From a virus, in the IMG/VR virus record IMGVR_UViG_3300030329_005304, positions 1-56,668 of that record: DNA of 56,668 nt; one strand, written 5' to 3'. The first letter of the stretch is position 1; each line of letters opens with the position of its first letter. The position numbers and the translations under genes are program-made. Of this stretch, positions 1 through 56,668 are shown one piece after another. Below the pieces are notes generated by a model. It saw only the letters and a program-made list of their open reading frames with translations, did no database searches and was not told the DNA's origin.

Positions 1-98
1 TCCACTCCCGCAACTCGATACGCTCCCTGCAAAGGGAGCAGGTTGCGTAGGCATCAGGGGCGATGAGCTCGCGGACTGCGGAGTCTATGTCGAAGGAC
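1..98. repeat. Left copy of 98-bp terminal direct repeat
   Basis: Positions 1-98 are identical to 56570-56667; the next base differs (t at 99, a at 56668). An open reading frame runs through the join in register, so the sequence is a closed circle with an assembly overlap or a molecule with short terminal repeats. About 98 bp fits a k-mer overlap at least as well as a real phage terminal repeat. Confidence 0.95.
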
Positions 99-616
99 TC
101 GTCGTCCGGATTGTCATGCCGCCACAAGACGCCCTTGTCCGCCTCTTCGGGGTACTCCGAGAGCTTCTGGCGGAAGGCCTCGGGCCCGGACTCAGGCACC
201 GCGGACTCGGCCCAGGAAGCCCCACTCTCGATGCTGGGAGCGCCCAGACCTCCGGTCAGTGCGTAGACCTTGCCCTCTTCCGGCTTGTCGGGCTCCGGCT
301 CGATGACTCTCCACCTGATGTTTTCCGGCTCGATGACGTTCTCGCGGCCGTCGTAGTTGCGGATGATGTAGCGGTCACCGTCCAGCGGAATGGCCTTGAG
401 GCTGGAGTGGCGAGCACTCGCTGCCCGTCCAAGCTCCGTCACGATCCGAACGAGTCGTGGGTCGTGCCTTTCAATCTCGAAGTCGTTCTCGGGATTGTCG
501 TCGTCGAGGCGTACCCCGTAACAATCCACGTCGATGCCCAACTCCAGGAGCCTACGCAACGCCTCATCGCTGAGCGCGAACCCGCCAAAGCATGTATTAA
601 CAACTACCGAGGCCAT
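1..616 (-). CDS. Conserved phage hypothetical with zinc-ribbon-like segment, 5' part (gene crosses the join)
   Basis: Starts with ATG at 616 behind GGAAGGAGAGAG and is open to position 1. Joined to 56460-56569 it makes a 241-residue protein (726 nt, in register). The N-terminus, VVVNTCFGGFALSDEALRRL, matches my recollection of a conserved phage family of unknown function (V-N-x-C-[FY]-G-G-F-x-L-S-x-E-A). A CSLC pair lies at the join and a histidine-rich THFKERH segment follows, consistent with a small zinc site. A TGACCAC-type and a TACCC-type palindrome sit directly upstream of the Shine-Dalgarno sequence. The biochemical role is unknown; coding status is certain from the long open frame. 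Confidence 0.85.
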   Translation of the reverse strand, partial: MASVVVNTCFGGFALSDEALRRLLELGIDVDCYGVRLDDDNPENDFEIERHDPRLVRIVTELGRAASARHSSLKAIPLDGDRYIIRNYDGRENVIEPENIRWRVIEPEPDKPEEGKVYALTGGLGAPSIESGASWAESAVPESGPEAFRQKLSEYPEEADKGVLWRHDNPDDESFDIDSAVRELIAPDAYATCSLCRERIELREW

Positions 617-630
617 CTCTCTCTCCTTCC

Positions 631-663
631 TGACCACATGTGGTCAACCCAATGTTGGGTAGT
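631..663 (-). promoter_or_regulatory. Adjacent palindromes of both families before the 616 gene
   Basis: Perfect TGACCACATGTGGTCA at 631-646 abuts an ACCCAA-TG-TTGGGTAGT inverted repeat at 647-663. On the minus strand the order is TACCC-type, TGACCAC-type, then GGAAGGAGAG and ATG at 616, with no spacer between palindrome and Shine-Dalgarno. It is one of two places where both families occur together. A regulator-binding or RNA-processing role is inferred. Confidence 0.75.
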
Positions 664-684
664 TGGTTCCCAATGAACACAGTT

Positions 685-719
685 GGACACGCGACCTAGC
701 GGGACCAGGCCGCGTGTCC
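685..719 (-). terminator. Hairpin downstream of the 730-975 gene
   Basis: Nine-base arms ggacacgcg (685-693) and cgcgtgtcc (711-719) with a 17-base loop that can pair further. It lies just after the stop codon of the minus-strand gene ending at 730 and before the palindromes of the next gene. There is no run of T, so it may be a Rho-assisted terminator or an mRNA 3' stabiliser. Confidence 0.5.
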
Positions 720-729
720 TCAGTGGCCG

Positions 730-975
730 CTAGGAGTCGCGGGTTGGGTGAGCCTCAGAGAGGATGACCCCGCCCATGATGCGCTGAAGCTCCGCACGTC
801 CGACGCGCTTCCCGATGAAGCCGGGGCCCTCGCCGGAGAGGACGAACCTGGAGAGGAACTCCTCGGCCGTCTCGCTCTTGCGCTGACTCATGTGGGAGAG
901 AGAGGGCATCCGCTCGGGAGCCTCCCCGATGATGCTGAGTCCCTGCGTGAGTGCTTCTTCGTAAGTAAGTGGCAT
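730..975 (-). CDS. Small early protein of unknown function (81 aa)
   Basis: The start ATG at 975 is chosen because GGAGG lies five bases upstream; an in-frame start at 1083 would overlap the preceding stop and lacks a ribosome site. The protein begins MPLTYEEALTQGLSIIG and has a charged helical middle (QRKSETAEEFLSRF) followed by GPGFIGKRVGRAELQRIMGG. I do not recognise a family. It is part of the run of short, separately signalled minus-strand genes near the control region, typical of phage early accessory or host-takeover genes. Confidence 0.7.
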   Translation of the reverse strand: MPLTYEEALTQGLSIIGEAPERMPSLSHMSQRKSETAEEFLSRFVLSGEGPGFIGKRVGRAELQRIMGGVILSEAHPTRDS

Positions 976-987
976 CTCTACCTCCGT

Positions 988-1024
988 GCCCTTTCGGGCG
1001 GTTGTCTCCGCGTGGTGTGCGGAG
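988..1024 (-). other. Two small hairpins ahead of the 975 start
   Basis: ctccgc/gcggag (1006-1011 and 1019-1024) and gccc/gggc (988-991 and 996-999, four-base loop) lie between the stop of the 1083-1346 gene and the Shine-Dalgarno of the 975 gene. Transcribed on the minus strand, the second hairpin ends five bases before GGAGG. Possible terminator plus leader hairpin; inferred from structure only. Confidence 0.4.
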
Positions 1025-1082
1025 GGTTTTCCAATGAGCGCAATCGGTCGCCCCGCAGAAGGCCGGACGACCTCAGCGATCA

Positions 1083-1346
1083 CTAGACGACGGCCACCTC
1101 CTCGCTCAGCTGGAGGGTGTAGCCGCTCGCCTGGAGGCGACTCACCTCCGGGTCGTTCTGCCCGGTGTAGACGGCCTTGATCGTGATCGAACCCTCGCCG
1201 CTCGGCTCGGACTCGACGACGACCTTCGCCCCGCTGGGCTTGAACCCCAGCGAGAGCAGCCCGTCAGCCAGCCCCTTGTTGCGAAGGCCGGGGCCCTCCT
1301 GTCCTTCCCGCTGAAAGCGGGGTCCACTGGTCTCTCTCTTTCTCAC
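1083..1346 (-). CDS. Small basic early protein of unknown function (87 aa)
   Basis: GTG at 1346 is the best start: it follows GGAAGGAGAGAGAG at normal distance, the same leader used by several other genes of this arm. The first 30 residues are basic and glycine-rich. The rest (LADGLLSLGFKPSGAKVVVE and TIKAVYTGQNDPEVSRLQASG) looks like a compact alpha/beta fold ending TLQLSEEVAVV. No family recognised. The TGACCAC-type palindrome at 1361-1376 abuts the ribosome site. Confidence 0.7.
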   Translation of the reverse strand: MRKRETSGPRFQREGQEGPGLRNKGLADGLLSLGFKPSGAKVVVESEPSGEGSITIKAVYTGQNDPEVSRLQASGYTLQLSEEVAVV

Positions 1347-1360
1347 CTCTCTCTCCTTCC

Positions 1361-1406
1361 TGACCACGTGTGGTCAATCTCAAGTGACTACCCAACATCG
1401 GGTAGT
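1361..1406 (-). promoter_or_regulatory. Palindromes of both families before the 1346 gene
   Basis: TGACCAC-GT-GTGGTCA at 1361-1376 abuts GGAAGGAGAG; ACTACCC-AACATC-GGGTAGT lies at 1387-1406, just past the stop of the preceding gene (1414). The TACCC-type element has seven-base arms and a six-base loop, so it could also fold as a terminator hairpin in RNA. Confidence 0.75.
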
Positions 1407-1413
1407 GGCTCGC

Positions 1414-1746
1414 TCAGCCCCACGACTGGAAGCCTGCGGCCTCTGCCTTCTCCAAAAGCTCGCGAGCCGAAGAGTCCCGACTCAGGAGCCAGCGGTCGAT
1501 CATCACGGTGCCGTCCAGCAGGATGCGGTACCTCCTGTCGGGGAAGTGCCCCTGAATGAAGAGCCCCGTGTAGGGGTTCTCGCCGTCGTCGGGTCCGCAG
1601 GGCCAGCGACCAGGCTCGCCCGCCCGAATGTCCGCGAGCCCCGCGAGCGCCTCGAGGAGCTGCTTGGGGAAGCTCCTCTCCATCCAGCGCCTAGGCTCCA
1701 ACAGGGCCAGCGCACGCCTCAGCTCATCCAAGCCGTGGATGTTCAT
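1414..1746 (-). CDS. Small early protein of unknown function (110 aa)
   Basis: The start ATG at 1746 sits behind GAGAGGAGAGAG, itself abutting a TGACCACATGTGGTCA palindrome. The open frame extends upstream through the palindromes, but those residues (repeated LTTCGQ) only reflect the repeats. The protein starts MNIHGLDELRRALALLEPRR, a helix, then LPKQLLEALAGLADIRAG-like and a YTGLFIQGHFPDRRYRILLD beta segment, and ends in helix ARELLEKAEAAGFQSWG. Unknown family; possibly a small regulatory or anti-host protein by position. Confidence 0.7.
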   Translation of the reverse strand: MNIHGLDELRRALALLEPRRWMERSFPKQLLEALAGLADIRAGEPGRWPCGPDDGENPYTGLFIQGHFPDRRYRILLDGTVMIDRWLLSRDSSARELLEKAEAAGFQSWG

Positions 1747-1761
1747 CGTCTCTCTCCTCTC

Positions 1762-1877
1762 TGACCACATGTGGTCAAGCACGGATTGGCAGGAGCCATG
1801 CGTCGATTGACCACATGTGGTCAGCGTCCTGACCGGTTGACCACATGTGGTCAGTGCCGGCTGACCACATGTGGTCA
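1762..1877 (-). promoter_or_regulatory. Cluster of four identical TGACCACATGTGGTCA palindromes
   Basis: Perfect 16-bp copies at 1762-1777, 1808-1823, 1838-1853 and 1862-1877, with start-to-start spacings of 46, 30 and 24 bp. The copy nearest the gene abuts the Shine-Dalgarno of the 1746 start. This is the densest cluster in the genome and resembles a cooperative operator, a centromere-like array or a replication-initiation site. A fifth copy with a different centre lies at 2015-2030. Confidence 0.85.
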
Positions 1878-1901
1878 GGGAGTCGCGCGAGAGGAGTGCA
1901 A

Positions 1902-1971
1902 GACGGACCACCCCGTACAGACGGACTTCCCCGAATAGCAGGCGGACCTCTCCTGGAAATTGGACCTCTCC
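1902..1971 (-). repeat. Degenerate 18-21 bp tandem repeats (GGACNNCNCC core)
   Basis: Four copies of a core ggac(c/t)(a/t)c(c/t)cc occur at about 1905, 1923, 1944 and 1963. On the minus strand each would read GEV(R/Q)(L/F) in one frame, but no start with a ribosome site precedes that frame and it runs on through the palindromes. I therefore treat it as a non-coding repeat in the leader of the 1746 gene; a decayed repeat protein is the alternative. Confidence 0.45.
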
Positions 1972-2014
1972 GCGTGGAGCTTCCTCCTCCGGGGGGTCCT
2001 CACCCTCTCTCGCG

Positions 2015-2030
2015 TGACCACTCGTGGTCA
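2015..2030 (-). promoter_or_regulatory. TGACCAC-type palindrome, centre TC
   Basis: TGACCAC-TC-GTGGTCA. It lies between the terminator-like hairpin of the 2118-2357 gene and the four-copy cluster, so five sites fall within 270 bp of leader. Confidence 0.75.
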
Positions 2031-2062
2031 GCCTCCGGCGCGCTCCTCTGAGCCCGCGGTCC

Positions 2063-2085
2063 GGCGCCCCCACCGCGGGGGCGCC
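2063..2085 (-). terminator. GC-rich hairpin downstream of the 2118-2357 gene
   Basis: Perfect nine-base arms ggcgccccc (2063-2071) and gggggcgcc (2077-2085), five-base loop. It lies about 33 bp past the stop codon on the minus strand. No T tract follows. Confidence 0.5.
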
Positions 2086-2117
2086 CCTGTCTCTGTCTGC
2101 GGTCCGTCGCGGGCCTC

Positions 2118-2357
2118 CTAAAAGGCGAGGTCGTCCCAGGGGTGTTCTCGGGTCGTGGGGGCCCACACCCTGCGACGAGTGTCGACGGACTTGTGGAAGT
2201 GGACCACAGGCGGCCCGCCGAACAGTCTCGCCGAGGCGCTCGCCGGATTGGGCATATCTGCCTCGACCGGGGCGCGCCTCGCCGCGACGTGGAACTCATT
2301 GATTCCTTGCTCGGCCAAAGACCGCATGACTTCTCTTGGAAGTGCCTGACTTTCCAT
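2118..2357 (-). CDS. Small early protein of unknown function (79 aa)
   Basis: ATG at 2357 is preceded by GAGGAGAG. The N-terminus MESQALPREVMRSLAEQG is helical, followed by INEFHVAARRAPVEADMPNP and a PPVVHFHKSVDTRRRVW segment; the end HPWDDLAF is acidic. Family not recognised. It is flanked by a TGACCAC palindrome about 67 bp upstream (2425-2440) and a hairpin downstream, so it is probably transcribed as its own unit. Confidence 0.65.
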   Translation of the reverse strand: MESQALPREVMRSLAEQGINEFHVAARRAPVEADMPNPASASARLFGGPPVVHFHKSVDTRRRVWAPTTREHPWDDLAF

Positions 2358-2424
2358 GCTTCTCTCCTCGTCAAAGTGTCCGTCCAGATGGACGTCCACG
2401 GGTTCAGAGGAAGGCGTCGAAGAC

Positions 2425-2440
2425 TGACCACATGTGGTCA
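2425..2440 (-). promoter_or_regulatory. TGACCACATGTGGTCA palindrome
   Basis: A perfect copy between the 2551-3522 gene and the 2118-2357 gene. Unlike most copies it does not touch a Shine-Dalgarno sequence but lies about 67 bp upstream of the 2357 start, which suggests the site acts on DNA (transcription) rather than only on ribosome access. Confidence 0.75.
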
Positions 2441-2496
2441 ATCAACGCACGGACACCCGAAGCTCGTGGTTCGTGTGGTTCCTGTGCAAGGGGCGG

Positions 2497-2539
2497 GTAC
2501 GCCTCCCCGCCCCCCCGGAAGGGGGACGGGGTTGCGTAC
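2497..2539 (-). terminator. Long GC-rich hairpin after the 2551-3522 gene
   Basis: gtacgc-ctccccg-ccccc pairs with ggggg-acgggg-ttgcgtac across an eight-base loop; the stem is about 17 bp with small internal mismatches. It begins 12 bp past the stop codon on the minus strand. It lacks a T run but is the strongest 3'-end hairpin of the left part of the arm. Confidence 0.55.
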
Positions 2540-2550
2540 GCCTCAGAGAC

Positions 2551-3522
2551 CTAGACGGCCTCCTCCATCGCCTCGGCGGCCGGCGGAGTCGCGGCGCTCT
2601 CAGCCTCCTGCAGAAGCCGGAGACCGGCGAGGATCGCATTCCAGCGGTCGACCGGGTCGGTCACGCCCATGTCGGCGAGAAGCAGGCTGACAGCAATCTT
2701 GGCCTTGCTGACCTCCGGGTCCTCCTCGACGGTGGCGTTCTCGTCGCTCGCCTCGGCAGCCTCAGCCGCGGCCTTGTCGGCCTTGGCCTTCGCGGCCTCG
2801 CTGCGCTTCTTCCTGTCCTCTTCCATGGCCGTCGCGTAGCGATCGGCGGATTCGCCGATCCCGAGCGACTTCCCGTCCTCAGAGAAGAAGGTTTCAGCGC
2901 TGATCCGACTGCGGTAGGAGCTGAAAGCCTTGCATCCCTCGACGATGGCCGGGTCAGAAGGATCCGACGCATCGAAGAAGGCGGAGACGTGACCATTGAT
3001 CCGAACGACCTGACAGTCGATCAGAGTCAGGGCCGTGCTGTCAGCCTCCTTCAGCGACCGCGGGACACCGTTCCTCAGACCCTTGGAGGGAGAGAGGCCG
3101 ACGCTGCGGCGCTGCGCGAGACAGGCGAGACCCTTCAGGGTCGCCTGTACCCGGGAGAGGCTCAGGTTGGCCTTCTTGCTGCAAGCCATCTTCAGGATAC
3201 GAGTATCCATGCAGACGACAGCATGCGAGACGCCATCCACGACCGTAGCGCCAGCCTCGTTCGTGGCGACGCAACGGAACCAGACCGGACGCGCGTCGGA
3301 ACCCTTCACGTTCTCACAGGTCATCATGACGGTGACCGGGGGAAGCGCGGGGTGACCGGCGTCGATGACCTTGCCATCCGCGTCGAGAGTCGCGGGGACG
3401 GCCTCCGTCCCGGCACTGCTGGGAAGCAGCGCGCGAAGGTGGGCGGTCATCATTTCGTTCAGCTCCTCGGGTCCCGTGAGAGAAGCGAAGAGAGCGAGAG
3501 CGTTTGCAAACATTGCGGACAT
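2551..3522 (-). CDS. Early protein of unknown function with coiled-coil C-terminal third (323 aa)
   Basis: ATG at 3522 follows AAGGAGG, which abuts a TGACCAC palindrome (3534-3549). Residues about 70-190 alternate strands and helices and carry several cysteines (MMTCENVKG, WFRCVATNE, VVCMDTRI, KMACSKK). About residues 225-280 form a charged Ala/Lys/Glu-rich helix (AAKAKADKAAAEAAEASDE). The C-terminal helix pair includes VDRWNAILAGLRLLQEAE. No catalytic motif is obvious. It is the largest protein of the left early region and the first big product downstream of the control region; a DNA- or host-protein-binding role is possible but unproven. Confidence 0.75.
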   Translation of the reverse strand: MSAMFANALALFASLTGPEELNEMMTAHLRALLPSSAGTEAVPATLDADGKVIDAGHPALPPVTVMMTCENVKGSDARPVWFRCVATNEAGATVVDGVSHAVVCMDTRILKMACSKKANLSLSRVQATLKGLACLAQRRSVGLSPSKGLRNGVPRSLKEADSTALTLIDCQVVRINGHVSAFFDASDPSDPAIVEGCKAFSSYRSRISAETFFSEDGKSLGIGESADRYATAMEEDRKKRSEAAKAKADKAAAEAAEASDENATVEEDPEVSKAKIAVSLLLADMGVTDPVDRWNAILAGLRLLQEAESAATPPAAEAMEEAV

Positions 3523-3533
3523 TTCTACCTCCT

Positions 3534-3549
3534 TGACCACACGTGGTCA
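3534..3549 (-). promoter_or_regulatory. TGACCAC-type palindrome, centre AC
   Basis: TGACCAC-AC-GTGGTCA abuts the AAGGAGG ribosome site of the 3522 start. Same palindrome-SD-ATG module as at 631, 1361, 1762, 52550 and 56433. Confidence 0.75.
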
Positions 3550-3560
3550 GAGCTGGGTCG

Positions 3561-3612
3561 CCCGACTGAAAGCCGGGAGTCAGAATGTCCGTGTACACCC
3601 ATTGCACACGGA
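3561..3612 (-). other. Two hairpins between the 3640-3951 and 2551-3522 genes
   Basis: tccgtgt/acacgga (3588-3594 and 3606-3612) and cccg/cggg (3561-3564 and 3574-3577) fold in the short region after the stop at 3640. They could terminate or process the upstream transcript before the next palindrome module. Confidence 0.4.
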
Positions 3613-3639
3613 TACCTGATTCAGACCGCCGACCGCCGG

Positions 3640-3951
3640 TTAGTTCGGTGGTGGGGTGTAGTGCCCTTCGAAGCCGTTCGTGGATCGAAGGGGCCGCTGT
3701 CGTCGCCTATCGGTCTTTGCAGGGGCGAGGCGAGAGAGGGACGGTGTGTCCTTCTTAGCCTTGCGCTTGCTGTGTTGTGCGTTGCACTCTCGTGTGTGTT
3801 GATTGCACGCGAGAGAGTCGTGCTCCGCTTGCTCGGCAAGGGTCGGTCCAATCTTCGCGCTACCCTCTCGTCGAGAGGCGCTCCGCTCAGCCCGGCCTCG
3901 CTGTCGCTTCAGTCGCTGCTTTTCGCGTCGTCGGTTGGATCGTTCGGGCAT
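3640..3951 (-). CDS. Small, very basic protein, first gene of the minus arm (103 aa)
   Basis: ATG at 3951 has an ideal AAGGAGG five bases upstream. The N-terminal 30 residues are dominated by Arg and Lys (ERSNRRREKQRLKRQRGRAER), and a CNQHTRECNAQH cluster follows at about residues 49-60, which could hold a metal. The composition suggests nucleic-acid binding. Being first behind the structured 0.4-kb leader, it would be made immediately after infection. It could be an early transcription or RNA-binding factor, but no family is recognised. Confidence 0.6.
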   Translation of the reverse strand: MPERSNRRREKQRLKRQRGRAERSASRREGSAKIGPTLAEQAEHDSLACNQHTRECNAQHSKRKAKKDTPSLSRLAPAKTDRRRQRPLRSTNGFEGHYTPPPN

Positions 3952-4028
3952 GATGCCCTCCTTTCGAGTCGCGACCGGCAGCCTGAATCAGGCATCCGTG
4001 CTTACACCACTAAGTCCTCTTGGGTTCG

Positions 4029-4051
4029 CCCATGACTCTCTAGGTCATGGG
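4029..4051 (-). other. Hairpin in the early leader
   Basis: Arms cccatgac (4029-4036) and gtcatggg (4044-4051) with a seven-base loop, 78 bp upstream of the 3951 start on the minus strand. With the neighbouring palindromes it makes the 5' leader of the first early gene highly structured. Confidence 0.45.
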
Positions 4052-4063
4052 GTCCTCGGCTCG

Positions 4064-4087
4064 CCCCTGACCACACGTGGTCAGGGG
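4064..4087 (-). promoter_or_regulatory. Extended TGACCAC-type palindrome (11-bp arms)
   Basis: CCCCTGACCAC-AC-GTGGTCAGGGG: the common seven-base arms at 4068-4083 are extended by four C/G pairs each side, making the longest version of the element. It lies in the early leader, not next to a ribosome site. Confidence 0.75.
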
Positions 4088-4326
4088 GTCGTCGCTCGCT
4101 TCCGCCTTGGCTCCCCTTGCCGTGCATGCAACTTGACATCCCGGTTTCCCAGACTGTCCGCGGATGTGACGCGCCGGACTACATCATCCGACGAGGGCAT
4201 CCCCTTTCTGCAGAGGCCCGCAGGGTCCTATGCTTTGACAGGACTCCGTGGCTAGTGTGCGGGGCGCCTCCCCCGCTGCGGACAAGTCCCGGCGCATAGT
4301 CCCGGACTCCAGACATAAGGGCCTGA

Positions 4327-4356
4327 TTAGATGGCGCTCAGGCCGCGCTTGCTCAT
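4327..4356 (-). CDS. Possible nine-residue leader peptide
   Basis: ATG at 4356 reads MSKRGLSAI then TAA. GGAAGGAG lies at 4359-4366, two bases before the ATG, closer than usual. It is placed just downstream of the candidate promoter at 4384-4413 (predicted start near 4377), as expected of an attenuator leader. A spurious ORF is quite possible at this length. Confidence 0.3.
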   Translation of the reverse strand: MSKRGLSAI

Positions 4357-4383
4357 GACTCCTTCCATATTTGTTGTGAACCC

Positions 4384-4413
4384 AATGTAGTTCGATCGAT
4401 TGCACGGGGTCAA
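4384..4413 (-). promoter_or_regulatory. Candidate sigma70-type early promoter
   Basis: On the minus strand TTGACC (4413-4408), 18-bp spacer, TACATT (4389-4384). The region is AT-rich against a GC-rich genome, and a TGACCAC palindrome lies 21 bp upstream of the -35. It would drive the leader and the minus-arm gene at 3951. Match to consensus is partial (five and four of six). Confidence 0.4.
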
Positions 4414-4433
4414 CCCAAAAACTGCATAAAAAC

Positions 4434-4449
4434 TGACCACACGTGGTCA
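4434..4449 (-). promoter_or_regulatory. TGACCAC-type palindrome upstream of the early promoter
   Basis: TGACCAC-AC-GTGGTCA, followed on the minus strand by an AT-rich stretch and then the candidate -35. The position suits an activator or repressor of early transcription. Confidence 0.7.
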
Positions 4450-4627
4450 ATCGCTAGACGTAAGCCCTGTAAGGGGCGTTGTTTGTTTTGAACCAAATAA
4501 CAGGGGGACTGAACGGCGGCCTGGACGCATGACGTCGAGCCTATCGACCCCTAGGCAGGGGCCATGGGTTTGTGTCAAGGCCCCGGAATCACTGGGCTTT
4601 TGAGGGTTCCCCCTTTGCGCGCGCGGA

Positions 4628-4667
4628 ATCGCAGTGACGCACGCAGCTCCGCGTATCGCAGTGACGC
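4628..4667. repeat. Two 13-bp direct repeats (iteron-like)
   Basis: atcgcagtgacgc at 4628-4640 and 4655-4667, 27 bp start to start, within a cgcgcg-rich stretch. Direct repeats in an intergenic control region may be binding sites for the replication initiator encoded at 44329-45249 or for a late activator. Confidence 0.4.
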
Positions 4668-4915
4668 GCGTCTACACTAGTTGGTCTCGGCGCATGTGCC
4701 CGCCCCTGGGGGCGTCGGCGGGCGCCCGGGCCTGGGTGCGCACCCTGACCCACCCACCCGCATGTACGCACATGTTCTTCAATTGCCCTATTCACACATG
4801 GACAGTATGCGCGGCTTGTCAGCCAACCCATCCGAAGTGAACAAACGCAGAGGTACCCGGGGGGTTCTTGGCGGTACCTTGGGTACCTGGCCACTGGGCT
4901 CGTTAGCCAGGAGGG

Positions 4916-5015
4916 TTCCCTTATCCTTCCCCCCTTACCCCCCTTCCTTAACCCTCCGTACAGTGGCCCCCCTCCCTTCCCCCTTACAGGGTGTGTTTCC
5001 CTCCCCCCGCAGATC
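4916..5015 (+). other. Strongly pyrimidine-biased tract before the first plus-strand gene
   Basis: Most plus-strand bases between 4916 and 5015 are C or T in long runs such as ccttccccccttacccccc. It ends just before the ATG at 5032. No coding signal is seen. It could be a Rho loading site on plus-strand transcripts, a DNA-structure element (one strand all purine), or simple drift. Confidence 0.45.
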
Positions 5016-5031
5016 TGTGTATTTTCTGAGG

Positions 5032-5502
5032 ATGGCTATTCATTCGTTGAGGGAGCAGGTCAGCAAGAAGAGGTCGCGGAAGTGCGACTGTTGCGGCGGG
5101 AGGATTGAGGTGGGGGAGCCCTTCTGGGCGAGGAACAGCTCGGTGAGGGACTGGAGGGGGGAGAGGATGTACTCGTTCACCCAGACCCACCTGGGGTGCG
5201 AGAGGTTGGTGAATGAGATGGAGGAGGGGGTTGAGAAGGTTCGGAAGGGGATGAGTCTTCCGGGGTGGCTGCCAGGGAGTCTGGCCGGGAAGGGGGAGGG
5301 GATTCTTGAGGAGCTCGAGGGATGGGGGTGTTTCACGGAGGAGGAGAAGGAGGCCTTCGTGAAGATGTCTCGGAGGAAGAGCGGGAGGAAGGAAGTGGCC
5401 CGTGAGTATCGGTACTACGACCCCAGCACGAAGGAGAGGACCTGTTTCAAGGCCACCCTCGATGAGGTCGTTGATCTGATGCGGGGGGAGGTCACTCCGT
5501 GA
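5032..5502 (+). CDS. Putative zinc-binding protein at the head of the plus arm (156 aa)
   Basis: ATG at 5032 is the first plausible start; only TGAGG precedes it closely, so initiation may be weak. An upstream in-frame extension exists but runs through the pyrimidine tract and lacks a ribosome site. Residues 18-21 give CDCC-GG, followed by IEVGEPFWARNSS and, near residue 58, HLGCERL; together they can form a treble-clef or zinc-ribbon site. The remainder is acidic/basic helix with a REYRYYDPSTKERTCFKATL beta hairpin. A perfect 15-bp hairpin follows the stop. A regulator or nuclease-associated zinc finger is plausible; not identified. Confidence 0.65.
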   Translation: MAIHSLREQVSKKRSRKCDCCGGRIEVGEPFWARNSSVRDWRGERMYSFTQTHLGCERLVNEMEEGVEKVRKGMSLPGWLPGSLAGKGEGILEELEGWGCFTEEEKEAFVKMSRRKSGRKEVAREYRYYDPSTKERTCFKATLDEVVDLMRGEVTP

Positions 5503-5540
5503 CCCCCAGGGACTCGGAAGGATGGGAGTCCCTGGGGGTC
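5501..5540 (+). terminator. Perfect 15-bp hairpin after the 5032-5502 gene
   Basis: gacccccagggactc (5501-5515) pairs perfectly with gagtccctgggggtc (5526-5540), ten-base loop, starting inside the TGA stop. No T tract follows. It separates the single zinc-finger gene from the long late operon, so termination or RNA processing is likely. Confidence 0.6.
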
Positions 5541-5655
5541 TGGGGGGCCGACCAGTGGGTGAGAGTCGGCGGAGTGTGTGGTTGGGAAGGTAACATCGGG
5601 GTGTTCCGGGGTCCAGTCCCTGGTGTAGGGTGACCCCATCCGAACGGAGGACCCT

Positions 5656-6015
5656 GTGGCCAAAATCCCATCACCAGTCAGCGACCTATATCCGGGCCTG
5701 GGTTCTCCGGTCGAGCCCATGTTCGTCTCGAGCGATCCCCGCGAAAGGACGAAGAGGAGAAACCTTCCCGTCATTCCCGAGGGTCCCGGCATCACCGGGA
5801 TGACTGTGGACGACCTTTTCCGTCGAACGGAGGCATCGGTCCCTGCGGAGGGTCCGATGTTGGATGACGTCTATGCCGGCGAGCTCCGTCGAGGATTCGC
5901 TCCTCCCGAGGGGCTGGACGTTGTCTCCGGCCTCGAGATGGAGAGGGCCAGGCTGGAGGAAGAGGCCAGGGCCCAGAACGCCATTCGGATCCTCAGAGAA
6001 CTCCTGTCGAGGTAG
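5656..6015 (+). CDS. Unknown protein at the start of the late operon (119 aa)
   Basis: GTG at 5656 follows GGAGG by five bases. The protein is proline-rich at first (PSPVSDLYPGLGSPVEP) then charged, with a C-terminal helix EMERARLEEEARAQNAIRILRELLSR. The organisation, an extended segment followed by a C-terminal amphipathic helix, resembles the next three proteins. No known family. The 5541-5655 leader carries no convincing sigma70 promoter, so a phage-controlled late promoter is possible. Confidence 0.65.
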   Translation: MAKIPSPVSDLYPGLGSPVEPMFVSSDPRERTKRRNLPVIPEGPGITGMTVDDLFRRTEASVPAEGPMLDDVYAGELRRGFAPPEGLDVVSGLEMERARLEEEARAQNAIRILRELLSR

Positions 6016-6017
6016 AT

Positions 6018-6584
6018 ATGCCTGAAGGAATCGTTTCCCAAGAACTCGCTCAGCGACTGGCTGCTGAACTCAGGGCTCGAGATGAAGCCGAGGCAAGGAG
6101 CCGCACGGGCGGTGCCTGGAACACGGCCTCCCGCCTTCATCGTGAGCCGACGCTGAACGTGGACTATGGTCCGCCGCCACCTCGGATGCAGTTTCGCTCC
6201 GTTGACGACTACGGTCCTCCGCAAAGGAGGTGGAGGGTACCCGAGGAGGGGCGTAGAGCTGCGTATAGTGAGACGTATCCGACAGCCATGAGAATTCCAG
6301 AAAACCTGGAGGAGGTCTCCAGGAGGGCTTCAGAGTTCCCCACTCCATGGAAAGCATATCGCGCCAGGCGTCCAGTCCATGACGAGGCGCTCGACTACGC
6401 CCATCCGACACTTCCGCCCGTCCGACAGCGCTGGGGGCGCGAAGACGCCATTAGAGATGCGGTTGACCTCGACTTGGCTGAGGCCCAGCGACAAAGAGCC
6501 CTCCTTCAGCAGTTCGGCACTCCTGAGCAGCGAGCCGAAGACATCATCTCTCTCGAGGCCCTCAGAAGGGCCATGGGAAGGTAG
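6018..6584 (+). CDS. Unknown protein sharing an N-terminal signature with the next two genes (188 aa)
   Basis: ATG at 6018, three bases after the previous stop, with GAGGTAG upstream. The N-terminus MPEGIVSQELAQRLAAEL resembles MPDPIVSPEAVRRALEL of the two following proteins (pattern MP-x2-IVS-x-E-x3-R-x3-EL). The centre is arginine- and proline-rich with little predicted structure; the end EDIISLEALRRAMGR is a short helix. It may be a core-less member of the tagged set described below, or a virion-associated adaptor. Function unknown. Confidence 0.65.
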   Translation: MPEGIVSQELAQRLAAELRARDEAEARSRTGGAWNTASRLHREPTLNVDYGPPPPRMQFRSVDDYGPPQRRWRVPEEGRRAAYSETYPTAMRIPENLEEVSRRASEFPTPWKAYRARRPVHDEALDYAHPTLPPVRQRWGREDAIRDAVDLDLAEAQRQRALLQQFGTPEQRAEDIISLEALRRAMGR

Positions 6585-6586
6585 AT

Positions 6587-7909
6587 GTGCCCGATCCAAT
6601 CGTCAGTCCAGAAGCAGTCCGTCGTGCTCTTGAGCTCGAGGCGCTGGCCGATAGGGTCGGTGGAATCACAGCGGGACCAACCGGACGGAGGTACCCCGAG
6701 GGTGCCCTGACTGGCGGGAAGGTTCGTCTGAGCGCTCCCCAGGAGGACTACGCTGGGCTGGCCGGGCGAGCGTTCCAGGCTGGGACTATCGGCGGGACCG
6801 TGGGGCTGGGTGGCGTTCGAGGTGGGATGGCAGTACCCCCGTCCCCTGAGCCGATGGTCCCCCTTACGGAGATCGACCTTGGTGGCGGCAGGAAAGTTAC
6901 TGTCGGAGGTCGGACGTATGCTGATCTTGCCAACACTATGAGTGTGGAGGATGTGTCCCCAGGAAGGGTCGGCGTCGACCTGAATGTCCGGACCTCGCCG
7001 GAGAATATGCCGCGATGGCTTCACCAGCCCTGGGCCTCAGATGTCGTGAGTGGCAAAAAGCCATTCCCGGAGGAGGGGGTGGAGGAGGCCCTGAACGTCA
7101 TCAGGCTGGCGGCCGACCCTGAGCACCTTAGGGTTGTTGGTAGCAGTCTGCCCCCTGGTAGCGGCATTGCCCGCGGCCAGGAGACGGGGTTCACTGCGTA
7201 CCTCAGAGCTCTGCAGGAGGCCCAGAAGAGGGGCCTTGGGTTCATGTCCGACACAAGCCTCAACTCTATGTCTAGGCGCGTCTACGAGAAGCTTCGGGAA
7301 AAGGGTGTCCCGTTTGCGGACATTAACAACCCAGAGGCGGATTTCGACCCACGGGAGATTCTATACGAAATCGACCCAGTTACTGGCGAGAGGGTTGTCT
7401 ATTTCGACCCCCGAAGCGATGACTTCTTTGAACTCCCTGAGGAAAGGCTGCCTAGGTTTGGGATCTCAGCCGAGGAGTTGGGGAAGGTTGACCTAGACAA
7501 GATCATGACCTCAGGAGGCCCGACCTCCACAGCCCACGCGGCGGAACGAGCCGCCAGGCCGTCCCGTCTTGGATCTGCCCTAAAGACTGGAGGCAAGGCC
7601 CTACTGAACCCTGTGGGCATAGTGGCAGATGCCGTTCTTGGCGGGGCCGTCGGCGCAGGCTCTGCAGTTGCAGGGCACAGGTCAGCCGCACCTGCGTCTG
7701 CTGGCCTCCTGTCCCTTCCAGGCGAGGGCTACGAGGGCTTGGTTCGCCCTGACGACATAGTTCGGGCGGCGGAAGCCATGGAGGCTGACCGGGAGGCCCT
7801 CAGGCAACAAAGGCTTCGAGAGGTCTACGACAGATACGGGTTTGGTTATGTGCCGTATACTGCACGCCTCGACGAACTCAACGAGATTCTTGGCGGACCA
7901 CTGAGGTAA
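6587..7909 (+). CDS. Modular late protein with GNAT-like core and shared terminal segments (440 aa)
   Basis: GTG at 6587, two bases after the previous stop. Residues 1-80 (MPDPIVSPEAVRRALEL through RVGGITAG and YPEGALTGGKVRL to a Gly-rich TIGGTVGLGGVRGG) and residues about 345-440 (glycine-rich segment, then GLVRPDDIVRAAEAM to FGYVP and LNEILGGPLR) are closely matched in the next protein. The middle differs: residues about 185-245 read PPGSGIARGQETGFTAYLRA then QKRGLGFMSDTSLN and RRVYEKLREKGV, the spacing I associate with GNAT acetyltransferases of phages (acceptor helix, SD-x-S, VYEKL). The acetyl-CoA loop is not clear-cut, so activity is uncertain. Likely a virion-associated or delivered effector. 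Confidence 0.6.
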   Translation: MPDPIVSPEAVRRALELEALADRVGGITAGPTGRRYPEGALTGGKVRLSAPQEDYAGLAGRAFQAGTIGGTVGLGGVRGGMAVPPSPEPMVPLTEIDLGGGRKVTVGGRTYADLANTMSVEDVSPGRVGVDLNVRTSPENMPRWLHQPWASDVVSGKKPFPEEGVEEALNVIRLAADPEHLRVVGSSLPPGSGIARGQETGFTAYLRALQEAQKRGLGFMSDTSLNSMSRRVYEKLREKGVPFADINNPEADFDPREILYEIDPVTGERVVYFDPRSDDFFELPEERLPRFGISAEELGKVDLDKIMTSGGPTSTAHAAERAARPSRLGSALKTGGKALLNPVGIVADAVLGGAVGAGSAVAGHRSAAPASAGLLSLPGEGYEGLVRPDDIVRAAEAMEADREALRQQRLREVYDRYGFGYVPYTARLDELNEILGGPLR

Positions 7910-7911
7910 CC

Positions 7912-9321
7912 GTGCCTGACCCTATCGTCAGCCCAGAGGCAGTCAGAAGAGCGCTCGAGCTCCAAGCGAAAGCCGAGAGGGTCGGTGGAATCACAGCCGG
8001 CGGTGGAGGCAGGGCTTACCCAGAAGGCTCCCTTGTCGGCGGGAAGGTCCGGCTACAGGCTCCTGAGTATGACTACGGCGACCTAGCCCTCCGAGCTGCA
8101 CAGGCTGGAGCGCTTGGCGGGTCCGTTGGTCTGGGCGGTGCTCGAGCAACTCGCGCTTCGCCCGAGCCAGAGGGACTCTTGCTTTTCCGGGGACTCAAGG
8201 GAGAGGTTAGGGATCCAACCCTATCCATCCCAACCAAGCACGGCCCTGGTGTCTACGCCACCACAAATCCGATGCTCGCAGCGACATACATTGCGCCAAC
8301 AGAAGACGATCTCTCCGAACTTGGCGGAAGTAGGTACCTGCCAAAAACAGCCACTAGAGACAAGAGGCAGGTCAGACACGTCCCTCTCGGGGGAAGAGTC
8401 TTTCCGGTTAGGCTCATGGACAGGGAGCCCATCGAGGTGACGCGAAAAGGCGTTATCAACGAGAGCACACTGGAGCGCGCGCGACAGAGAAAGCGATCCC
8501 CGTTCAATATCTTCGTAGAGGACGACCTCCCCGCAGGAAGGGCTCTGGTGTCCAGAGACATGGAGGACTACTCCCGCATCTATCCCGGGCTCGACCCTGC
8601 CCATATCGGACAGAAGCCAAGCGACGTCTTCGCCTGGTCGGACGACGCTGTTGCCGAAAGAATCCCCGGCCCTGGCGGCCGTGGCATGACTTACCGAGAA
8701 ACTCTCGGCCTGTTGGAGGATGCCGCAAAGCGGCTAGGCTACCCAACAGAAGATCTAACCCCGATGCCCTTCACAGAAGGGACCGTGCTCTACGGGGGCG
8801 AGAGCCACATCCGCGACCTCGCGCCGAACGAGTACACCGAGGGCGGGTTCTACAAGCCCAGGGGTGGATGGCCCCTTGAGGGGCGGGGCCCGAGCCATGA
8901 GTATTCACCCCGCGTTGACGATGTCCTTGCTGAAGTGGCGAATGATCCACGGTTTGCCACTCCCGTGAGAACGAAGGCGCTGAGGCTTCTGAAGGGGGTC
9001 GCGAAAGAGGTCCTCCGGCCTAGGAATATCGTCACGGACGCCACTATTGGCGCCGGCGTCGGCGCGGGCTCTGCTATGGCGGGGCATGCATCAGCGGCAC
9101 CTGAGTCCGCTGGACTCTTCTCGCCACCCGGGGACAGTTTTGGCGGCCTTGTAAGGCCGGACGATATTGTTCGGGCGGCCGAGGCTATGGACGCAGAGCG
9201 CGAGGCCCTGCGCCAGGAGAGGCTCAGGGAGGTCTATGACCGCTACGGGTTTGGCTATGTTCCGCACACAGCAAGACTCGGCGAGCTGAACGAAATTCTC
9301 GGCGGACCCCTCGCCCGCTAA
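7912..9321 (+). CDS. Modular late protein with ADP-ribosyltransferase-like core and shared terminal segments (469 aa)
   Basis: GTG at 7912, overlapping nothing, two bases after the previous stop. Residues 1-80 and about 375-469 match the preceding protein (MPDPIVSPEAVRRALEL; GLVRPDDIVRAAEAM). The core instead begins LLLFRGLKG at residues 89-97 and has GPGVYATTNPMLAATYI at 111-127. An early F/Y-R-G followed by G-x-G-V-Y-x-T-x-x-P-x-x-A-x-x-Y is the layout of ART-type folds in phage polyvalent proteins. A catalytic glutamate cannot be assigned by eye. Probably a protein packaged with DNA and acting in the host, or a toxin-like effector; a structural role is the alternative. Its stop overlaps that of the opposite-strand gene 9318-9662. 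Confidence 0.6.
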   Translation: MPDPIVSPEAVRRALELQAKAERVGGITAGGGGRAYPEGSLVGGKVRLQAPEYDYGDLALRAAQAGALGGSVGLGGARATRASPEPEGLLLFRGLKGEVRDPTLSIPTKHGPGVYATTNPMLAATYIAPTEDDLSELGGSRYLPKTATRDKRQVRHVPLGGRVFPVRLMDREPIEVTRKGVINESTLERARQRKRSPFNIFVEDDLPAGRALVSRDMEDYSRIYPGLDPAHIGQKPSDVFAWSDDAVAERIPGPGGRGMTYRETLGLLEDAAKRLGYPTEDLTPMPFTEGTVLYGGESHIRDLAPNEYTEGGFYKPRGGWPLEGRGPSHEYSPRVDDVLAEVANDPRFATPVRTKALRLLKGVAKEVLRPRNIVTDATIGAGVGAGSAMAGHASAAPESAGLFSPPGDSFGGLVRPDDIVRAAEAMDAEREALRQERLREVYDRYGFGYVPHTARLGELNEILGGPLAR

Positions 9322-9662
9322 CGCTCTCGCTCAAGCGCCTCGACGCGGACCTTGAGCTCTCGGACATCCCCAGTAAGAACGCCGATCCTCTGAAGGTGGT
9401 CCAGGCTTGTCGGCGGCTCGTCCATTTCCGTGTCGATCCTGGTCAACTCCTCCTCGAGCCGCTCAACCCTCAGGCGCATCTCCATCAACTCTGGGCCCGT
9501 GTCGCTTCCGATAGGGCGCTCCTGTAGCGAGCGCACGTCTGCCCTTAGGTTGTAGTAGACGCCAGCGAGGGACAGTGCCCAGCCGACAACAGCAATAGAC
9601 ACGACCACGACGGTCTTTAGTGGGAGCTTCGCGTCCTCGAGGTCCCTATCCTTGGGTCCCAT
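9318..9662 (-). CDS. Antisense small membrane protein with coiled coil (114 aa)
   Basis: Minus-strand ATG at 9662 with AAAGGGCAAG upstream. Residues about 15-38 (TVVVVSIAVVGWALSLAGVYY) form one transmembrane helix; the rest is a heptad-rich coiled coil (RLRVERLEEELTRIDTEMDE and VRELKVRVEALERER). This is the layout of small phage and prophage TM-coiled-coil proteins sometimes found with lysis genes. It lies inside the plus-strand late operon and ends convergently, sharing bases of its stop with the 7912-9321 stop. It may be a moron-like insertion expressed separately. Confidence 0.7.
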   Translation of the reverse strand: MGPKDRDLEDAKLPLKTVVVVSIAVVGWALSLAGVYYNLRADVRSLQERPIGSDTGPELMEMRLRVERLEEELTRIDTEMDEPPTSLDHLQRIGVLTGDVRELKVRVEALERER

Positions 9663-9731
9663 TGACTTGCCCTTTCTTGACTCTTGTAGGAGTCTCCGCT
9701 GTATTCTGGGGGCCCGAAAGGAGAGGCTGGA

Positions 9732-10019
9732 ATGAGTTTCGACCCGAGTGACTTCAGCGTCAAGGAGGCCGTTAAGAGGCTTAGTGGCCTTGACGATAGC
9801 GAACTGGAGGCTGTTTACGACGCAGAGATGGACGGTCGTGGGCGAGTTTCCCTTCTCCGGGAGATCACCTCCAGGAGAGATCGCATCCGAGAAGAGCCCT
9901 CTCCCGAGCCCTCTCCCGAGCCCTCTCCCGAGCCCGCCCCTTCGGCGCCAGACCCTCGCATCGAGTACAGGCCCGCCAGGCCTGGTGCGGCAGCGGCGGC
10001 CTACATTAAGAACAGCTAG
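9732..10019 (+). CDS. Small head-proximal protein with EPSP tandem repeat (95 aa)
   Basis: ATG at 9732 follows AAAGGAGAGG. Residues 8-48 (FSVKEAVKRLSGLDDSELEA to VSLLREITSR) form a short helical domain like the V-x-E-x-L-x-x-L-x-E-A-E-x-x-G-x-x-R-x-x-L-L modules common beside phage packaging genes. Residues about 54-68 are a PSPE repeat, then an Arg/Ala-rich tail AAAAAYIKNS. The position before the terminase genes suggests a head or packaging accessory role. Confidence 0.65.
   Translation: MSFDPSDFSVKEAVKRLSGLDDSELEAVYDAEMDGRGRVSLLREITSRRDRIREEPSPEPSPEPSPEPAPSAPDPRIEYRPARPGAAAAAYIKNS
9894..9940 (+). repeat. 12-bp tandem repeat coding for EPSP
   Basis: gagccctctccc is repeated three times perfectly (9894-9929) plus a degenerate fourth unit. 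It is in frame (four codons per unit), so copy number can change without frameshift and would change the length of a Pro/Glu linker. Confidence 0.7.
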
Positions 10020-10030
10020 GAAGGAACAGC

Positions 10031-10573
10031 ATGGAACCGACGTCCGCTCAGGTAAACAACAAGGAATACGTCAAGGCCCGGAAGACCCTGACCAGGGATC
10101 AACTGGATGCCTGCTTGTCGAACAAGGAGGTCCAGTCCCGGTTCAAGCGCTATTCGACGATCGGCAGGTCTCATGGCGAGGGCCCGATGCGGGAGCCCGA
10201 GGCTCTTGAGGAGGCCTTGATGGACGTCTTCTGCGGGGCGAAGAGTCGTGGGTTTAGGCTCTACCGGGACTATGCGACCGATGCCCACGTGAAGCGGATG
10301 AAGCGGATTCTCGCTGACACGGCCAAGGGCATGGTCGTTAACGAGTTTGTCCCTGACATGGTGGACCTTCGGGCCAGGCTTCGGAGCACGTCGGACCTGG
10401 GGACCCTTGCCGGCCTTCTAGCCGCCGAGCAGGCTGGCAGGAACGAGAACGAGGCTCCCCGTGACGACGCCATTCGCGCGATTCTCGCTCGGATTACCGC
10501 GGTCCAATCGGATGACGACGCGACCAAGAGCCACGAGGCCTCTGAGGACGAGCTCCGAGAAGCGGCTGGCTAG
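10031..10573 (+). CDS. Candidate small terminase subunit (180 aa)
   Basis: ATG at 10031 with AGGAA upstream; its TAG stop overlaps the GTG of the large terminase (TAGTG), so the two are translationally coupled. The protein is mostly helical: ARKTLTRDQLDACLSNKEVQSRFKR at the N-terminus, a central block to residue 115, a Leu-rich helix GTLAGLLAAEQAG, and an acidic C-terminus. Size, position and helical content suit a small terminase, but no helix-turn-helix can be asserted by eye. Alternative: a packaging accessory protein. Confidence 0.5.
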   Translation: MEPTSAQVNNKEYVKARKTLTRDQLDACLSNKEVQSRFKRYSTIGRSHGEGPMREPEALEEALMDVFCGAKSRGFRLYRDYATDAHVKRMKRILADTAKGMVVNEFVPDMVDLRARLRSTSDLGTLAGLLAAEQAGRNENEAPRDDAIRAILARITAVQSDDDATKSHEASEDELREAAG

Positions 10574-12543
10574 TGCCCCGCAAGGCGATGACGGTCAAGC
10601 GGTCTCGTGAGATCGCAGAGCGTCTTACCGAGACGGAGGAGTACAGGGACTTTCCGAACTTCAGCGGGAAGTACCTTCGCGTTCTTAATCGTCCAGAGAC
10701 GAGCATGCACGGGAAGGTGGGCCAGACGGTTCCCTTTGTTTTGAATCCAGTCCAGGAGGATTTCTTCCAGAGGATGATGAAGGCCCGGGAGGAGGGTCGC
10801 CCGGGTCGGTTCATCGTTCTCAAGGCCCGTCGCATGGGGCTGAGCACGGTCACTCAGGCATTCATGTTCCACCAATGCCTCACCAATCGCGACCGGCGAG
10901 CGTTCGTTACGGCGGTAGATCGGATCACAACCAACAACATCTTCATGATGGCGAAGAAGATGTACGACAACCTTCCCCGGAAGGCTTCTTCTTCTGGCGG
11001 CAAGAAGAAGTACTCCTCACCCGAGGAGCTTCTCGCCGACATCGACAAGAAAGAGGACGAACTTGACCTGCGTCCCGAGCTTCGTCGGAACAACGACAAC
11101 GAACTGTGGATGACCCACCCACTGGATGAGACAGCGGGACTGAACTCGAAGTTCGAGGTATCCGTCGCGGACAACGTCCACTCGACTCGTGGGTTTGAGA
11201 TTCACTACTTCCACGGTTCTGAGATTGCGTTCTGGAACGACCCAGAGACCTTCATGCTTGGTCTGATGCAGACCCTGTCTGACGATCCGGAAACTCTTGT
11301 TGTGCTCGAGTCCACGGCAAACGGCTCCGGCGGATACTTCCACCGAGAATTCTGGAAGGCCTGGAACAAGGAGGACAGCGAAGGCAATCCAATCGAGAGC
11401 GACTGGGAGGCTGTCTTCTACCCGTGGTGGGAGATGCCCAACTACCGAAGAGAGGTCCCAGACGGCGTCTCTTTCGACGATCTGCTCAAGCGGTTTGACG
11501 ACACGCTCCTTGGGATGATTCAAGAGTACGACCTGACACCAGACCAGGCCTATTGGGCCTATCGGGTGTGGATGGACAAGTGCCAGGGTGACTGGGACCT
11601 GTTCAAGCAGGAGTACCCGGGCAAGCCAGAGGAGGCGTTCGCGTTCTCGGCCAGTCGGGTCTTTGAGGAGCCGGACCTCGCGAGAATCGAGTGCGTGTCC
11701 ACCAGGACGCCCATCTTTGTGGGCAAGATTGCGGACACATCCGACCGAGTGGAGTCTGAGTCGAGGGTGAATCTCGCTGGCTACATGAAGCCGGAGTTGC
11801 TGCCCCCGAGTGCATCCGGAGAAGAGGACCTATGGGTGTGGGAGCATCCACAGGAGGACGTTCGCTATGTCGTGGCTGTCGACCCCTCCGCGGGTCGTTC
11901 GTCTGGAGACTGGACGGCGATACAGGTGGTTCGCTCGGATACTCGCGTTCAGGTGGCAGAGTATCGCGGTCGCTGTGAAGCGATGCCGACAGCGGAGATG
12001 GCCGTTCTTCTGGCGCTTCGGTACAACAACGCGCTTCTCTCGTGGGAGATTAACGGCGTTGGGCACGCGGTCTCTCTCGGCATCATGCAGACGGAGTACT
12101 GGAACCTCTACCAGCGAGAGCAGGTAGAGTCGGTCAACTTCGATGCCCGCTATGGCTGGTCGACGACGCTTGCAACGAAGCCCATCATGGTTCACGTTGG
12201 GATTGACATCGTCCGTGCGCGGATGCCTGTGATCAGAAGCTCCCGACTGGTGAAAGAGATGCGGATGTTCATGGAGCTGACGAAGAAGTCCACCAGTTCC
12301 CTAGCCCTCGTCTCTGGCGATGAGACGTACAAGAGGGTGAAGGTCGGAGCTCCACCGGGGGAGCATGATGACTTGGTCATGGCCTGGCTTCAGGCACAGG
12401 CTGTTTGCGATATCGAGCACGGCTCCGCGAACCGACTAGATCCCAGGGCGAAGGAGCTTCCACCTCCGAACTGGACAAAGTGGGATGATGATGAGGATCA
12501 TCGTCCTGTCGAAGGACCGACTCTTGGGACAAGGTGGCTGTGA
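10573..12543 (+). CDS. terL: Terminase large subunit (656 aa)
   Basis: The packaging motor that pumps and cuts phage DNA at the portal. The Walker A variant KARRMGLST lies at residues 84-92 after an N-terminal adenine-binding region (FVLNPVQEDFF); Walker B is about 240-248 (ETLVVLEST, with E following). The RNase H-like nuclease starts near residue 434 (VVAVDPSAGRSSGDWTAI), has LLSWEINGVG in the middle and GEHDDLVMAW near 596-605. Length is normal. GTG start at 10573 overlaps the upstream stop. The next gene overlaps the TGA (TGATG), marking the usual terminase-portal pair. Confidence 0.95.
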   Translation: MPRKAMTVKRSREIAERLTETEEYRDFPNFSGKYLRVLNRPETSMHGKVGQTVPFVLNPVQEDFFQRMMKAREEGRPGRFIVLKARRMGLSTVTQAFMFHQCLTNRDRRAFVTAVDRITTNNIFMMAKKMYDNLPRKASSSGGKKKYSSPEELLADIDKKEDELDLRPELRRNNDNELWMTHPLDETAGLNSKFEVSVADNVHSTRGFEIHYFHGSEIAFWNDPETFMLGLMQTLSDDPETLVVLESTANGSGGYFHREFWKAWNKEDSEGNPIESDWEAVFYPWWEMPNYRREVPDGVSFDDLLKRFDDTLLGMIQEYDLTPDQAYWAYRVWMDKCQGDWDLFKQEYPGKPEEAFAFSASRVFEEPDLARIECVSTRTPIFVGKIADTSDRVESESRVNLAGYMKPELLPPSASGEEDLWVWEHPQEDVRYVVAVDPSAGRSSGDWTAIQVVRSDTRVQVAEYRGRCEAMPTAEMAVLLALRYNNALLSWEINGVGHAVSLGIMQTEYWNLYQREQVESVNFDARYGWSTTLATKPIMVHVGIDIVRARMPVIRSSRLVKEMRMFMELTKKSTSSLALVSGDETYKRVKVGAPPGEHDDLVMAWLQAQAVCDIEHGSANRLDPRAKELPPPNWTKWDDDEDHRPVEGPTLGTRWL

Positions 12544-14474
12544 TGGCGAAGTTCGACCCGTCCAGGGTTCCTATTAAGGCTGAGGAGGCCACGGCCCTTC
12601 TCGACAAGGTCCTTGTTTCCGAGTCCATCATTCGGAAGGCGCACTTCGACGACTGGTCGCGCCTCATGGAGGCTTACCGTCTCGGTGTCCAGAAGAGTGA
12701 TGGCAAGTCGGGGATGGCTCTTATTTCCTCCTCGGTCGACGCGCTAAAGCCGCACATCTTCCACAACGACCCATCGATCTACGCCCGCCCTCGTCGCCCT
12801 TCAGATCTTTCTGGGGACGTTGAGATCAAGGCGAAGTTGGCCCAGGCGGCCCTCTCCTATGAGTGGGTTGAGGGCGGCTTTTCTGTCGAGTGCAGGAAGA
12901 TCCTGGACGACGCTCTGATTCTCTCCGCGGGGATTGGGCGGGTCACATATCAGCCGGCTGGCGTTTTCGTTCCAGTTGAAGACTACGACAGGGACCTGGA
13001 CGAAGAGGTTGAGCTCGGCGACGACGAGGCCATGAGCACCGTTCGGGACCGCCTCGAGGAGCTCGGCTTTCCGGTCGACCGCCAGACAGCCCATGTCACG
13101 ATGAGGCGAGTCAGTCCCTTCAACTTCATCTTCCCCCCTGGCTACGACGAGATTGGTCGCATGCCGTGGGTTGCGGTTCGCCATCTCATCCACATCGACG
13201 AACTGCGGAACGACGACCGGTTCAGGAACACCTCTGGCTTGGTTGCCGACAAGGTGAAGTCTCTTGATGAACTGAATGAGTCAAACATCGGGAACGTCTG
13301 GCGCCGAGAGGAGGCGGAGCACGTCGAGGTCTACGAGATTTGGTACCACACCTGGGCCAGTCGACTTGTCCGCTCTGGAGGGAAGAGCCGCAGGAAGAAG
13401 GTCAAGGAGATGCGTGTCCTGTGGGTCTGTCAGCAGACAAACAAGGATGGCCGTGGCCCGACCGTCCTCAAGCATGCACTGTCTCCTCTGGACATGGAGG
13501 GCTACCCCTTCGTGGACCTTCGCTTCGAGCGCGTGAACGACCAGTTCTATGGGATCTCACTCGTCCACAAGATGCTCCCCATCGCCGAGCTTATCCAGCG
13601 TCTGGTCGACGGGGCCGTCAGCGGACTCGAGGCCGGGATGGCCCTCAAGACCATCTACAAGGACGGCATCTTCGACCGCTCGGCGAAGGCCGCGCTTGCT
13701 TCCCCGAGGCCCGAGATGGTCGCGGCGAAGTCGAAGAATGTCTCCGCCGACATCAAGGCTTTCGTGATGCCGTCGTTTCCCCAGGAGTTCTTGGGCGCCC
13801 TGAACCTTCTTCGGTCTTTCATGAACGAGGTGGGGGCAGGGGACGAGGCGACTCGAGGTGGACGGACATCGGCCAAGTCGGCTACCGAGGTTTCCTACCG
13901 CGCCGCGATGCATGCCGGTCGGTCTGAGAGCAAGCTCCGCCTGTTCGAGGGTTTTGTCCAGACTGTGGCCCGGAAGGTTCTCCAGGTGATGCAGCAGTAC
14001 TACGACGCGGAGCGCTGGGTTCGTGTCACAGGCATCGAGGAGCCCGTCTCGTACACTCGGAGTGACATCCGGGGAGAGTTTGATGTCGGCATCCACGCTG
14101 GCTCCATGAAGCCGGTTGGGCCGGAGGCAGAGCGCCAGGCCTACATTGGGTTCATGAACGCGCTGGCCATGGCCGCTCAGTCCCTGACTGCCGCCCAGGT
14201 GCCGCCGCAGGCGATTGGCAAGTTCTACGAGAAGGCCCTGGCTTTGTGGGAGCAGGACAGCCCTGAGATGCGTGACAGTTTCGCGCAGCTCTTTGGCGAG
14301 GCTGCTGCTGCTGCTGGAGCAGCCCCCGCTGCTGCCGGTGCTCCTGTGGGGCAGGAGCCTCCTGCTGAGATTGCCAGTGGCGCCGCGGTCAATCCGGCGA
14401 CGGGTGATCCGCTGACGATGCCGGCTGCTGCGCGTCCGACATTCTCGCCACCGCCTGGCGTTCCACAGTTCTAG
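12543..14474 (+). CDS. Portal protein (643 aa)
   Basis: ATG at 12543 overlaps the terminase stop and is preceded by AAGGTGG at good spacing; an in-frame GTG nine bases earlier is less likely. The protein has the portal plan: helical N-terminus, a SMALISSSVDALKPHIFHND-like wing entry (residues about 60-75), a mixed wing to residue 330, the long crown/stem helix around 365-400 (PIAELIQRLVDGAVSGLEAG), AGDEATRGGRTSAKSATEV near 435, and a disordered Ala/Pro-rich tail. It forms the dodecameric DNA channel at the capsid vertex. Size fits P22-like or podoviral portals. Confidence 0.85.
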   Translation: MAKFDPSRVPIKAEEATALLDKVLVSESIIRKAHFDDWSRLMEAYRLGVQKSDGKSGMALISSSVDALKPHIFHNDPSIYARPRRPSDLSGDVEIKAKLAQAALSYEWVEGGFSVECRKILDDALILSAGIGRVTYQPAGVFVPVEDYDRDLDEEVELGDDEAMSTVRDRLEELGFPVDRQTAHVTMRRVSPFNFIFPPGYDEIGRMPWVAVRHLIHIDELRNDDRFRNTSGLVADKVKSLDELNESNIGNVWRREEAEHVEVYEIWYHTWASRLVRSGGKSRRKKVKEMRVLWVCQQTNKDGRGPTVLKHALSPLDMEGYPFVDLRFERVNDQFYGISLVHKMLPIAELIQRLVDGAVSGLEAGMALKTIYKDGIFDRSAKAALASPRPEMVAAKSKNVSADIKAFVMPSFPQEFLGALNLLRSFMNEVGAGDEATRGGRTSAKSATEVSYRAAMHAGRSESKLRLFEGFVQTVARKVLQVMQQYYDAERWVRVTGIEEPVSYTRSDIRGEFDVGIHAGSMKPVGPEAERQAYIGFMNALAMAAQSLTAAQVPPQAIGKFYEKALALWEQDSPEMRDSFAQLFGEAAAAAGAAPAAAGAPVGQEPPAEIASGAAVNPATGDPLTMPAAARPTFSPPPGVPQF

Positions 14475-14486
14475 GGAGGGTTTGAG

Positions 14487-15041
14487 TTGCCTGTTTACTC
14501 GTTTCGCTGCACGAGATGTGAACACAAGACAGAGCAGGGCTTCACTGTGGCCGGGTTCAAGGCCCAAAAGGCCCAGGGGTTCCGCTTCTTGTCGTGTGGT
14601 CGGTGTCGCCGGAGGGCCACGCTGGTCCATGACCTTTTGGCAGATCTGAAGACCCAGAGCACCCATCGCGACGAGTACACGTTCCACGCGAATGCCCCCG
14701 AGGAGCATCTGGTCGGAAAGACGGTAACCAAGGCGGAGGCGGCGTCCATCCTGAAAAAGCACGGCCTGGTCAATGCCGGCAAGGACGCGAAGCGCAAGTC
14801 CAAGAGAAACCGCAGGATCATTACCGAGGCTGAGATTGCGAATAAGTGGTCTTCGGTCTCAAAGGAGCCTGCGACAGATGTAGACAAGTCAGTTGACACG
14901 GACGAGGCTGCCGTGGATACGATTGTTTCCAAGTCCTGGCCTGACCTTAAACGGCAGGCCAAGGAGTTGGGCATCAAGGTGCCCAGCACAACAAAGCGAC
15001 ACGAACTTGAGCAACTGGTTCGTGAAAAACTCGCTTCCTAG
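14487..15041 (+). CDS. Zinc-ribbon protein with C-terminal SAP/HeH-like helix pair (184 aa)
   Basis: TTG at 14487 follows GGGAGGG. The N-terminus MPVYSFRCTRCEHKTEQGF with a later CGRC pair (about residue 37-40) makes a FmdB-like zinc ribbon. The middle is basic (KDAKRKSKRNRRI). The end WPDLKRQAKELGIKVPSTTK followed by LEQLVREKL has the pattern of SAP/Rho-N type DNA-binding helices. It lies between portal and scaffold. It may bind packaged DNA or assist head maturation; I infer this from domains only. Confidence 0.7.
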   Translation: MPVYSFRCTRCEHKTEQGFTVAGFKAQKAQGFRFLSCGRCRRRATLVHDLLADLKTQSTHRDEYTFHANAPEEHLVGKTVTKAEAASILKKHGLVNAGKDAKRKSKRNRRIITEAEIANKWSSVSKEPATDVDKSVDTDEAAVDTIVSKSWPDLKRQAKELGIKVPSTTKRHELEQLVREKLAS

Positions 15042-15059
15042 TTGCAAGGTGGAGAACCT

Positions 15060-16019
15060 GTGAATCCAGAGCTTGGCAACGACAACCCTGCTACCGAGGA
15101 TACTGCAGAAGCACCCGACAACTCTGGGGAGATCACCCCTGAGACCGGAGCAACTGTCGGTGATGCGGCTGCGGGGACCGAGGCCGGTGGCGAAGGTGAA
15201 GATGGTTCTGGGTCGTTTTGGTCGGGGAATCCCCTCGACCTCGCGCCTGAGAATCTCGCCATCTACCGAGAGATGCAGTCTGGTCTGACGAAGAAGAATC
15301 AGGAGATCGCCAACTCTAGGCGTGAACTTGAGGCGAGTCGGCAGGCCCTGGCTGGACAGCAAGCCCAACTGCAGCAGGCTTGGCTTGCGCTTCAAGCGCA
15401 GGCTGGGCAAAGGCCGAATGGGGCCGTCGAGGGTGCCCAGGAGACTGGGCCAACCGTCGATGAATTGCGACAGCGGTTCACCGAAAAAGCACAGTCTGGG
15501 GATGGGTTTGGTGCCCTACTCGAGGTGATGGATGCTCGTCTGAAGCAGAGTTCTGCTGGCGGCGAGCGCGAGGCTGCTCTTCTCAGACAGATCGAGGAGC
15601 TCAGGGGACAGGTCGGTTCGGTTGCGGAGGCTTTTGCGCCGCACCGGGAGGCCAGTCGTCTGAACACGATCTTCGAGGAGATGCGTGGTTCTCAGTACCG
15701 CGAGTTCAAGGATGACCGTGTGCGAGAGCAGATGCGTCAGATCTTGGACTCTGGCGACCCGACGATCACCAGTCTCCTCGGCTCGGGAACAGAGTCCGCC
15801 TACCGGGCGGCCTTGTCCCTTGCCGGGGAGCGCGCTATTCGGGCGGTCAATGAGGGCCGGCTGATCGACAATGCCAAGCGAAGAGCAGATACTCAGCCAC
15901 CGGCTGCACAGTCTGGGACGTCTTCGACTCCGCTCGGCTCCACGGCCGAGATGTCCATGGATGACATCTTGAACGCCGTTTTGGGGCAGAATCCGGATTT
16001 GGGGTCTCGGCTGGTTTAG
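15060..16019 (+). CDS. Putative capsid scaffolding protein (319 aa)
   Basis: GTG at 15060 is preferred because AAGGTGGAG lies at proper distance; the upstream TTG at 15042 does not have one. The first 60 residues are acidic and low complexity. Residues about 75-130 form a Gln/Ala-rich coiled coil (LTKKNQEIANSRRELEASRQ), followed by helical segments and a short C-terminal helix (SMDDILNAVLGQNPDLGSRL). An acidic, coiled-coil protein directly upstream of the coat gene is the hallmark of phage scaffolds, which are removed during maturation. The C-terminal helix would be the coat-binding part. Confidence 0.75.
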   Translation: MNPELGNDNPATEDTAEAPDNSGEITPETGATVGDAAAGTEAGGEGEDGSGSFWSGNPLDLAPENLAIYREMQSGLTKKNQEIANSRRELEASRQALAGQQAQLQQAWLALQAQAGQRPNGAVEGAQETGPTVDELRQRFTEKAQSGDGFGALLEVMDARLKQSSAGGEREAALLRQIEELRGQVGSVAEAFAPHREASRLNTIFEEMRGSQYREFKDDRVREQMRQILDSGDPTITSLLGSGTESAYRAALSLAGERAIRAVNEGRLIDNAKRRADTQPPAAQSGTSSTPLGSTAEMSMDDILNAVLGQNPDLGSRLV

Positions 16020-16044
16020 CTAGGGCGAGGGAGAAGAGGAACTC

Positions 16045-17136
16045 ATGGGCGCACCATTTTCAACCACCCTTTCTGACTACACCAAGGCGTTCAGCCTGAC
16101 GTGGGGAGCGAGTTGGGAGAAGCTTGTCTGGCTGATCCTGGAACAGTCCCCCCTCCTGTACCTCATGTACAAGAAGGGCGCGATCCATCTCGAGGCGGCT
16201 CCGTACGCGCGGATTCCGTTCGCACACGCTGAGAACCCGAACGTCCAGACCTACCAGGGCTCTCAGGTCCTGAACACGGCTGACAGCGAGTTCGCCAAGC
16301 CGTTCATCTGGGACTCGTGGGGTCAGATCTCCTGCCAGTCCGTCGTCGCTTGCGACAAGGTGGACCTGAACCAGAACGCCAAGCGCCAGATTGGGAAGCT
16401 TCTCGATGCAGAGCTCACCCAGTGCGCCATCACGATGCGAAACTTTATTGAAGAGCAGCTTCACACGGCCAGCAGCGTCAGCGGCGACATCGACGGCCTC
16501 CGGGGAATGATCGAGTTCCTCACCCCCGCAGCTCAGGCAGCGGGCGGTACGGTGGTTGGTAACGTGGCGAAGACCTCCACGTACCACCACAACCAGTACC
16601 AGGAGATCGCTGGCGGTTTCATGACTGACGGCATCCCGGCCTGGACGAAGCTCTACCGCGAGTGCTCGAAGTTCGGCCGACGTCCCGACGTCATGCTCGT
16701 CGATCCGGCGGTCTACGACGGCTACGAGGAGTGGTGTGGACCCGAGCGTGCTCTGGTCGACGAGGACATGGGAAGCGCTGGCTTCACCTCGCTTCGCTTC
16801 AAGGGCGCATCGGTCATCCCTGACTACAACATCACCGAGAACAGCGGCGAGGGCTTCCTCCTCAACCTGACCGGTGGTTCCCCCAGCGGTGCCTCCGGGC
16901 ACGGCTTCGAGCCGGGCATGCTTGACCCCGTCAAGGGCAAGAGCCAGGGCAAGACCAACCTCGGCAACATGGTCCTCTGGATCAACCCGAACGCACACTT
17001 CTTCATGGACGATTGGCGTCTGGCCCAGGAGCAGTGGGCTTGGATCTCCAAGACCAAGTTCCACGGAATCCTCACCGTCTCCAACCTCCGCGAGCAGGGC
17101 TGCTTCGACTTCGCGGGCGGCGCCTACAGCGCCTAG
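16045..17136 (+). CDS. Major capsid (coat) protein (363 aa)
   Basis: ATG at 16045 follows GAGGGAGAAGAGG. The N-terminal arm SEKLVWLILEQSPLLYLMYKK-like segment and IPFAHAENPNVQTYQGSQ, central WDSWGQISCQSVVACDKVDL, and P-domain segments (RRPDVMLVDPAVYDGYEEW near 213-230) fit an HK97-fold coat protein. The C-terminal NMVLWINPNAHFFMDDWRLA segment is typical of coat proteins in this family. Codon bias is strongly toward GC-ending codons, as expected of the most expressed gene. It forms the icosahedral shell. Confidence 0.85.
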   Translation: MGAPFSTTLSDYTKAFSLTWGASWEKLVWLILEQSPLLYLMYKKGAIHLEAAPYARIPFAHAENPNVQTYQGSQVLNTADSEFAKPFIWDSWGQISCQSVVACDKVDLNQNAKRQIGKLLDAELTQCAITMRNFIEEQLHTASSVSGDIDGLRGMIEFLTPAAQAAGGTVVGNVAKTSTYHHNQYQEIAGGFMTDGIPAWTKLYRECSKFGRRPDVMLVDPAVYDGYEEWCGPERALVDEDMGSAGFTSLRFKGASVIPDYNITENSGEGFLLNLTGGSPSGASGHGFEPGMLDPVKGKSQGKTNLGNMVLWINPNAHFFMDDWRLAQEQWAWISKTKFHGILTVSNLREQGCFDFAGGAYSA

Positions 17137-17151
17137 AAAGGAAGTACTGAA

Positions 17152-17685
17152 ATGGCTCTTTCAAACCCACTCAGAAAGACCGTTGACGCGGTTGCCAAGG
17201 AAAGTCTGGCAGACGCTGACGTTGTGGCCCTCATGGTCCAGAAGGACGGCACCCTGAATGCCTACAAGTTCAACGCAGCGGACGCAGCCCAAACCCAGGA
17301 CTATGTTCCGATCGCTGGCGTTGTCGAGCACAAGGGCGGCGGCGGCTCTGTTGCTTCGGGTGACACGGTCTCCGTGGTCGTCCAGGGGTACTGCAGGGCG
17401 AAGGTCTATCCGCAGACGACGGCACTGACGGCAGGCTCTGCTGTTGCGTTCCTGTACCTTGCGGACGAGAACACGGATGCCGCCGCGTCTGGCTGTTTCT
17501 GCAGCGACATCGGAGACACGAGTCTGGCTGCGACTGCCGTTGTCACCGACCTGACCGTTGACGCCCAGCAGGCGAACTACATTCGGGGCGTTCGTGGAAT
17601 CTTTGTCGGCGATGCAACCGTCACCGCAGGCACCACGGTCGCTATCCAGGACGTGTTCGTCTACAACAACCCGATCGTCATCTGA
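17152..17685 (+). CDS. Probable capsid decoration/cement protein (177 aa)
   Basis: ATG at 17152 with AAAGGAAG upstream, 15 bp after the coat gene. Almost entirely beta strands with Ala/Thr/Val composition and a GGGGS loop at about residue 63; the sequence VASGDTVSVVVQGYCRAKVY and LTAGSAVAFLYLADEN is like the beta-barrel DUF2190-type decoration proteins that follow phage coat genes. A terminator-like hairpin follows it, so coat and decoration may share a boosted transcript. Confidence 0.65.
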   Translation: MALSNPLRKTVDAVAKESLADADVVALMVQKDGTLNAYKFNAADAAQTQDYVPIAGVVEHKGGGGSVASGDTVSVVVQGYCRAKVYPQTTALTAGSAVAFLYLADENTDAAASGCFCSDIGDTSLAATAVVTDLTVDAQQANYIRGVRGIFVGDATVTAGTTVAIQDVFVYNNPIVI

Positions 17686-17736
17686 CAACCTCGCCCGTCA
17701 GCCGCCCTCAGGGTCGCTGGCGGGCAGCACACCCGA

Positions 17737-17760
17737 AGGTGGGGGCTTCGGCCCCCACCT
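17737..17760 (+). terminator. Perfect hairpin with TTCG tetraloop after coat/decoration genes
   Basis: aggtgggggc (17737-17746), loop ttcg, gcccccacct (17751-17760). UUCG closed by C-G is an extra-stable tetraloop. No T tract follows. Probably a partial terminator or a 3' end protector that gives high coat mRNA relative to downstream genes. Confidence 0.65.
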
Positions 17761-17786
17761 AAACGGGTCGAGAAAGAGAGACAGAA

Positions 17787-18287
17787 ATGGCTACTACAAC
17801 CGCACCCACAGGCTTCGGTCGTCCCATTTGGTCCGCCATGAAGGGCGGAAAGCAGGTCCACGGCGTCGGGCTCGTTCCGGTTTCCTTTGCGATGGTCACC
17901 GGCCACTCGGGCAACTTCAACAGGAACCTCTTCATCGCTCCCCCCGTCACGGAGGGGCGATTCAAGGTCGAGGCGGCGAGCATCTCGTTCGGCGCGGCGG
18001 TCAACGACGACGGATCGAACTACTGGTCGATCATGCTTCAGAGTGGCTCGGAGAGCACGTTCACCGACCTTGGCGCCTCGGCCCTGTCGAGCGCGAGCGA
18101 CTTTGACGCCAACAAGGCCTATGCACTCGAGGTCGACGGCCCCGAGGCGGCTTCGCCAAAGAAGGTCTATCTGGAGGCCGGGGACATTGTTCGGATCCTC
18201 TTCACCGAGACCAACACCGCCACAGACCTGACGTCCAACAACATGACGATCACACTGTTCCTCCGACACAGTCCTCCGGGTCGCTAG
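17787..18287 (+). CDS. Beta-rich virion protein (166 aa)
   Basis: ATG at 17787 after GAGAAAGAGAG. The sequence alternates beta strands (VGLVPVSFAMV; GRFKVEAASISFGAAV; DIVRILFTETN; NNMTITLFLRH) with Gly/Ser loops, fitting a jelly-roll surface or head-fibre protein. It is enclosed by two terminator-like hairpins (17737-17760 and 18302-18339) and so may be transcribed or processed as a separate unit. No family recognised. Confidence 0.6.
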   Translation: MATTTAPTGFGRPIWSAMKGGKQVHGVGLVPVSFAMVTGHSGNFNRNLFIAPPVTEGRFKVEAASISFGAAVNDDGSNYWSIMLQSGSESTFTDLGASALSSASDFDANKAYALEVDGPEAASPKKVYLEAGDIVRILFTETNTATDLTSNNMTITLFLRHSPPGR

Positions 18288-18301
18288 ACTCGGGTGGTCT
18301 T

Positions 18302-18339
18302 CCAACGGACGGGGGTAACTGACCACCCCCGTCCGTTGG
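18302..18339 (+). terminator. Perfect 15-bp hairpin after the 17787-18287 gene
   Basis: ccaacggacgggggt (18302-18316) and acccccgtccgttgg (18325-18339), eight-base loop; lies 15 bp after the stop codon. No T tract, but the stem is very stable. Confidence 0.65.
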
Positions 18340-18360
18340 GACACCTGAGAGGAGGCCCAG

Positions 18361-19656
18361 ATGGACTTCGGGAAGCTCAAGCAGAGACTGGGACGCCGCC
18401 GAGGCTTCGACGGAAACGAGAACCGTCTAGGCGACTTCATCAACGATGCGTACATGACCGTGTGCGGTCGGCGCTCCTCCTGGTCGTGGCTTCGCAGGAC
18501 GACTCAGTTCGCCACAACAGCCCCCATCAGCAGGACTGACGGCACGGTCACAAAGGGCAGCCGCAAGGTCGTCCTGACGAGCTCGACGATCGGGACAACC
18601 CGGTCAGGTGGCCGGCTTCTCCTTCCCGACGGAACGGCGCCACGCATCCTGAGCCACGACGCAACCATCAATGCGTATATCGAGGCTCCGTATGGCGGAA
18701 CTACGGCGGCCGGCTCGGCGTCCTGGACGCTTCTGTACGACGAGTTCCCCCTACCAGACGGTGCGGGTGTGATTGAGTCGGTCATCTGCACGGGGAACGG
18801 CTTCATCTACCACGTGAAGGAGGAGAGCCTCCTTCCGCAGCACATGAAGACGCTGACCATCAAGGACTACCAGTCCTACCCGCAGTACTACGCCCTCGAG
18901 CGGGGAAGCCAGATTCCGGCTCCGGACGTGGCGATGACGGCCGCCTCGGCGGCCCACGCAAGCGATGTCCTTGCGACGGGGACCTACAAGTACAAGTACT
19001 GCTACTACGACACTCGCACCCAGGAACTCGGACCATTCTCCGAGGAGACGAGCATCGTCCACAGCATCGGTGGCAACGTAGCCCTTACCTTCACCCGAAG
19101 GGCAGACTACGGGCTTGCCATCTACCGGACGAAGGCCGGAGGCTCGGAGTTCTACCACCTCCGAAATGCGGCCACGTTCACGACGACCGCCTACACGGAC
19201 TTCGTAGCGGATACGGCTCTTGGGTTTAGCCACCAGGACACCGACACGGCTGGCAGTGCGATGGACACGAACATCGGCGCCATTTCCGAGCGGTCTGGTC
19301 GCACGAGCGGAACGCAGCGCGTTCGCTTGTGGCCTCCGCCGGACGATGAGTACATGGTGGATGTCACGTACTTCGAGGTCCCCCAGGAGATGAGTCTGGA
19401 TACAGACACTCCCCTGGTTCCCAGACAGTTCCACCCTGTGATCCTCGACCTGGCCGAGAGCTATGCTCTCAGTGAGGAGGAGAGCCACAGTGCCGCCGCT
19501 CAGAAGCGCGCCATTGCGATGGAGATGCTTGAGCGGATGGAGCGGGATGAGGACTCTGACCCTGGCACGGTCGTTATGATTGGCCGTGGGGAGCCTGACG
19601 TCTACGGAGAGCGGCTCGGCGACGGTCGGTGGCCCCGTACCGTTAGCACCTCTTAG
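18361..19656 (+). CDS. Putative head-to-tail adaptor / tail tubular protein A-like (431 aa)
   Basis: ATG at 18361 after GAGAGGAGG. The N-terminus (RLGDFINDAYMTVCGRRSSWSW) and C-terminus (VILDLAESYALSEEESHSAA, then AIAMEMLERMER) have the bipartite helical ends seen in podoviral adaptor proteins of the T7 gp11/P22 gp4 type, which form the ring beneath the portal. The middle (about residues 110-300) is an inserted beta region with a fibronectin-like feel (ATGTYKYKYCYYDTRTQELG), longer than in T7. Followed directly by the hub gene. Assignment rests on order and ends. Confidence 0.6.
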   Translation: MDFGKLKQRLGRRRGFDGNENRLGDFINDAYMTVCGRRSSWSWLRRTTQFATTAPISRTDGTVTKGSRKVVLTSSTIGTTRSGGRLLLPDGTAPRILSHDATINAYIEAPYGGTTAAGSASWTLLYDEFPLPDGAGVIESVICTGNGFIYHVKEESLLPQHMKTLTIKDYQSYPQYYALERGSQIPAPDVAMTAASAAHASDVLATGTYKYKYCYYDTRTQELGPFSEETSIVHSIGGNVALTFTRRADYGLAIYRTKAGGSEFYHLRNAATFTTTAYTDFVADTALGFSHQDTDTAGSAMDTNIGAISERSGRTSGTQRVRLWPPPDDEYMVDVTYFEVPQEMSLDTDTPLVPRQFHPVILDLAESYALSEEESHSAAAQKRAIAMEMLERMERDEDSDPGTVVMIGRGEPDVYGERLGDGRWPRTVSTS

Positions 19657-19665
19657 GAGGCTTCT

Positions 19666-22065
19666 GTGGCACGCATAGCCCAAGGTAGGGGGATTCACGC
19701 GGTCCCCGTCCTCACTCGCGGCCTCACGGACCGGGTATGGGTGTCCAGCGGCGAGGCCAGCAAGGTCGACGGGTGCTACTTCCAGGTCATTGGTCGGGTT
19801 GAGAAGGCTCGTGGGATCCGGAATCTCGTCGACTGGCCCCACAACGAGTACCACCTCCTGAACACGCGCATCAACGCCATCAGGTCCTTCAAGTCGAGGG
19901 ACGGCGTGGACGAGCTCGTCGTGTCGTTGTCTGGGGATACGGGGCAAGCCGAGGACTACTACAGCAGCATCCCGTCTGGGATAGTCTCCAGCTCGGCGAC
20001 AGGAGAGACCCGGAGTAAGTACCGGGGTGGCCGGGTTCTTCTTCTTCGCGGAAAGCGCCTCGAGAACCCAAACCTTAGCCATATCTCCCTCGACAGCCCA
20101 TGGGACCATGACTTGTCTCCCGGCCCGAACGGCACACATCTGATCGACGGGCAGCGGGTGGATCCGGAGGACCCCTTTGGCTCGGACTACTTCTCCGAGT
20201 GGGCTGGGTGGCTCTTTATCTCGAATGGTGTCGATGCGAATGTGAAGTGGAACGGGAGTTACGCGGCTCGTGTTGGTGTTCAGGAGCGGCCCGCTCCGCC
20301 TATGGCGAGGAAGAAGGAGTACACCCTCCACCTCGACTTCTCTATTTCTGACGAGGCTCTTGGTGTTGGCGGAGCCCCGAGGCGCAACCTCCACGGCAAG
20401 CAGACGTTCCAGTACCGGGCAACCTTTGTGAGTTCCTCCGGGGCAGAGGGCCCGCCGAGCGAGGCTGGTGTGGGTGTTGTTGCTGGCGAGTTGTACTCTG
20501 GGGCCGCCGTTTGGGACAACGGCCATTGGGACGTGAAGAGAGAGCCACCTGAGGGTGGGCATCCTGGCATCGCAGAGAACCTCCCGGCCCATGCGCGCAG
20601 AGTGGTTATCGAGATCACGGGGCTCGACCGGCCCACCCAGTCCGACATCGTCTGGAGGAACATCTACAAGCGCTCAAAGGACGGGGACTACTACTTCTGG
20701 CGACAAGTCTCTGTGAACGAGCAGGCGGTGTTCGACACCGAAGATGTCCTCCAGTCCGCCTCGATGGGCAGCCCGCTCCGCGAAGGGATACAGGCCCCTC
20801 CGACGTCGAAGTTCATTGGCTTCTTCCGTGGGCGCGGATACTACGTCTCGCAGTCCTTCCCCTCGTTTGTCTTCTACAGCGACCCGGGCCTGCCGGAGCA
20901 ACTGTCCTCTGCCCTGCAGTACCTCGACGTGAACAGCGGAGATGGTGGCCACGTCACCGGACTCTTCCCGTTCGGCGACTCTCTTGTTGTCTTCAAGGAA
21001 GACTCGATGTGGCAAATCACGGCCCTCGCCGATGGTTCGCCACTGCTGACCCCTGTTGATGAGTCCATTGGGAGTACTTCGCCGCGAGCCTCCATCTTGG
21101 CTTATGAGCGCCTCGTGTTCGTTGGAGAGCACGGTGTGTATCAGTACGACGGAGCGTCCGTGAGGCCGCTCTCGGAGAACCTGAATACGTGGTGGAAGAA
21201 CGTCTACAAGGGCGGCCTTAGGACAGCGGTGTCCTGGTTGGATGAGGAGGAGCGGCGGCTCTTTATCGCTCTTCAGAGCGGCCCAGAAGACGTCAACGAC
21301 ATGGTGGTCTGCTACCACTATCAGCTTGATGCTATCAGCGTGGTTGGCGGTCAGCGCATCACGGCGGTAGAGCGACATAAAGGCGAGACCGTCCTTGGTA
21401 TTCGTCATGAGAAGAAGAGCAAGAAGGCCGAGAACCCTCGACTAGGCATCCCCAGCCCCGGGGATAAGAGCAAGGCCCTTGGCGCCCCTAAGGTCCTTGC
21501 GGCTGACCAGGAGTCGATTCGGAACTCCGACCTTGTCCTGTGGGGACTCGGCAACTCTTTCGACTACTCGTTCCAACCAGGGACGATTGACCGCGATGGT
21601 GCGGCCCCGACAGTTACGGCGGGCTCTTCTGCTGGGAAGATCCGATTCGGTCCGTACAGCGCAAACCAGACAGGGTGGAACTCTCAGGAAGAGATGGAGG
21701 TCGCAGGTATCGACGTCTTCTTCCCATACGTCGGGAACCACAGCGCCACGGTCCGCTGGTACAAGAACAGGAATCCGGTCGCAGAGGGCTCCCTGGACTT
21801 TGCTCTGAACAAGGACGGAACCCTTGCCCAGAAGGCGGAGAACACAGACCTGACGGAGCTTGACGGCTGGGGCGCGAGCTCAAAGGCCTGGGACACTTCC
21901 ACGTGGAACGGCGACCGACAACTTTTCCAGCGCATTGTCTTCCCGGAGTCCGTGGTTTGCCGGGAGATTGAGATTGAGTTTGAGAACTCGGTCGACGGTG
22001 AGCCGCTCGAGCTGGATGGCTTTGTTTTGTGGCGTGTGTCTAAGGGCTCGGAGCGCCAGAGGTAA
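19666..22065 (+). CDS. Putative tail hub/nozzle protein (799 aa)
   Basis: GTG at 19666 behind GGAGG. The sequence is nearly all beta, and residues about 430-560 (GLFPFGDSLVVFKEDSMWQI, then YERLVFVGEHGVYQYDG and LFIALQSG) carry the repeated strands of the beta-propeller found in podoviral tail nozzles and P22 gp10-type hub proteins. Length is close to T7 gp12. The C-terminal 200 residues form beta-sandwich domains with a glycine-rich linker. It would close the DNA channel and nucleate the tail. The stop overlaps the next start (TAATG). Confidence 0.65.
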   Translation: MARIAQGRGIHAVPVLTRGLTDRVWVSSGEASKVDGCYFQVIGRVEKARGIRNLVDWPHNEYHLLNTRINAIRSFKSRDGVDELVVSLSGDTGQAEDYYSSIPSGIVSSSATGETRSKYRGGRVLLLRGKRLENPNLSHISLDSPWDHDLSPGPNGTHLIDGQRVDPEDPFGSDYFSEWAGWLFISNGVDANVKWNGSYAARVGVQERPAPPMARKKEYTLHLDFSISDEALGVGGAPRRNLHGKQTFQYRATFVSSSGAEGPPSEAGVGVVAGELYSGAAVWDNGHWDVKREPPEGGHPGIAENLPAHARRVVIEITGLDRPTQSDIVWRNIYKRSKDGDYYFWRQVSVNEQAVFDTEDVLQSASMGSPLREGIQAPPTSKFIGFFRGRGYYVSQSFPSFVFYSDPGLPEQLSSALQYLDVNSGDGGHVTGLFPFGDSLVVFKEDSMWQITALADGSPLLTPVDESIGSTSPRASILAYERLVFVGEHGVYQYDGASVRPLSENLNTWWKNVYKGGLRTAVSWLDEEERRLFIALQSGPEDVNDMVVCYHYQLDAISVVGGQRITAVERHKGETVLGIRHEKKSKKAENPRLGIPSPGDKSKALGAPKVLAADQESIRNSDLVLWGLGNSFDYSFQPGTIDRDGAAPTVTAGSSAGKIRFGPYSANQTGWNSQEEMEVAGIDVFFPYVGNHSATVRWYKNRNPVAEGSLDFALNKDGTLAQKAENTDLTELDGWGASSKAWDTSTWNGDRQLFQRIVFPESVVCREIEIEFENSVDGEPLELDGFVLWRVSKGSERQR

Positions 22066-22307
22066 TGGCTTACGATCCTGAGGTTGAGGCAGCCCTTGCC
22101 CAGGACCCGAGATACAAGGGTCTCCTGGAGAGGCTGCGTATCGCCGTGAACAGGGCAAACCTTGGGGCCTCAACAAACTGGCCGCTCGGGAGGCGAGCGA
22201 CGTATTCTTTGCGTCTGGCTGGCGGCGGAGGAACGGTTTCGCTGAAGAACCCGGGCTCGGTTCGTCGGGCGATTCTGCTCCTCGAGAACTACAAGCGGGA
22301 GGCCTGA
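22065..22307 (+). CDS. Small virion-associated protein (80 aa)
   Basis: ATG at 22065 overlaps the hub stop, and its own stop overlaps the next ATG, so it is translated as part of the hub-fibre operon. It has an N-terminal helical part (DPEVEAALAQDPRYKGLLER to NRANLG) and a short beta part SLRLAGGGGTVSLKNPGSVR. Unknown; possibly a tail connector or fibre-adaptor. Confidence 0.6.
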   Translation: MAYDPEVEAALAQDPRYKGLLERLRIAVNRANLGASTNWPLGRRATYSLRLAGGGGTVSLKNPGSVRRAILLLENYKREA

Positions 22308-22942
22308 TGTACTACAGGAAGATCAGTTACCCCGCTGATGGTCGAGCGGACGACCCGTCTGAGCTCTGGGAGGAGTTCCAGCGGATCCGGTCCTACCTGT
22401 CCTCAGTCGACCAGAACAACATCGAGCACGGAACCATCCGAAGAGACAGCATCGCTAGGCCAGACAGCCTGGACCACAGCGGGATAACAGACATCATCGG
22501 GATGGACGGCGACTTCTTGTACAGCGAGGGCGTTTCGCCATCAGGCGAGGAGCTTTTGCTTATTGACCAGACCAAGGCTGGGCACTGGTTCAGCCTTGGT
22601 CAGGCAGATAGTCTTTCTGAGGTCTCTCTTCGTGCCGCTTCGCGAGGGGCGGCCCCATGGATCGTTGCCGCGTCAGTCGACGTGAAGCTCAAGAGCTCAA
22701 AGAACGCGAAGCCGAGTGTTCGGCTTCGCGTCACCAGTTCCCAGGGCGGCTTGTCTGTGGCTGAGTCTGTTGGCGGGGTTTACGACACCCGGACGAGTGG
22801 CTGTAGCTTGGGTGTGATCACCGCGGTCTTGTCTGAGGGCGGCTCTCTGGATGTTGCTCCATCGGTAATGGTCTCAGGCCCCGGAGACTGGGCCGTTCGG
22901 GTGAGGCGGGCAAACATCTGGGCTTTTGGGCTGTATAACTGA
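22307..22942 (+). CDS. Tail appendage-like protein 1 (211 aa)
   Basis: ATG at 22307, TGATG overlap. It opens with YYRKISYPADG, then a helix ELWEEFQRIRSYLSSVDQNN ending NIEHGTI; then a beta-sandwich (WIVAASVDVKLKSS; VRLRVTSSQGG; WAVRVRRANIW). The following two proteins have the same plan: extended beta, a helix, an N-I motif, then a beta sandwich. This matches podovirus fibre/appendage proteins with a short N-terminal docking segment. No enzymatic motif. Confidence 0.6.
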   Translation: MYYRKISYPADGRADDPSELWEEFQRIRSYLSSVDQNNIEHGTIRRDSIARPDSLDHSGITDIIGMDGDFLYSEGVSPSGEELLLIDQTKAGHWFSLGQADSLSEVSLRAASRGAAPWIVAASVDVKLKSSKNAKPSVRLRVTSSQGGLSVAESVGGVYDTRTSGCSLGVITAVLSEGGSLDVAPSVMVSGPGDWAVRVRRANIWAFGLYN

Positions 22943-23484
22943 TGCCGGTCCTCATCTACACATACGACGGCAGGGAGCAGGAGGGCCAAGTGTCTTCGGC
23001 TGCCGATCTTATCTCCAATCTCGATGAGATCGAAAAGGTCGCAAACAGCCTGTCTTGGCAGAACATCGAAGACCGCTCACTCGATTCGTATCATTGCCTC
23101 CCCGGGGAAGCTCACAAGCAAACACGGGGCTCTTATGCCGAAGGGTCAACCCTTCCGGTCGACTCGTTTTACTCGGTCGCGAGCGTTTCCTTTCCTGTTC
23201 GCGCCGGGAACGGCGTCTTCTGCTTTGGGAGCGTCAGCTTTGATCACTCGCTGGTAACCCCAGGGGACGATGGCCACATACGGCTCGAGTCGTCCCATGG
23301 GGGCTGGCAACTAAACAACGCCAGGAGGAACGAAACCTTCGGGGGGACCAATATCGCCTGGGCCTTCAAGTCAACAAAGAATGGCTCGGAGAAGGTTACG
23401 CTGCGGATGAAGGTCCTGTCGGGGTGGACAAGCTCCTCTTCGTCTGTCTATGCCCAATTGGTCGTGTTTGTGGTTGATCGATGA
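22942..23484 (+). CDS. Tail appendage-like protein 2 (180 aa)
   Basis: ATG at 22942 overlaps the previous stop. N-terminal VLIYTYDG, a helix DLISNLDEIEKVANSLSWQN ending NIEDRSLDS, and a beta-sandwich with conserved DSFYSVASVSFPVRAG and IAWAFKSTKNGSEKVTLRMK strands. It resembles its neighbours in architecture more than in sequence, suggesting old duplication with divergence, typical of receptor-binding or decoration spikes. Confidence 0.55.
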   Translation: MPVLIYTYDGREQEGQVSSAADLISNLDEIEKVANSLSWQNIEDRSLDSYHCLPGEAHKQTRGSYAEGSTLPVDSFYSVASVSFPVRAGNGVFCFGSVSFDHSLVTPGDDGHIRLESSHGGWQLNNARRNETFGGTNIAWAFKSTKNGSEKVTLRMKVLSGWTSSSSSVYAQLVVFVVDR

Positions 23485-24338
23485 TTCTGAACTTCACCTA
23501 CCCTGCTGAGTTCGTCGCTGGCGGCCAGATGAAGCCAGAGCACTGGAGCGGCCCGCTAGACGAGCTCGAGTCTGTCTTCCAGAGCAACATGCATGGGGTG
23601 AACATCGCCCTTGGTCCCGCGCTTCATGGGAAAAACTTCAGGGGAAACGGGCTGACTGAGGTTTGGAAGCGCGCCGCTGCGAGCGAGTCCTGGACCGTCT
23701 TCCCTGGGGCGGGCGGCACGAGAGTGGATATGCCTGGCGGGTCTCTTCGTTTTAGGCTTCGCCGCCCCGCGACGGTGGTTGTTTTCTACATTGCGTCAAT
23801 CTTCAGGACCAACTACCCAGAAGAGACCTCCGGCGACGACGGGACCCAGAACCCTCCAGTGAACGTCGACAAGGCCGTGAGTCACACAAGGTTTGAGGCT
23901 TTGTGGGAGGGCAAGGGGGACGGCTCGCCTGGTGGTGAGTTGCTTCAGTCGACAACGGTCCTTCGGCAGCGGGGGAATCCTGGGGACTCGGTGACCCAGT
24001 CCAGGCAGGTTGTGTTTGCTTGGCAGGTTCGTCCAGTAAATGGGACCGCTCCCGTTGTTGCCGGGACTCGGGCGTTCCCTGGGACAGATCAACTTCAGGC
24101 AGGATGGCACTGCGTTCGACATACCGCGTCAGATCTGCTTAACGACGAGTATCCACTCCCAGAAGGCTCGCTCCACACACCGGGATTCGTGGTTGGCAAT
24201 ACAGAACTCGTTGTTGTTGCCAACTATGGACCAAAGCAGGATGACCTTGAAGAGGCGGCCGCTTCGGCGGAAGATGACCGCGTTGCGGATGCCGGACTTG
24301 ACGACGTTCGCGGAAGGGTGTTCCGTGGGCGGTCCTGA
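23481..24338 (+). CDS. Tail appendage-like protein 3 (285 aa)
   Basis: ATG at 23481 (four-base overlap). N-terminal ILNFTYPAEF, helix DELESVFQSNMHGVNIALG, then RVDMPGGSLRFRLRRPATVV and a longer beta domain with a proline/glycine insert. The C-terminal 35 residues are acidic and helical (DDLEEAAASAEDDRVADAG). Third member of the trio. It may be the outermost or a trimerising appendage because it is longest; inferred. Confidence 0.55.
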   Translation: MILNFTYPAEFVAGGQMKPEHWSGPLDELESVFQSNMHGVNIALGPALHGKNFRGNGLTEVWKRAAASESWTVFPGAGGTRVDMPGGSLRFRLRRPATVVVFYIASIFRTNYPEETSGDDGTQNPPVNVDKAVSHTRFEALWEGKGDGSPGGELLQSTTVLRQRGNPGDSVTQSRQVVFAWQVRPVNGTAPVVAGTRAFPGTDQLQAGWHCVRHTASDLLNDEYPLPEGSLHTPGFVVGNTELVVVANYGPKQDDLEEAAASAEDDRVADAGLDDVRGRVFRGRS

Positions 24339-24366
24339 GGTTAGGATGACTTTGTAAGGAGGCTTG

Positions 24367-24786
24367 ATGGCCACCACGCTGATGCCACAGACCTTCCCGT
24401 ACGACGTGCGGTTCGCCGACCAGATGGAGCCTCTCCGTCAGGCGCACGAGCGCGTGTACGCCACTCCGGTTGACTACACAAGGCGTGGTGGAACGGCGCT
24501 CCTGAGTCGTGGAGACATGTATGGCTCCCTCTACGATGCCGCAGCCAGGGCCACGGCAGAGAGGCGTGCTGCGGAGCAAAGAAGGCGCACGGCTTGGGCG
24601 GCCCAGGCGGATCGAAATAGGATCCAAGCCGCCGCGCTTCGCAACCAATCAATTGCCGATCTTGTCTCTGGCGGAGTCGGCCTTGCCGGGGACGAGATTG
24701 CGCGACTGAGGTATCGCGACAACCAGGCCAACTCGACGACTGTCCGGCCAGCCGTCGACGGCCTTGGCATCTGGGGGGCTGAGTAA
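24367..24786 (+). CDS. Small helical internal virion protein (139 aa)
   Basis: ATG at 24367 has AAGGAGG four bases upstream; an earlier TTG at 24364 is unlikely. Alanine- and arginine-rich helices dominate (YDAAARATAERRAAEQRRRT to RNQSIADLVSG), with a short glycine-rich turn GGVGLAGDEIARLRY. The position before the large internal proteins suggests an ejection-type core protein comparable to T7 gp14 in role, not in sequence. Confidence 0.55.
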   Translation: MATTLMPQTFPYDVRFADQMEPLRQAHERVYATPVDYTRRGGTALLSRGDMYGSLYDAAARATAERRAAEQRRRTAWAAQADRNRIQAAALRNQSIADLVSGGVGLAGDEIARLRYRDNQANSTTVRPAVDGLGIWGAE

Positions 24787-25388
24787 TGGCTCTTATTTCC
24801 AGTATCGCGGCGGGAGACATCTCCCAGCGGCCAGAGTTCACGACAGGGGAGCAGGAGTGGTACGACAAGAAGGCCAGGCCCTACGCCGAGGCCCTTCGGT
24901 CCCAGGCCCTCGGGGAGGGCGGCGCAGCGCAGCGCGGCGCACGGAAGTCCCAGGGCCAACTTGTTGCCGCACAGTTTGGCGGACAGGGTGGCGTCCTCGG
25001 GGAGCGCGCGACCACCGCGATGGCCCCAACATTCCGCCGCGCCATGCAGAGGGCTCTTATGTCTGCAAAGCAGCAGGCTGACGAGAACACTCGCCGAGTA
25101 ATGCAGGAGCGCGAGCGAAAGAGGGCCGCCGGGCTGTCCGAGCTCGGTTCTGTGACCAACATTGAGTCATCCCTTGCGAACCTCATCCCGTTTGCTGGGC
25201 CATACATCGCTGGCACTACGGGCCTTGTCGGCGGCCTTGAGCAGGCAGCTATCGGCGACTCAAACAAGGCGGGTCAGACTCCGCTTCGCACCCTTGACTG
25301 GGGCTCCCCCAGCACCTCGACGACGGACCCGAGTGTTCGTCCTGGCGGCGGCGGCCTCTATGACCTGTACAACCTGACTTACGGCTAG
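24786..25388 (+). CDS. Internal virion (ejection-type) protein (200 aa)
   Basis: ATG at 24786, sharing a base with the previous TAA. Two thirds is charged helix (GEQEWYDKKARPYAEALRSQ; FRRAMQRALMSAKQQADENT), followed by a hydrophobic segment at about residues 140-163 (NLIPFAGPYIAGTTGLVGGL) that could insert in a membrane, and a Ser/Thr/Gly tail. A helical protein with one amphipathic/hydrophobic patch is what is expected of proteins ejected to build a trans-envelope channel. No enzyme motif. Confidence 0.6.
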   Translation: MALISSIAAGDISQRPEFTTGEQEWYDKKARPYAEALRSQALGEGGAAQRGARKSQGQLVAAQFGGQGGVLGERATTAMAPTFRRAMQRALMSAKQQADENTRRVMQERERKRAAGLSELGSVTNIESSLANLIPFAGPYIAGTTGLVGGLEQAAIGDSNKAGQTPLRTLDWGSPSTSTTDPSVRPGGGGLYDLYNLTYG

Positions 25389-25396
25389 AGGGCGGC

Positions 25397-27202
25397 ATGG
25401 CTGGCGAAGACATTTACGCGGGAAGCTCAACCGCCCCCCTTCTGAGCGAAGCTTACGCCTTCAGGCCACTTGCCCAGATTCCGGGTCAGATACTAAGCCA
25501 CGAACGAATGGCGCGGATGATGGCCCTCAAGGAGGCCGAGTTTGAGGCTGAGCAGGCCCGGCTGGCCCGGGCCGAGGACAGGCTTCTTCAGGATCGACTA
25601 CTCAAGCGCCGTGGCGGCGAGGCACAGGGTGTTGGCGGCGGCTCTGGCCGTCGTCGCTCTGGCGGTGCCGGTGGTGCTGGTGCCGGTGCGGACGCCGAAC
25701 TGTCCGCGCTCATCGGTGCGCAGGTAGACCCTGCGCTCCGTGGGAGTGAGCTCGCCCTAAGCGGTGCGCTCGCAGCCCAGTCCAGGGCCGATCAAGAGAT
25801 GGCGGCTGCGGATATCGACGCAGCCAGAAACCCCGAGTGGATACGCGGGAGATCTGCACAGCAGTTCCTCGAGGGGCTCTCTGGGCAGCCCGATGCTGGG
25901 CGAGCCCATCTCGTTGAGTTTGGGCCGCCCAAGCCGCCCAAGCCCACGAGGTCGGTGGCCCGTGAGGCTGGAGAGCGCCCGTTTGACCCGACAGCGTCCA
26001 TTGTTCTTGGCGACAAGGGACTCGCAAATCCGTGGACCGAGCTTGGCCACGGCAAGGAGTACGTCGGGAACACTGGCTACGCGGAAGAGCTCGAGGCCCA
26101 GGGCGCAGCGCCCGAGGGCTTTGCTCGCCGCGTCGAGGCCTACAACAGCCGGCTTGGCTTGGCTGAGGGTCGCGAGCAGGCCAGGTTTGCCACCGAGTAT
26201 GCCCAGGAGGCTGCGCGCATTAGCGAGGAGCGTCGTGCCGCAAGGCAGGAGCGCTACGTCGGTGCGCTTAGTCAGACCACCTGGGGCAAGCGCAAGACCA
26301 GGGACCAGCTCAGCGCCATGGCCGACTTGCTGTCGAGGCCGGAGACGAGCCAGTCTGCTCTCGATCTCCTTGGTGACGAGGCGGCAAACTTCAGAACGAT
26401 CATCCAGTCGGACGCCGAGAGGCGGCGAGAGACTCGACTTAGGGATGCTGAGCGTGCCCACCTGGCGGAGACCGAGCGCGCGGCCATGGAGCAGTACGGA
26501 AAGGACATCCGAGCGGCGACAGAGTACTACGATCAGGCCATGAGGGCTCTTCGGCAAGAGTTTGGGGAGGGCAAGCCAATACCCCCCGATAGGTTGCGGG
26601 CTATCGAAGATGAGGAGGATCGCCTTGTCGACGAGGCGACCAACAGGAGAGACCAGGCCATCTCCAGAGGAAGGCTGCAGGCGGCTGACCAAGCGTCAAG
26701 GACGAGAGCCTCGACTGCGGAGACCCCGGGCGGTCCGGCCGAGAAGGCAGATATCCAGTGGGCAGATCAGGCTCTCAAGCAAGCCAAGGCAGACCTGGAC
26801 ATGGCCGAGTCTACGGCTGGGGCCGAAAGGTTTGACGAGCTCTCTGTGCGGTACATCGAAAGACAGACCAGGGCAAACCCGGACAATGCAGCCGCGGTTC
26901 GCGACTATGTCGCCGCCATGGGCAGAGACATCGATCAACTCAGGGTGGCGCTCAGAAGTGAGGTCAGCCCCACCAGGGGCGGCTTTGGGTTTGGTGGCGG
27001 AAGTTGGATTGATCGAATCCCTGGCGGGACAGAGGCGACTGAGGAGGACCCCGAGGTCGCTCGTTATGTCGAGAAGATGAACCTCAAGAGGGAGCTTGGT
27101 CCGCTTGGCAACTGGACCGGGAACTACACTCACCCAGATCTCGATGATCCCATTACTCCAGCGGAAATTCGCCAGGAACTCGCTGACAAGAAGGAGAGGT
27201 AG
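25397..27202 (+). CDS. Large coiled-coil internal virion protein (601 aa)
   Basis: ATG at 25397. Long charged helices from about residue 35 (MMALKEAEFEAEQARLARAE), a Gly/Ala hinge at about 75-95 (GGSGRRRSGGAGGAGAGAD), then a series of Ala/Arg/Glu helices to residue 500 (EERRAARQERYVGALSQTTW; EQYGKDIRAATEYYDQAMRA). The end carries a glycine-rich GGFGFGGGSWIDRIPGG and a basic/acidic helix. Fits a core or ejection protein between the smaller internal proteins and the giant one; no catalytic site. Confidence 0.6.
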   Translation: MAGEDIYAGSSTAPLLSEAYAFRPLAQIPGQILSHERMARMMALKEAEFEAEQARLARAEDRLLQDRLLKRRGGEAQGVGGGSGRRRSGGAGGAGAGADAELSALIGAQVDPALRGSELALSGALAAQSRADQEMAAADIDAARNPEWIRGRSAQQFLEGLSGQPDAGRAHLVEFGPPKPPKPTRSVAREAGERPFDPTASIVLGDKGLANPWTELGHGKEYVGNTGYAEELEAQGAAPEGFARRVEAYNSRLGLAEGREQARFATEYAQEAARISEERRAARQERYVGALSQTTWGKRKTRDQLSAMADLLSRPETSQSALDLLGDEAANFRTIIQSDAERRRETRLRDAERAHLAETERAAMEQYGKDIRAATEYYDQAMRALRQEFGEGKPIPPDRLRAIEDEEDRLVDEATNRRDQAISRGRLQAADQASRTRASTAETPGGPAEKADIQWADQALKQAKADLDMAESTAGAERFDELSVRYIERQTRANPDNAAAVRDYVAAMGRDIDQLRVALRSEVSPTRGGFGFGGGSWIDRIPGGTEATEEDPEVARYVEKMNLKRELGPLGNWTGNYTHPDLDDPITPAEIRQELADKKER

Positions 27203-27208
27203 GTCCCC

Positions 27209-30200
27209 ATGGGGCGCCTCTCTGGCCTCAAGCCCGCCGAGGAGCCGACCAAGGCGAGCAGGCTTTCCGGCCTCAAGCCCGCCGAGGAGCAGGCCGAGGG
27301 GCCAGTTGGGCAAAGTAGGCTCTCCGGCCTTGAGCCAGCCAAGGAGGAGGACCAGCCTGCGCCTAGCGCAGAAGACGCCGCCCTTCGAGAGGGCTACGCA
27401 CGGGTCCTCGAGAACCAAATGCCAGCGGACCGAAGGAAGGCCCGAAAGCTGGCTGGGGACCTTGGCCAGTCTCCTGCAGAGGCGGCTGCTGTTGTTACCG
27501 CAGCAAACAGACTTCAACTTGCCGAACTGAGGGGCGAGGAACTCGAGCCGGAGCGCCAAGAAGAGCTTGAGTCGATCTCAAGAGCAGAACTCCCAGACGA
27601 CAAGCCGGGATACAAGCCGTGGTGGGGCACCATGGTCGACACCCTGGACGCCAGCACAAGCCCAATCGTTCGTCCTGGGTACAGCCTTATGTCTGCAAAG
27701 GCGGACATTGGGACACTGCAAGCGATGGACCCGGAGGCAAGGTCATCGTGGGTTACGGGGCTGGACAATAGCGACCCGCGAAAAGAGACCTTCTTGGACG
27801 CGGTGGAGAGGCTCAACCGCGGCGAGTCTCTCACTTGGCACGGCCCGAAGCTGTCCTCCATCTACTGGAGCCCGGCGCGCTCAAAAGCAGACCCTTACGG
27901 CTACACAAACCTGCCGCGCCCTTGGCAGAGGCTCGACGAACGCGGGTTTCCCACAGAAGACTCCGCCCCTGCCGACCCAACAGACGTAATCCTTCGCTCC
28001 CTGATGCCCAGACTTGGGTGGGAGAATGAGGATGAGTACATGAGACAGAGGCGGGAGGTCCAGGTCGCTGGCTCTGCCGCGGCCGAATCTCTCAAGACGA
28101 TGGGCAAGCCTACGCTTCCTGGGGCGGCGACCCTTGCGGCTGCCCCGCTCGTTGCCCCGATTGCGGGTCCGCTCCTTCCTGGGGTTGTCGCCACCGCGGG
28201 AGGCCTTGGTGCCGCCGGCACGCTTGCCGGCACGGCAGCAGAGGCTGGGCGCGTTGCTGATGCGGTCTATACGGGGATTCAAGAGGGGCGACCCACCATC
28301 GAGAGCCTCGCTAACCCCGCAACGGTTCAGAAGATCGAAGAGGGGGACACCCGGGCCGGGCTCTTCCTTCCGGAGATGGTCACGATGATCGCTCCGGACT
28401 TCCTGACAAAGTTGACGCCAATCGGGGTCGCTGTCGGGGCAATGCGTACCCCGGGCCGAATGACTGGTGGTGGGATACTGACTGTCGCTGGCGACAACGT
28501 CATGCAGTCTCAGATTGCATCCAGGACGGAAGCCATCCTTGGCGGGGATACCGGAGACGCTGTCCTAAGGTCCTTGGGGATGAAGACCACCGGACCCAGC
28601 AAAGACAAGGTGAACCTTGTTGGCGTCTGGGCAGATAAGGTCCGCAGCGGGGAGCCGCTTCCGAGCGACCTTGGCATGGAAAAGGCCCCGGGGGTCATTG
28701 CGGCCAAGTCGAGACTCGCCGCGGCCGAGAGCGCACTTGAGTCTGCTGAAAAGTTTGGGGCGCTTGATGACGTGACAAGCGTCCGGCTTAGGAGGGATAT
28801 CTCCGAGGCAAAGGAGGCGCTCGAGGTCGAGCGACTCAAGCCGCCAGAGTCCTTGTCTGGGGCAATCAGGGCTCAGGTTGAGAGTCACATCAAGACAGCC
28901 ATGGCGAGGATTGGCGGGGATGCCGAGAGAGCCGGGCGCGTCGTTGAGGACATCAACTTCTCTAGCCACCCCGACGGTCCCGCAGTTTCCCTTGCGCTCA
29001 GGGAGGACGGTCTCCCCATCGCGGTCCTTGACCGGGCAAAGGTCGTGGTTCGATACGCCGACGAGGCAGATCCCGGGAAGCAGGTTTCGATCCGAGAAGC
29101 TGCAGAGGACGTCCGGGACCTTCTCCGCCTTCCCGGTTCAAAGAGGGAGGGGGCCGGTCTTTTTTCGTCCAGGGCCCTCGCAGCAAGGCTGGTTGACAAG
29201 GCAGGTAGAGCTGTTGCGTCTATGGAGCTTCGGATCCCAGGGAAGAGGGAACCGGTCAGGGTCTACCGGCTCACCGGGAACCTTGAGCGCCTCCGGAAGA
29301 AGTTTGGCTTTGGCCAGCCGTGGGCCATTCAGAGGCCTGGGGAGAGCGGGATTGATTCCTTTGAGCCGATGCGACCTACCGACCTGCTGTCGGACCACGA
29401 GTGGCAGGCGCTTCGCCAACTCTTCAAGAAGAAGGGATGGTCCCAGAAGACAGGGGAATACAAGACCGCGGAGGCTGCCTATCGGGTGCTGAGCGGCTCG
29501 ACAAGCAAAGAGGACCTTGAGCTTGTCAGTCACTTCCAGGAGCGCGGAGGCAGCCTTCCCGTCGACCTCGGAACTGATGACATCTGGGATTTCATTGTTC
29601 GTTCGGCCGAAGGGGATGAGATTGGTCGCGGGATTGCGCCAGAGGAGGCCATCCTCAGGGCGAGGGGCCTATTTGCCACCCTTAACGATCGAGTGAAGGA
29701 AGCCCTTCGCCTCGTCCCCACCGAGAAGATTCAAGAGTACCTCGCCAAGGGGCGAGGTCTCGTAAGCGCCAAGTCCACAGAGGCCGCTGCTCTTGAGGAC
29801 GACCTGGCGCGCCTGAACAAGTACAAGGACACCCTGGTAAGCGAGCTCGACCCAAAGGCCGCAGAGGCCCTGGATGAGCTGGCAATTCTTCATAGAGAAG
29901 CTCTCGCCGCCCGCAAAGAGGAGCGTGCGTTGGCCAGAGAGGCTGAGGCGCGGCGCCTTGGGGTTGACGTCGAAGAGGCCACCGCGAGGCTCGATGCCGA
30001 GATCCGGGAAGAGGAACTCGCGGTAAAGGCATTCCAGAAGGCCATTAAGCGTGAGAAGCGCGTCCTTGAGGAACTGCTTGCACTCAACCGAAACATCGCC
30101 GAGCCAATGCAGGTTCTTGAGGATATTCGGCGGGCAATGATTGAGGCCCCCGGATTCATCAGAGCTACGGCGGAAAGGTTCAGGACGGCTGAGTGGCAGG

Positions 30201-33200
30201 ATATTCCAGACGAAGAACTGGACCTTGCTATTGCGCTCATGGACATGGACGCGGTGACGCTGTTCCTGAATAGGGGCAGGTCGAGAGAGGCGCTTGCGGA
30301 GGCCATCGAGGACCTTGGAAGCAGGGGGCCCGCGCTCTCAAGCATCGCCTCAAGGTCCAGGCTCCTTCAAGCCAAGGCTGACGTCCGAAGGTTCGTATCT
30401 GCCCAGCGCGCGACCACCGCGGAGGAAGCCGTCATAAAGACCATCTCCGGCGAGCCGGGACAGCCGTGGTCTCCCCAACTGGCGGAGCAGTTGCGTGCCC
30501 GTGGAGCGGCCAGGGCCCGTGAGGCGAGAGCTCGGTTTGACGAGACCTTCAAGAAGGTTCGGCCGAAGTGGAGGAGGTACGGGAAGCCACACTCCCTAGT
30601 GCGGAAGCTTGAGGGGAAGATCAAAGAGAAGGAGGGGGAGCTCAGCCGGGTTCGTCTCGAGGAGGCCGAGGCCGGGCGCGAGCTTGACTACATTCGCAGC
30701 CTTGCTTCGGCTGAGTCAAAGCTGAAGAAGGCCGCCCCTGATGCGGACACCATGCTCGCCGCCCTCGCGTCCAGCACGACCAGGGCACAACTCGCGCGGG
30801 ACGTGATGAGGCAGTTGACCAGTGGGTTCGACGGCAAGGGCCTCAGCTTCGGCACATGGGACGAGATGGCCTCCGCCCGGTCTCTTGAGAACGAGCTCGA
30901 CAATGCCGTCACTGAGGCCCGTTGGTTCGAGCGAGGCAAGATGTTCACTGAGGTGGTCGGGAGGCTTTCTGTTGCCGAGGCTGCGCGGGCAGAGCGGGCC
31001 ATTAAGGCGCCCCCCGGGCTGTATCTGTCTGAGCTCAGGTCGCTGCCGGAGAACGTCAGAGACGTGGTTGAGATAGCCAGGTCCTTCTATGACGACATGT
31101 ACCGGACGCTCAAGTCTGAGGGCTTGATTGACCACAAGTGGACCCGGGAAGAGTTCTTTGAGCGGATGAGCGTTGAGGGTTACATCAACCACATCCTTAC
31201 GAAGAAGGGCTCAAAGAAGCTCTCAAGCCTGTCTCGCCGGTTTGACTCGAAGATATCGGCACTCAAGAACCGGACCATGAGTGGGACGATTCGCGAAATC
31301 AACGCGAAGGTTCGCCGCCAGGTTGCTGAGATGATCCTTGATTGGGAGAAGGCGCAGGGAAGGGTCGCCCTGAGCAGGAGGAGCCAGGCTGTTCGTGGCC
31401 TCAGGCAACTCACAGGCACCACCCCGACAGGCCTCCTCTCCGAATCTGCCAAGGCTGCCGCAAGGTCTGGCGATGAGGCCGCTGATTTTGCCCGTGGCGC
31501 CGAGGAGTCCAAGGAAGCGGCCATCCAGAGAATCATCCAGGAGTTCGGCCTCAAGGACGTCCACTTCTTTGAGACTGACGGCCACCTCCTGATGAAGATG
31601 TACGGGAAGGACGTCTCTCGGGCGGTCGCCCGGAAGCGCTTCCTTGACGGCCTCAGGGGCCTCTTTCCGTTGCCGGCTGATGGGTCGATTCCGGAGGGCT
31701 GGAGAAGGCTCAGCGGGTCTGCCCAGGTAGAGGCTGTCTTCTCAGACGTCATCCCCTGGGCCACCTGGAAGAACCACAGGGCTGAGCTCGACAGGATCAT
31801 GAGCTCTAACGAGCCCCTTGCGGAGCGGGTGAAGCGGCTGGACGGCTTCCTTCGCGGAGTTGGGGTTGACCCGAGCAGTTCCCTTGCAAAGGGCATCCGT
31901 CGAGTCGTTGCTAACGACGTCATTGTCCCCGCTCCGGTGGCTCAGTTCGCCGAAGACATGAGCCGGCCGGACTGGATTCACAACCTCAACGGGGTCATGA
32001 AGTTCCCTGTCGAGGTTGCTGACGAAATGCTTGCCCTGTTCAAGGTAACGACCACTGTCGGCGCCATGGCGTTCCACGGCAGGAATGCCGTCAGCAACAC
32101 CCTTCAGAACGTGATGACTCACGGGCTGTCCTTCCTTTCGCCGTCCACCCAGATGGAAGCCATCGCTCTTCTTAACGCGAAGGATCCCGAGGCGATGTTC
32201 ACCTTGAATATCCAGGGTGTTGATGTCCGGCGTCCGGTGCGGGACTGGATGGACCTGATGGACTCTAGGGGGATCCGGAGCCATCACGCGACCATGGTTG
32301 ACGTCGAAGACACGGACGCCGCCATGAAGATTCGCACAGGCCGAGGGGTGGCCGTCTACGCAGGCGCAGGAGCCACGGGCTTTGTTGCTGGGTCAACGGT
32401 TGGAGACACCCCCGAAGAGCGGGTGCGAAACGCATTCGTCTACGGGTTTGGCGCGTCTGTTGGATCGACTGTCGGGTTCGGTCTTTATGAGCTGTTCCTC
32501 AGGCGGGCGCTTGGAGCGGGCGCAATCGCAGCAACCGGAAAGCTGCCAGACCGGCCAACAGAAAGCCTTGTGTTTACCCTCCTGGAGGAGGGCCCGGAGG
32601 CAGCGGCCAGGGTTGCCGGTCGGGGGTTCGCCCGCGAGTCTGACCGAGCGTTCGATGTTGTGGCCAATGTCTGGAGAAACAAGGGAGAGGTATTCAAGCG
32701 GTCGTTCTCGATCCTCGTCGAGGACGTCTTTGACTTCTCGAGCAAGTGGGCTCCTGCGGCGAAAGCCGGGGTTGGGTACGCCGCACTAGGGGCCAAGGCT
32801 GGGTCTTTTAGCGGTCCAGCAGGAGCGGCTGGTGGGGCGGCTATTGGCTTTGGTGCGGCCCTGGCCGCAAAGATTGGGTCTGAAGGGTTCTTCCTGATCG
32901 GAGCCGGGGTTGGCCAGGCGATTGAGCATCAAAGCAAGGTTGCCGGCTTCTTGACCGGGCTCAAGAGGGGGATGTCTCCTGATGCCGCGGCAGACATGGC
33001 CCAGCGGGCCCTGTTTGACTACAACGACCTTACTTGGTTTGAGCGCTACATCGTCCGGCGACTTGTTCCCTTCTACACCTGGGAGAGCCGCAATCTGCTG
33101 AAGCTCCAGCCCTGGCTGCTGGCCAACAGGCCGCATGCTTATCAGGTGCTGGACAAGATGTTTATGGCGGCCGGGTCAACGAACCCTGACGAGGCTTCGC

Positions 33201-34153
33201 TTGCGTGGCTCCCTCCTCATTTGAAGTATCGGTTTGTGGCGAACGTGAATCTCGGCCGCATAATCAGTTCCCTCCCGGACGAAATCGTGACCATCTCCGG
33301 GCTCGGGTCCCCACAGGAGTCGGTTGCTGAGCTCTTGAGGTCCGGGGGCATCACCAGGCTACGGCCTGAGGCCCTCTTCTTGATTAAGGCATTCACCGGT
33401 CGGGACCCGTACTTCGAGGCGGATGTGGTGGATCTGTTAAGCGCAAACAAGATGAGGAATACGCCTCCCATAATGCAGGATTACGTGGGGTATTCCGGCC
33501 CAACAATTCGTGTAAGGCGGCCCTCAAAGTCGGACATTGAGAAGGGGGCCCTCCCTCTTCCAGAGCCAGTGAGCAGGTCGGAGGAGCACGTTATTGGGGA
33601 CTACCCGGAGGAGCTTGTTCGGAGCTGGGGCCCAGGCGTCGATCCGAAGATGGTTGGCGCCATGAGAATGGCTTTTCTCCAGGTCCTCCCGGCCTACAGA
33701 ATTCTTAGCGAGTTCGCAAAGGCCGCCGATGACGCGTACACGACGGCGAGCATTGACTATGCCCAACCCGGCGGGGTGTCGGCCGTCCAAAGGTTCTCTG
33801 CCATGGTGTCTGGCGTCCGCACCTACAACCTGGACTGGGAGACCCGCCAGATCGAAAGAAAGGCATGGAGGGCCGTGGACAGGGAACTCGCAAAGGAGGT
33901 CCGGAAGGAGCTCAAGTTCCCAAGCCAAGAGCGGATGACTGCAGAGGAGTTTGACGCGGCATGGGGCCAAAAGGGCCTCTTTGAGGGATACCTCCAGATG
34001 ATGGAATCCGAAAACGACGACGCCCTCGAGCGCGGGCTGGCCCCGGAGTCCCGCGCCCAGTTCGAGGAAGCAATCGGCGCCACAGGCAGACGGCAGGACC
34101 AGAGAAGGGCCGCAGAGGAGGCGACGATGGAGCTCCTCAACATGGGGGACTGA
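27209..34153 (+). CDS. Giant polyvalent/internal virion protein (2314 aa)
   Basis: ATG at 27209, about 250 kDa. N-terminal 45 residues contain three RLSGLKPAEE repeats. Hydrophobic Ala/Gly segments occur at about residues 305-350. Long helices with many Lys/Glu fill residues 480-1450. Near 1615-1640 there is GAMAFHGRNAVSNTLQNVMT, and near 1920-1962 GMSPDAAADMAQRALFDYND then LTWFERYIVRRLVPFYTWES, a signature I know from large polyvalent proteins and related phage internal proteins. A second Ala/Gly membrane-like stretch lies at about 1860-1890. No lysozyme, protease or polymerase motif is visible. It probably travels in the capsid and enters the host first. Confidence 0.7.
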   Translation: MGRLSGLKPAEEPTKASRLSGLKPAEEQAEGPVGQSRLSGLEPAKEEDQPAPSAEDAALREGYARVLENQMPADRRKARKLAGDLGQSPAEAAAVVTAANRLQLAELRGEELEPERQEELESISRAELPDDKPGYKPWWGTMVDTLDASTSPIVRPGYSLMSAKADIGTLQAMDPEARSSWVTGLDNSDPRKETFLDAVERLNRGESLTWHGPKLSSIYWSPARSKADPYGYTNLPRPWQRLDERGFPTEDSAPADPTDVILRSLMPRLGWENEDEYMRQRREVQVAGSAAAESLKTMGKPTLPGAATLAAAPLVAPIAGPLLPGVVATAGGLGAAGTLAGTAAEAGRVADAVYTGIQEGRPTIESLANPATVQKIEEGDTRAGLFLPEMVTMIAPDFLTKLTPIGVAVGAMRTPGRMTGGGILTVAGDNVMQSQIASRTEAILGGDTGDAVLRSLGMKTTGPSKDKVNLVGVWADKVRSGEPLPSDLGMEKAPGVIAAKSRLAAAESALESAEKFGALDDVTSVRLRRDISEAKEALEVERLKPPESLSGAIRAQVESHIKTAMARIGGDAERAGRVVEDINFSSHPDGPAVSLALREDGLPIAVLDRAKVVVRYADEADPGKQVSIREAAEDVRDLLRLPGSKREGAGLFSSRALAARLVDKAGRAVASMELRIPGKREPVRVYRLTGNLERLRKKFGFGQPWAIQRPGESGIDSFEPMRPTDLLSDHEWQALRQLFKKKGWSQKTGEYKTAEAAYRVLSGSTSKEDLELVSHFQERGGSLPVDLGTDDIWDFIVRSAEGDEIGRGIAPEEAILRARGLFATLNDRVKEALRLVPTEKIQEYLAKGRGLVSAKSTEAAALEDDLARLNKYKDTLVSELDPKAAEALDELAILHREALAARKEERALAREAEARRLGVDVEEATARLDAEIREEELAVKAFQKAIKREKRVLEELLALNRNIAEPMQVLEDIRRAMIEAPGFIRATAERFRTAEWQDIPDEELDLAIALMDMDAVTLFLNRGRSREALAEAIEDLGSRGPALSSIASRSRLLQAKADVRRFVSAQRATTAEEAVIKTISGEPGQPWSPQLAEQLRARGAARAREARARFDETFKKVRPKWRRYGKPHSLVRKLEGKIKEKEGELSRVRLEEAEAGRELDYIRSLASAESKLKKAAPDADTMLAALASSTTRAQLARDVMRQLTSGFDGKGLSFGTWDEMASARSLENELDNAVTEARWFERGKMFTEVVGRLSVAEAARAERAIKAPPGLYLSELRSLPENVRDVVEIARSFYDDMYRTLKSEGLIDHKWTREEFFERMSVEGYINHILTKKGSKKLSSLSRRFDSKISALKNRTMSGTIREINAKVRRQVAEMILDWEKAQGRVALSRRSQAVRGLRQLTGTTPTGLLSESAKAAARSGDEAADFARGAEESKEAAIQRIIQEFGLKDVHFFETDGHLLMKMYGKDVSRAVARKRFLDGLRGLFPLPADGSIPEGWRRLSGSAQVEAVFSDVIPWATWKNHRAELDRIMSSNEPLAERVKRLDGFLRGVGVDPSSSLAKGIRRVVANDVIVPAPVAQFAEDMSRPDWIHNLNGVMKFPVEVADEMLALFKVTTTVGAMAFHGRNAVSNTLQNVMTHGLSFLSPSTQMEAIALLNAKDPEAMFTLNIQGVDVRRPVRDWMDLMDSRGIRSHHATMVDVEDTDAAMKIRTGRGVAVYAGAGATGFVAGSTVGDTPEERVRNAFVYGFGASVGSTVGFGLYELFLRRALGAGAIAATGKLPDRPTESLVFTLLEEGPEAAARVAGRGFARESDRAFDVVANVWRNKGEVFKRSFSILVEDVFDFSSKWAPAAKAGVGYAALGAKAGSFSGPAGAAGGAAIGFGAALAAKIGSEGFFLIGAGVGQAIEHQSKVAGFLTGLKRGMSPDAAADMAQRALFDYNDLTWFERYIVRRLVPFYTWESRNLLKLQPWLLANRPHAYQVLDKMFMAAGSTNPDEASLAWLPPHLKYRFVANVNLGRIISSLPDEIVTISGLGSPQESVAELLRSGGITRLRPEALFLIKAFTGRDPYFEADVVDLLSANKMRNTPPIMQDYVGYSGPTIRVRRPSKSDIEKGALPLPEPVSRSEEHVIGDYPEELVRSWGPGVDPKMVGAMRMAFLQVLPAYRILSEFAKAADDAYTTASIDYAQPGGVSAVQRFSAMVSGVRTYNLDWETRQIERKAWRAVDRELAKEVRKELKFPSQERMTAEEFDAAWGQKGLFEGYLQMMESENDDALERGLAPESRAQFEEAIGATGRRQDQRRAAEEATMELLNMGD
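27215..27345 (+). repeat. Three in-frame repeats coding for RLSGLKPAEE
   Basis: Three copies of (g/a)g-ct-ggcct-gagcc(c/a)gcc-aggag occur at about 27215, 27260 and 27308, with 9-10 residue linkers of variable length and sequence. Nucleotide similarity has decayed at third positions, so the peptide is under selection. They sit at the extreme N-terminus of the giant protein. Confidence 0.7.
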
Positions 34154-34404
34154 TGCCTCTTGATCACACCAGATTCACCAGGAGGCGGCCGGCAGACCCG
34201 GATGCGTCCTTGTCAGGAGTGGAGGCTTCTGCTCGACTGACACAAATCTCGACGGCCCGGACAGATGACGACCCACTCCGTTCCGACGACATATCTGCAA
34301 ATGCTTTGTTGGAGCAAATCCTGTATGAACTGAAGCACATCCGGTTGCACATGGAGGCAATGTCCGGAGAGGACTTCAGGGGAGACGTTGACTATGCTGA
34401 TTAA
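34153..34404 (+). CDS. Small helical protein of a common phage type (83 aa)
   Basis: ATG at 34153 overlaps the previous TGA. The last 40 residues (NALLEQILYELKHIRLHMEA then FRGDVDYAD) match a short phage motif, LLxQILxELKxIxxHM followed by acidic residues, that I recall beside structural genes. The N-terminus is charged and disordered. Probably a virion accessory or adaptor; no tested function. Confidence 0.6.
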   Translation: MPLDHTRFTRRRPADPDASLSGVEASARLTQISTARTDDDPLRSDDISANALLEQILYELKHIRLHMEAMSGEDFRGDVDYAD

Positions 34405-34975
34405 TGACGGAAAGGGCAGCGGAAGAAGCGCGAAGGTTGGGAGTGACAACCGCCTCGCCACAGAGTCGTCGGGACGATCCGCGCTCGCAGTCAAGTCAGC
34501 AGAGGGCGATGCGTACATCACCTCTACCGGCGTCACCGCAGACACGTTGACGGTCACTGCGACTGGTGGCGCGATGCTCTACATCGCCAACACGAGCTCG
34601 ACGGTGTCTCTCCTTATCGACAAGGTCGTTGTCTCAACGGACAACGTGAAGTGTCGGTACAAGGAGTTGATTGGGATGGCTCTCGGCACTGTTGCCGACG
34701 CGAACTCTGGGAAGGCTTTGAACCTGAACAGTGCCTCGTCGAAGGTGGCTCCGGTTACGGCCTATGCCTGGGACGAGTCGAACCACGGCATTGGTGGGTT
34801 GTCGGGCGGAACGACCACCTACTTTGCCTACATGACGACCGGCGTCACCGAAGTGGACCACGGCGGATCCGTCATCATCGGCCCAGGGTCGTCCTTTGTG
34901 GTCAACCTCAAGAACAACTCCGGCGGAACCCTCGAGGCCGCTATCACCGTGAAGTACTACACAGCAACACTGTAG
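34394..34975 (+). CDS. Beta-rich virion surface protein (193 aa)
   Basis: ATG at 34394 is favoured by comparison with related phage proteins that begin with an I-x-D-G-x-G-x-G-x-x-A-K-V-x-x-x-N-R-L segment; TTG at 34388 is an alternative closer to GGGGAG. The first 40 residues give LINDGKGSGRSAKVGSDNRL, then a beta sandwich (MLYIANTSSTVSLLIDKVVV; SFVVNLKNNSGGTLEAAITV). It overlaps the preceding gene by 11 bp. Such proteins sit on phage capsids or tails; function unknown. Confidence 0.65.
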   Translation: MLINDGKGSGRSAKVGSDNRLATESSGRSALAVKSAEGDAYITSTGVTADTLTVTATGGAMLYIANTSSTVSLLIDKVVVSTDNVKCRYKELIGMALGTVADANSGKALNLNSASSKVAPVTAYAWDESNHGIGGLSGGTTTYFAYMTTGVTEVDHGGSVIIGPGSSFVVNLKNNSGGTLEAAITVKYYTATL

Positions 34976-34986
34976 ACTTGAACCAT

Positions 34987-35008
34987 AGCCCCCTGACGAG
35001 CGGGGGCT
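34987..35008 (+). terminator. Short hairpin after the 34394-34975 gene
   Basis: agccccc (34987-34993), eight-base loop, gggggct (35002-35008), 11 bp past the stop. No T tract; resembles the other late-gene junction hairpins in place though it is shorter. Confidence 0.5.
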
Positions 35009-35027
35009 GGAAGCCAGGAGACTCGTA

Positions 35028-35426
35028 ATGGCAATCACCCTTCCCGTCTACCAGCCCACAAACGCTGTATCCGTAGCGACCGCGAGTGGTGGCGCAGAGA
35101 CTACATCCGCAGTTCGGATGACCCACTCCGCCGTCTCAAACCACAACATCACCCGCGGAGCCCTGACTGGCCTGTCGCTTCACATTACGACCTGGGGATC
35201 TGGAACAGAGACGATCACGGTCCGGGTCTACAGGGCCTCCGACAAGACGGACCTCATCCTCGAGACAGACGCCGCCTTCACGGCCGCGAACGACAGGGCG
35301 TACATTCAGCCAGACCTCCCCGTCCCCTTCTTTGATGGGGTGTGGGTAACCATTCAGTCCGACACTGGCGCCGTCGAGACCTGCAACATCAAGCCCGACG
35401 TTATGGGCATCGCGGGGAACTCCTGA
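35028..35426 (+). CDS. Small beta-sandwich virion protein (132 aa)
   Basis: ATG at 35028 with CCAGGAG upstream. Strands such as LTGLSLHITTWGSGTETITV, RVYRASDKTDLILE and GVWVTIQSDTG suggest a Ig-like or carbohydrate-binding fold. The stop overlaps the ATG of the lectin-like gene (TGATG), so they are coupled and may form one appendage. Confidence 0.55.
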   Translation: MAITLPVYQPTNAVSVATASGGAETTSAVRMTHSAVSNHNITRGALTGLSLHITTWGSGTETITVRVYRASDKTDLILETDAAFTAANDRAYIQPDLPVPFFDGVWVTIQSDTGAVETCNIKPDVMGIAGNS

Positions 35427-36187
35427 TGGCCGCTACCGTAACCACGAGACGGTGGCCACCCAGAAGAAGCAGGGGCGGCGGCGGAACAACGGGCGCCGTC
35501 GAGAAGTCCATCGACCTGACTCCCTCGTCTACGGTGTCGTACACGATCACTGACTACAAGTTGGTGGGGAGCGGCGGCATCGTGGATGGATGGGCAGTCC
35601 CTCAGTACGCTGCAGGGGCGCCGACAGTCTCGGAGAGCTCAGACGGGCTGGATATTTCGTCTTCGATCTCACCCAACCATGTCCGCCCTTCGCTGGACAA
35701 GCAGTGGGCCAACACGGGCCCCGGCATCATGTTGCCGAAAACGGTCATGGGTGATTTCGACATTCAGGTCAAGTTGAGCTCAAGCTCAGCGAATAGCTAT
35801 CTGCTCGCTGGGCCGTGCTGCTGGTATCTGAACGTGAATTCAGCCGACCACAACGGAGCGGTGGCGACCTGTTTTGGTTACTACAACTCCACCCGGGGCT
35901 ACCGCTGGGGCTCCTCAATCGGCAACGGCTGCCGGCGATACACCAAGGCGTCCGGCTGGAGCCTCTGGGCCGACACTGAGTGGATGAGGCTCCAGCGAGA
36001 CGGTCCGACAATCAAGCACTTCTACAAGGTCAACGACGGCGACAGTTGGACTGAAATCGAGTCCCAAACGTGGGATCGGGCTGGTGGGAACGCCTGGTTG
36101 GGTGTTGGTCTTGGGTCGAACAACGGCCAGACCGCGAGCATTCGCGTCCACAAAATTATCGCGACCTACACGGAGACGCCGGACTGA
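35426..36187 (+). CDS. Lectin-like (concanavalin-fold) receptor-binding candidate (253 aa)
   Basis: ATG at 35426 overlaps the previous stop. After a basic/glycine linker (RRSRGGGGTTG, residues about 11-22) the sequence carries jelly-roll strands: MGDFDIQVKLSSSSANSYLL, NSTRGYRWGSSIGNGCRRY, EWMRLQRDGPTIKHFYKVND, GNAWLGVGLGSNNGQTASIR. The W-x-R-L-x-R-D-G-x-x-x-x-x-F-x-x-x-x-x-D-x-W pattern is typical of DUF1349/LamG-type sugar-binding domains. Likely a tail or head appendage that binds host glycans. Confidence 0.6.
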   Translation: MAATVTTRRWPPRRSRGGGGTTGAVEKSIDLTPSSTVSYTITDYKLVGSGGIVDGWAVPQYAAGAPTVSESSDGLDISSSISPNHVRPSLDKQWANTGPGIMLPKTVMGDFDIQVKLSSSSANSYLLAGPCCWYLNVNSADHNGAVATCFGYYNSTRGYRWGSSIGNGCRRYTKASGWSLWADTEWMRLQRDGPTIKHFYKVNDGDSWTEIESQTWDRAGGNAWLGVGLGSNNGQTASIRVHKIIATYTETPD

Positions 36188-36363
36188 TGAGCCCTGAGCA
36201 GCGAGCAGAGGCTATGGACCTTCTGGGTCTCACTGATGAGCCTGCTATGGAGAGGGGTTACGACAACCCTGACGGTTCAGGCGGGGCCTCTTTCTATGAT
36301 GAATCGGGCCGCCTTCTTGGCTCCGTCGTTATCGATTCAAGCGGGAATGTGAGTCTGCCATGA
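36187..36363 (+). CDS. Short hypothetical protein (58 aa)
   Basis: ATG at 36187 overlaps the preceding TGA (TGATG), and the stop overlaps the next ATG (ATGA), so coupling supports a real gene. The sequence has an acidic helix SPEQRAEAMDLLGLTDEPA and a small beta hairpin GGASFYDESGRLLGSVVIDS. Unknown. Confidence 0.55.
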   Translation: MSPEQRAEAMDLLGLTDEPAMERGYDNPDGSGGASFYDESGRLLGSVVIDSSGNVSLP

Positions 36364-36632
36364 ACAACGCGGCCACCCACCCCGTAACCCTTCCAACTTG
36401 GCTTCTCATCGTCATTGTTGGGTCAGGGGCAACGGGCGTTGGGGGTGGCCTTGCGGGCTTGTTGGGTGGAGGCGAGAGGGGTCTTCGGGCGGAGGACGAG
36501 GTTCGGATGGTAATGCTGGAGGGTGAGGTTAAGTCGACAGACGAGGCTCTGGGTGAGTTTCGCAAGGAGCTTCGCACCCTTCGGGACAACCAGATCGCCA
36601 TCTGCACAGCACTTGAGGCGGACTGCAACTGA
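36360..36632 (+). CDS. Small membrane protein with C-terminal coiled coil (90 aa)
   Basis: ATG at 36360. A single transmembrane helix at about residues 11-36 (PTWLLIVIVGSGATGVGGGL) is followed by a charged coiled coil (VKSTDEALGEFRKELRTLRD). Immediately upstream of the endolysin with a 1-bp overlap. The layout suits a holin-associated or lysis-timing protein. Confidence 0.6.
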   Translation: MNNAATHPVTLPTWLLIVIVGSGATGVGGGLAGLLGGGERGLRAEDEVRMVMLEGEVKSTDEALGEFRKELRTLRDNQIAICTALEADCN

Positions 36633-37072
36633 TGCCGTCATTCTCCAAGAAGTCTCTTGAGCGGCTCTACTCCTGCCACCCAGACCTTGTTGTTGTCTTC
36701 CTGGCCGCAGTTCGTGTTCAGGACTGCACTGTGCTCGAGGGTGTTCGGTCTGACGAGCGCCAACAGGAGCTCTACCACCAGGGCAAGAGCCAACTCGACG
36801 GCGTCACAAAGAAGAGCAAGCATCAGGTGAAGAGCGACGGCTGGTCGCACGCGGTCGATGTTGCCCCCTATCCGGTGTCCTGGGCCACCAACGAGCCCGA
36901 GGTTCGGGAGCAGTGGCTGAGCTTCGCTCGGGTCGTGCTCGAGATCGCAGATGACCTGGGCATCGGTCTGACCTGGGGCGGAGACTGGAATTCCAACTGG
37001 GACCGCGAAGGGGATCCACAGGCGGATCCTGCCCAACGATTCAACGACTGGCCCCACTGGCAACTGTCATGA
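36632..37072 (+). CDS. Endolysin, M15-family L-Ala-D-Glu/D-Ala-D-Ala peptidase-like (146 aa)
   Basis: Cleaves peptide cross-links of peptidoglycan. ATG at 36632. Motifs: EGVRSDERQQELYHQGKSQL (residues 36-55, the R-x-x-x-x-Q-x-x-L-Y/W helix), SKH at 62-64, SHAVDVAP at 72-79, GLTWGGDW at 112-119 and DWPHW at 139-143. H64, D76 and H142 are the predicted zinc ligands. No signal peptide, so it needs a holin. The length is normal for single-domain M15 endolysins; there is no cell-wall binding domain. Confidence 0.9.
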   Translation: MPSFSKKSLERLYSCHPDLVVVFLAAVRVQDCTVLEGVRSDERQQELYHQGKSQLDGVTKKSKHQVKSDGWSHAVDVAPYPVSWATNEPEVREQWLSFARVVLEIADDLGIGLTWGGDWNSNWDREGDPQADPAQRFNDWPHWQLS

Positions 37073-37437
37073 ACACCTCCATGTACATTGAGCTCGCCGT
37101 AAGGGCTGCCGGGATAAGCCTCGCCACCTACGCCCTTATTGGACAGGTCTTCAAGCCCGCCGTACGGATGCTCGCAAAGCGCAAGGCGAAGAGCGGTCGA
37201 CTGACCTCAAGGCAGGAGGAGTACTACAGGTGGCTCACCCGAACGATGTGCATCGCCGTTGGCGGTCTTCTTGGGATGCTTCCCCTGTGGCCAGCCTGGT
37301 TTGTCCAGGTCTGGTGGGGCGTGCTCCTTGGAGCTATCGGAGGGAGCATGGCTCCGGCGATCCACCATGCGGTTGCAAAGGCGCTGCCTGAGAGGATCAA
37401 GAGGATGATTTCCGGGGGCTCAGTGAGGCCCAAGTGA
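37069..37437 (+). CDS. Putative holin (122 aa)
   Basis: ATG at 37069 overlaps the endolysin stop (ATGA). Three hydrophobic segments: about 6-26 (YIELAVRAAGISLATYALIG), 58-74 (MCIAVGGLLGMLPLWPAWF) and 78-98 (WWGVLLGAIGGSMAPAIHHA), separated by a strongly basic loop (KRKAKSGRLTSRQEEYY), with a basic C-terminus. It is a fair holin by size, topology and position beside the endolysin, though no named family is matched. Confidence 0.65.
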   Translation: MNTSMYIELAVRAAGISLATYALIGQVFKPAVRMLAKRKAKSGRLTSRQEEYYRWLTRTMCIAVGGLLGMLPLWPAWFVQVWWGVLLGAIGGSMAPAIHHAVAKALPERIKRMISGGSVRPK

Positions 37438-37772
37438 CCCTTCCCGTCGCCATTATCGCTGTTGTCCTTGTCCTCGTTGGCGCCTTTGCCCTCTGGAAGA
37501 CAAAGCACAAGGAGGCCGGCGCAGGTCTGCTTGCGGCGGCCGGAGCGCTGTTTGCTCTTCTTGTTCTGGACAAGGAAAGGAAGCGCTCCGGGGAGGTTGC
37601 GGCCCGAACGGACAGAGTGAAGGAAGGCCGGAAGGAAGCCGCCGCGGATGCCGAGGCGACGGAAGCGGCGCTGTCGGAGAGCGTCGAGGAGGAGGCCTCA
37701 GTCCACTCAGGAGCCGCTGAGGAGCAGGAGGCCCTGTCTAGCCCCTCAAAGAGGCAGAGGATTGAAGCATGA
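37434..37772 (+). CDS. Putative inner-membrane spanin/lysis accessory protein (112 aa)
   Basis: GTG at 37434 overlaps the holin stop (GTGA). Two N-terminal hydrophobic helices (residues 3-20 VAIIAVVLVLVGAFALW and 27-46 GAGLLAAAGALFALLVLD) precede a long charged helix (VKEGRKEAAADAEATEAALS). One-TM-plus-helix is the i-spanin plan; here there are two hydrophobic segments. Its gene overlaps that of a possible lipoprotein downstream, as spanin pairs do. Confidence 0.5.
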   Translation: MTLPVAIIAVVLVLVGAFALWKTKHKEAGAGLLAAAGALFALLVLDKERKRSGEVAARTDRVKEGRKEAAADAEATEAALSESVEEEASVHSGAAEEQEALSSPSKRQRIEA

Positions 37773-38293
37773 GCCGCGTGCTCGTTTTGCTTTTGTTTTG
37801 CTCTGCCTGTGGTCCGCTGAGTTATGTCCGTCGCGCTCCGGTTCAGGCTCCAGATCCAACAGAAGCGCCGCCACTCACAACGCCAACCCTCCTTGAGGAT
37901 GACTGCGGAAGATTCCTCCTCGAGGACGGGAAGTGGAACGAGTTCGATTGGTCGCAGGGGGAGTCTTCTCTTGAGGTTATTCTCCCTGGGGACACTCACC
38001 CTGCTGTCGGCGATGACGGTAGGGCTCGGTGTCGCAGTGTCACTGTTGCTCCTGGCTGGTACGTGGTTGCTCGGGAGGCTAGGGACCGCTATCCGATGAT
38101 GAGGTCCCAACTTGAGCTCTGGTCGGACTATTCTTTGCGGGCAGCCGAGAGGCACCAAGAGGAGGGCGAGGAGATTGCAAGCCTTCTTCGGATGGCCAGG
38201 AGGCGTCAGGTAGAGGCTGCTTTTGTTGGGGCTGGAGTTGGCGCAGCCGCTGCGTCCGCCGTCTTGCTCTCCATTCTGTTGGCCGGGAGGTAG
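37769..38293 (+). CDS. Putative lipoprotein with C-terminal membrane anchor (174 aa)
   Basis: ATG at 37769 overlaps the previous stop (ATGA). Signal MSRVLVLLLFCSACGPLS has a hydrophobic core and a CSAC box that could be lipidated at Cys14, though residue -3 is Cys rather than Leu. The mature part is proline-rich, has a cysteine pair, then a helix, and ends with a glycine/alanine transmembrane helix at about 148-172. It may be the outer partner of the lysis cassette or a host-modifying surface protein. Confidence 0.5.
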   Translation: MSRVLVLLLFCSACGPLSYVRRAPVQAPDPTEAPPLTTPTLLEDDCGRFLLEDGKWNEFDWSQGESSLEVILPGDTHPAVGDDGRARCRSVTVAPGWYVVAREARDRYPMMRSQLELWSDYSLRAAERHQEEGEEIASLLRMARRRQVEAAFVGAGVGAAAASAVLLSILLAGR

Positions 38294-38295
38294 AG

Positions 38296-38430
38296 ATGAG
38301 GTACAAGAAGACAACGCCTTCGTCTGCGTATGGCAAGCCAAAGTCGAGGCCTGCGAAGAAGTCGGCCGGCAAGAAGAAGAAGAAGGCTCGGCGATCGACG
38401 ACGTCGACAACTAGGACGAGGACGAGGTAA
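38296..38430 (+). CDS. Protamine-like very basic small protein (44 aa)
   Basis: ATG at 38296 has GGGAGGTAGAG directly upstream; TAA at 38428-38430 overlaps the next ATG (TAATG). Composition is almost only Lys, Arg, Ser, Thr, Ala, Pro and Gly: MRYKKTTPSSAYGKPKSRPA, a run of five lysines (SAGKKKKKARR), then alternating T-R at the end (TRTRTR). It looks like histone H1 tails or protamines and would bind nucleic acid by charge. Possible roles: condensing packaged DNA, neutralising cell polyanions at lysis, or RNA binding. Confidence 0.7.
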   Translation: MRYKKTTPSSAYGKPKSRPAKKSAGKKKKKARRSTTSTTRTRTR

Positions 38431-38798
38431 TGGCAACTGCAGTCACAGCGAAGCAGGGCAACCCGATTGGCTCAGTCCTGTTCACAGTCACCGAGACGTC
38501 GACTAGCGCGACCGCGGTGAACCTGGACGGAACGTCCGGGTCGATCATCATGATTGAGATCGACAACACGGCGAACACGTCCGCAACCTTCCTCTCCCTC
38601 TGGGACGCTGGATCCGCCACGCCCGGGACGACGGACGAGGACTTTGCGTTCATGTGCCCCGCGTCCACTCGAATCACCTACGCCTGCCCCGATGGGTGCG
38701 CGTACGGGACCGGCCTGACGGCTGCTCTGGTGACCGGCGTCGGGACCGCTGTGGGCCCGAGTTCCACCGCAACTGCCTACATCCTGGCGAGCACTTAG
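38430..38798 (+). CDS. Small beta-sandwich protein A (122 aa)
   Basis: ATG at 38430 overlaps the preceding TAA. Beta-rich, Thr/Ala/Gly composition (SVLFTVTETSTSATAVNLDG; SIIMIEIDNTANTSATFLSL). Shares the D-N-(T/S)-A-N-(T/G)-(S/A)-A-T-(F/Y) motif, aromatic-Ser/Lys-L-W/Y-D and end pattern with the following protein, so the two are paralogs. Probably decoration or fibre subunits. Confidence 0.6.
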   Translation: MATAVTAKQGNPIGSVLFTVTETSTSATAVNLDGTSGSIIMIEIDNTANTSATFLSLWDAGSATPGTTDEDFAFMCPASTRITYACPDGCAYGTGLTAALVTGVGTAVGPSSTATAYILAST

Positions 38799-38807
38799 GG
38801 GTCCAAT

Positions 38808-39179
38808 ATGGCTGTCTCTGTCACAAGTTCTGGTGTATCGAACCCGTTCACCGTCCGGGCCATCGACATCACCGACCTCGAGCACACGGGACTGAATGAC
38901 TTCGTCAGCTCGTCGACGACGGTCTACACGTTGGACCTGGACAACTCGGCCAACGGTGCGGCCACGTACTTCAAGCTCTACGACAACGCGAGCCCGACCT
39001 ACGGAACGACGCAGCCAAGCCTGATTGTTCAGGTGGCTGCGTCGACCCGAACGGTCTGGACGATCGCTCAGGGGCTGGCGCTGTCGTCTGGCTTCTCGGT
39101 GATGGCGAGCACGGACGACGGTGAGGGCAACGCTGGAGCCCCGGGCTCGTCGTTCAACGCATCGGTCGTCTGCACGTAG
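38808..39179 (+). CDS. Small beta-sandwich protein B, paralog of the preceding one (123 aa)
   Basis: ATG at 38808. YTLDLDNSANGAATYFKLYD aligns with IEIDNTANTSATFLSLWD of the preceding protein, and RTVWTIAQGLALSSGFSV with RITYACPDGCAYGTGLTA. It is the last plus-strand gene of the late arm. Its 3' 112 bp overlap convergently with the minus-strand gene 39068-39313. Confidence 0.6.
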   Translation: MAVSVTSSGVSNPFTVRAIDITDLEHTGLNDFVSSSTTVYTLDLDNSANGAATYFKLYDNASPTYGTTQPSLIVQVAASTRTVWTIAQGLALSSGFSVMASTDDGEGNAGAPGSSFNASVVCT

Positions 39180-39313
39180 CCTCTATTCATCAGAAGGACG
39201 AGCGCCTTCTTGATGACCTCCCGACGCTCTTCGCTTGCCGCTCTGGCTAGGCACACTCTGAGCAGGTAGATGGCCTGTGTGACTGTGACGTGGTCCGGTC
39301 CGCCCTGACTCAC
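39068..39313 (-). CDS. Small helical protein at the end of the minus arm (81 aa)
   Basis: GTG at 39313 overlaps the stop of the upstream gene (GTGA). VTVTQAIYLLRVCLARAASE to KKALVLLMNRG forms two helices; the Pro/Ser tail encoded by 39068-39180 overlaps the plus-strand gene. The coupling supports translation, but the long convergent overlap is unusual and the tail may be dispensable. Unknown. Confidence 0.5.
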   Translation of the reverse strand: MSQGGPDHVTVTQAIYLLRVCLARAASEERREVIKKALVLLMNRGYVQTTDALNDEPGAPALPSPSSVLAITEKPDDSASP

Positions 39314-39528
39314 GACACCCCCACAAGTGCGGCGAGCGCACCGCCGAAGAGCACGAAGATTCCGAAGCTCAGGGCCATGAAGAACATCCAGAGCATGAAG
39401 AGTGCGGGGATGGCGGCGAACGCGGCCTTGATGAAGAGGCCGACGAGGTTCAGGAAGGCGAGGTCCAGGTGGACGAGCTGGGCCGGAACCGGGTCCTCTG
39501 GCTCGTTGTTGATCCGAGTGTCAGTCAT
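39310..39528 (-). CDS. Small membrane protein (72 aa)
   Basis: ATG at 39528. A charged N-terminus (residues 1-20) precedes LDLAFLNLVGLFIKAAFAAIP and LFMLWMFFMALSFGIFVLFG, two transmembrane helices. The N-L-V-x-L-x-x-K-x-A-x-A-x-I-P-A pattern is one I associate with a small phage membrane protein of unknown role. It may alter the host envelope or serve lysis. Confidence 0.6.
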   Translation of the reverse strand: MTDTRINNEPEDPVPAQLVHLDLAFLNLVGLFIKAAFAAIPALFMLWMFFMALSFGIFVLFGGALAALVGVS

Positions 39529-39539
39529 GTTCAGTTCTT

Positions 39540-39785
39540 TCAGTTGTCTGGCTCGGGTGCTTCCGTGAGAAAGAACCCTCTTGCGTCTTCGTCGTGGGCC
39601 GTCGACATGATCCGGGAAAGCTCGCGGGCAAAGTCTGCCTCGCCGTGTACCTCCTCATAGTCGACCTCCCGGTGCTTTAGGGCCTCGTTCGGCTGAGAGA
39701 GCAGGAAGCCCATCGCGTGGTTGAACGCCTCGCTGCTCGTGTCTCCAAAACCAATAACCGGGATGTGGAATTCAAATACCTTCAT
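39540..39785 (-). CDS. Conserved small hypothetical (81 aa)
   Basis: ATG at 39785. KVFEFHIPVIGFGDTSSEAF (residues 2-21) then an acidic helix HREVDYEEVHGEADFARELS. The beginning F-x-h-P-V-x-G-x-G-x-T-x-x-E-A is a motif of small phage proteins near recombination genes. It overlaps the 3' end of the following gene. No known activity. Confidence 0.6.
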   Translation of the reverse strand: MKVFEFHIPVIGFGDTSSEAFNHAMGFLLSQPNEALKHREVDYEEVHGEADFARELSRIMSTAHDEDARGFFLTEAPEPDN

Positions 39786-40017
39786 CGTGCCCCTGCAGCT
39801 TTAGGATCGTCTCTCTCAGGGCGTGGTAGCAGTTGGTGCAGACCACGGCGTAGTTCAACTCTACGCCAGAACGTTGACCGTCCCGCTCAATCAGAATTTC
39901 CGCCGGGACAGCAAACGGACCATTCTCGATGCCGTCAGGGCACCAAGCGCAAATGCCTCCACGGCGGTCCTCGATGTCTGTCGCGATCTCATTCAGCCTT
40001 GCGATAGAGCGAATCAT
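39772..40017 (-). CDS. Small zinc-ribbon protein (81 aa)
   Basis: ATG at 40017 overlaps the stop of the resolvase gene (ATGA), preferred to an internal extension into that gene. Cys pairs ICAWCP at about residues 20-25 and VVCTNCYHAL at about 58-67 make a zinc ribbon; between them lies an Ile/Val/Glu-rich beta hairpin. Placed with recombination genes; it may be a DNA-binding accessory. Confidence 0.6.
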   Translation of the reverse strand: MIRSIARLNEIATDIEDRRGGICAWCPDGIENGPFAVPAEILIERDGQRSGVELNYAVVCTNCYHALRETILKLQGHDEGI

Positions 40018-40505
40018 CCGAACAGTCTCCTGCAGTACTCTGCGATGCATCCAGCGTCTGCGATGTTGTCGTCTGGCTTCCTCTTTCGACCGGGGGTTAG
40101 GTCGAGGGACGGGAGAAGCCGGCGACAAGCGGCAATGCTTCTTGGCTTTGGGTCTCCGCCGCCTGGGCAGACCTCAGACTGCCAGCGCTTTGGCTGGGCG
40201 ACGTCGTACCTGCACCCGAGCCCTGTGAGGAATCCATCCAGGCGCCCCCAGTTCTTTCCCATCGTGATGGCTGACCCGGCGCCCATCTTTGGCGACGGAC
40301 GCGCACCGAGGGACTCTATGACCGCGCAGAGGCTGTCCACAGTGCAGCCCTCCTCATAGCAAACTCCCTCGAGCCAGGAGCACATACTCCTCAGGTCGAG
40401 ATCCTTTCCCATGTGAGGGAGTTTTGTGGCTCCAGCAAGGGAGCCGTCCCCACGAAGGAGGACGGCTGCACCTTGCTTTCCCGGATCGATCCCGAGATAG
40501 AGCAT
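40014..40505 (-). CDS. RuvC-like Holliday junction resolvase (163 aa)
   Basis: Start ATG at 40505. RNase H-fold active-site acids: D7 in LGIDPGKQGA, the glutamate of VIESLGARP near residue 65, and the DDNIADA pair near 145-150. A basic segment TPGRKRKPDDN precedes the last acids. The length is right for phage RuvC-like enzymes that resolve branched DNA before packaging. It lies downstream of SSB and Sak4-like genes in the same operon. Confidence 0.85.
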   Translation of the reverse strand: MLYLGIDPGKQGAAVLLRGDGSLAGATKLPHMGKDLDLRSMCSWLEGVCYEEGCTVDSLCAVIESLGARPSPKMGAGSAITMGKNWGRLDGFLTGLGCRYDVAQPKRWQSEVCPGGGDPKPRSIAACRRLLPSLDLTPGRKRKPDDNIADAGCIAEYCRRLFG

Positions 40506-40507
40506 CC

Positions 40508-40984
40508 CTAGAAGGGGATGTCGTCGTCGACGACGCTGGCGGCACTCGCCTGGTTGAAGTAGAAGTTGGGGTAGCCGTTCGCCTTGGTGACCTGTCGGAC
40601 GCTCACCGGCCTGTCCTTGACCTCGCTTACAATTGCACCGGCACTGTTCGTCTCCTTGTTGTAGACCGCCTCCTTCGACGGAAGGCTTCCGGTCAAAAGA
40701 AGGAGGTCCTCCGCAAGGATCTTGAGGCCAATCCTAGAGGCCGACTGGAACTTCTCGAAGTAGGCCCCAGAGCGCAGCCCGTCGGTGACCTCAAGGCCCC
40801 AGCGGTAGAAGGCGCCCTTGGGCGACTCGAAGTAGTCGAAGCTCACAACACGGCAGCGGTACTCGCCATCCTCGAGCTCGGCCACCGGGGGCCTTGCGCC
40901 ACTGCTTCGAGACCCACCACTTGGCCTCAAGGAGCCCGCGTCGAACTCACCCCACACGTCGTCGATCATGTTCTCACTTCCCAT
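40508..40984 (-). CDS. Single-stranded DNA-binding protein, DUF669-like (158 aa)
   Basis: ATG at 40984 follows AAGGAGAG and overlaps the upstream stop by 11 bp. An OB-fold-like core covers residues about 35-135 (DGEYRCRVVSFDYFESPKGA; FYRWGLEVTDGLRSGAYFEK). The tail ends DDDIPF, the exact tip by which bacterial SSB recruits host replication and repair proteins. Working partners by context are the Sak4-like ATPase and the Cas4-like nuclease encoded just upstream. Confidence 0.8.
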   Translation of the reverse strand: MGSENMIDDVWGEFDAGSLRPSGGSRSSGARPPVAELEDGEYRCRVVSFDYFESPKGAFYRWGLEVTDGLRSGAYFEKFQSASRIGLKILAEDLLLLTGSLPSKEAVYNKETNSAGAIVSEVKDRPVSVRQVTKANGYPNFYFNQASAASVVDDDIPF

Positions 40985-41711
40985 CACTACTCTCCTTTTG
41001 CCCGAAGGCATCATTGAATGCCCGCTCCAGGGCCCCGAAGTTAAGCTCCAGGACGTCCGGAATTGGCTTACCAAGCTCGCCGCGCTGGCCGCACTCGATG
41101 TGCTCTGTCTTTGTCCTAAGTGGCGCCGTCCTGAGAGCACGCTCTCCGTCCTCCTGAATCTCAGCCCTCAGGATGAAGTCCACAGCGCCGTGGAGCACCT
41201 TACGTGCGCTCCCAGGGAGGGCTGACGTCACCAGGGCGGCGCCGCTCCTCTTCCCAAAGTCGTCAACCTCAATCTCCCGCCTCTCGTGGGAGATGAAGAC
41301 CAACGTCATCCCAAGCCCGCGAAGCGCAGCGACGGAGTTCGTCAGCTTCCTTCGTGCGAGCTTGTACCCCTTGCCGAACCCGGGGTCGCCGAGGTCCGTC
41401 CACCCGTTGGCGGAGCAGACTTCGTCGACGAGGAACTCGTAGAGGTTGTCGACCGTGTCGATGACCAGCGTCTTCCATGGGTGCTTCTCGGTCTTCAGAG
41501 CCTTCACCGCAGATCGGAAGTCCGTCCACGAGTTCACCGGAATCTCAGCCGCTGACATGGCCGCAGTTCCCGGCTCCGTAGCAAGGAAGCATGCGTCGTG
41601 GAACCCGTTTGCGAACGTAGTCTTTCCGATCTTTGGAGCCCCGTAGACCAACCAAAGATACGCACTCATATCTCTTCGAGGCTCATGCCTCTCCGTGGGA
41701 ACAATGCCCAT
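40974..41711 (-). CDS. Sak4-like RecA-family ATPase (AAA_24) (245 aa)
   Basis: ATG at 41711 has GGAAGGAG six bases upstream; a GTG one codon earlier is less likely. Walker A GAPKIGKTT at 24-32, Walker B KTLVIDTVDNL at about 80-90, and LVFISHERREIE around 145. This is the annealing/strand-exchange ATPase typical of small phages and usually works with SSB. The following SSB gene overlaps it. A divergent CACCC-N6-GGGTG inverted repeat (41726-41741) precedes the ribosome site. Confidence 0.85.
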   Translation of the reverse strand: MGIVPTERHEPRRDMSAYLWLVYGAPKIGKTTFANGFHDACFLATEPGTAAMSAAEIPVNSWTDFRSAVKALKTEKHPWKTLVIDTVDNLYEFLVDEVCSANGWTDLGDPGFGKGYKLARRKLTNSVAALRGLGMTLVFISHERREIEVDDFGKRSGAALVTSALPGSARKVLHGAVDFILRAEIQEDGERALRTAPLRTKTEHIECGQRGELGKPIPDVLELNFGALERAFNDAFGQKESSDGK

Positions 41712-41714
41712 CAC

Positions 41715-42590
41715 TCACTCCTTCCCACCCAACTCCGGGTGAATCTGTTCATCCACTCGATACGCGGCCTCAGTGACCGCTCCACTACACAGGTCCAAGA
41801 ACTCGCACCGGCCAAAGCGACCAACGCACGAGTTCGCATTGCGCGGCGCGTGGCCGCCACTCTCGTTTGAAAGGATCCGAAGATGCTTCTCCCAGGCGTC
41901 CTTTCTCCACAACTCAATCTGATCGTCAGACCGATCGACAATCTCCTCGTGGAAGTACCTCTCCGGCTTGGTCTGGTACTCCTCCTCAACACGACGGAGG
42001 TACTCGGGGACGCTCTCGTTCTTGCGAACCCGGATGCTGACCTTCAGGGCCACTCGGTAGACGGACTGGCGAATCCTCCGCCCCAGGACCCTGGACATGG
42101 CGTCTTGGTAGGTGTCCACCTGCTGGTCCACCTCGAGGCGGTCGATATAGTCCCGGTCGAGTCGTGAGGTGGTCTTGTACTCGTAGGTCCTGTCCGCACC
42201 AACACCATCAACCTTGCCCCCAAGGCGGTGTCGACGGGACGGTCTGCCTGTCTCCGGGTTGATAAGGGGGACGCAGAATTCGACCTCCCTCTCGCTGGGC
42301 TGCTCGGACCCAGACCAGGCCTTGATCGCACCGCGAACCATGCTCTCAACCTGGCCAGCAGCAATCTCCACACGCTGGCGGTCTTCCTGGATGAAGGCCC
42401 GCTCAAGACCCTTTCTGACAAACTGACCAGCCGCCTGTGGATTACCGTGCTCAATCCCCAGGTGAAACGCCGTCCCGAAGCGCAGAGGAAGTCCCTGAAG
42501 CATGGGTCGAAGGCGCTTCAGATAACGGAGCTGGTGATATCTCTCGCACTTCCCAAAGGCTGACAGTTCGGACTGGGTCAAAGCTCGCAT
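41715..42590 (-). CDS. Cas4/RecB-like PD-(D/E)XK exonuclease with Fe-S cysteines (291 aa)
   Basis: ATG at 42590 after GGAGACATACG. Nuclease motifs in order: GTAFH at 39-43, GKVDG with D128, EYK at 137-139, QVDTY at 157-161. One cysteine at residue 15 and CVGRFGRCEFLDLC near 260-275 are the four ligands of the iron-sulfur cluster found in Cas4 and AddB. It probably resects DNA ends for the Sak4/SSB recombination path. The stop is three bases from the Sak4 start. Confidence 0.8.
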   Translation of the reverse strand: MRALTQSELSAFGKCERYHQLRYLKRLRPMLQGLPLRFGTAFHLGIEHGNPQAAGQFVRKGLERAFIQEDRQRVEIAAGQVESMVRGAIKAWSGSEQPSEREVEFCVPLINPETGRPSRRHRLGGKVDGVGADRTYEYKTTSRLDRDYIDRLEVDQQVDTYQDAMSRVLGRRIRQSVYRVALKVSIRVRKNESVPEYLRRVEEEYQTKPERYFHEEIVDRSDDQIELWRKDAWEKHLRILSNESGGHAPRNANSCVGRFGRCEFLDLCSGAVTEAAYRVDEQIHPELGGKE

Positions 42591-42699
42591 CGTATGTCTC
42601 CAGCAAGAGGGGCGAAGCCCCGCAGTATTCACAGGCAACCTCGCCACCAAGGCGAGGCGTCACAGTCTCGTGGTCACAGAAGCAACAAAGGACACCCAC
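42451..42699 (-). CDS. Possible small zinc-ribbon protein overlapping the nuclease start (82 aa)
   Basis: GTG at 42699. CCFC at residues 5-8 and CEYC at about 23-26 flank a T-x-R-x-G-G-x-V turn, a sound zinc ribbon; the downstream half overlaps the first 140 bp of the nuclease gene in another frame and is Ser/Ala-rich. The ribosome site is weak. The zinc motif argues for a real gene; the extent of its C-terminus is unsure. Confidence 0.45.
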   Translation of the reverse strand: MGVLCCFCDHETVTPRLGGEVACEYCGASPLLLETYDASFDPVRTVSLWEVREISPAPLSEAPSTHASGTSSALRDGVSPGD

Positions 42700-42783
42700 G
42701 CAAGAACCCTACCGAATGGCGCATTGCAGGTCAACGGGTTATGCTACAAATGTCGCGCGGCCAGCAGGGCCTAGGAGGCGTAC
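42700..42783. promoter_or_regulatory. Divergent 84-bp intergenic region between nuclease and XRE genes
   Basis: The region separates the minus-strand nuclease/zinc gene from the XRE gene. It holds ttgcag and ttatgctacaaat, possible -35/-10 pieces for the plus-strand gene, but spacing is not ideal (15-16 bp to tacaaa). No palindrome of either family is present. Confidence 0.35.
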
Positions 42784-43050
42784 ATGTCGAAGTTGGAGTT
42801 ACAGGGAACCAGACTCTTGCGGGTCTGGATGCAGAATGAGTCTCTGACGAGGCGTAGTGCGGCTTCCCGGCTGGGTGTCGGGTTGGCGACTTTGGACTCG
42901 TGGGTTCAGGGGCTTAGGCGTCCTGGCCTGTTTGCCGCTCGGGTTATTGAGGAGGCCTCTAGTGGTCTCGTCAGGGCTGACGACTGGTTGACTGGGGACG
43001 AGCTTGCCCAGGTCCGATCTGCTGGGAGGTCTAGTCAGGCCCCCTCCTGA
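42784..43050 (+). CDS. XRE/Cro-type helix-turn-helix regulator (88 aa)
   Basis: ATG at 42784 after AGGAGG at five bases. Residues about 20-47 (LTRRSAASRLGVGLATLDSW to QGLRRPG) are a HTH of the XRE class: two helices with LG-V between, then the Q/R-G-x-R-x-P turn; LFAARVIEEASSGLVRADDW completes the five-helix domain. It is the only plus-strand gene within the minus arm; its 3' end overlaps the DnaB gene convergently. Candidate binder of the palindromes described here; a Cro/repressor role is inferred. Confidence 0.75.
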   Translation: MSKLELQGTRLLRVWMQNESLTRRSAASRLGVGLATLDSWVQGLRRPGLFAARVIEEASSGLVRADDWLTGDELAQVRSAGRSSQAPS

Positions 43051-44332
43051 ACCCCGGGTCCCATAGTTCCGGATCCCTAAACCACCCATCACCCGGGGAC
43101 CAGAAGGCCATCCCGGTTCCGGCGGGGCCGTGTCTGTTGGCTCGAACGATGAGCTCAACCTGCGCCGGTCGAGGGAAGTGCTCGTTGTAGTACGCCTCCC
43201 GGTAGACGAAGACGACAGCGTCGGCGTCCTGCTCGACTCGCCCAGAGCCCCGGATGTCGCTCATGATGGGTCGCTTGTCGTGACGCTCTTCGCATCGACG
43301 GTTCACTTGGACGAGCAGGAGGATGGGGATTTCGAGTTCCTCCGCGAGGAGCTTGAACAGTTTGGACGCCTTTCCGATCTCCTCTTCCTCGGACCGGGCC
43401 CCAGACATCTCGAGCAACTGCAGGTAGTCAACGCCAGCGGCGACGATCCCGTGCTTCCTGTGAGCCCTCCTGATGCTAGAGCAGACGGACTTGACCGACC
43501 TCGCCTTGTAGTCGAAGAACATCGGGACATTCGCCCACTCCCTGAAGGCAACCTCAGCCCCGTTGGAGAAGGCCTCCGCGTCCTTTGTCCGCACGTCCGT
43601 CGTGGTGCTTAGAATGCGACGGGCCAGGGCGGCCCTCCCCATCTCAGCGGAACAGAAAAGCACCGGGCCATGGTCCCTGGCCACGTTGGCCAGAAGAGAC
43701 ATCGCCAGGTGTGTCTTGCCCATCTTCGGCCTACCGCCCAGCACGACAACGTGGCCAGGGCCAGCGGACACGAACCTGTCTAGAGCGAACAGCCCCCACT
43801 TCATCTCCTGACCACCACTGGTCAGAAGGCTCACCCGCTCGGAGGCCCAGGATCGGATGATCTCTTCAGCAGTTTCCACATACTCGACCGACCCGGTGGC
43901 CGAGCTCGACGCACCAAGGGCGGACTCGAGGACCTCGTGCAGGTCGCTTGCCGTTGCCCCGCCCTTGCTTGCCCTGTGGATAACTTCCCTTGCAGCAAGG
44001 AGGAGGCCTGTTGCCCGGCTTGAGTCCAGGATGTCCGACACGTACTCATCTATGCGCGTGGCGGAGGGGCAGGACGAGGTGAGGTTCGTCAGGAAGAACA
44101 TCCCACCAGCAGACTCGACCTCAGACGGGTACCGCTCGACCAGCGAAGGGATCGTCAGGGATCGCCCTGCGGCGACAGACTCGACGAGGATCCCCCAGAC
44201 CCTCTTCAGGGACGGGTCGGTGAAGTGGTCCTCCTGGAGACCAAGGCTTCCCGCCTCATGAACGACAGACTCCCCCCCAAGGAATGCGGCGCCAAGGAGC
44301 GCCCTCTCTGCAAAACCCGAACTAACAGTCAT
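43031..44332 (-). CDS. Replicative DnaB-type helicase (433 aa)
   Basis: ATG at 44332 overlaps the initiator stop (ATGA) with GGAG upstream. An N-terminal helical domain (residues 1-110, ERALLGAAFLGGESVVHEAG) is followed by a RecA-like motor: Walker A GGRPKMGKTH near 198-207, FCSAEMGRAALARRIL (DnaB-family E-M-x-x-x-x-x-x-R), Walker B VDYLQLLE near 315, RGSGRVEQDADAVVFVYRE and IVRANRHGPAG (motif 4). Hexameric, unwinds DNA at the phage fork. A lone imperfect palindrome lies in the gene at 43809-43824. Confidence 0.9.
   Translation of the reverse strand: MTVSSGFAERALLGAAFLGGESVVHEAGSLGLQEDHFTDPSLKRVWGILVESVAAGRSLTIPSLVERYPSEVESAGGMFFLTNLTSSCPSATRIDEYVSDILDSSRATGLLLAAREVIHRASKGGATASDLHEVLESALGASSSATGSVEYVETAEEIIRSWASERVSLLTSGGQEMKWGLFALDRFVSAGPGHVVVLGGRPKMGKTHLAMSLLANVARDHGPVLFCSAEMGRAALARRILSTTTDVRTKDAEAFSNGAEVAFREWANVPMFFDYKARSVKSVCSSIRRAHRKHGIVAAGVDYLQLLEMSGARSEEEEIGKASKLFKLLAEELEIPILLLVQVNRRCEERHDKRPIMSDIRGSGRVEQDADAVVFVYREAYYNEHFPRPAQVELIVRANRHGPAGTGMAFWSPGDGWFRDPELWDPGFRRGPD
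43809..43824 (-). promoter_or_regulatory. Imperfect TGACCA-type palindrome inside the helicase gene
   Basis: TGACCA-CCAC-TGGTCA: six-base arms and a four-base centre unlike the seven-plus-two pattern elsewhere, and inside coding sequence. Could be chance or a weak internal site. Confidence 0.3.
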
Positions 44333-45249
44333 TGGTGAACTCCGTTCCGCCCCTCGAGCCACCGCATCACCTCAACCTCAACGGACGGTGACGGGACCGG
44401 GAGCTTGTACTCGGACATGTAATGAATGAGGGAGCCAGCAAGCATCGGCCTGCCGAGCTGCTCGCACTCATCCTTGAAGCGCAAGGCAGCCGAGGCGTTC
44501 TTCTCCAGCCAACCCTCAAGAGACGTAGAGGCGCCGGACCACTCCAGAGCCGACTCCACCCGCCCAGGCAACTTCGAGGCGACGAGGATGTTGTTCAGCC
44601 TGTCGTAGCCGTTCTTCCGTTGGTATGCGTAGGAGGTGGACTCCTTAGCCCAACGGACGACGAGGCAGAGGTCGTCAGCGGAGTGCTCCCTCAGAGCCTT
44701 CTCGATGAGTTTCCGCCAACTCGCCGTGGGCTCCTGTCGGCTTCGCGGGTGATACCCGCGGTAGACCGACCAGACCTTGGCGACATCACCAGCATGATCA
44801 GACCCCGGGTCTGATCGTTCTTCCATACCTCCATCCTTCCATACCTCCAATACGACTTCTTGGTGACACGGCGTCTGTTGACCTTCGACACCGTGTCGAA
44901 CAAAAGTCGTCAAACTTTTTTCACGAGGCTCGGGGTTGGCCGACTTTCTTTCTGATGTCGGTACCTTCTGGTGCTTTGTGAAGTTGTTGACGAGAACGTA
45001 AATGCGGCCCGCAGCCTCGTATGGGGATATGCACCCAACCGCCCTGAGCTCTTCTGCGAGAGAGGTGACGTCAAGTTCGGGTTCGTGGGGGAAGGCGTGT
45101 GCGTGGACCTGCATCGGGATCCATCTAAACCGACCGGACCTGTCTGCGAGTTGCCACATTGCAACGAACAGGAGCCTGGCGTGAGGGGTACACGACGCCA
45201 GTCCCTCATGATGAAAGAACGCCGGCTTCACCGACCTGATACGAGCCAC
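44329..45249 (-). CDS. Replication initiator/replisome organizer with winged-helix N-terminus (306 aa)
   Basis: GTG at 45249 gives MARIRSVKPAFF, matching A-R-I-R-x-I-K-P-x-F-F of phage initiator proteins, and lies eight bases after AGGAGG; a GTG two codons earlier sits too close. Residues 1-95 (LARLLFVAMWQLADRSGRFR-like and DVTSLAEELRAVGCISPYEA) are the winged helix. After a linker, a DnaD-like helical domain (about 160-230, WRKLIEKALREHSADDLCLV) probably loads the helicase encoded next. Its target may be the direct repeats at 4628-4667. Confidence 0.75.
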   Translation of the reverse strand: MARIRSVKPAFFHHEGLASCTPHARLLFVAMWQLADRSGRFRWIPMQVHAHAFPHEPELDVTSLAEELRAVGCISPYEAAGRIYVLVNNFTKHQKVPTSERKSANPEPREKSLTTFVRHGVEGQQTPCHQEVVLEVWKDGGMEERSDPGSDHAGDVAKVWSVYRGYHPRSRQEPTASWRKLIEKALREHSADDLCLVVRWAKESTSYAYQRKNGYDRLNNILVASKLPGRVESALEWSGASTSLEGWLEKNASAALRFKDECEQLGRPMLAGSLIHYMSEYKLPVPSPSVEVEVMRWLEGRNGVHQ

Positions 45250-45265
45250 ACCCACTTCCTCCTAG

Positions 45266-45499
45266 CTAGAGCCACTCAACGTGGCCGAACGGCAGTTCTT
45301 CGACGGTCATCCCCGTGTAGTCCACCCAGTCGCTGAAGCTGCGAAGCTTCCCTGTGCTTTCGTCGTACGGTGCGCCTCGTCGCTCCTGCCCTTCCTCGTA
45401 GGCCGCTCTGAGCGCACCGAGCGCCTCCTCCTTCGTGCGCCCAACGACTGTCAACTCGTAACCGAAGACGCTCATTTGGGCGAGGTAGACCTTGTCCAT
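45266..45499 (-). CDS. Conserved small hypothetical (77 aa)
   Basis: ATG at 45499 with AGAGGG upstream. Beta strand VYLAQMSVFGYELTVVGRTK, helix EEALGALRAAYEEGQERRG, and an acidic/aromatic end DWVDYTGMTVEELPFGHVEW. The Y-G-x-x-x-x-V-x-x-x-x-E-E-A plan is one I recall in several phage proteins of unknown role. Confidence 0.6.
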   Translation of the reverse strand: MDKVYLAQMSVFGYELTVVGRTKEEALGALRAAYEEGQERRGAPYDESTGKLRSFSDWVDYTGMTVEELPFGHVEWL

Positions 45500-45501
45500 G
45501 G

Positions 45502-45831
45502 CTAGTCCCTCTCGAGGGCGGAGACTTCCCGAAGCGCCTGTCCTACCTTGCTCTCTAGGCCCCGCCTGGCTCTTGCCTTGGCGACTGCCTGTCGGGACAC
45601 GCCGAGATCTCTCGCGACCCTTCCGTCCGACCAGACACCCAGCATTGGGTGGTAGTCGCCCCTTCGCCTTGCTCCCTGAGGGCTCACCACGCCGAAGCGG
45701 ATCGCTGTCTTCCTGGCGGTCTCAAAGCTTATCCCCCACTTCTCAGACAGCTTGCGAAGAGACTGGAGGGCCTCGTAGTCTTCGATGAACTCGTCCCTCC
45801 TGTCCTCCTGGACCGCAAAACACCTACCCAT
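45502..45831 (-). CDS. Probable DNA-binding regulator with two helix-turn-helix segments (109 aa)
   Basis: ATG at 45831 follows AAGGGAGAG. Residues about 20-50 (DYEALQSLRKLSEKWGISFE then TARKTAIRFGV) and about 72-95 (DGRVARDLGVSRQAVAKARA) both fit HTHs. Directly downstream of the methyltransferase, it could regulate it or other early genes. The two tandem HTHs could contact both arms of a palindrome as one chain; inference. Confidence 0.65.
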   Translation of the reverse strand: MGRCFAVQEDRRDEFIEDYEALQSLRKLSEKWGISFETARKTAIRFGVVSPQGARRRGDYHPMLGVWSDGRVARDLGVSRQAVAKARARRGLESKVGQALREVSALERD

Positions 45832-45832
45832 T

Positions 45833-47056
45833 TCACTCTCCCTTCTGAGCAAGCAGTACCTGCTCTGCTATTCGCTGCGCCACGATTGGCGTAACGGCGT
45901 TACCTACCTGTGAATACCGGCTCTTCTTCGTGCTTCCCTGGAACGGGTATCCGTCCGGGAAGTCCATCAACTTGGCGCACTCCTCGATGGTCAGCCTCCT
46001 CCGTCCGGTCGCGAGCCAGACGGCATCAGACGCTCGGTCGACACCTCCGGATCGTTTCCCATTCTTCATCACCTTCCCCATGTGCCTGCCCCTGGTCCCC
46101 TTGACCTCTGTTGTGGTCACCGTGGGAGAGGGTCTGTCTAGGAGTTCTGGTCTCGAGCCGGCGACTACCCACGGGCCGGCGTTTCCGATCTGAGCGGCTG
46201 GGATCGTAGTGCATGGCTCGTCGGTAAGGTCTCTGTAGTTCCTCTTGTGCAAAACCTCCTTCGATTGCGGGTTCCTCCCTCCCCCGATGACCCGAAGCAT
46301 CTGGTTCCCGCGCCCGTTGATGGCAGGTGCGGGCTCCTTGAGCGTGTGCGGTCTCTCCTGGCTGGGGTTGTTGTCGCTGTTCCTGCCGCCGTCGAGCTGC
46401 ACGCCCCTCAGTGCGGTGAGTCCGAGGGCTTTTCCGACCGTGTTCCACGGCTTCTTTGCGAGGGCGAACAGGCTCTGTTGTGCGCCTCCAGGGTCTTGGT
46501 GGGTGGTCTCTGGCCACTTGATCGGGTGGGGCCCACCCACAACGAACACTCGGCGTCGCCTTTGCGGTACACCGAAGTCAGCACTGTCTAGGATCGTCCA
46601 TCCGACCCAGTCGTAGTGCCGCCTGAGGTCCTTAAGAATGACCTCGTTGAAGTAGGCATTCGGGCACCTCGGCAGTCCGATGCACCTCGACCCGCCCTTG
46701 CACTCCCCCTTGTGGTTGGTCAGTCCAACTACGTTCTCTCCGATGAACCACTCGGGGGCCAGGAAGTCGATAACGTCGACGGTCCATGGCCAACCGTTCC
46801 TGGGGTCCTCGGCGCCCTTCCTTCCTCCTGCGGTAGACCACGCCTGACAAGGAAATGAGGACCACAGGAGGTCTGGAGACATGCCCTCGTACAGAGAGAG
46901 GTCCCGGACGTCACCCTGGACCGCAGGGAGCCCCGCAGCCCGCATCGTGGCGCAGGCGTCTTCATCCCACTCAACGCAAGCGAGGTGTTCAAGTCCCGCA
47001 GCCTCGAGTCCAATGGCAGCGCCCCCAGCTCCAGCGAATAGCTCAAGTACTTTCAT
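45833..47056 (-). CDS. DNA (cytosine-5) methyltransferase (407 aa)
   Basis: ATG at 47056 after GAAGGAGAAGAG. Motif I FAGAGG at 7-12, motif IV PCQ at 69-71 (catalytic Cys70), motif VI ENV at 107-109, motif VIII QRRRR at 165-169, motif X near the end (SQVGNAVTP). The region between VIII and IX (about 180-340) is the target recognition domain; MDFPDGYPF near 362 is typical of DNMTs. The enzyme adds methyl groups to cytosine to protect against host restriction, or marks phage DNA. No matching restriction enzyme is seen. Confidence 0.95.
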   Translation of the reverse strand: MKVLELFAGAGGAAIGLEAAGLEHLACVEWDEDACATMRAAGLPAVQGDVRDLSLYEGMSPDLLWSSFPCQAWSTAGGRKGAEDPRNGWPWTVDVIDFLAPEWFIGENVVGLTNHKGECKGGSRCIGLPRCPNAYFNEVILKDLRRHYDWVGWTILDSADFGVPQRRRRVFVVGGPHPIKWPETTHQDPGGAQQSLFALAKKPWNTVGKALGLTALRGVQLDGGRNSDNNPSQERPHTLKEPAPAINGRGNQMLRVIGGGRNPQSKEVLHKRNYRDLTDEPCTTIPAAQIGNAGPWVVAGSRPELLDRPSPTVTTTEVKGTRGRHMGKVMKNGKRSGGVDRASDAVWLATGRRRLTIEECAKLMDFPDGYPFQGSTKKSRYSQVGNAVTPIVAQRIAEQVLLAQKGE

Positions 47057-47071
47057 CTCTCTTCTCCTTCG

Positions 47072-47563
47072 TCACCCAAACAACTTGAGCTCGGCCCCAA
47101 CAGGAGGGCTTGGCGGCGGCATTTTTGTGGGGTCGATGTGCAGGGTGTGGAGGTCCCGCATCTTCGTTCTTCCGACTGGGGTAAACCCAGCGATGATGTA
47201 GCAGTAGCCCGGGTTCTTCTTGGACTTGACCTTGGCTCGGTTAACGAAGGTGATCATCCCTTCGTCCGGGGGGTCTCCCCACATCCAACGGGTTGCTGCG
47301 ATTGCCTCGAGGATCAACTCAGACGACAACCCAGCTCCTTCGTTGCGAAACAGGGAGCACTCCCACGCCCCAGGCCAAGCGTGCTTACACAGGTCGCGGC
47401 GCTGGACCCGGGTCACCCATAGGGCCCGCCGGCATGTGCTCAGAAGGACCACGTTCCTGCCGGGCGCCACGAACTGCGGCGTCCCTGGCTTCTGTCTGTT
47501 GTAGTGCCTGTCCGCCAAGGGGAGGGCCGCCTTGTCGAACCGATGGGAGATAGCCCACCTCAT
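47072..47563 (-). CDS. Conserved phage protein, possibly GNAT-like, linked to DNA modification (163 aa)
   Basis: ATG at 47563 overlaps the preceding stop (ATGA). Residues 16-40 (LADRHYNRQKPGTPQFVAPG) and later FRNEGAGLSSELILEAIAAT, MITFVNRAKVKSKK and GYCYIIAGFTPVGRT form a pattern I recall from a widespread phage family with a GNAT-like fold, often near DNA methyltransferases. Activity is unknown. Position beside the methyltransferase suggests nucleotide or base modification. Confidence 0.7.
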   Translation of the reverse strand: MRWAISHRFDKAALPLADRHYNRQKPGTPQFVAPGRNVVLLSTCRRALWVTRVQRRDLCKHAWPGAWECSLFRNEGAGLSSELILEAIAATRWMWGDPPDEGMITFVNRAKVKSKKNPGYCYIIAGFTPVGRTKMRDLHTLHIDPTKMPPPSPPVGAELKLFG

Positions 47564-47820
47564 CCTTGGTCCAGGCCGGTGAAGATCTTTGATCCAGCCC
47601 CTACCTCCTCCTTAAGTTGACGACCATCGACCAATACCGACCGGCACCCGCACTCAGCGCACCCCCATATCGAGTCCGGGTTGTCCTCTGGATCGGACAC
47701 CGTTTCGCTGTCGACCCAGTCGAGAAGCTCGCCGGTCTCGTCGACAGTCCACTCCTCCTCGATAAGGACAATCGCTGTGAAGCGCTGATGCTTCTCGTTG
47801 TTTGGGCAGGCTAGTTTCAT
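47560..47820 (-). CDS. Small zinc-binding protein (86 aa)
   Basis: ATG at 47820 is nine bases from GGAAGG; the upstream ATG at 47829 lies too close. LACPNNEKHQRFTAIVLIEE and GCAECGCRSVL give a Cys/His set for one zinc ion, with an acidic middle (VDSETVSDPEDNPDS). Stop overlaps the next start. Similar CPN-x-x-x-H/F...C-x-x-C-G small phage proteins exist without assigned role. Confidence 0.6.
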   Translation of the reverse strand: MKLACPNNEKHQRFTAIVLIEEEWTVDETGELLDWVDSETVSDPEDNPDSIWGCAECGCRSVLVDGRQLKEEVGAGSKIFTGLDQG

Positions 47821-47852
47821 GATGCACATCCTTCCTTAGTGGGTGCCGGTTT

Positions 47853-47874
47853 GGGGGCCTTCAAGCAGGCCCCC
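47853..47874 (-). terminator. Hairpin between minus-strand operons
   Basis: gggggcc (47853-47859) pairs with ggccccc (47868-47874), eight-base loop, in the 160-bp gap between the 47984-48382 gene and the 47560-47820 gene. Outer bases ccggt/accgg can add to the stem. No T tract. Confidence 0.5.
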
Positions 47875-47983
47875 CGTTCACCAACCACCGGCAGGCATAG
47901 CCGCTCACATCCCATCTGATGCCACTAGGGAGACCCCGGGCTTCGGGCGGACTTTGGAGGGGGTGGGGCCGCCCTTTCCGTTC

Positions 47984-48382
47984 CTACAGTTGGCCGGTGA
48001 TTACCCGCTTCTCGAACTTGTAGACCTTCCCTGTGACGACGTTTCGCCCCAGGAGTGGGTACTTCTTGGCCCGCGGCTTGATGCCGCAGATGGCAAAGGT
48101 GTCCGGTCCGAAGTTGAACCGCTTGCCCCAGTCGTCCTGCTTGAGGCCGACCTTCCAGGCGTTCTCCCGGAACTCGGTCTGCGCCGGGTCGATGGCCTCA
48201 CCGCTCTCGTTGAGCTCGGGGATCAGGAGCTTGAACGAGACGGGCATCTCGCGCTGGCCGTAGGTGCAGTGCTTCCTTACCAAAGTCACACCATTCTTCT
48301 CGGCGACGGACTCAAGCGCCTCACGGCACTCATCGAGGACACGGCGAACCGTGGCCTTGTCGAACATACGAACCTCACTCAT
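47984..48382 (-). CDS. Unknown beta-rich protein (132 aa)
   Basis: ATG at 48382 with GGAAGGAG upstream; shares a base with the previous TGA. A helical N-terminus (VRMFDKATVRRVLDECREAL) is followed by VTLVRKHCTYGQREMPVSFK and a beta region DTFAICGIKPRAKKYPLLGR ending YKFEKRVITGQL. Looks like a small OB or SH3-like domain. Unknown; coupled with the following genes. Confidence 0.6.
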   Translation of the reverse strand: MSEVRMFDKATVRRVLDECREALESVAEKNGVTLVRKHCTYGQREMPVSFKLLIPELNESGEAIDPAQTEFRENAWKVGLKQDDWGKRFNFGPDTFAICGIKPRAKKYPLLGRNVVTGKVYKFEKRVITGQL

Positions 48383-48606
48383 CACGCACTCCTTCCAGTG
48401 GTTACTCTTCTCCAGACGATGAACTCCCCGGGAACCCGGGAGCACTCGAACAGGAGGTTGATTGCTTCGTGTGGCGCAAGGTTGGAGGTGAAGATGACTA
48501 CTCTTCCCCCCTCCGCCTCATGAGTCACACGAAGGCCTGTGTTGAGCAGAAGCAAAAGCTCCTGCGCGCTCAGTGCCCCGTGCCTACCTATAACTTCGTT
48601 GGGCAT
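48382..48606 (-). CDS. Small hypothetical protein (74 aa)
   Basis: ATG at 48606 after ATGAGGAG; TGATG overlap with the next gene. LSAQELLLLLNTGLRVTHEA, then VVIFTSNLAPHEAINLLFEC. Alternating helix and strand; family not recognised. Confidence 0.55.
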   Translation of the reverse strand: MPNEVIGRHGALSAQELLLLLNTGLRVTHEAEGGRVVIFTSNLAPHEAINLLFECSRVPGEFIVWRRVTTGRSA

Positions 48607-48623
48607 CTCCTCATCTTCCGCCG

Positions 48624-49454
48624 CTATGCGACAACCTGGAGCCCCGTCCTGTGGACGAAGCCGCTCGTATCCCTCGTTGCTGGCCCCTTCGCGTGGAGGA
48701 TGACCCAGCTTCCGGGCTTGTCCCGGAAGCGGATGTCAGTCTCGTCGCCAGAGACAGCAGGGAACCCGAGGAAGTGCCCCCTGCTGATGACCTCGTCGGC
48801 GGCCTCCTTGGCTGCGGACCGAGTCATGCCGCTCTTCGACTGCAGCACGATGGCTGCGTTCATGCCCGCCTCGAGGTACTCGACGGCACGTTCCATCGAG
48901 CCTTCGACCTCGGAGACGGAGTAGGTCAGGTGGTAGTTGTCGGGCGGGGTCCGGTGCTCAAGCGGCCACTTTGTGTAGTCGTACCACCTGACCTCCGGGA
49001 ACTCGTCCAGGATCCCGTACTGCTCCCACTTGATGTCGGAGGTTCCGTTCAGCCTGATGGCTGGAACCATCTCACTCGCCTTCGCTGCCCAGATGTGCCG
49101 CCGGACCTCTTCGCGGAGTTGGGCGAAGAACTCATCGGGGAACAACTTGAACAGCAAGGTCCTCATGACCCTCGCCTTTAGCGACCCGCCGGTCACCAAC
49201 TGTCCCGTCTTGTTGATGCAGACATCGGAGCAGTTGCCGGCGAACGGGCAGACGTTGTAGCCGGACTCGTCGTGTGGGCTGAGGTGGGCCACCGCAGTGA
49301 GCACGCCCTTCTTCTGCCCCTTGTTGACCTTGAAGTTCTTCCCGAAGATCTGACGAACCCGACCCCCGTCTGTGTACTTCAGACGAGACAGGAGGTCCGG
49401 GTCTTGTGCGTTGACCCCAAAGGAAGCGAGCACCTTCTCGACCCTAAGGAGCAC
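48624..49454 (-). CDS. GP88/DUF7227-like phage protein (276 aa)
   Basis: GTG at 49454, seven bases after GAGG. Key features: KKGVLTAVAHLSPHDESGYN then CPFAGNCSDVC at about residues 69-79 (three to four Cys), VPAIRLNGTSDIKWEQYG near 130, VRWYDYTKWPLEHR near 155, and DNYHLTYSVSEVEGSMERAV. This combination matches my recollection of a family seen in many actinophages, called GP88/DUF7227; its function is not established. The Cys cluster suggests a metal cofactor. Co-occurs here with a DNA methyltransferase. Confidence 0.7.
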   Translation of the reverse strand: MLLRVEKVLASFGVNAQDPDLLSRLKYTDGGRVRQIFGKNFKVNKGQKKGVLTAVAHLSPHDESGYNVCPFAGNCSDVCINKTGQLVTGGSLKARVMRTLLFKLFPDEFFAQLREEVRRHIWAAKASEMVPAIRLNGTSDIKWEQYGILDEFPEVRWYDYTKWPLEHRTPPDNYHLTYSVSEVEGSMERAVEYLEAGMNAAIVLQSKSGMTRSAAKEAADEVISRGHFLGFPAVSGDETDIRFRDKPGSWVILHAKGPATRDTSGFVHRTGLQVVA

Positions 49455-49456
49455 GA

Positions 49457-49681
49457 CTAGTCCTCGCCAAGAGCCTTGGCCAACGCGGCCAAGCCCTTCC
49501 AGTCGACCTTTGGACTAGGGGTCCCGTACATTGTCTTCATGGGGACGCCCTTCCTCCTATAGGAGGACGCCCTGGTCGACGCGGCTGCCCGGGTAAGGCC
49601 CGTCCGCCTCATGACCTCCGCAACAGACGAACTGGTCTGCCAGACCGTCACGAACTCAGAAGCACTCAATCGCTTTGGCAT
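49457..49681 (-). CDS. Small helix-turn-helix protein (74 aa)
   Basis: ATG at 49681 after AGGAGGG. SASEFVTVWQTSSSVAEVMR, RTGLTRAAASTRASSYRRKG and VPMKTM give a compact HTH: W-Q-x-x-x-x-V-x-E-V then G-L-T-x-x-A-x-x-x-R-A and K-G-V. This is a phage-specific HTH type known from small genes in tailed phages. Candidate regulator. Confidence 0.7.
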   Translation of the reverse strand: MPKRLSASEFVTVWQTSSSVAEVMRRTGLTRAAASTRASSYRRKGVPMKTMYGTPSPKVDWKGLAALAKALGED

Positions 49682-49932
49682 CACACACCCTCCTCGACGA
49701 TCAGGGTGCATTCCCCGTCGTCGCTGATCTCAATTCGAGACTTCCCCAGGACAACAGAGAGCAGGACCCCCGCCTCCGTGCCAGCAAAAGTCTCAGCCAG
49801 AAGACGAAGCCGAACCGACTCGTCAACAAAAGCCTTCTCGTAACTATCGGCGCCGATATGGAGGACCCAGTCGATAAACCCAGACCCCAACTTCAAAGGG
49901 ATAAGACCAACGCCCTTCTGACCATCACCCAT
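49681..49932 (-). CDS. Small hypothetical protein (83 aa)
   Basis: ATG at 49932 after GGAAGGAG; TGATG overlap with the next gene. GVGLIPLKLGSGFIDWVLHI, a helix DESVRLRLLAETFAG, and beta strands GVLLSVVLGKSRIEIS and CTLIVEEG. No family recognised. Confidence 0.55.
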   Translation of the reverse strand: MGDGQKGVGLIPLKLGSGFIDWVLHIGADSYEKAFVDESVRLRLLAETFAGTEAGVLLSVVLGKSRIEISDDGECTLIVEEGV

Positions 49933-49990
49933 CACACACACTCCTTCCAAGGTTTTAAGTTTGCCACAGCAACCCCAACATGTCAACCGT

Positions 49991-50012
49991 CCCGCCTAGT
50001 TTTATTGGCGGG
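49991..50012 (-). terminator. Hairpin downstream of the 50032-50607 gene
   Basis: cccgcc (49991-49996) and ggcggg (50007-50012), AT-rich ten-base loop. It lies about 20 bp past the stop. A longer outer pairing (ccaaca...tgttgg) is possible. Confidence 0.45.
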
Positions 50013-50031
50013 GCCGCTTCTGCCTGTTGGG

Positions 50032-50607
50032 CTAGTTGTTTTGTTGGTCCCTTACGAGTTCCCAGGGAACCCACACCCACGACTCCACGTATGCGCCCTC
50101 TTTTCGGTACCGCATGTTTCGCTGGACCTTTGCGTTGTTCTTGACGTGGATGTTCGGGCCAGAGCTGGTGAAGCCCGGGTACTCCTTCTCGGGCTTGTGC
50201 GTCGTCTTGGCCATGTGTTCGACGTCTTCGAGCATGTGGCTCGCGACCTGCCGATACGTCGCGTCCTCTTCTCGGTCGCTGTCGCCCAGGACGTCACATA
50301 GCCCGTGAATGTCCCTATCCCAGCACGACCGGCACGTGGTGTAGGCCTCGGGGGCAGAGCCCTTTCTGTTCACTTCGATCTGAACAGAGTCGGGGTCTGG
50401 CACACCGCACAGATGGCACGTCGCACACACCTCACACAGTTCTCGGTCCATGTCGCCGTCTCCAAAGTCGTCTGGCGGTACCGACTCGCCGCACCTGGAG
50501 CAGACGATGCAGCCGCACTCAGCCGTCCCGCTGGGGTGCTCGAGTCCGCCGCAGAGGTGGCAGTTGGTGTAGTAGTTGTCCCAGTCGTCTGGAAGGTTCC
50601 AACCCAT
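50032..50607 (-). CDS. Multi-zinc-ribbon protein (191 aa)
   Basis: ATG at 50607 overlaps the upstream TGA (TGATG), with GAGGGGGAG before it. The first 100 residues contain five Cys pairs: CHLC, CGCIVCSRC, CEVC, CHLC and CRSC, enough for two or three zinc sites of the ribbon or RING-like type. The second half (KTTHKPEKEYPGFTSSGPNI, then KVQRNMRYRKEGAY) is mixed. Possibly a DNA- or protein-binding adaptor; not identified. Confidence 0.65.
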   Translation of the reverse strand: MGWNLPDDWDNYYTNCHLCGGLEHPSGTAECGCIVCSRCGESVPPDDFGDGDMDRELCEVCATCHLCGVPDPDSVQIEVNRKGSAPEAYTTCRSCWDRDIHGLCDVLGDSDREEDATYRQVASHMLEDVEHMAKTTHKPEKEYPGFTSSGPNIHVKNNAKVQRNMRYRKEGAYVESWVWVPWELVRDQQNN

Positions 50608-50864
50608 CACTCCCCCTCAAGCGGTCGGTCTCGGTCGGGCAAGTCCAGCCACTCCCCGTATTTGACAGGCATCCACCCGCCAGGAATCCCGCTATCGAGC
50701 GCCTCCTCCATGTACTTCCTGTACCCATCGAGAAGGTTCCGCCTCTCGATGAGGTCCAGGAACACGTCGGTCTGCCAACCAACCCCGAACTGCTCAACAA
50801 GCGCCCTCAGCAGCGCCTTCTCTCCGGTGCTCTTTGAGCGAAGCAAGCTTGAACCATCACCCAC
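50607..50864 (-). CDS. Small helical protein (85 aa)
   Basis: GTG at 50864 follows GGAAGGAGAGAGAC, and a TACCC-type palindrome abuts the ribosome site. LLRALVEQFGVGWQTDVFLD and GYRKYMEEALDSGIPGGWMP are helices; the end is acidic. Stop overlaps the next start. No family recognised. Confidence 0.6.
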   Translation of the reverse strand: MGDGSSLLRSKSTGEKALLRALVEQFGVGWQTDVFLDLIERRNLLDGYRKYMEEALDSGIPGGWMPVKYGEWLDLPDRDRPLEGE

Positions 50865-50879
50865 GTCTCTCTCCTTCCT

Positions 50880-50895
50880 TACCCAACATTGGGTA
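50880..50895 (-). promoter_or_regulatory. TACCC-type palindrome before the 50864 gene
   Basis: TACCCAACATTGGGTA, perfect arms with AACATT centre; abuts GGAAGGAG on the minus strand. It is the clearest copy of the second family. Confidence 0.75.
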
Positions 50896-50900
50896 GTGAA

Positions 50901-51443
50901 CTACCAGAACCAACGACGGCCCTTGTTGGGGACCGCACAGTCGATCTTGATGTCGTTGAACTCCTTGCCATCCTCGCCCTTGCCGGTGAATAGCGCCCTG
51001 ACGTCTGCGCTGATTACACGGACTGACGTGATGGACCCCACGGCTTCCGCAGAGGACCGCAGTTCGTTCACAAGCTCTCGCATTGGGACGCTGTAGCCAG
51101 CGGACCACCCGATGCATGTGAGCTTCTCGCTCATGCCCTCCAAGAGGAGGGGGATCGGGATTTCGTGAAACTCGACGGTCACCGAGTAGTCAGCCTCGCG
51201 GTCACCGTCGTCCTCCGACAGTTCCTCCCGGACAAGGCTGACTCTCTTGATCGTCCACTGCCCATCTTGGACCCACTCATAAGGGATGTCCGGGTCCAGT
51301 TCCTCTAGGAGTTCGCTGTGCTCAAGATCAGCAGCGAACCACTCAGCCGAGTGGTGGGGGCTCTCAACCCCCACCACTAGGAACTGAACCTCCACGCCCA
51401 GGATGACGTGTCCCTCCATGCCGCCTGTAATCCAATAACCCAC
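50901..51443 (-). CDS. Unknown beta-rich protein (180 aa)
   Basis: GTG at 51443 is seven bases after GGAAGG; the frame continues upstream through the palindrome but has no ribosome site there. Strands HVILGVEVQFLVVGVESPHH, DGQWTIKRVSLVREELSEDD and ADYSVTVEFHEIPIPLLLEG alternate with helices (MRELVNELRSSAEAVGSI). The tail carries ADVRALFTGKGEDGKEFND. Unknown; likely an early accessory protein. Confidence 0.6.
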   Translation of the reverse strand: MGYWITGGMEGHVILGVEVQFLVVGVESPHHSAEWFAADLEHSELLEELDPDIPYEWVQDGQWTIKRVSLVREELSEDDGDREADYSVTVEFHEIPIPLLLEGMSEKLTCIGWSAGYSVPMRELVNELRSSAEAVGSITSVRVISADVRALFTGKGEDGKEFNDIKIDCAVPNKGRRWFW

Positions 51444-51457
51444 AAGCCATCCTTCCC

Positions 51458-51473
51458 TACCCAGCGTTGGGTA
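51458..51473 (-). promoter_or_regulatory. TACCC-type palindrome before the 51443 gene
   Basis: TACCC-AGCGTT-GGGTA. The arms are kept while the centre differs (AGCGTT against AACATT), indicating that the arms are the conserved part. It abuts GGGAAGG. Confidence 0.7.
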
Positions 51474-51474
51474 G

Positions 51475-51804
51475 TCATCCAGTGTGAATAAGGTCGCCGC
51501 AGATGGCACATTCCCATCCGTGGTAGTACCTCCCGTCTTCCCAGAACTCGTAGGACTTGGGGGTCTCGCTGCAGTCGTGTCCCTTGCGTTCGATCTTCTC
51601 CTTCAGCTCTCGCTCTCCTTCGAGGCGGGCCTCCTCCACCTCTTCGGAGGTCATCTTGACCCAGTTGCCCTTGTCGTCCGTCCGGTAGGACGCCCACCTG
51701 CCCCCCCTGGTGTCGATGCTTGTCCGGTCCATCGCATCCTCCCTGGCCTGCTTCCGTGCCATGTCCGCCCTCCTCATCAGGCTGTCCAGCACGTTGTCGG
51801 TCAT
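51475..51804 (-). CDS. Small protein with zinc-binding C-terminus (109 aa)
   Basis: ATG at 51804 overlaps the upstream stop (ATGA). An Arg-rich N-terminal helix (LMRRADMARKQAREDAMDRT) and a Glu-rich helix (EEVEEARLEGERELKEKIER) precede KGHDCSETPKSYEFWEDG and WECAICGDLIHTG, giving a Cys/His zinc site. Helix plus single zinc finger is common in phage accessory proteins. Confidence 0.6.
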   Translation of the reverse strand: MTDNVLDSLMRRADMARKQAREDAMDRTSIDTRGGRWASYRTDDKGNWVKMTSEEVEEARLEGERELKEKIERKGHDCSETPKSYEFWEDGRYYHGWECAICGDLIHTG

Positions 51805-52205
51805 GGGTCTGTCTTGATTGACAGGTGTCCAATGTGGATATCCCCGTCCTCGTCGCACACTGAGCACAAGAACTCCTGAGAGAACTCCACGACATGCCCC
51901 CCGTAGATCGCCGGCTTGTCGCCGAGAGCCCCTACCGGGAAGCACCCAATCAGACCAGCGTCAACCCCGTACCACCGACCCTCGCCGTCCCAGAACCTGC
52001 CGTCGCCCCAGGCTGTTCGCGAGCTGAAGAAGGTGGTCCCGTGGTACTCGAAGACCCCTTTGTCGCTACGAGGGTGCCGCTCGTCCAGTTGCAGGCAGTT
52101 TGTCTGGGCAAGAAGGTGGTCCCAGTCGTACCCATTCTTTTCGGAGAGCACGTAGCAGAGGTCGCCAACGTAGTACTTCCCCGGAGGGAAACGCTCTTCA
52201 TTCAC
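51801..52205 (-). CDS. Conserved phage protein with GKYYVGD motif (134 aa)
   Basis: ATG at 52205 after AGGAG. FPPGKYYVGDLCYVLSEKNG (residues 6-25) then TTFFSSRTAWGDGRFWDGEG, WYGVDAGLIGCFPVGALG and GGHVVEFSQEFLCSVCDEDG. The order P-G-x-Y-x-x-G-D-x-C-Y-V ... T-x-x-G-D-G-x-x ... V-D-(A/S)-G-x-I matches a common small phage protein family with unknown role. Confidence 0.65.
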   Translation of the reverse strand: MNEERFPPGKYYVGDLCYVLSEKNGYDWDHLLAQTNCLQLDERHPRSDKGVFEYHGTTFFSSRTAWGDGRFWDGEGRWYGVDAGLIGCFPVGALGDKPAIYGGHVVEFSQEFLCSVCDEDGDIHIGHLSIKTDP

Positions 52206-52213
52206 ATCTACTC

Positions 52214-52276
52214 CTACTCAGCCGCGACGATGGCGGCGATGATTGACACCCAGGCAACTACAGAGATCGCAGTCAC
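52214..52276 (-). CDS. Possible 20-residue membrane micropeptide
   Basis: GTG at 52276 overlaps the TGA of the upstream gene (GTGA) and TAG is at 52214, nine bases before the next start's leader. It reads TAISVVAWVSIIAAIVAA with almost only hydrophobic residues, a plausible transmembrane helix. There is no own Shine-Dalgarno other than that of coupling. Could be chance. Confidence 0.35.
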   Translation of the reverse strand: MTAISVVAWVSIIAAIVAAE

Positions 52277-52536
52277 CGACCGAGGACCGGAAAAGTCCAC
52301 TCCTCGACGCTGCCGTTCCCCCCAAACAGAGCTCCGCCGTCGTTCCCCTCATCGTCTTGGGATGGGAAGATGTAGGACCCGTCATCGAAGGCGATGACGA
52401 GGGAGCGGCTGTACCAACCCATGTCCTCTGCCTCCTCTGCCGTCAGGTACCTGACCGACACGACGCTCCGTCCGACCAGGCGGTCCCTCGCGTACTTGTT
52501 CCAGTGCTTGTCTCGCTCTTCGGTGTTCTTGAACAT
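52273..52536 (-). CDS. Small conserved-type hypothetical (87 aa)
   Basis: ATG at 52536 follows GGAAGGAAAG, which abuts a TGACCAC palindrome. WNKYARDRLVGRSVVSVRYL, then LTAEEAEDMGWYSRSLVIAF and DDGSYIFPSQDDEGNDGGAL; this is the plan of small phage proteins in which a beta-hairpin surrounds a DDG-x-x-I/L-x-P-S-x-D-D-E-G-N motif. Function unknown. Confidence 0.65.
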   Translation of the reverse strand: MFKNTEERDKHWNKYARDRLVGRSVVSVRYLTAEEAEDMGWYSRSLVIAFDDGSYIFPSQDDEGNDGGALFGGNGSVEEWTFPVLGR

Positions 52537-52549
52537 GTCTTTCCTTCCT

Positions 52550-52565
52550 TGACCACTAGTGGTCA
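52550..52565 (-). promoter_or_regulatory. TGACCAC-type palindrome before the 52536 gene
   Basis: TGACCAC-TA-GTGGTCA abuts AAGGAAGGA. Its left part is within the stop region of the preceding gene (52563). Confidence 0.75.
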
Positions 52566-52832
52566 GTTTCCTCTGTAGGACGAGTAGCCCCGAATGGGGG
52601 TGTCCTCCTGGTAGACCTCTTCTATCGACGGGGAACTTCCGATCCCATCTCGGTACGCCTTAAGGAACGTGCCCGCATCGCAGTCCTCCTCGAGATAGAC
52701 GAGATCGCCCTTCACGTAGGAGAAAGACGAGATGTCTGCGGCGATGCCGAGCTCGACCAGTAGGCTATGTGGGACCTCCAGCCACCCGTGACCCGGGTCG
52801 CTGTAGAACTTGAGTCGGTAACTGTCGTACAT
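52563..52832 (-). CDS. Small hypothetical protein (89 aa)
   Basis: ATG at 52832 with AGGAG six bases upstream. YRLKFYSDPGHGWLEVPHSL, then LVELGIAADISSFSYVKGDL and VYLEEDCDAGTFLKAYRDG. The SDPGHGWLEV ... L-V-E-L-G-I ... I-S-x-(F/Y)-S-Y x-x-G-D-x-(V/A)-Y-L-E-E-D-C-D-A arrangement is one I recall from many phages. Role unknown. Confidence 0.7.
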   Translation of the reverse strand: MYDSYRLKFYSDPGHGWLEVPHSLLVELGIAADISSFSYVKGDLVYLEEDCDAGTFLKAYRDGIGSSPSIEEVYQEDTPIRGYSSYRGN

Positions 52833-52841
52833 TTCCGACTC

Positions 52842-53156
52842 CTAGCTCGAGGCCCAGCCGAAGAAGAGGTACCCTCGGCCGGTCTCCACGCAGCCAGCAG
52901 GGCCCCACTTGTCGCTCACCTTGCCCTCCTCCGTGCTGCCGTCGTCTTCTCCGTACAGAAGCCTGTCCACGCACTCCTCGGGGGTCTCATCCTCTTCGGG
53001 CACGATGATCATGAACCCGTCCTTTTCGGCGATTGTCCCTGTGTAGCCACCGTTTCCGTGCTCCCACCTGGCGGAGTCCACCGCCTCCTTGAACGCAGAC
53101 AATGGTGTCGAGTTCTTTGATCGTGGGATGAAGACCGTGAAGTCGACGGCGCCCAT
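52842..53156 (-). CDS. Small hypothetical protein (104 aa)
   Basis: ATG at 53156 overlaps the previous TAA (TAATG). DFTVFIPRSKNSTPLSAFKE, then ARWEHGNGGYTGTIAEKDGF and DETPEECVDRLLYGEDDGST, WGPAGCVETGRGYLFFGWAS. GGYTGTIAEK is a recurring segment in phage accessory proteins of unknown function. Confidence 0.6.
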   Translation of the reverse strand: MGAVDFTVFIPRSKNSTPLSAFKEAVDSARWEHGNGGYTGTIAEKDGFMIIVPEEDETPEECVDRLLYGEDDGSTEEGKVSDKWGPAGCVETGRGYLFFGWASS

Positions 53157-53599
53157 TAGGGACGCTCCGTTCGGCCGAGGAAGGTCCGGATGGATCGGAG
53201 CAGGACGAAGTAGGCCTCGATGCAGTCGACCGCAGACTCTCCGTCCCGCCGGAATCCCTCGGTGATGCGATCCAGGTGCACGTCCTGTTCGTCGCGGTCG
53301 ACATCTCCAGAGTGCCCAAGCTTTTGCAGTTCTGTTCGGAGTCTTTCGAGGGCCGAGGGCCACTCATGGATGTAACGGGCCAGCTCGGCAACGCCTCCCC
53401 CCGTCTCCATGAGCTTGATGACGATGTCGTCGTCGTCGACACCAATCTCGAAAGACCTGATGCCCACGTCGTCGAGGTGGTCGTTCAGGTCGATGTCCCC
53501 AATGTGGTATCCGCCGATCTCGACCTCGAGGCAGGGGGCTCCCTCGAACTCGTACTCGCGCATCTCAATAGAATCGGAGTGGCTTGAAAAAATAGGCAT
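53156..53599 (-). CDS. Acidic hypothetical protein (147 aa)
   Basis: ATG at 53599 after GGAAGGAACAAG. Beta strands REYEFEGAPCLEVEIGGYHI and GIRSFEIGVDDDDIVIKLME precede a long helix GGGVAELARYIHEWPSALER. The tail CIEAYFVLLRSIRTFLGRTE is helical. Very acidic overall, so DNA mimicry is conceivable, but nothing specific supports it. Confidence 0.6.
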   Translation of the reverse strand: MPIFSSHSDSIEMREYEFEGAPCLEVEIGGYHIGDIDLNDHLDDVGIRSFEIGVDDDDIVIKLMETGGGVAELARYIHEWPSALERLRTELQKLGHSGDVDRDEQDVHLDRITEGFRRDGESAVDCIEAYFVLLRSIRTFLGRTERP

Positions 53600-53641
53600 C
53601 TCTTGTTCCTTCCGTGTTGTGCCGTTTATTCGGCTCGGTAC

Positions 53642-53983
53642 CTACGCCGGGTAGACGCAGGCGACTGCGGGGTTGACGAACTCGATGTACGCATCTCCGA
53701 GGCGCTCACTCGCCTTGAAGGACACGTCCATCCCTTCGCCGTAGTATTCGAGTGGGATCTGACAGTCGCCCTGTCCGCCGCGTGGCTCCATCAGGATCGT
53801 GGCAACCACGCCACGACCACCCCACTCGTATGGGTCGCCAGCGAGGACGTACCCGTTCTTGACCAGATTGCTCGCCCTGACCCGGGATGACTGCGGCTCG
53901 TCAACTGACCACTCCTGGCCAGCCACCCCACAAGACTCGGTGATCGCAAGCGCGACCGTCTTCGCAATACCTCTCTTCGTCAT
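53642..53983 (-). CDS. Hypothetical protein (113 aa)
   Basis: ATG at 53983 with GGAGGAG; TGATG overlap with the previous stop. SSRVRASNLVKNGYVLAGDP, EWGGRGVVATILMEPRGGQG and GEGMDVSFKASERLGDAYIE suggest a compact beta fold. Unknown. Confidence 0.55.
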   Translation of the reverse strand: MTKRGIAKTVALAITESCGVAGQEWSVDEPQSSRVRASNLVKNGYVLAGDPYEWGGRGVVATILMEPRGGQGDCQIPLEYYGEGMDVSFKASERLGDAYIEFVNPAVACVYPA

Positions 53984-54201
53984 CACTCCTCCTTCCAGCG
54001 GTAGACAATCCGCTCTCCATTGGTTTGGGCAGCAACCACCACACGAGTAGGCGCATGGCAGACCCGAGCAACCCGACCGTCCTTGTCGACGCAGAGGTAC
54101 CTAAACCCCCGACCCCAACAGGAGCCACGCTCGAAGCCGGCGACCGAGAACTCCTTCCCGTCAATCACCACAGCCTCCGCAACTGGCGGAGATTCGCTCA
54201 C
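53983..54201 (-). CDS. Small hypothetical protein (72 aa)
   Basis: GTG at 54201 sits four bases after GGAGG and overlaps the preceding TGA (GTGA). VIDGKEFSVAGFERGSCWGR, FRYLCVDKDGRVARVCHAPT and VVVAAQTNGERIVYRWKEE form repeated beta strands. Unknown. Confidence 0.6.
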   Translation of the reverse strand: MSESPPVAEAVVIDGKEFSVAGFERGSCWGRGFRYLCVDKDGRVARVCHAPTRVVVAAQTNGERIVYRWKEE

Positions 54202-54344
54202 GCTTCCTCCATCCAGTGCGTGCCCGCACCGTGTTTGCTGTTCATGGCAGCGCAGGCGAGGGACGCCACGAAAAACGAGACGGGGGACCCATGACCCTGC
54301 GCGTTGCCGATTCTCCAGTGAACGACCCACTCGCCACCCATCAT
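54198..54344 (-). CDS. Very small coupled protein (48 aa)
   Basis: ATG at 54344 lies seven bases after GGGAGGG and overlaps the TGA of the upstream gene; its own TGA overlaps the next GTG. MMGGEWVVHWRIGNAQGHGS, then PVSFFVASLACAAMNSKHGA. Both overlaps and the ribosome site support a real gene, below normal length cut-offs. Its G-G-E-W-x-V-H-W start recurs in small phage proteins. Confidence 0.6.
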   Translation of the reverse strand: MMGGEWVVHWRIGNAQGHGSPVSFFVASLACAAMNSKHGAGTHWMEEA

Positions 54345-54544
54345 GTGTGAACCCTCCCATCAGGAGAGACCCCAGCCTCCAGGACAGGGTCGTCCTCGTG
54401 TGGCTCAGTTCCTCTCCTGTGGAGAATCACGGTGACCCAGCCGGGCGGCAGGTCGAACGGTTCCGTCCTCACATCTACCTCCTTTAGTGTGGTGTTGAAC
54501 CTGTCGGCCAGACTCCTGACCGCATCAAGCTGCAGTTCGGTCAC
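54341..54544 (-). CDS. Small hypothetical protein (67 aa)
   Basis: GTG at 54544 overlaps the previous TGA (GTGA). A helix ELQLDAVRSLADRFNTTLKE, then FDLPPGWVTVILHRRG and VLEAGVSPDGRVHT. The L-P-x-G-W/Y-V ... G-V-S-P-D/E-G-R-V-H order is one I recall in phage proteins near the end of early operons. Unknown role. Confidence 0.6.
   Translation of the reverse strand: MTELQLDAVRSLADRFNTTLKEVDVRTEPFDLPPGWVTVILHRRGTEPHEDDPVLEAGVSPDGRVHT

Positions 54545-56668: not shown

What the first reader, a model, noticed from the sequence alone, without database searches (positions are those of the whole stretch)
1762..2030. Five palindromes in 270 bp
Four identical copies with decreasing spacing (46, 30, 24 bp) and a fifth at 2015 form the densest cluster. 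Only the copy at 1762 is next to a ribosome site, so the rest must act on DNA. Candidates: cooperative operator, partition-like site or initiator array.
Basis: partly seen in the sequence, partly recalled or inferred. Interest (0 to 1): 0.6.

Follow-up and report, generated by a model that had tools for sequence, protein, structure and literature searches.

The report
Marine phage's dispersed, swappable operator sites
The five palindromes are the densest part of a set of 13 near-identical regulatory sites dotted along the early genes of an uncultured marine phage, and related phages carry the same layout with a completely different palindrome, which looks like a phage-specific regulator and its many operators being exchanged as a matched set.

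Summary
Confirmed: four exact TGACCACATGTGGTCA and one TGACCACTCGTGGTCA lie at 1762-2030. They belong to 13 copies of TGACCACNNGTGGTCA (0.01 expected), all within about 8.5 kb of the leftward early region once the genome is read as a circle (98-nt terminal repeat). Eight of 13 are followed by a ribosome site and start codon on the early strand.

Relatives show what it is. At least eight palindrome sequences, each in 5-13 copies and often abutting a ribosome site, occur in phages of this group; genomes covering the region mostly also have a tight tandem pair 24-37 bp apart. At equivalent positions with about 85% identical upstream DNA, different phages carry different palindromes. This fits dispersed operators ('stoperator'-like) read by a phage regulator.

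The best candidate reader is a 109-aa tandem-HTH gene (45502-45831): among 95-100% identical neighbours it is replaced by an allele only 40% alike. A second swapped gene (2551-3522) is a rival. Binding is not shown.

No integrase, serine recombinase, ParA or ParB was found, so partition is unsupported and lysogeny unproven. Closest known: cluster A stoperators and cluster K ESAS of mycobacteriophages; their asymmetric-site and SAS criteria fail. New variant of a known kind.

The parts
1762..1777 (.). operator-like palindrome TGACCACATGTGGTCA, abuts SD of leftward gene 1414-1746
1808..1823 (.). operator-like palindrome (cluster), exact copy
1838..1853 (.). operator-like palindrome (cluster), exact copy
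1862..1877 (.). operator-like palindrome (cluster), exact copy, 18-bp perfect palindrome
2015..2030 (.). operator-like palindrome TGACCACTCGTGGTCA (fifth of cluster)
631..646 (.). same motif, abuts SD of leftward gene that runs from 616 across the circle junction to 56460
1361..1376 (.). same motif, abuts SD of leftward gene 1083-1346
2425..2440 (.). same motif, about 70 nt upstream of leftward gene 2118-2357
3534..3549 (.). same motif, abuts SD of leftward gene 2551-3522
4068..4083 (.). same motif, no convincing start next to it
4434..4449 (.). same motif, first site of the leftward region; a weak sigma-70-like site (TTGACC-18-TACATT, 4413-4384) follows it
52550..52565 (.). same motif, between stop of gene 52563-52832 and SD of gene 52273-52536
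56433..56448 (.). same motif, abuts SD of the next leftward gene
45502..45831 (-). 109-aa tandem helix-turn-helix protein ('hth45'): best candidate for the protein that reads the sites; swapped cassette in relatives
2551..3522 (-). 323-aa protein of unknown fold, large first gene of the leftward operon; also replaced between phage types; rival reader or antagonist
42784..43050 (+).
646..661 (.). second-type palindrome (TACCCAACATTGGGTT on early strand), directly beside operator 631
1389..1404 (.). second-type palindrome TACCCGATGTTGGGTA near operator 1361
50880..50895 (.). second-type palindrome TACCCAATGTTGGGTA abutting an SD
51458..51473 (.). second-type palindrome TACCCAACGCTGGGTA abutting an SD
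55173..55188 (.). second-type palindrome CACCCAATGTTGGGTA abutting an SD

Best explanation
The five palindromes are the tandem core of a dispersed set of DNA operators for one phage-encoded regulator, most likely a repressor. Bound as a symmetric complex, it would block transcription at the tandem core (a main control point) and, at the copies squeezed between a stop codon and the next ribosome site, act as a roadblock to initiation or elongation, like a stoperator. The probable reader is the small tandem-HTH protein at 45502-45831. Shown by sequence: the set, its layout, its conservation of place with change of sequence in relatives, and the cassette swap of the HTH gene. Inferred: that the HTH protein binds the sites, that binding represses, and that the swapping is selection for a private specificity so that one phage does not shut off another.
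For: 13 sites against 0.01 expected, confined to the early region, 8 of 13 before a ribosome site. Relatives found through TerL, Sak4 and HTH genes carry their own families: YGCCANCTAGNTGGCR, TGCCAYSTASGTGGCA (7), TGTCGATTAATCGACA (8), TTACCANNNNTGGTAA (8-10), YTGAAAYNNATTTCAA (7), YGCCCAAYRTTGGGCA (7), CAACACTTAAACGTTG (5), CAAYYTTTAAARRTTG. Tandem pair 24-37 bp apart in eight contigs. Same position, upstream DNA 84-86% identical, site only 4-5 of 16 identical between G001/G032 and G023. hth45: G023 v G022 neighbours 95-100% identical, hth45 40%; nucleotide identity falls from about 98% to about 50% just over that gene. AlphaFold model of hth45 has two HTH units, mean pLDDT 75 and about 90 in the first. 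hth45 similarity correlates with operator half-site similarity, r 0.43, p 0.019, nine types. Variant sites break the stem with only one compensated pair.
Against: No binding data. The nine-type correlation is weak and confounded by descent. G022/G024, where the HTH swap is cleanest, stop short of the operators, so the matching operator change was not seen in that pair. A second gene (2551-3522) is also swapped. Recognition-face residues of hth45 are very variable but so are other surface residues. No integrase, serine recombinase or partition gene was found, so there is no sign of lysogeny. No convincing sigma-70 promoters next to the sites.
Confidence: 0.72

Rival explanations
1. The sites are operators, but the reader is the hypervariable protein of 2551-3522 (or its short basic neighbour 3640-3951), not hth45; it would regulate itself through the palindrome before its own SD.
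For: It lies next to the sites, has one just before its SD, and its type follows the operator type: WIN-G023 35% identical (E 4e-18) with similar operators, G001-G032 30% (E 3e-18) with near-identical operators, while G001-G023 share 81-99% identical neighbours but no detectable similarity here.
Against: No known DNA-binding domain; structure prediction failed, pLDDT 41. Linked position could explain the association by co-transfer.
Confidence: 0.2
2. The palindromes act as RNA hairpins in the leader, controlling translation or mRNA stability.
For: Position right before SDs; the WIN hairpin is modestly stable (-7.5 kcal/mol, z -1.9); the four free central bases of the G023 type fit a tetraloop.
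Against: Tandem copies away from any start; variant sites in G007/G038 break stem pairs (5 and 3 broken cells) with at most one compensated pair, and the central TTAA or CTAG, which would be loop, is invariant; the G040 hairpin is no better than shuffled (z 0.13); no Rfam match.
Confidence: 0.08
3. The cluster is an origin or initiator array, or a partition site, and gene-start copies are secondary.
For: Direct repeats GTCCGYCT (three) beside the cluster, and a GTCCGTY element 20-33 bp upstream of the tandem pair in six of eight contigs; cumulative GC skew has its minimum in this region.
Against: The skew turn coincides with the change of gene direction. No ParA or ParB. rep and dnaB lie about 13 kb away. 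Copies follow gene starts.
Confidence: 0.08
4. Two or more regulators share the genome: the variable operator is one system and the CCCANNNNTGGG palindromes are a second, conserved one, perhaps read by the conserved XRE protein.
For: CCCANNNNTGGG palindromes before SDs in several phage types, reversed and scrambled controls zero; the XRE recognition helix is conserved across types. Compatible with the best explanation rather than exclusive of it.
Against: Minor sets also include other types (TGACCAC-like sites in G027, TTACCA sites in G042), which fits mosaic inheritance of genes with their old operators better than one fixed second regulator. No such site was seen upstream of the XRE gene.
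Confidence: 0.25

Closest known systems
Cluster A mycobacteriophage operators/stoperators and their repressor (L5, Bxb1, TipsytheTRex; PMC6550527, PMC9283540)
   Same: Many copies of one short site spread through early regions, partly in short intergenic gaps; site sequence differs between related phages together with the repressor; repressor of cluster A has two DNA-binding units in one chain, as hth45 is predicted to have.
   Different: Their sites are asymmetric 13-mers without dyad symmetry, bound by a monomer and oriented with transcription; here the sites are 16-bp palindromes. No sequence match between hth45 and known repressor families above chance, unrelated phages, no integrase or parABS found here.
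Cluster K mycobacteriophage SAS/ESAS (PMC3203893)
   Same: Repeats just upstream of translation starts of a subset of early genes; ESAS are inverted repeats whose consensus differs between subclusters.
   Different: The 13-bp SAS GGGATAGGAGCCC is absent here (2 hits with 2 mismatches, 2.2 expected). ESAS arms are 17 bp, imperfect, with a variable spacer; here the palindrome has fixed length. ESAS have no known reader.
phiC31 conserved inverted repeats (CIRs) and P1 c1 operators (from memory, not tested)
   Same: Dispersed repressor sites in early regions; CIRs are palindromic.
   Different: Not compared by sequence here; the library held no suitable open paper.
lambdoid immunity regions (from memory)
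   Same: Repressor and operators exchanged as a matched specificity among otherwise similar phages.
   Different: Operators there are few and adjacent to the repressor gene; here 7-13 sites are spread over up to 8.5 kb and the candidate reader lies several kb further on.

Membership tests
Cluster A-type stoperator system | More than about ten copies of one site across the early genes, several in short intergenic gaps | tested here: met
   13 sites; 8 of 13 before SD and start; 52550 lies between a stop codon and an SD
Cluster A-type stoperator system | Asymmetric 13-bp site related to GGTGGMTGTCAAG, oriented with transcription | tested here: not met
   Sites are perfect palindromes; the L5-type motif gives only scattered 1-2 mismatch hits, none at the sites
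Cluster A-type stoperator system | Reader homologous to the L5 repressor family | tested here: not met
   hth45 matches only general HTH families, best Pfam HTH_23 and PHROG 638/4441; no solved structure above chance
Cluster A-type stoperator system | Bound repressor blocks transcription elongation | not testable with these tools
   needs a reporter or in vitro transcription assay
   Sites change in place and hth45 is swapped, but site and reader change were not both seen in the closest pair; correlation p 0.019 over nine types
Cluster K SAS/ESAS | 13-bp SAS GGGATAGGAGCCC before start codons | tested here: not met
Cluster K SAS/ESAS | Inverted repeat just upstream of early translation starts, consensus differing by subcluster | tested here: met
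parS/ParB partition site | ParB and ParA encoded by the replicon | tested here: not met
   no PF02195 or PF13614 match
Temperate-phage immunity system | Lysogeny functions (integrase or partition) | tested here: not met
   no PF00589 or PF00239 in the genome; no PF00589 in nine relatives, most of them fragments
Temperate-phage immunity system | Repressor confers superinfection immunity | not testable with these tools
   no cultured phage or host

The most novel reading that the evidence does not exclude
A group of apparently non-integrating marine phages maintains a pool of at least eight private operator specificities. The tandem-HTH reader gene is exchanged as an exact cassette, and the 7-13 dispersed palindromes are then rewritten in place, leaving mixed genomes with leftover foreign operators as snapshots of the change. 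This would be an immunity-like arms race between co-infecting phages without lysogeny.
Probability: 0.35. Interest if true: 0.8.

Novelty: new variant of a known kind. Interest (0 to 1): 0.6.

Why it matters
Dispersed operators whose sequence is private to each phage are described in detail only for phages of actinobacteria. Here the same logic, with symmetric sites and a different small reader, appears in uncultured marine phages with no sign of lysogeny. How many unlinked operators change together is an open question in repressor evolution; genomes with two operator sets (WIN, G027, G042, G032) offer direct snapshots, and the matched reader-operator pairs can be tested in vitro without the phage. 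The rule may also group uncultured phages by cross-repression.

Tried and rejected
Direct search for relatives by DNA in phage records and by the 2551-3522 protein found nothing. A pair-of-motifs scan of viral contigs found none. TerL in bacterial and archaeal genomes found no prophage. Structure prediction of the 2551-3522 protein failed. PDB fold search with hth45 gave only non-significant HTH matches. No hth45 relative in 50,697 phage records. Sigma-70 promoter scans did not tie sites to promoters. G039 shares only one small gene and was set aside. No tRNA or Rfam RNA in the window.

Full report
OBSERVATION. The cluster is real. TGACCACATGTGGTCA occurs exactly at 1762, 1808, 1838 and 1862, and TGACCACTCGTGGTCA at 2015. 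The motif TGACCACNNGTGGTCA occurs 13 times in the window, 0.01 expected. The first 98 nt of the window recur one base short of its end, and the gene at the junction reads through once one copy is removed, so the genome is a circle of about 56.57 kb. On that circle all 13 sites lie in one stretch of about 8.5 kb (4449 down to 52550) where genes run leftward. Eight of 13 are followed within 34 nt by an SD-like sequence and a start codon on the early strand, against 13% of background positions; 52550 sits between the stop codon of one gene and the SD of the next.

GENOME. A tailed phage with terminase, SU10/P22-like portal, DnaB-like helicase, replication initiator, Sak4-like annealing protein, PD-(D/E)XK exonuclease, RuvC-like resolvase and a DNA methyltransferase. 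Its TerL is at most 30% identical to phage records but 71-79% identical to 31 IMG/VR loci. No tyrosine or serine recombinase, ParB or ParA family match. Handles used below: WIN, this window; G001 IMGVR_UViG_3300006753_000036; G007 3300027861_000195; G022 3300006736_000017; G023 3300010151_000043; G024 3300006753_000120; G027 3300006738_000095; G029 3300044300_002865; G032 3300025141_000718; G038 3300025072_000077; G040 3300020351_000002; G042 3300044448_002358; G043 3300025122_000279.

RELATIVES HAVE OTHER PALINDROMES IN THE SAME LAYOUT. A search blind to sequence found in each relative that covers the early region its own repeated palindrome: G001 YGCCANCTAGNTGGCR, G032 TGCCAYSTASGTGGCA, G007 and G038 TGTCGATTAATCGACA, G023 TTACCANNNNTGGTAA, G027 YTGAAAYNNATTTCAA, and, through the HTH gene, G042 YGCCCAAYRTTGGGCA, G043 CAACACTTAAACGTTG, G040 CAAYYTTTAAARRTTG. 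G029 has two YGCCCANTRATGGGCR sites before SDs. Many of these abut SDs; in G027 and G032 the fraction with SD and start inside 34 nt is not above background. A tight tandem pair or triple occurs in WIN, G001 (24), G032 (25), G007 and G038, G023 (27), G027 (35) and G042 (37). This matches the cluster in the finding.

IN-PLACE CHANGE. At two positions G001 or G032 and G023 have 84-86% identical 80 bp upstream, but sites that agree at only 4-5 of 16 bases. So the change is not explained by unrelated DNA.

MIXED GENOMES. WIN has a second set, TACCCAAYRYTGGGTA, before three SDs without a TGACCAC site and beside two that have one. G027 has four TGACCAC-like sites, G042 two TTACCA sites, G032 one TGCCCAATGTTGGGCA. 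These are either leftovers that travelled with genes or sites of a second regulator; CCCANNNNTGGG palindromes before SDs recur in several types.

The XRE protein (42784-43050) is 57-100% identical across types and its recognition helix is conserved, so it does not follow the operator. hth45 (45502-45831) was present in every relative that covers its place. Between G023 and G022, gp88, methyltransferase, rep, dnaB, xre, exo and sak are 95-100% identical while hth45 is 40%; nucleotide identity between G023 and G024, which carries the same allele as G022, drops from about 98% to about 50% over that gene only. Between G023 and G032 neighbours are 86-95% and hth45 48%. The model shows two HTH units (mean pLDDT 75); the alleles match general HTH families. 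The recognition faces are among the most variable positions, 14% and 24% mean pairwise identity against 52% and 66% for the rest of each unit, though other surface positions vary as much. Over nine types hth45 similarity correlates with operator half-site similarity (r 0.43, permutation p 0.019), a weak test confounded by descent. The gene at 2551-3522 is also replaced by type and remains a rival; no fold could be predicted.

MECHANISM. Inferred: a dimer of the regulator on each 16-bp palindrome; the tandem core as main control point; sites between stop codon and SD as roadblocks. DNA rather than RNA recognition is favoured because variant sites in G007 and G038 break stem pairs with at most one compensation, and central TTAA or CTAG is kept. 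Repression rather than activation is favoured because sites lie at or just before the SD, downstream of where a promoter would be; activation is not excluded.

KNOWN SYSTEMS. Cluster A stoperators are asymmetric, bound by a monomeric two-domain repressor, and differ between related phages with the repressor (PMC6550527, PMC9283540). Cluster K ESAS are inverted repeats before starts with subcluster-specific consensus and no known reader (PMC3203893). This case works like both, but fails the defining site tests, so it is not filed as a member of either.

Noticed in passing
window 1-98 and 56570-56667: 98-nt terminal direct repeat that stops one base short of the 3' end; the record is a circle of about 56,569 bp although IMG/VR lists it as linear.
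   Followed up: yes
window 1878-2014: Three direct repeats of GTCCGYCT (early strand) about 20 bp apart between the fourth and fifth palindromes; a GTCCGTY element lies 20-33 bp upstream of the tandem operator pair in six of eight contigs, whatever the operator type. Promoter element or protein site, unexplained.
   Followed up: partly
window 43031-45249: rep and dnaB run with the early operon here but in the opposite direction in the relatives: a local inversion.
   Followed up: no
window 3640-3951 (-): Short, very basic protein (MPERSNRRREKQRLKRQRGR...), 43% identical to one in G023; arginine-rich like an RNA-binding or antitermination peptide.
   Followed up: no
window 6587-7909 and 7912-9321 (+): Two neighbouring genes with near-identical starts and ends (VPDPIVSPEAVRRALEL...), a recent tandem duplication with divergent middles.
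   Followed up: no
window 5032-5502 (+): First rightward gene has a CxxC zinc-finger-like start (CDCCGGRIEVGEPFWARNSS) and is conserved in all relatives that cover it (40-51%).
   Followed up: no
L098 about 4640-4750: G023 holds a tRNA 3'-end-like stretch (GGTTCCGGGTTCGAGTCCCGGGCGTCCCACC) just upstream of its operator pair; ARAGORN finds no full tRNA. Could be an attachment-site relic.
   Followed up: partly
L126 (G042) 4993: Perfect TTGACA-16-TATAAT promoter-like site in the early region.
   Followed up: no
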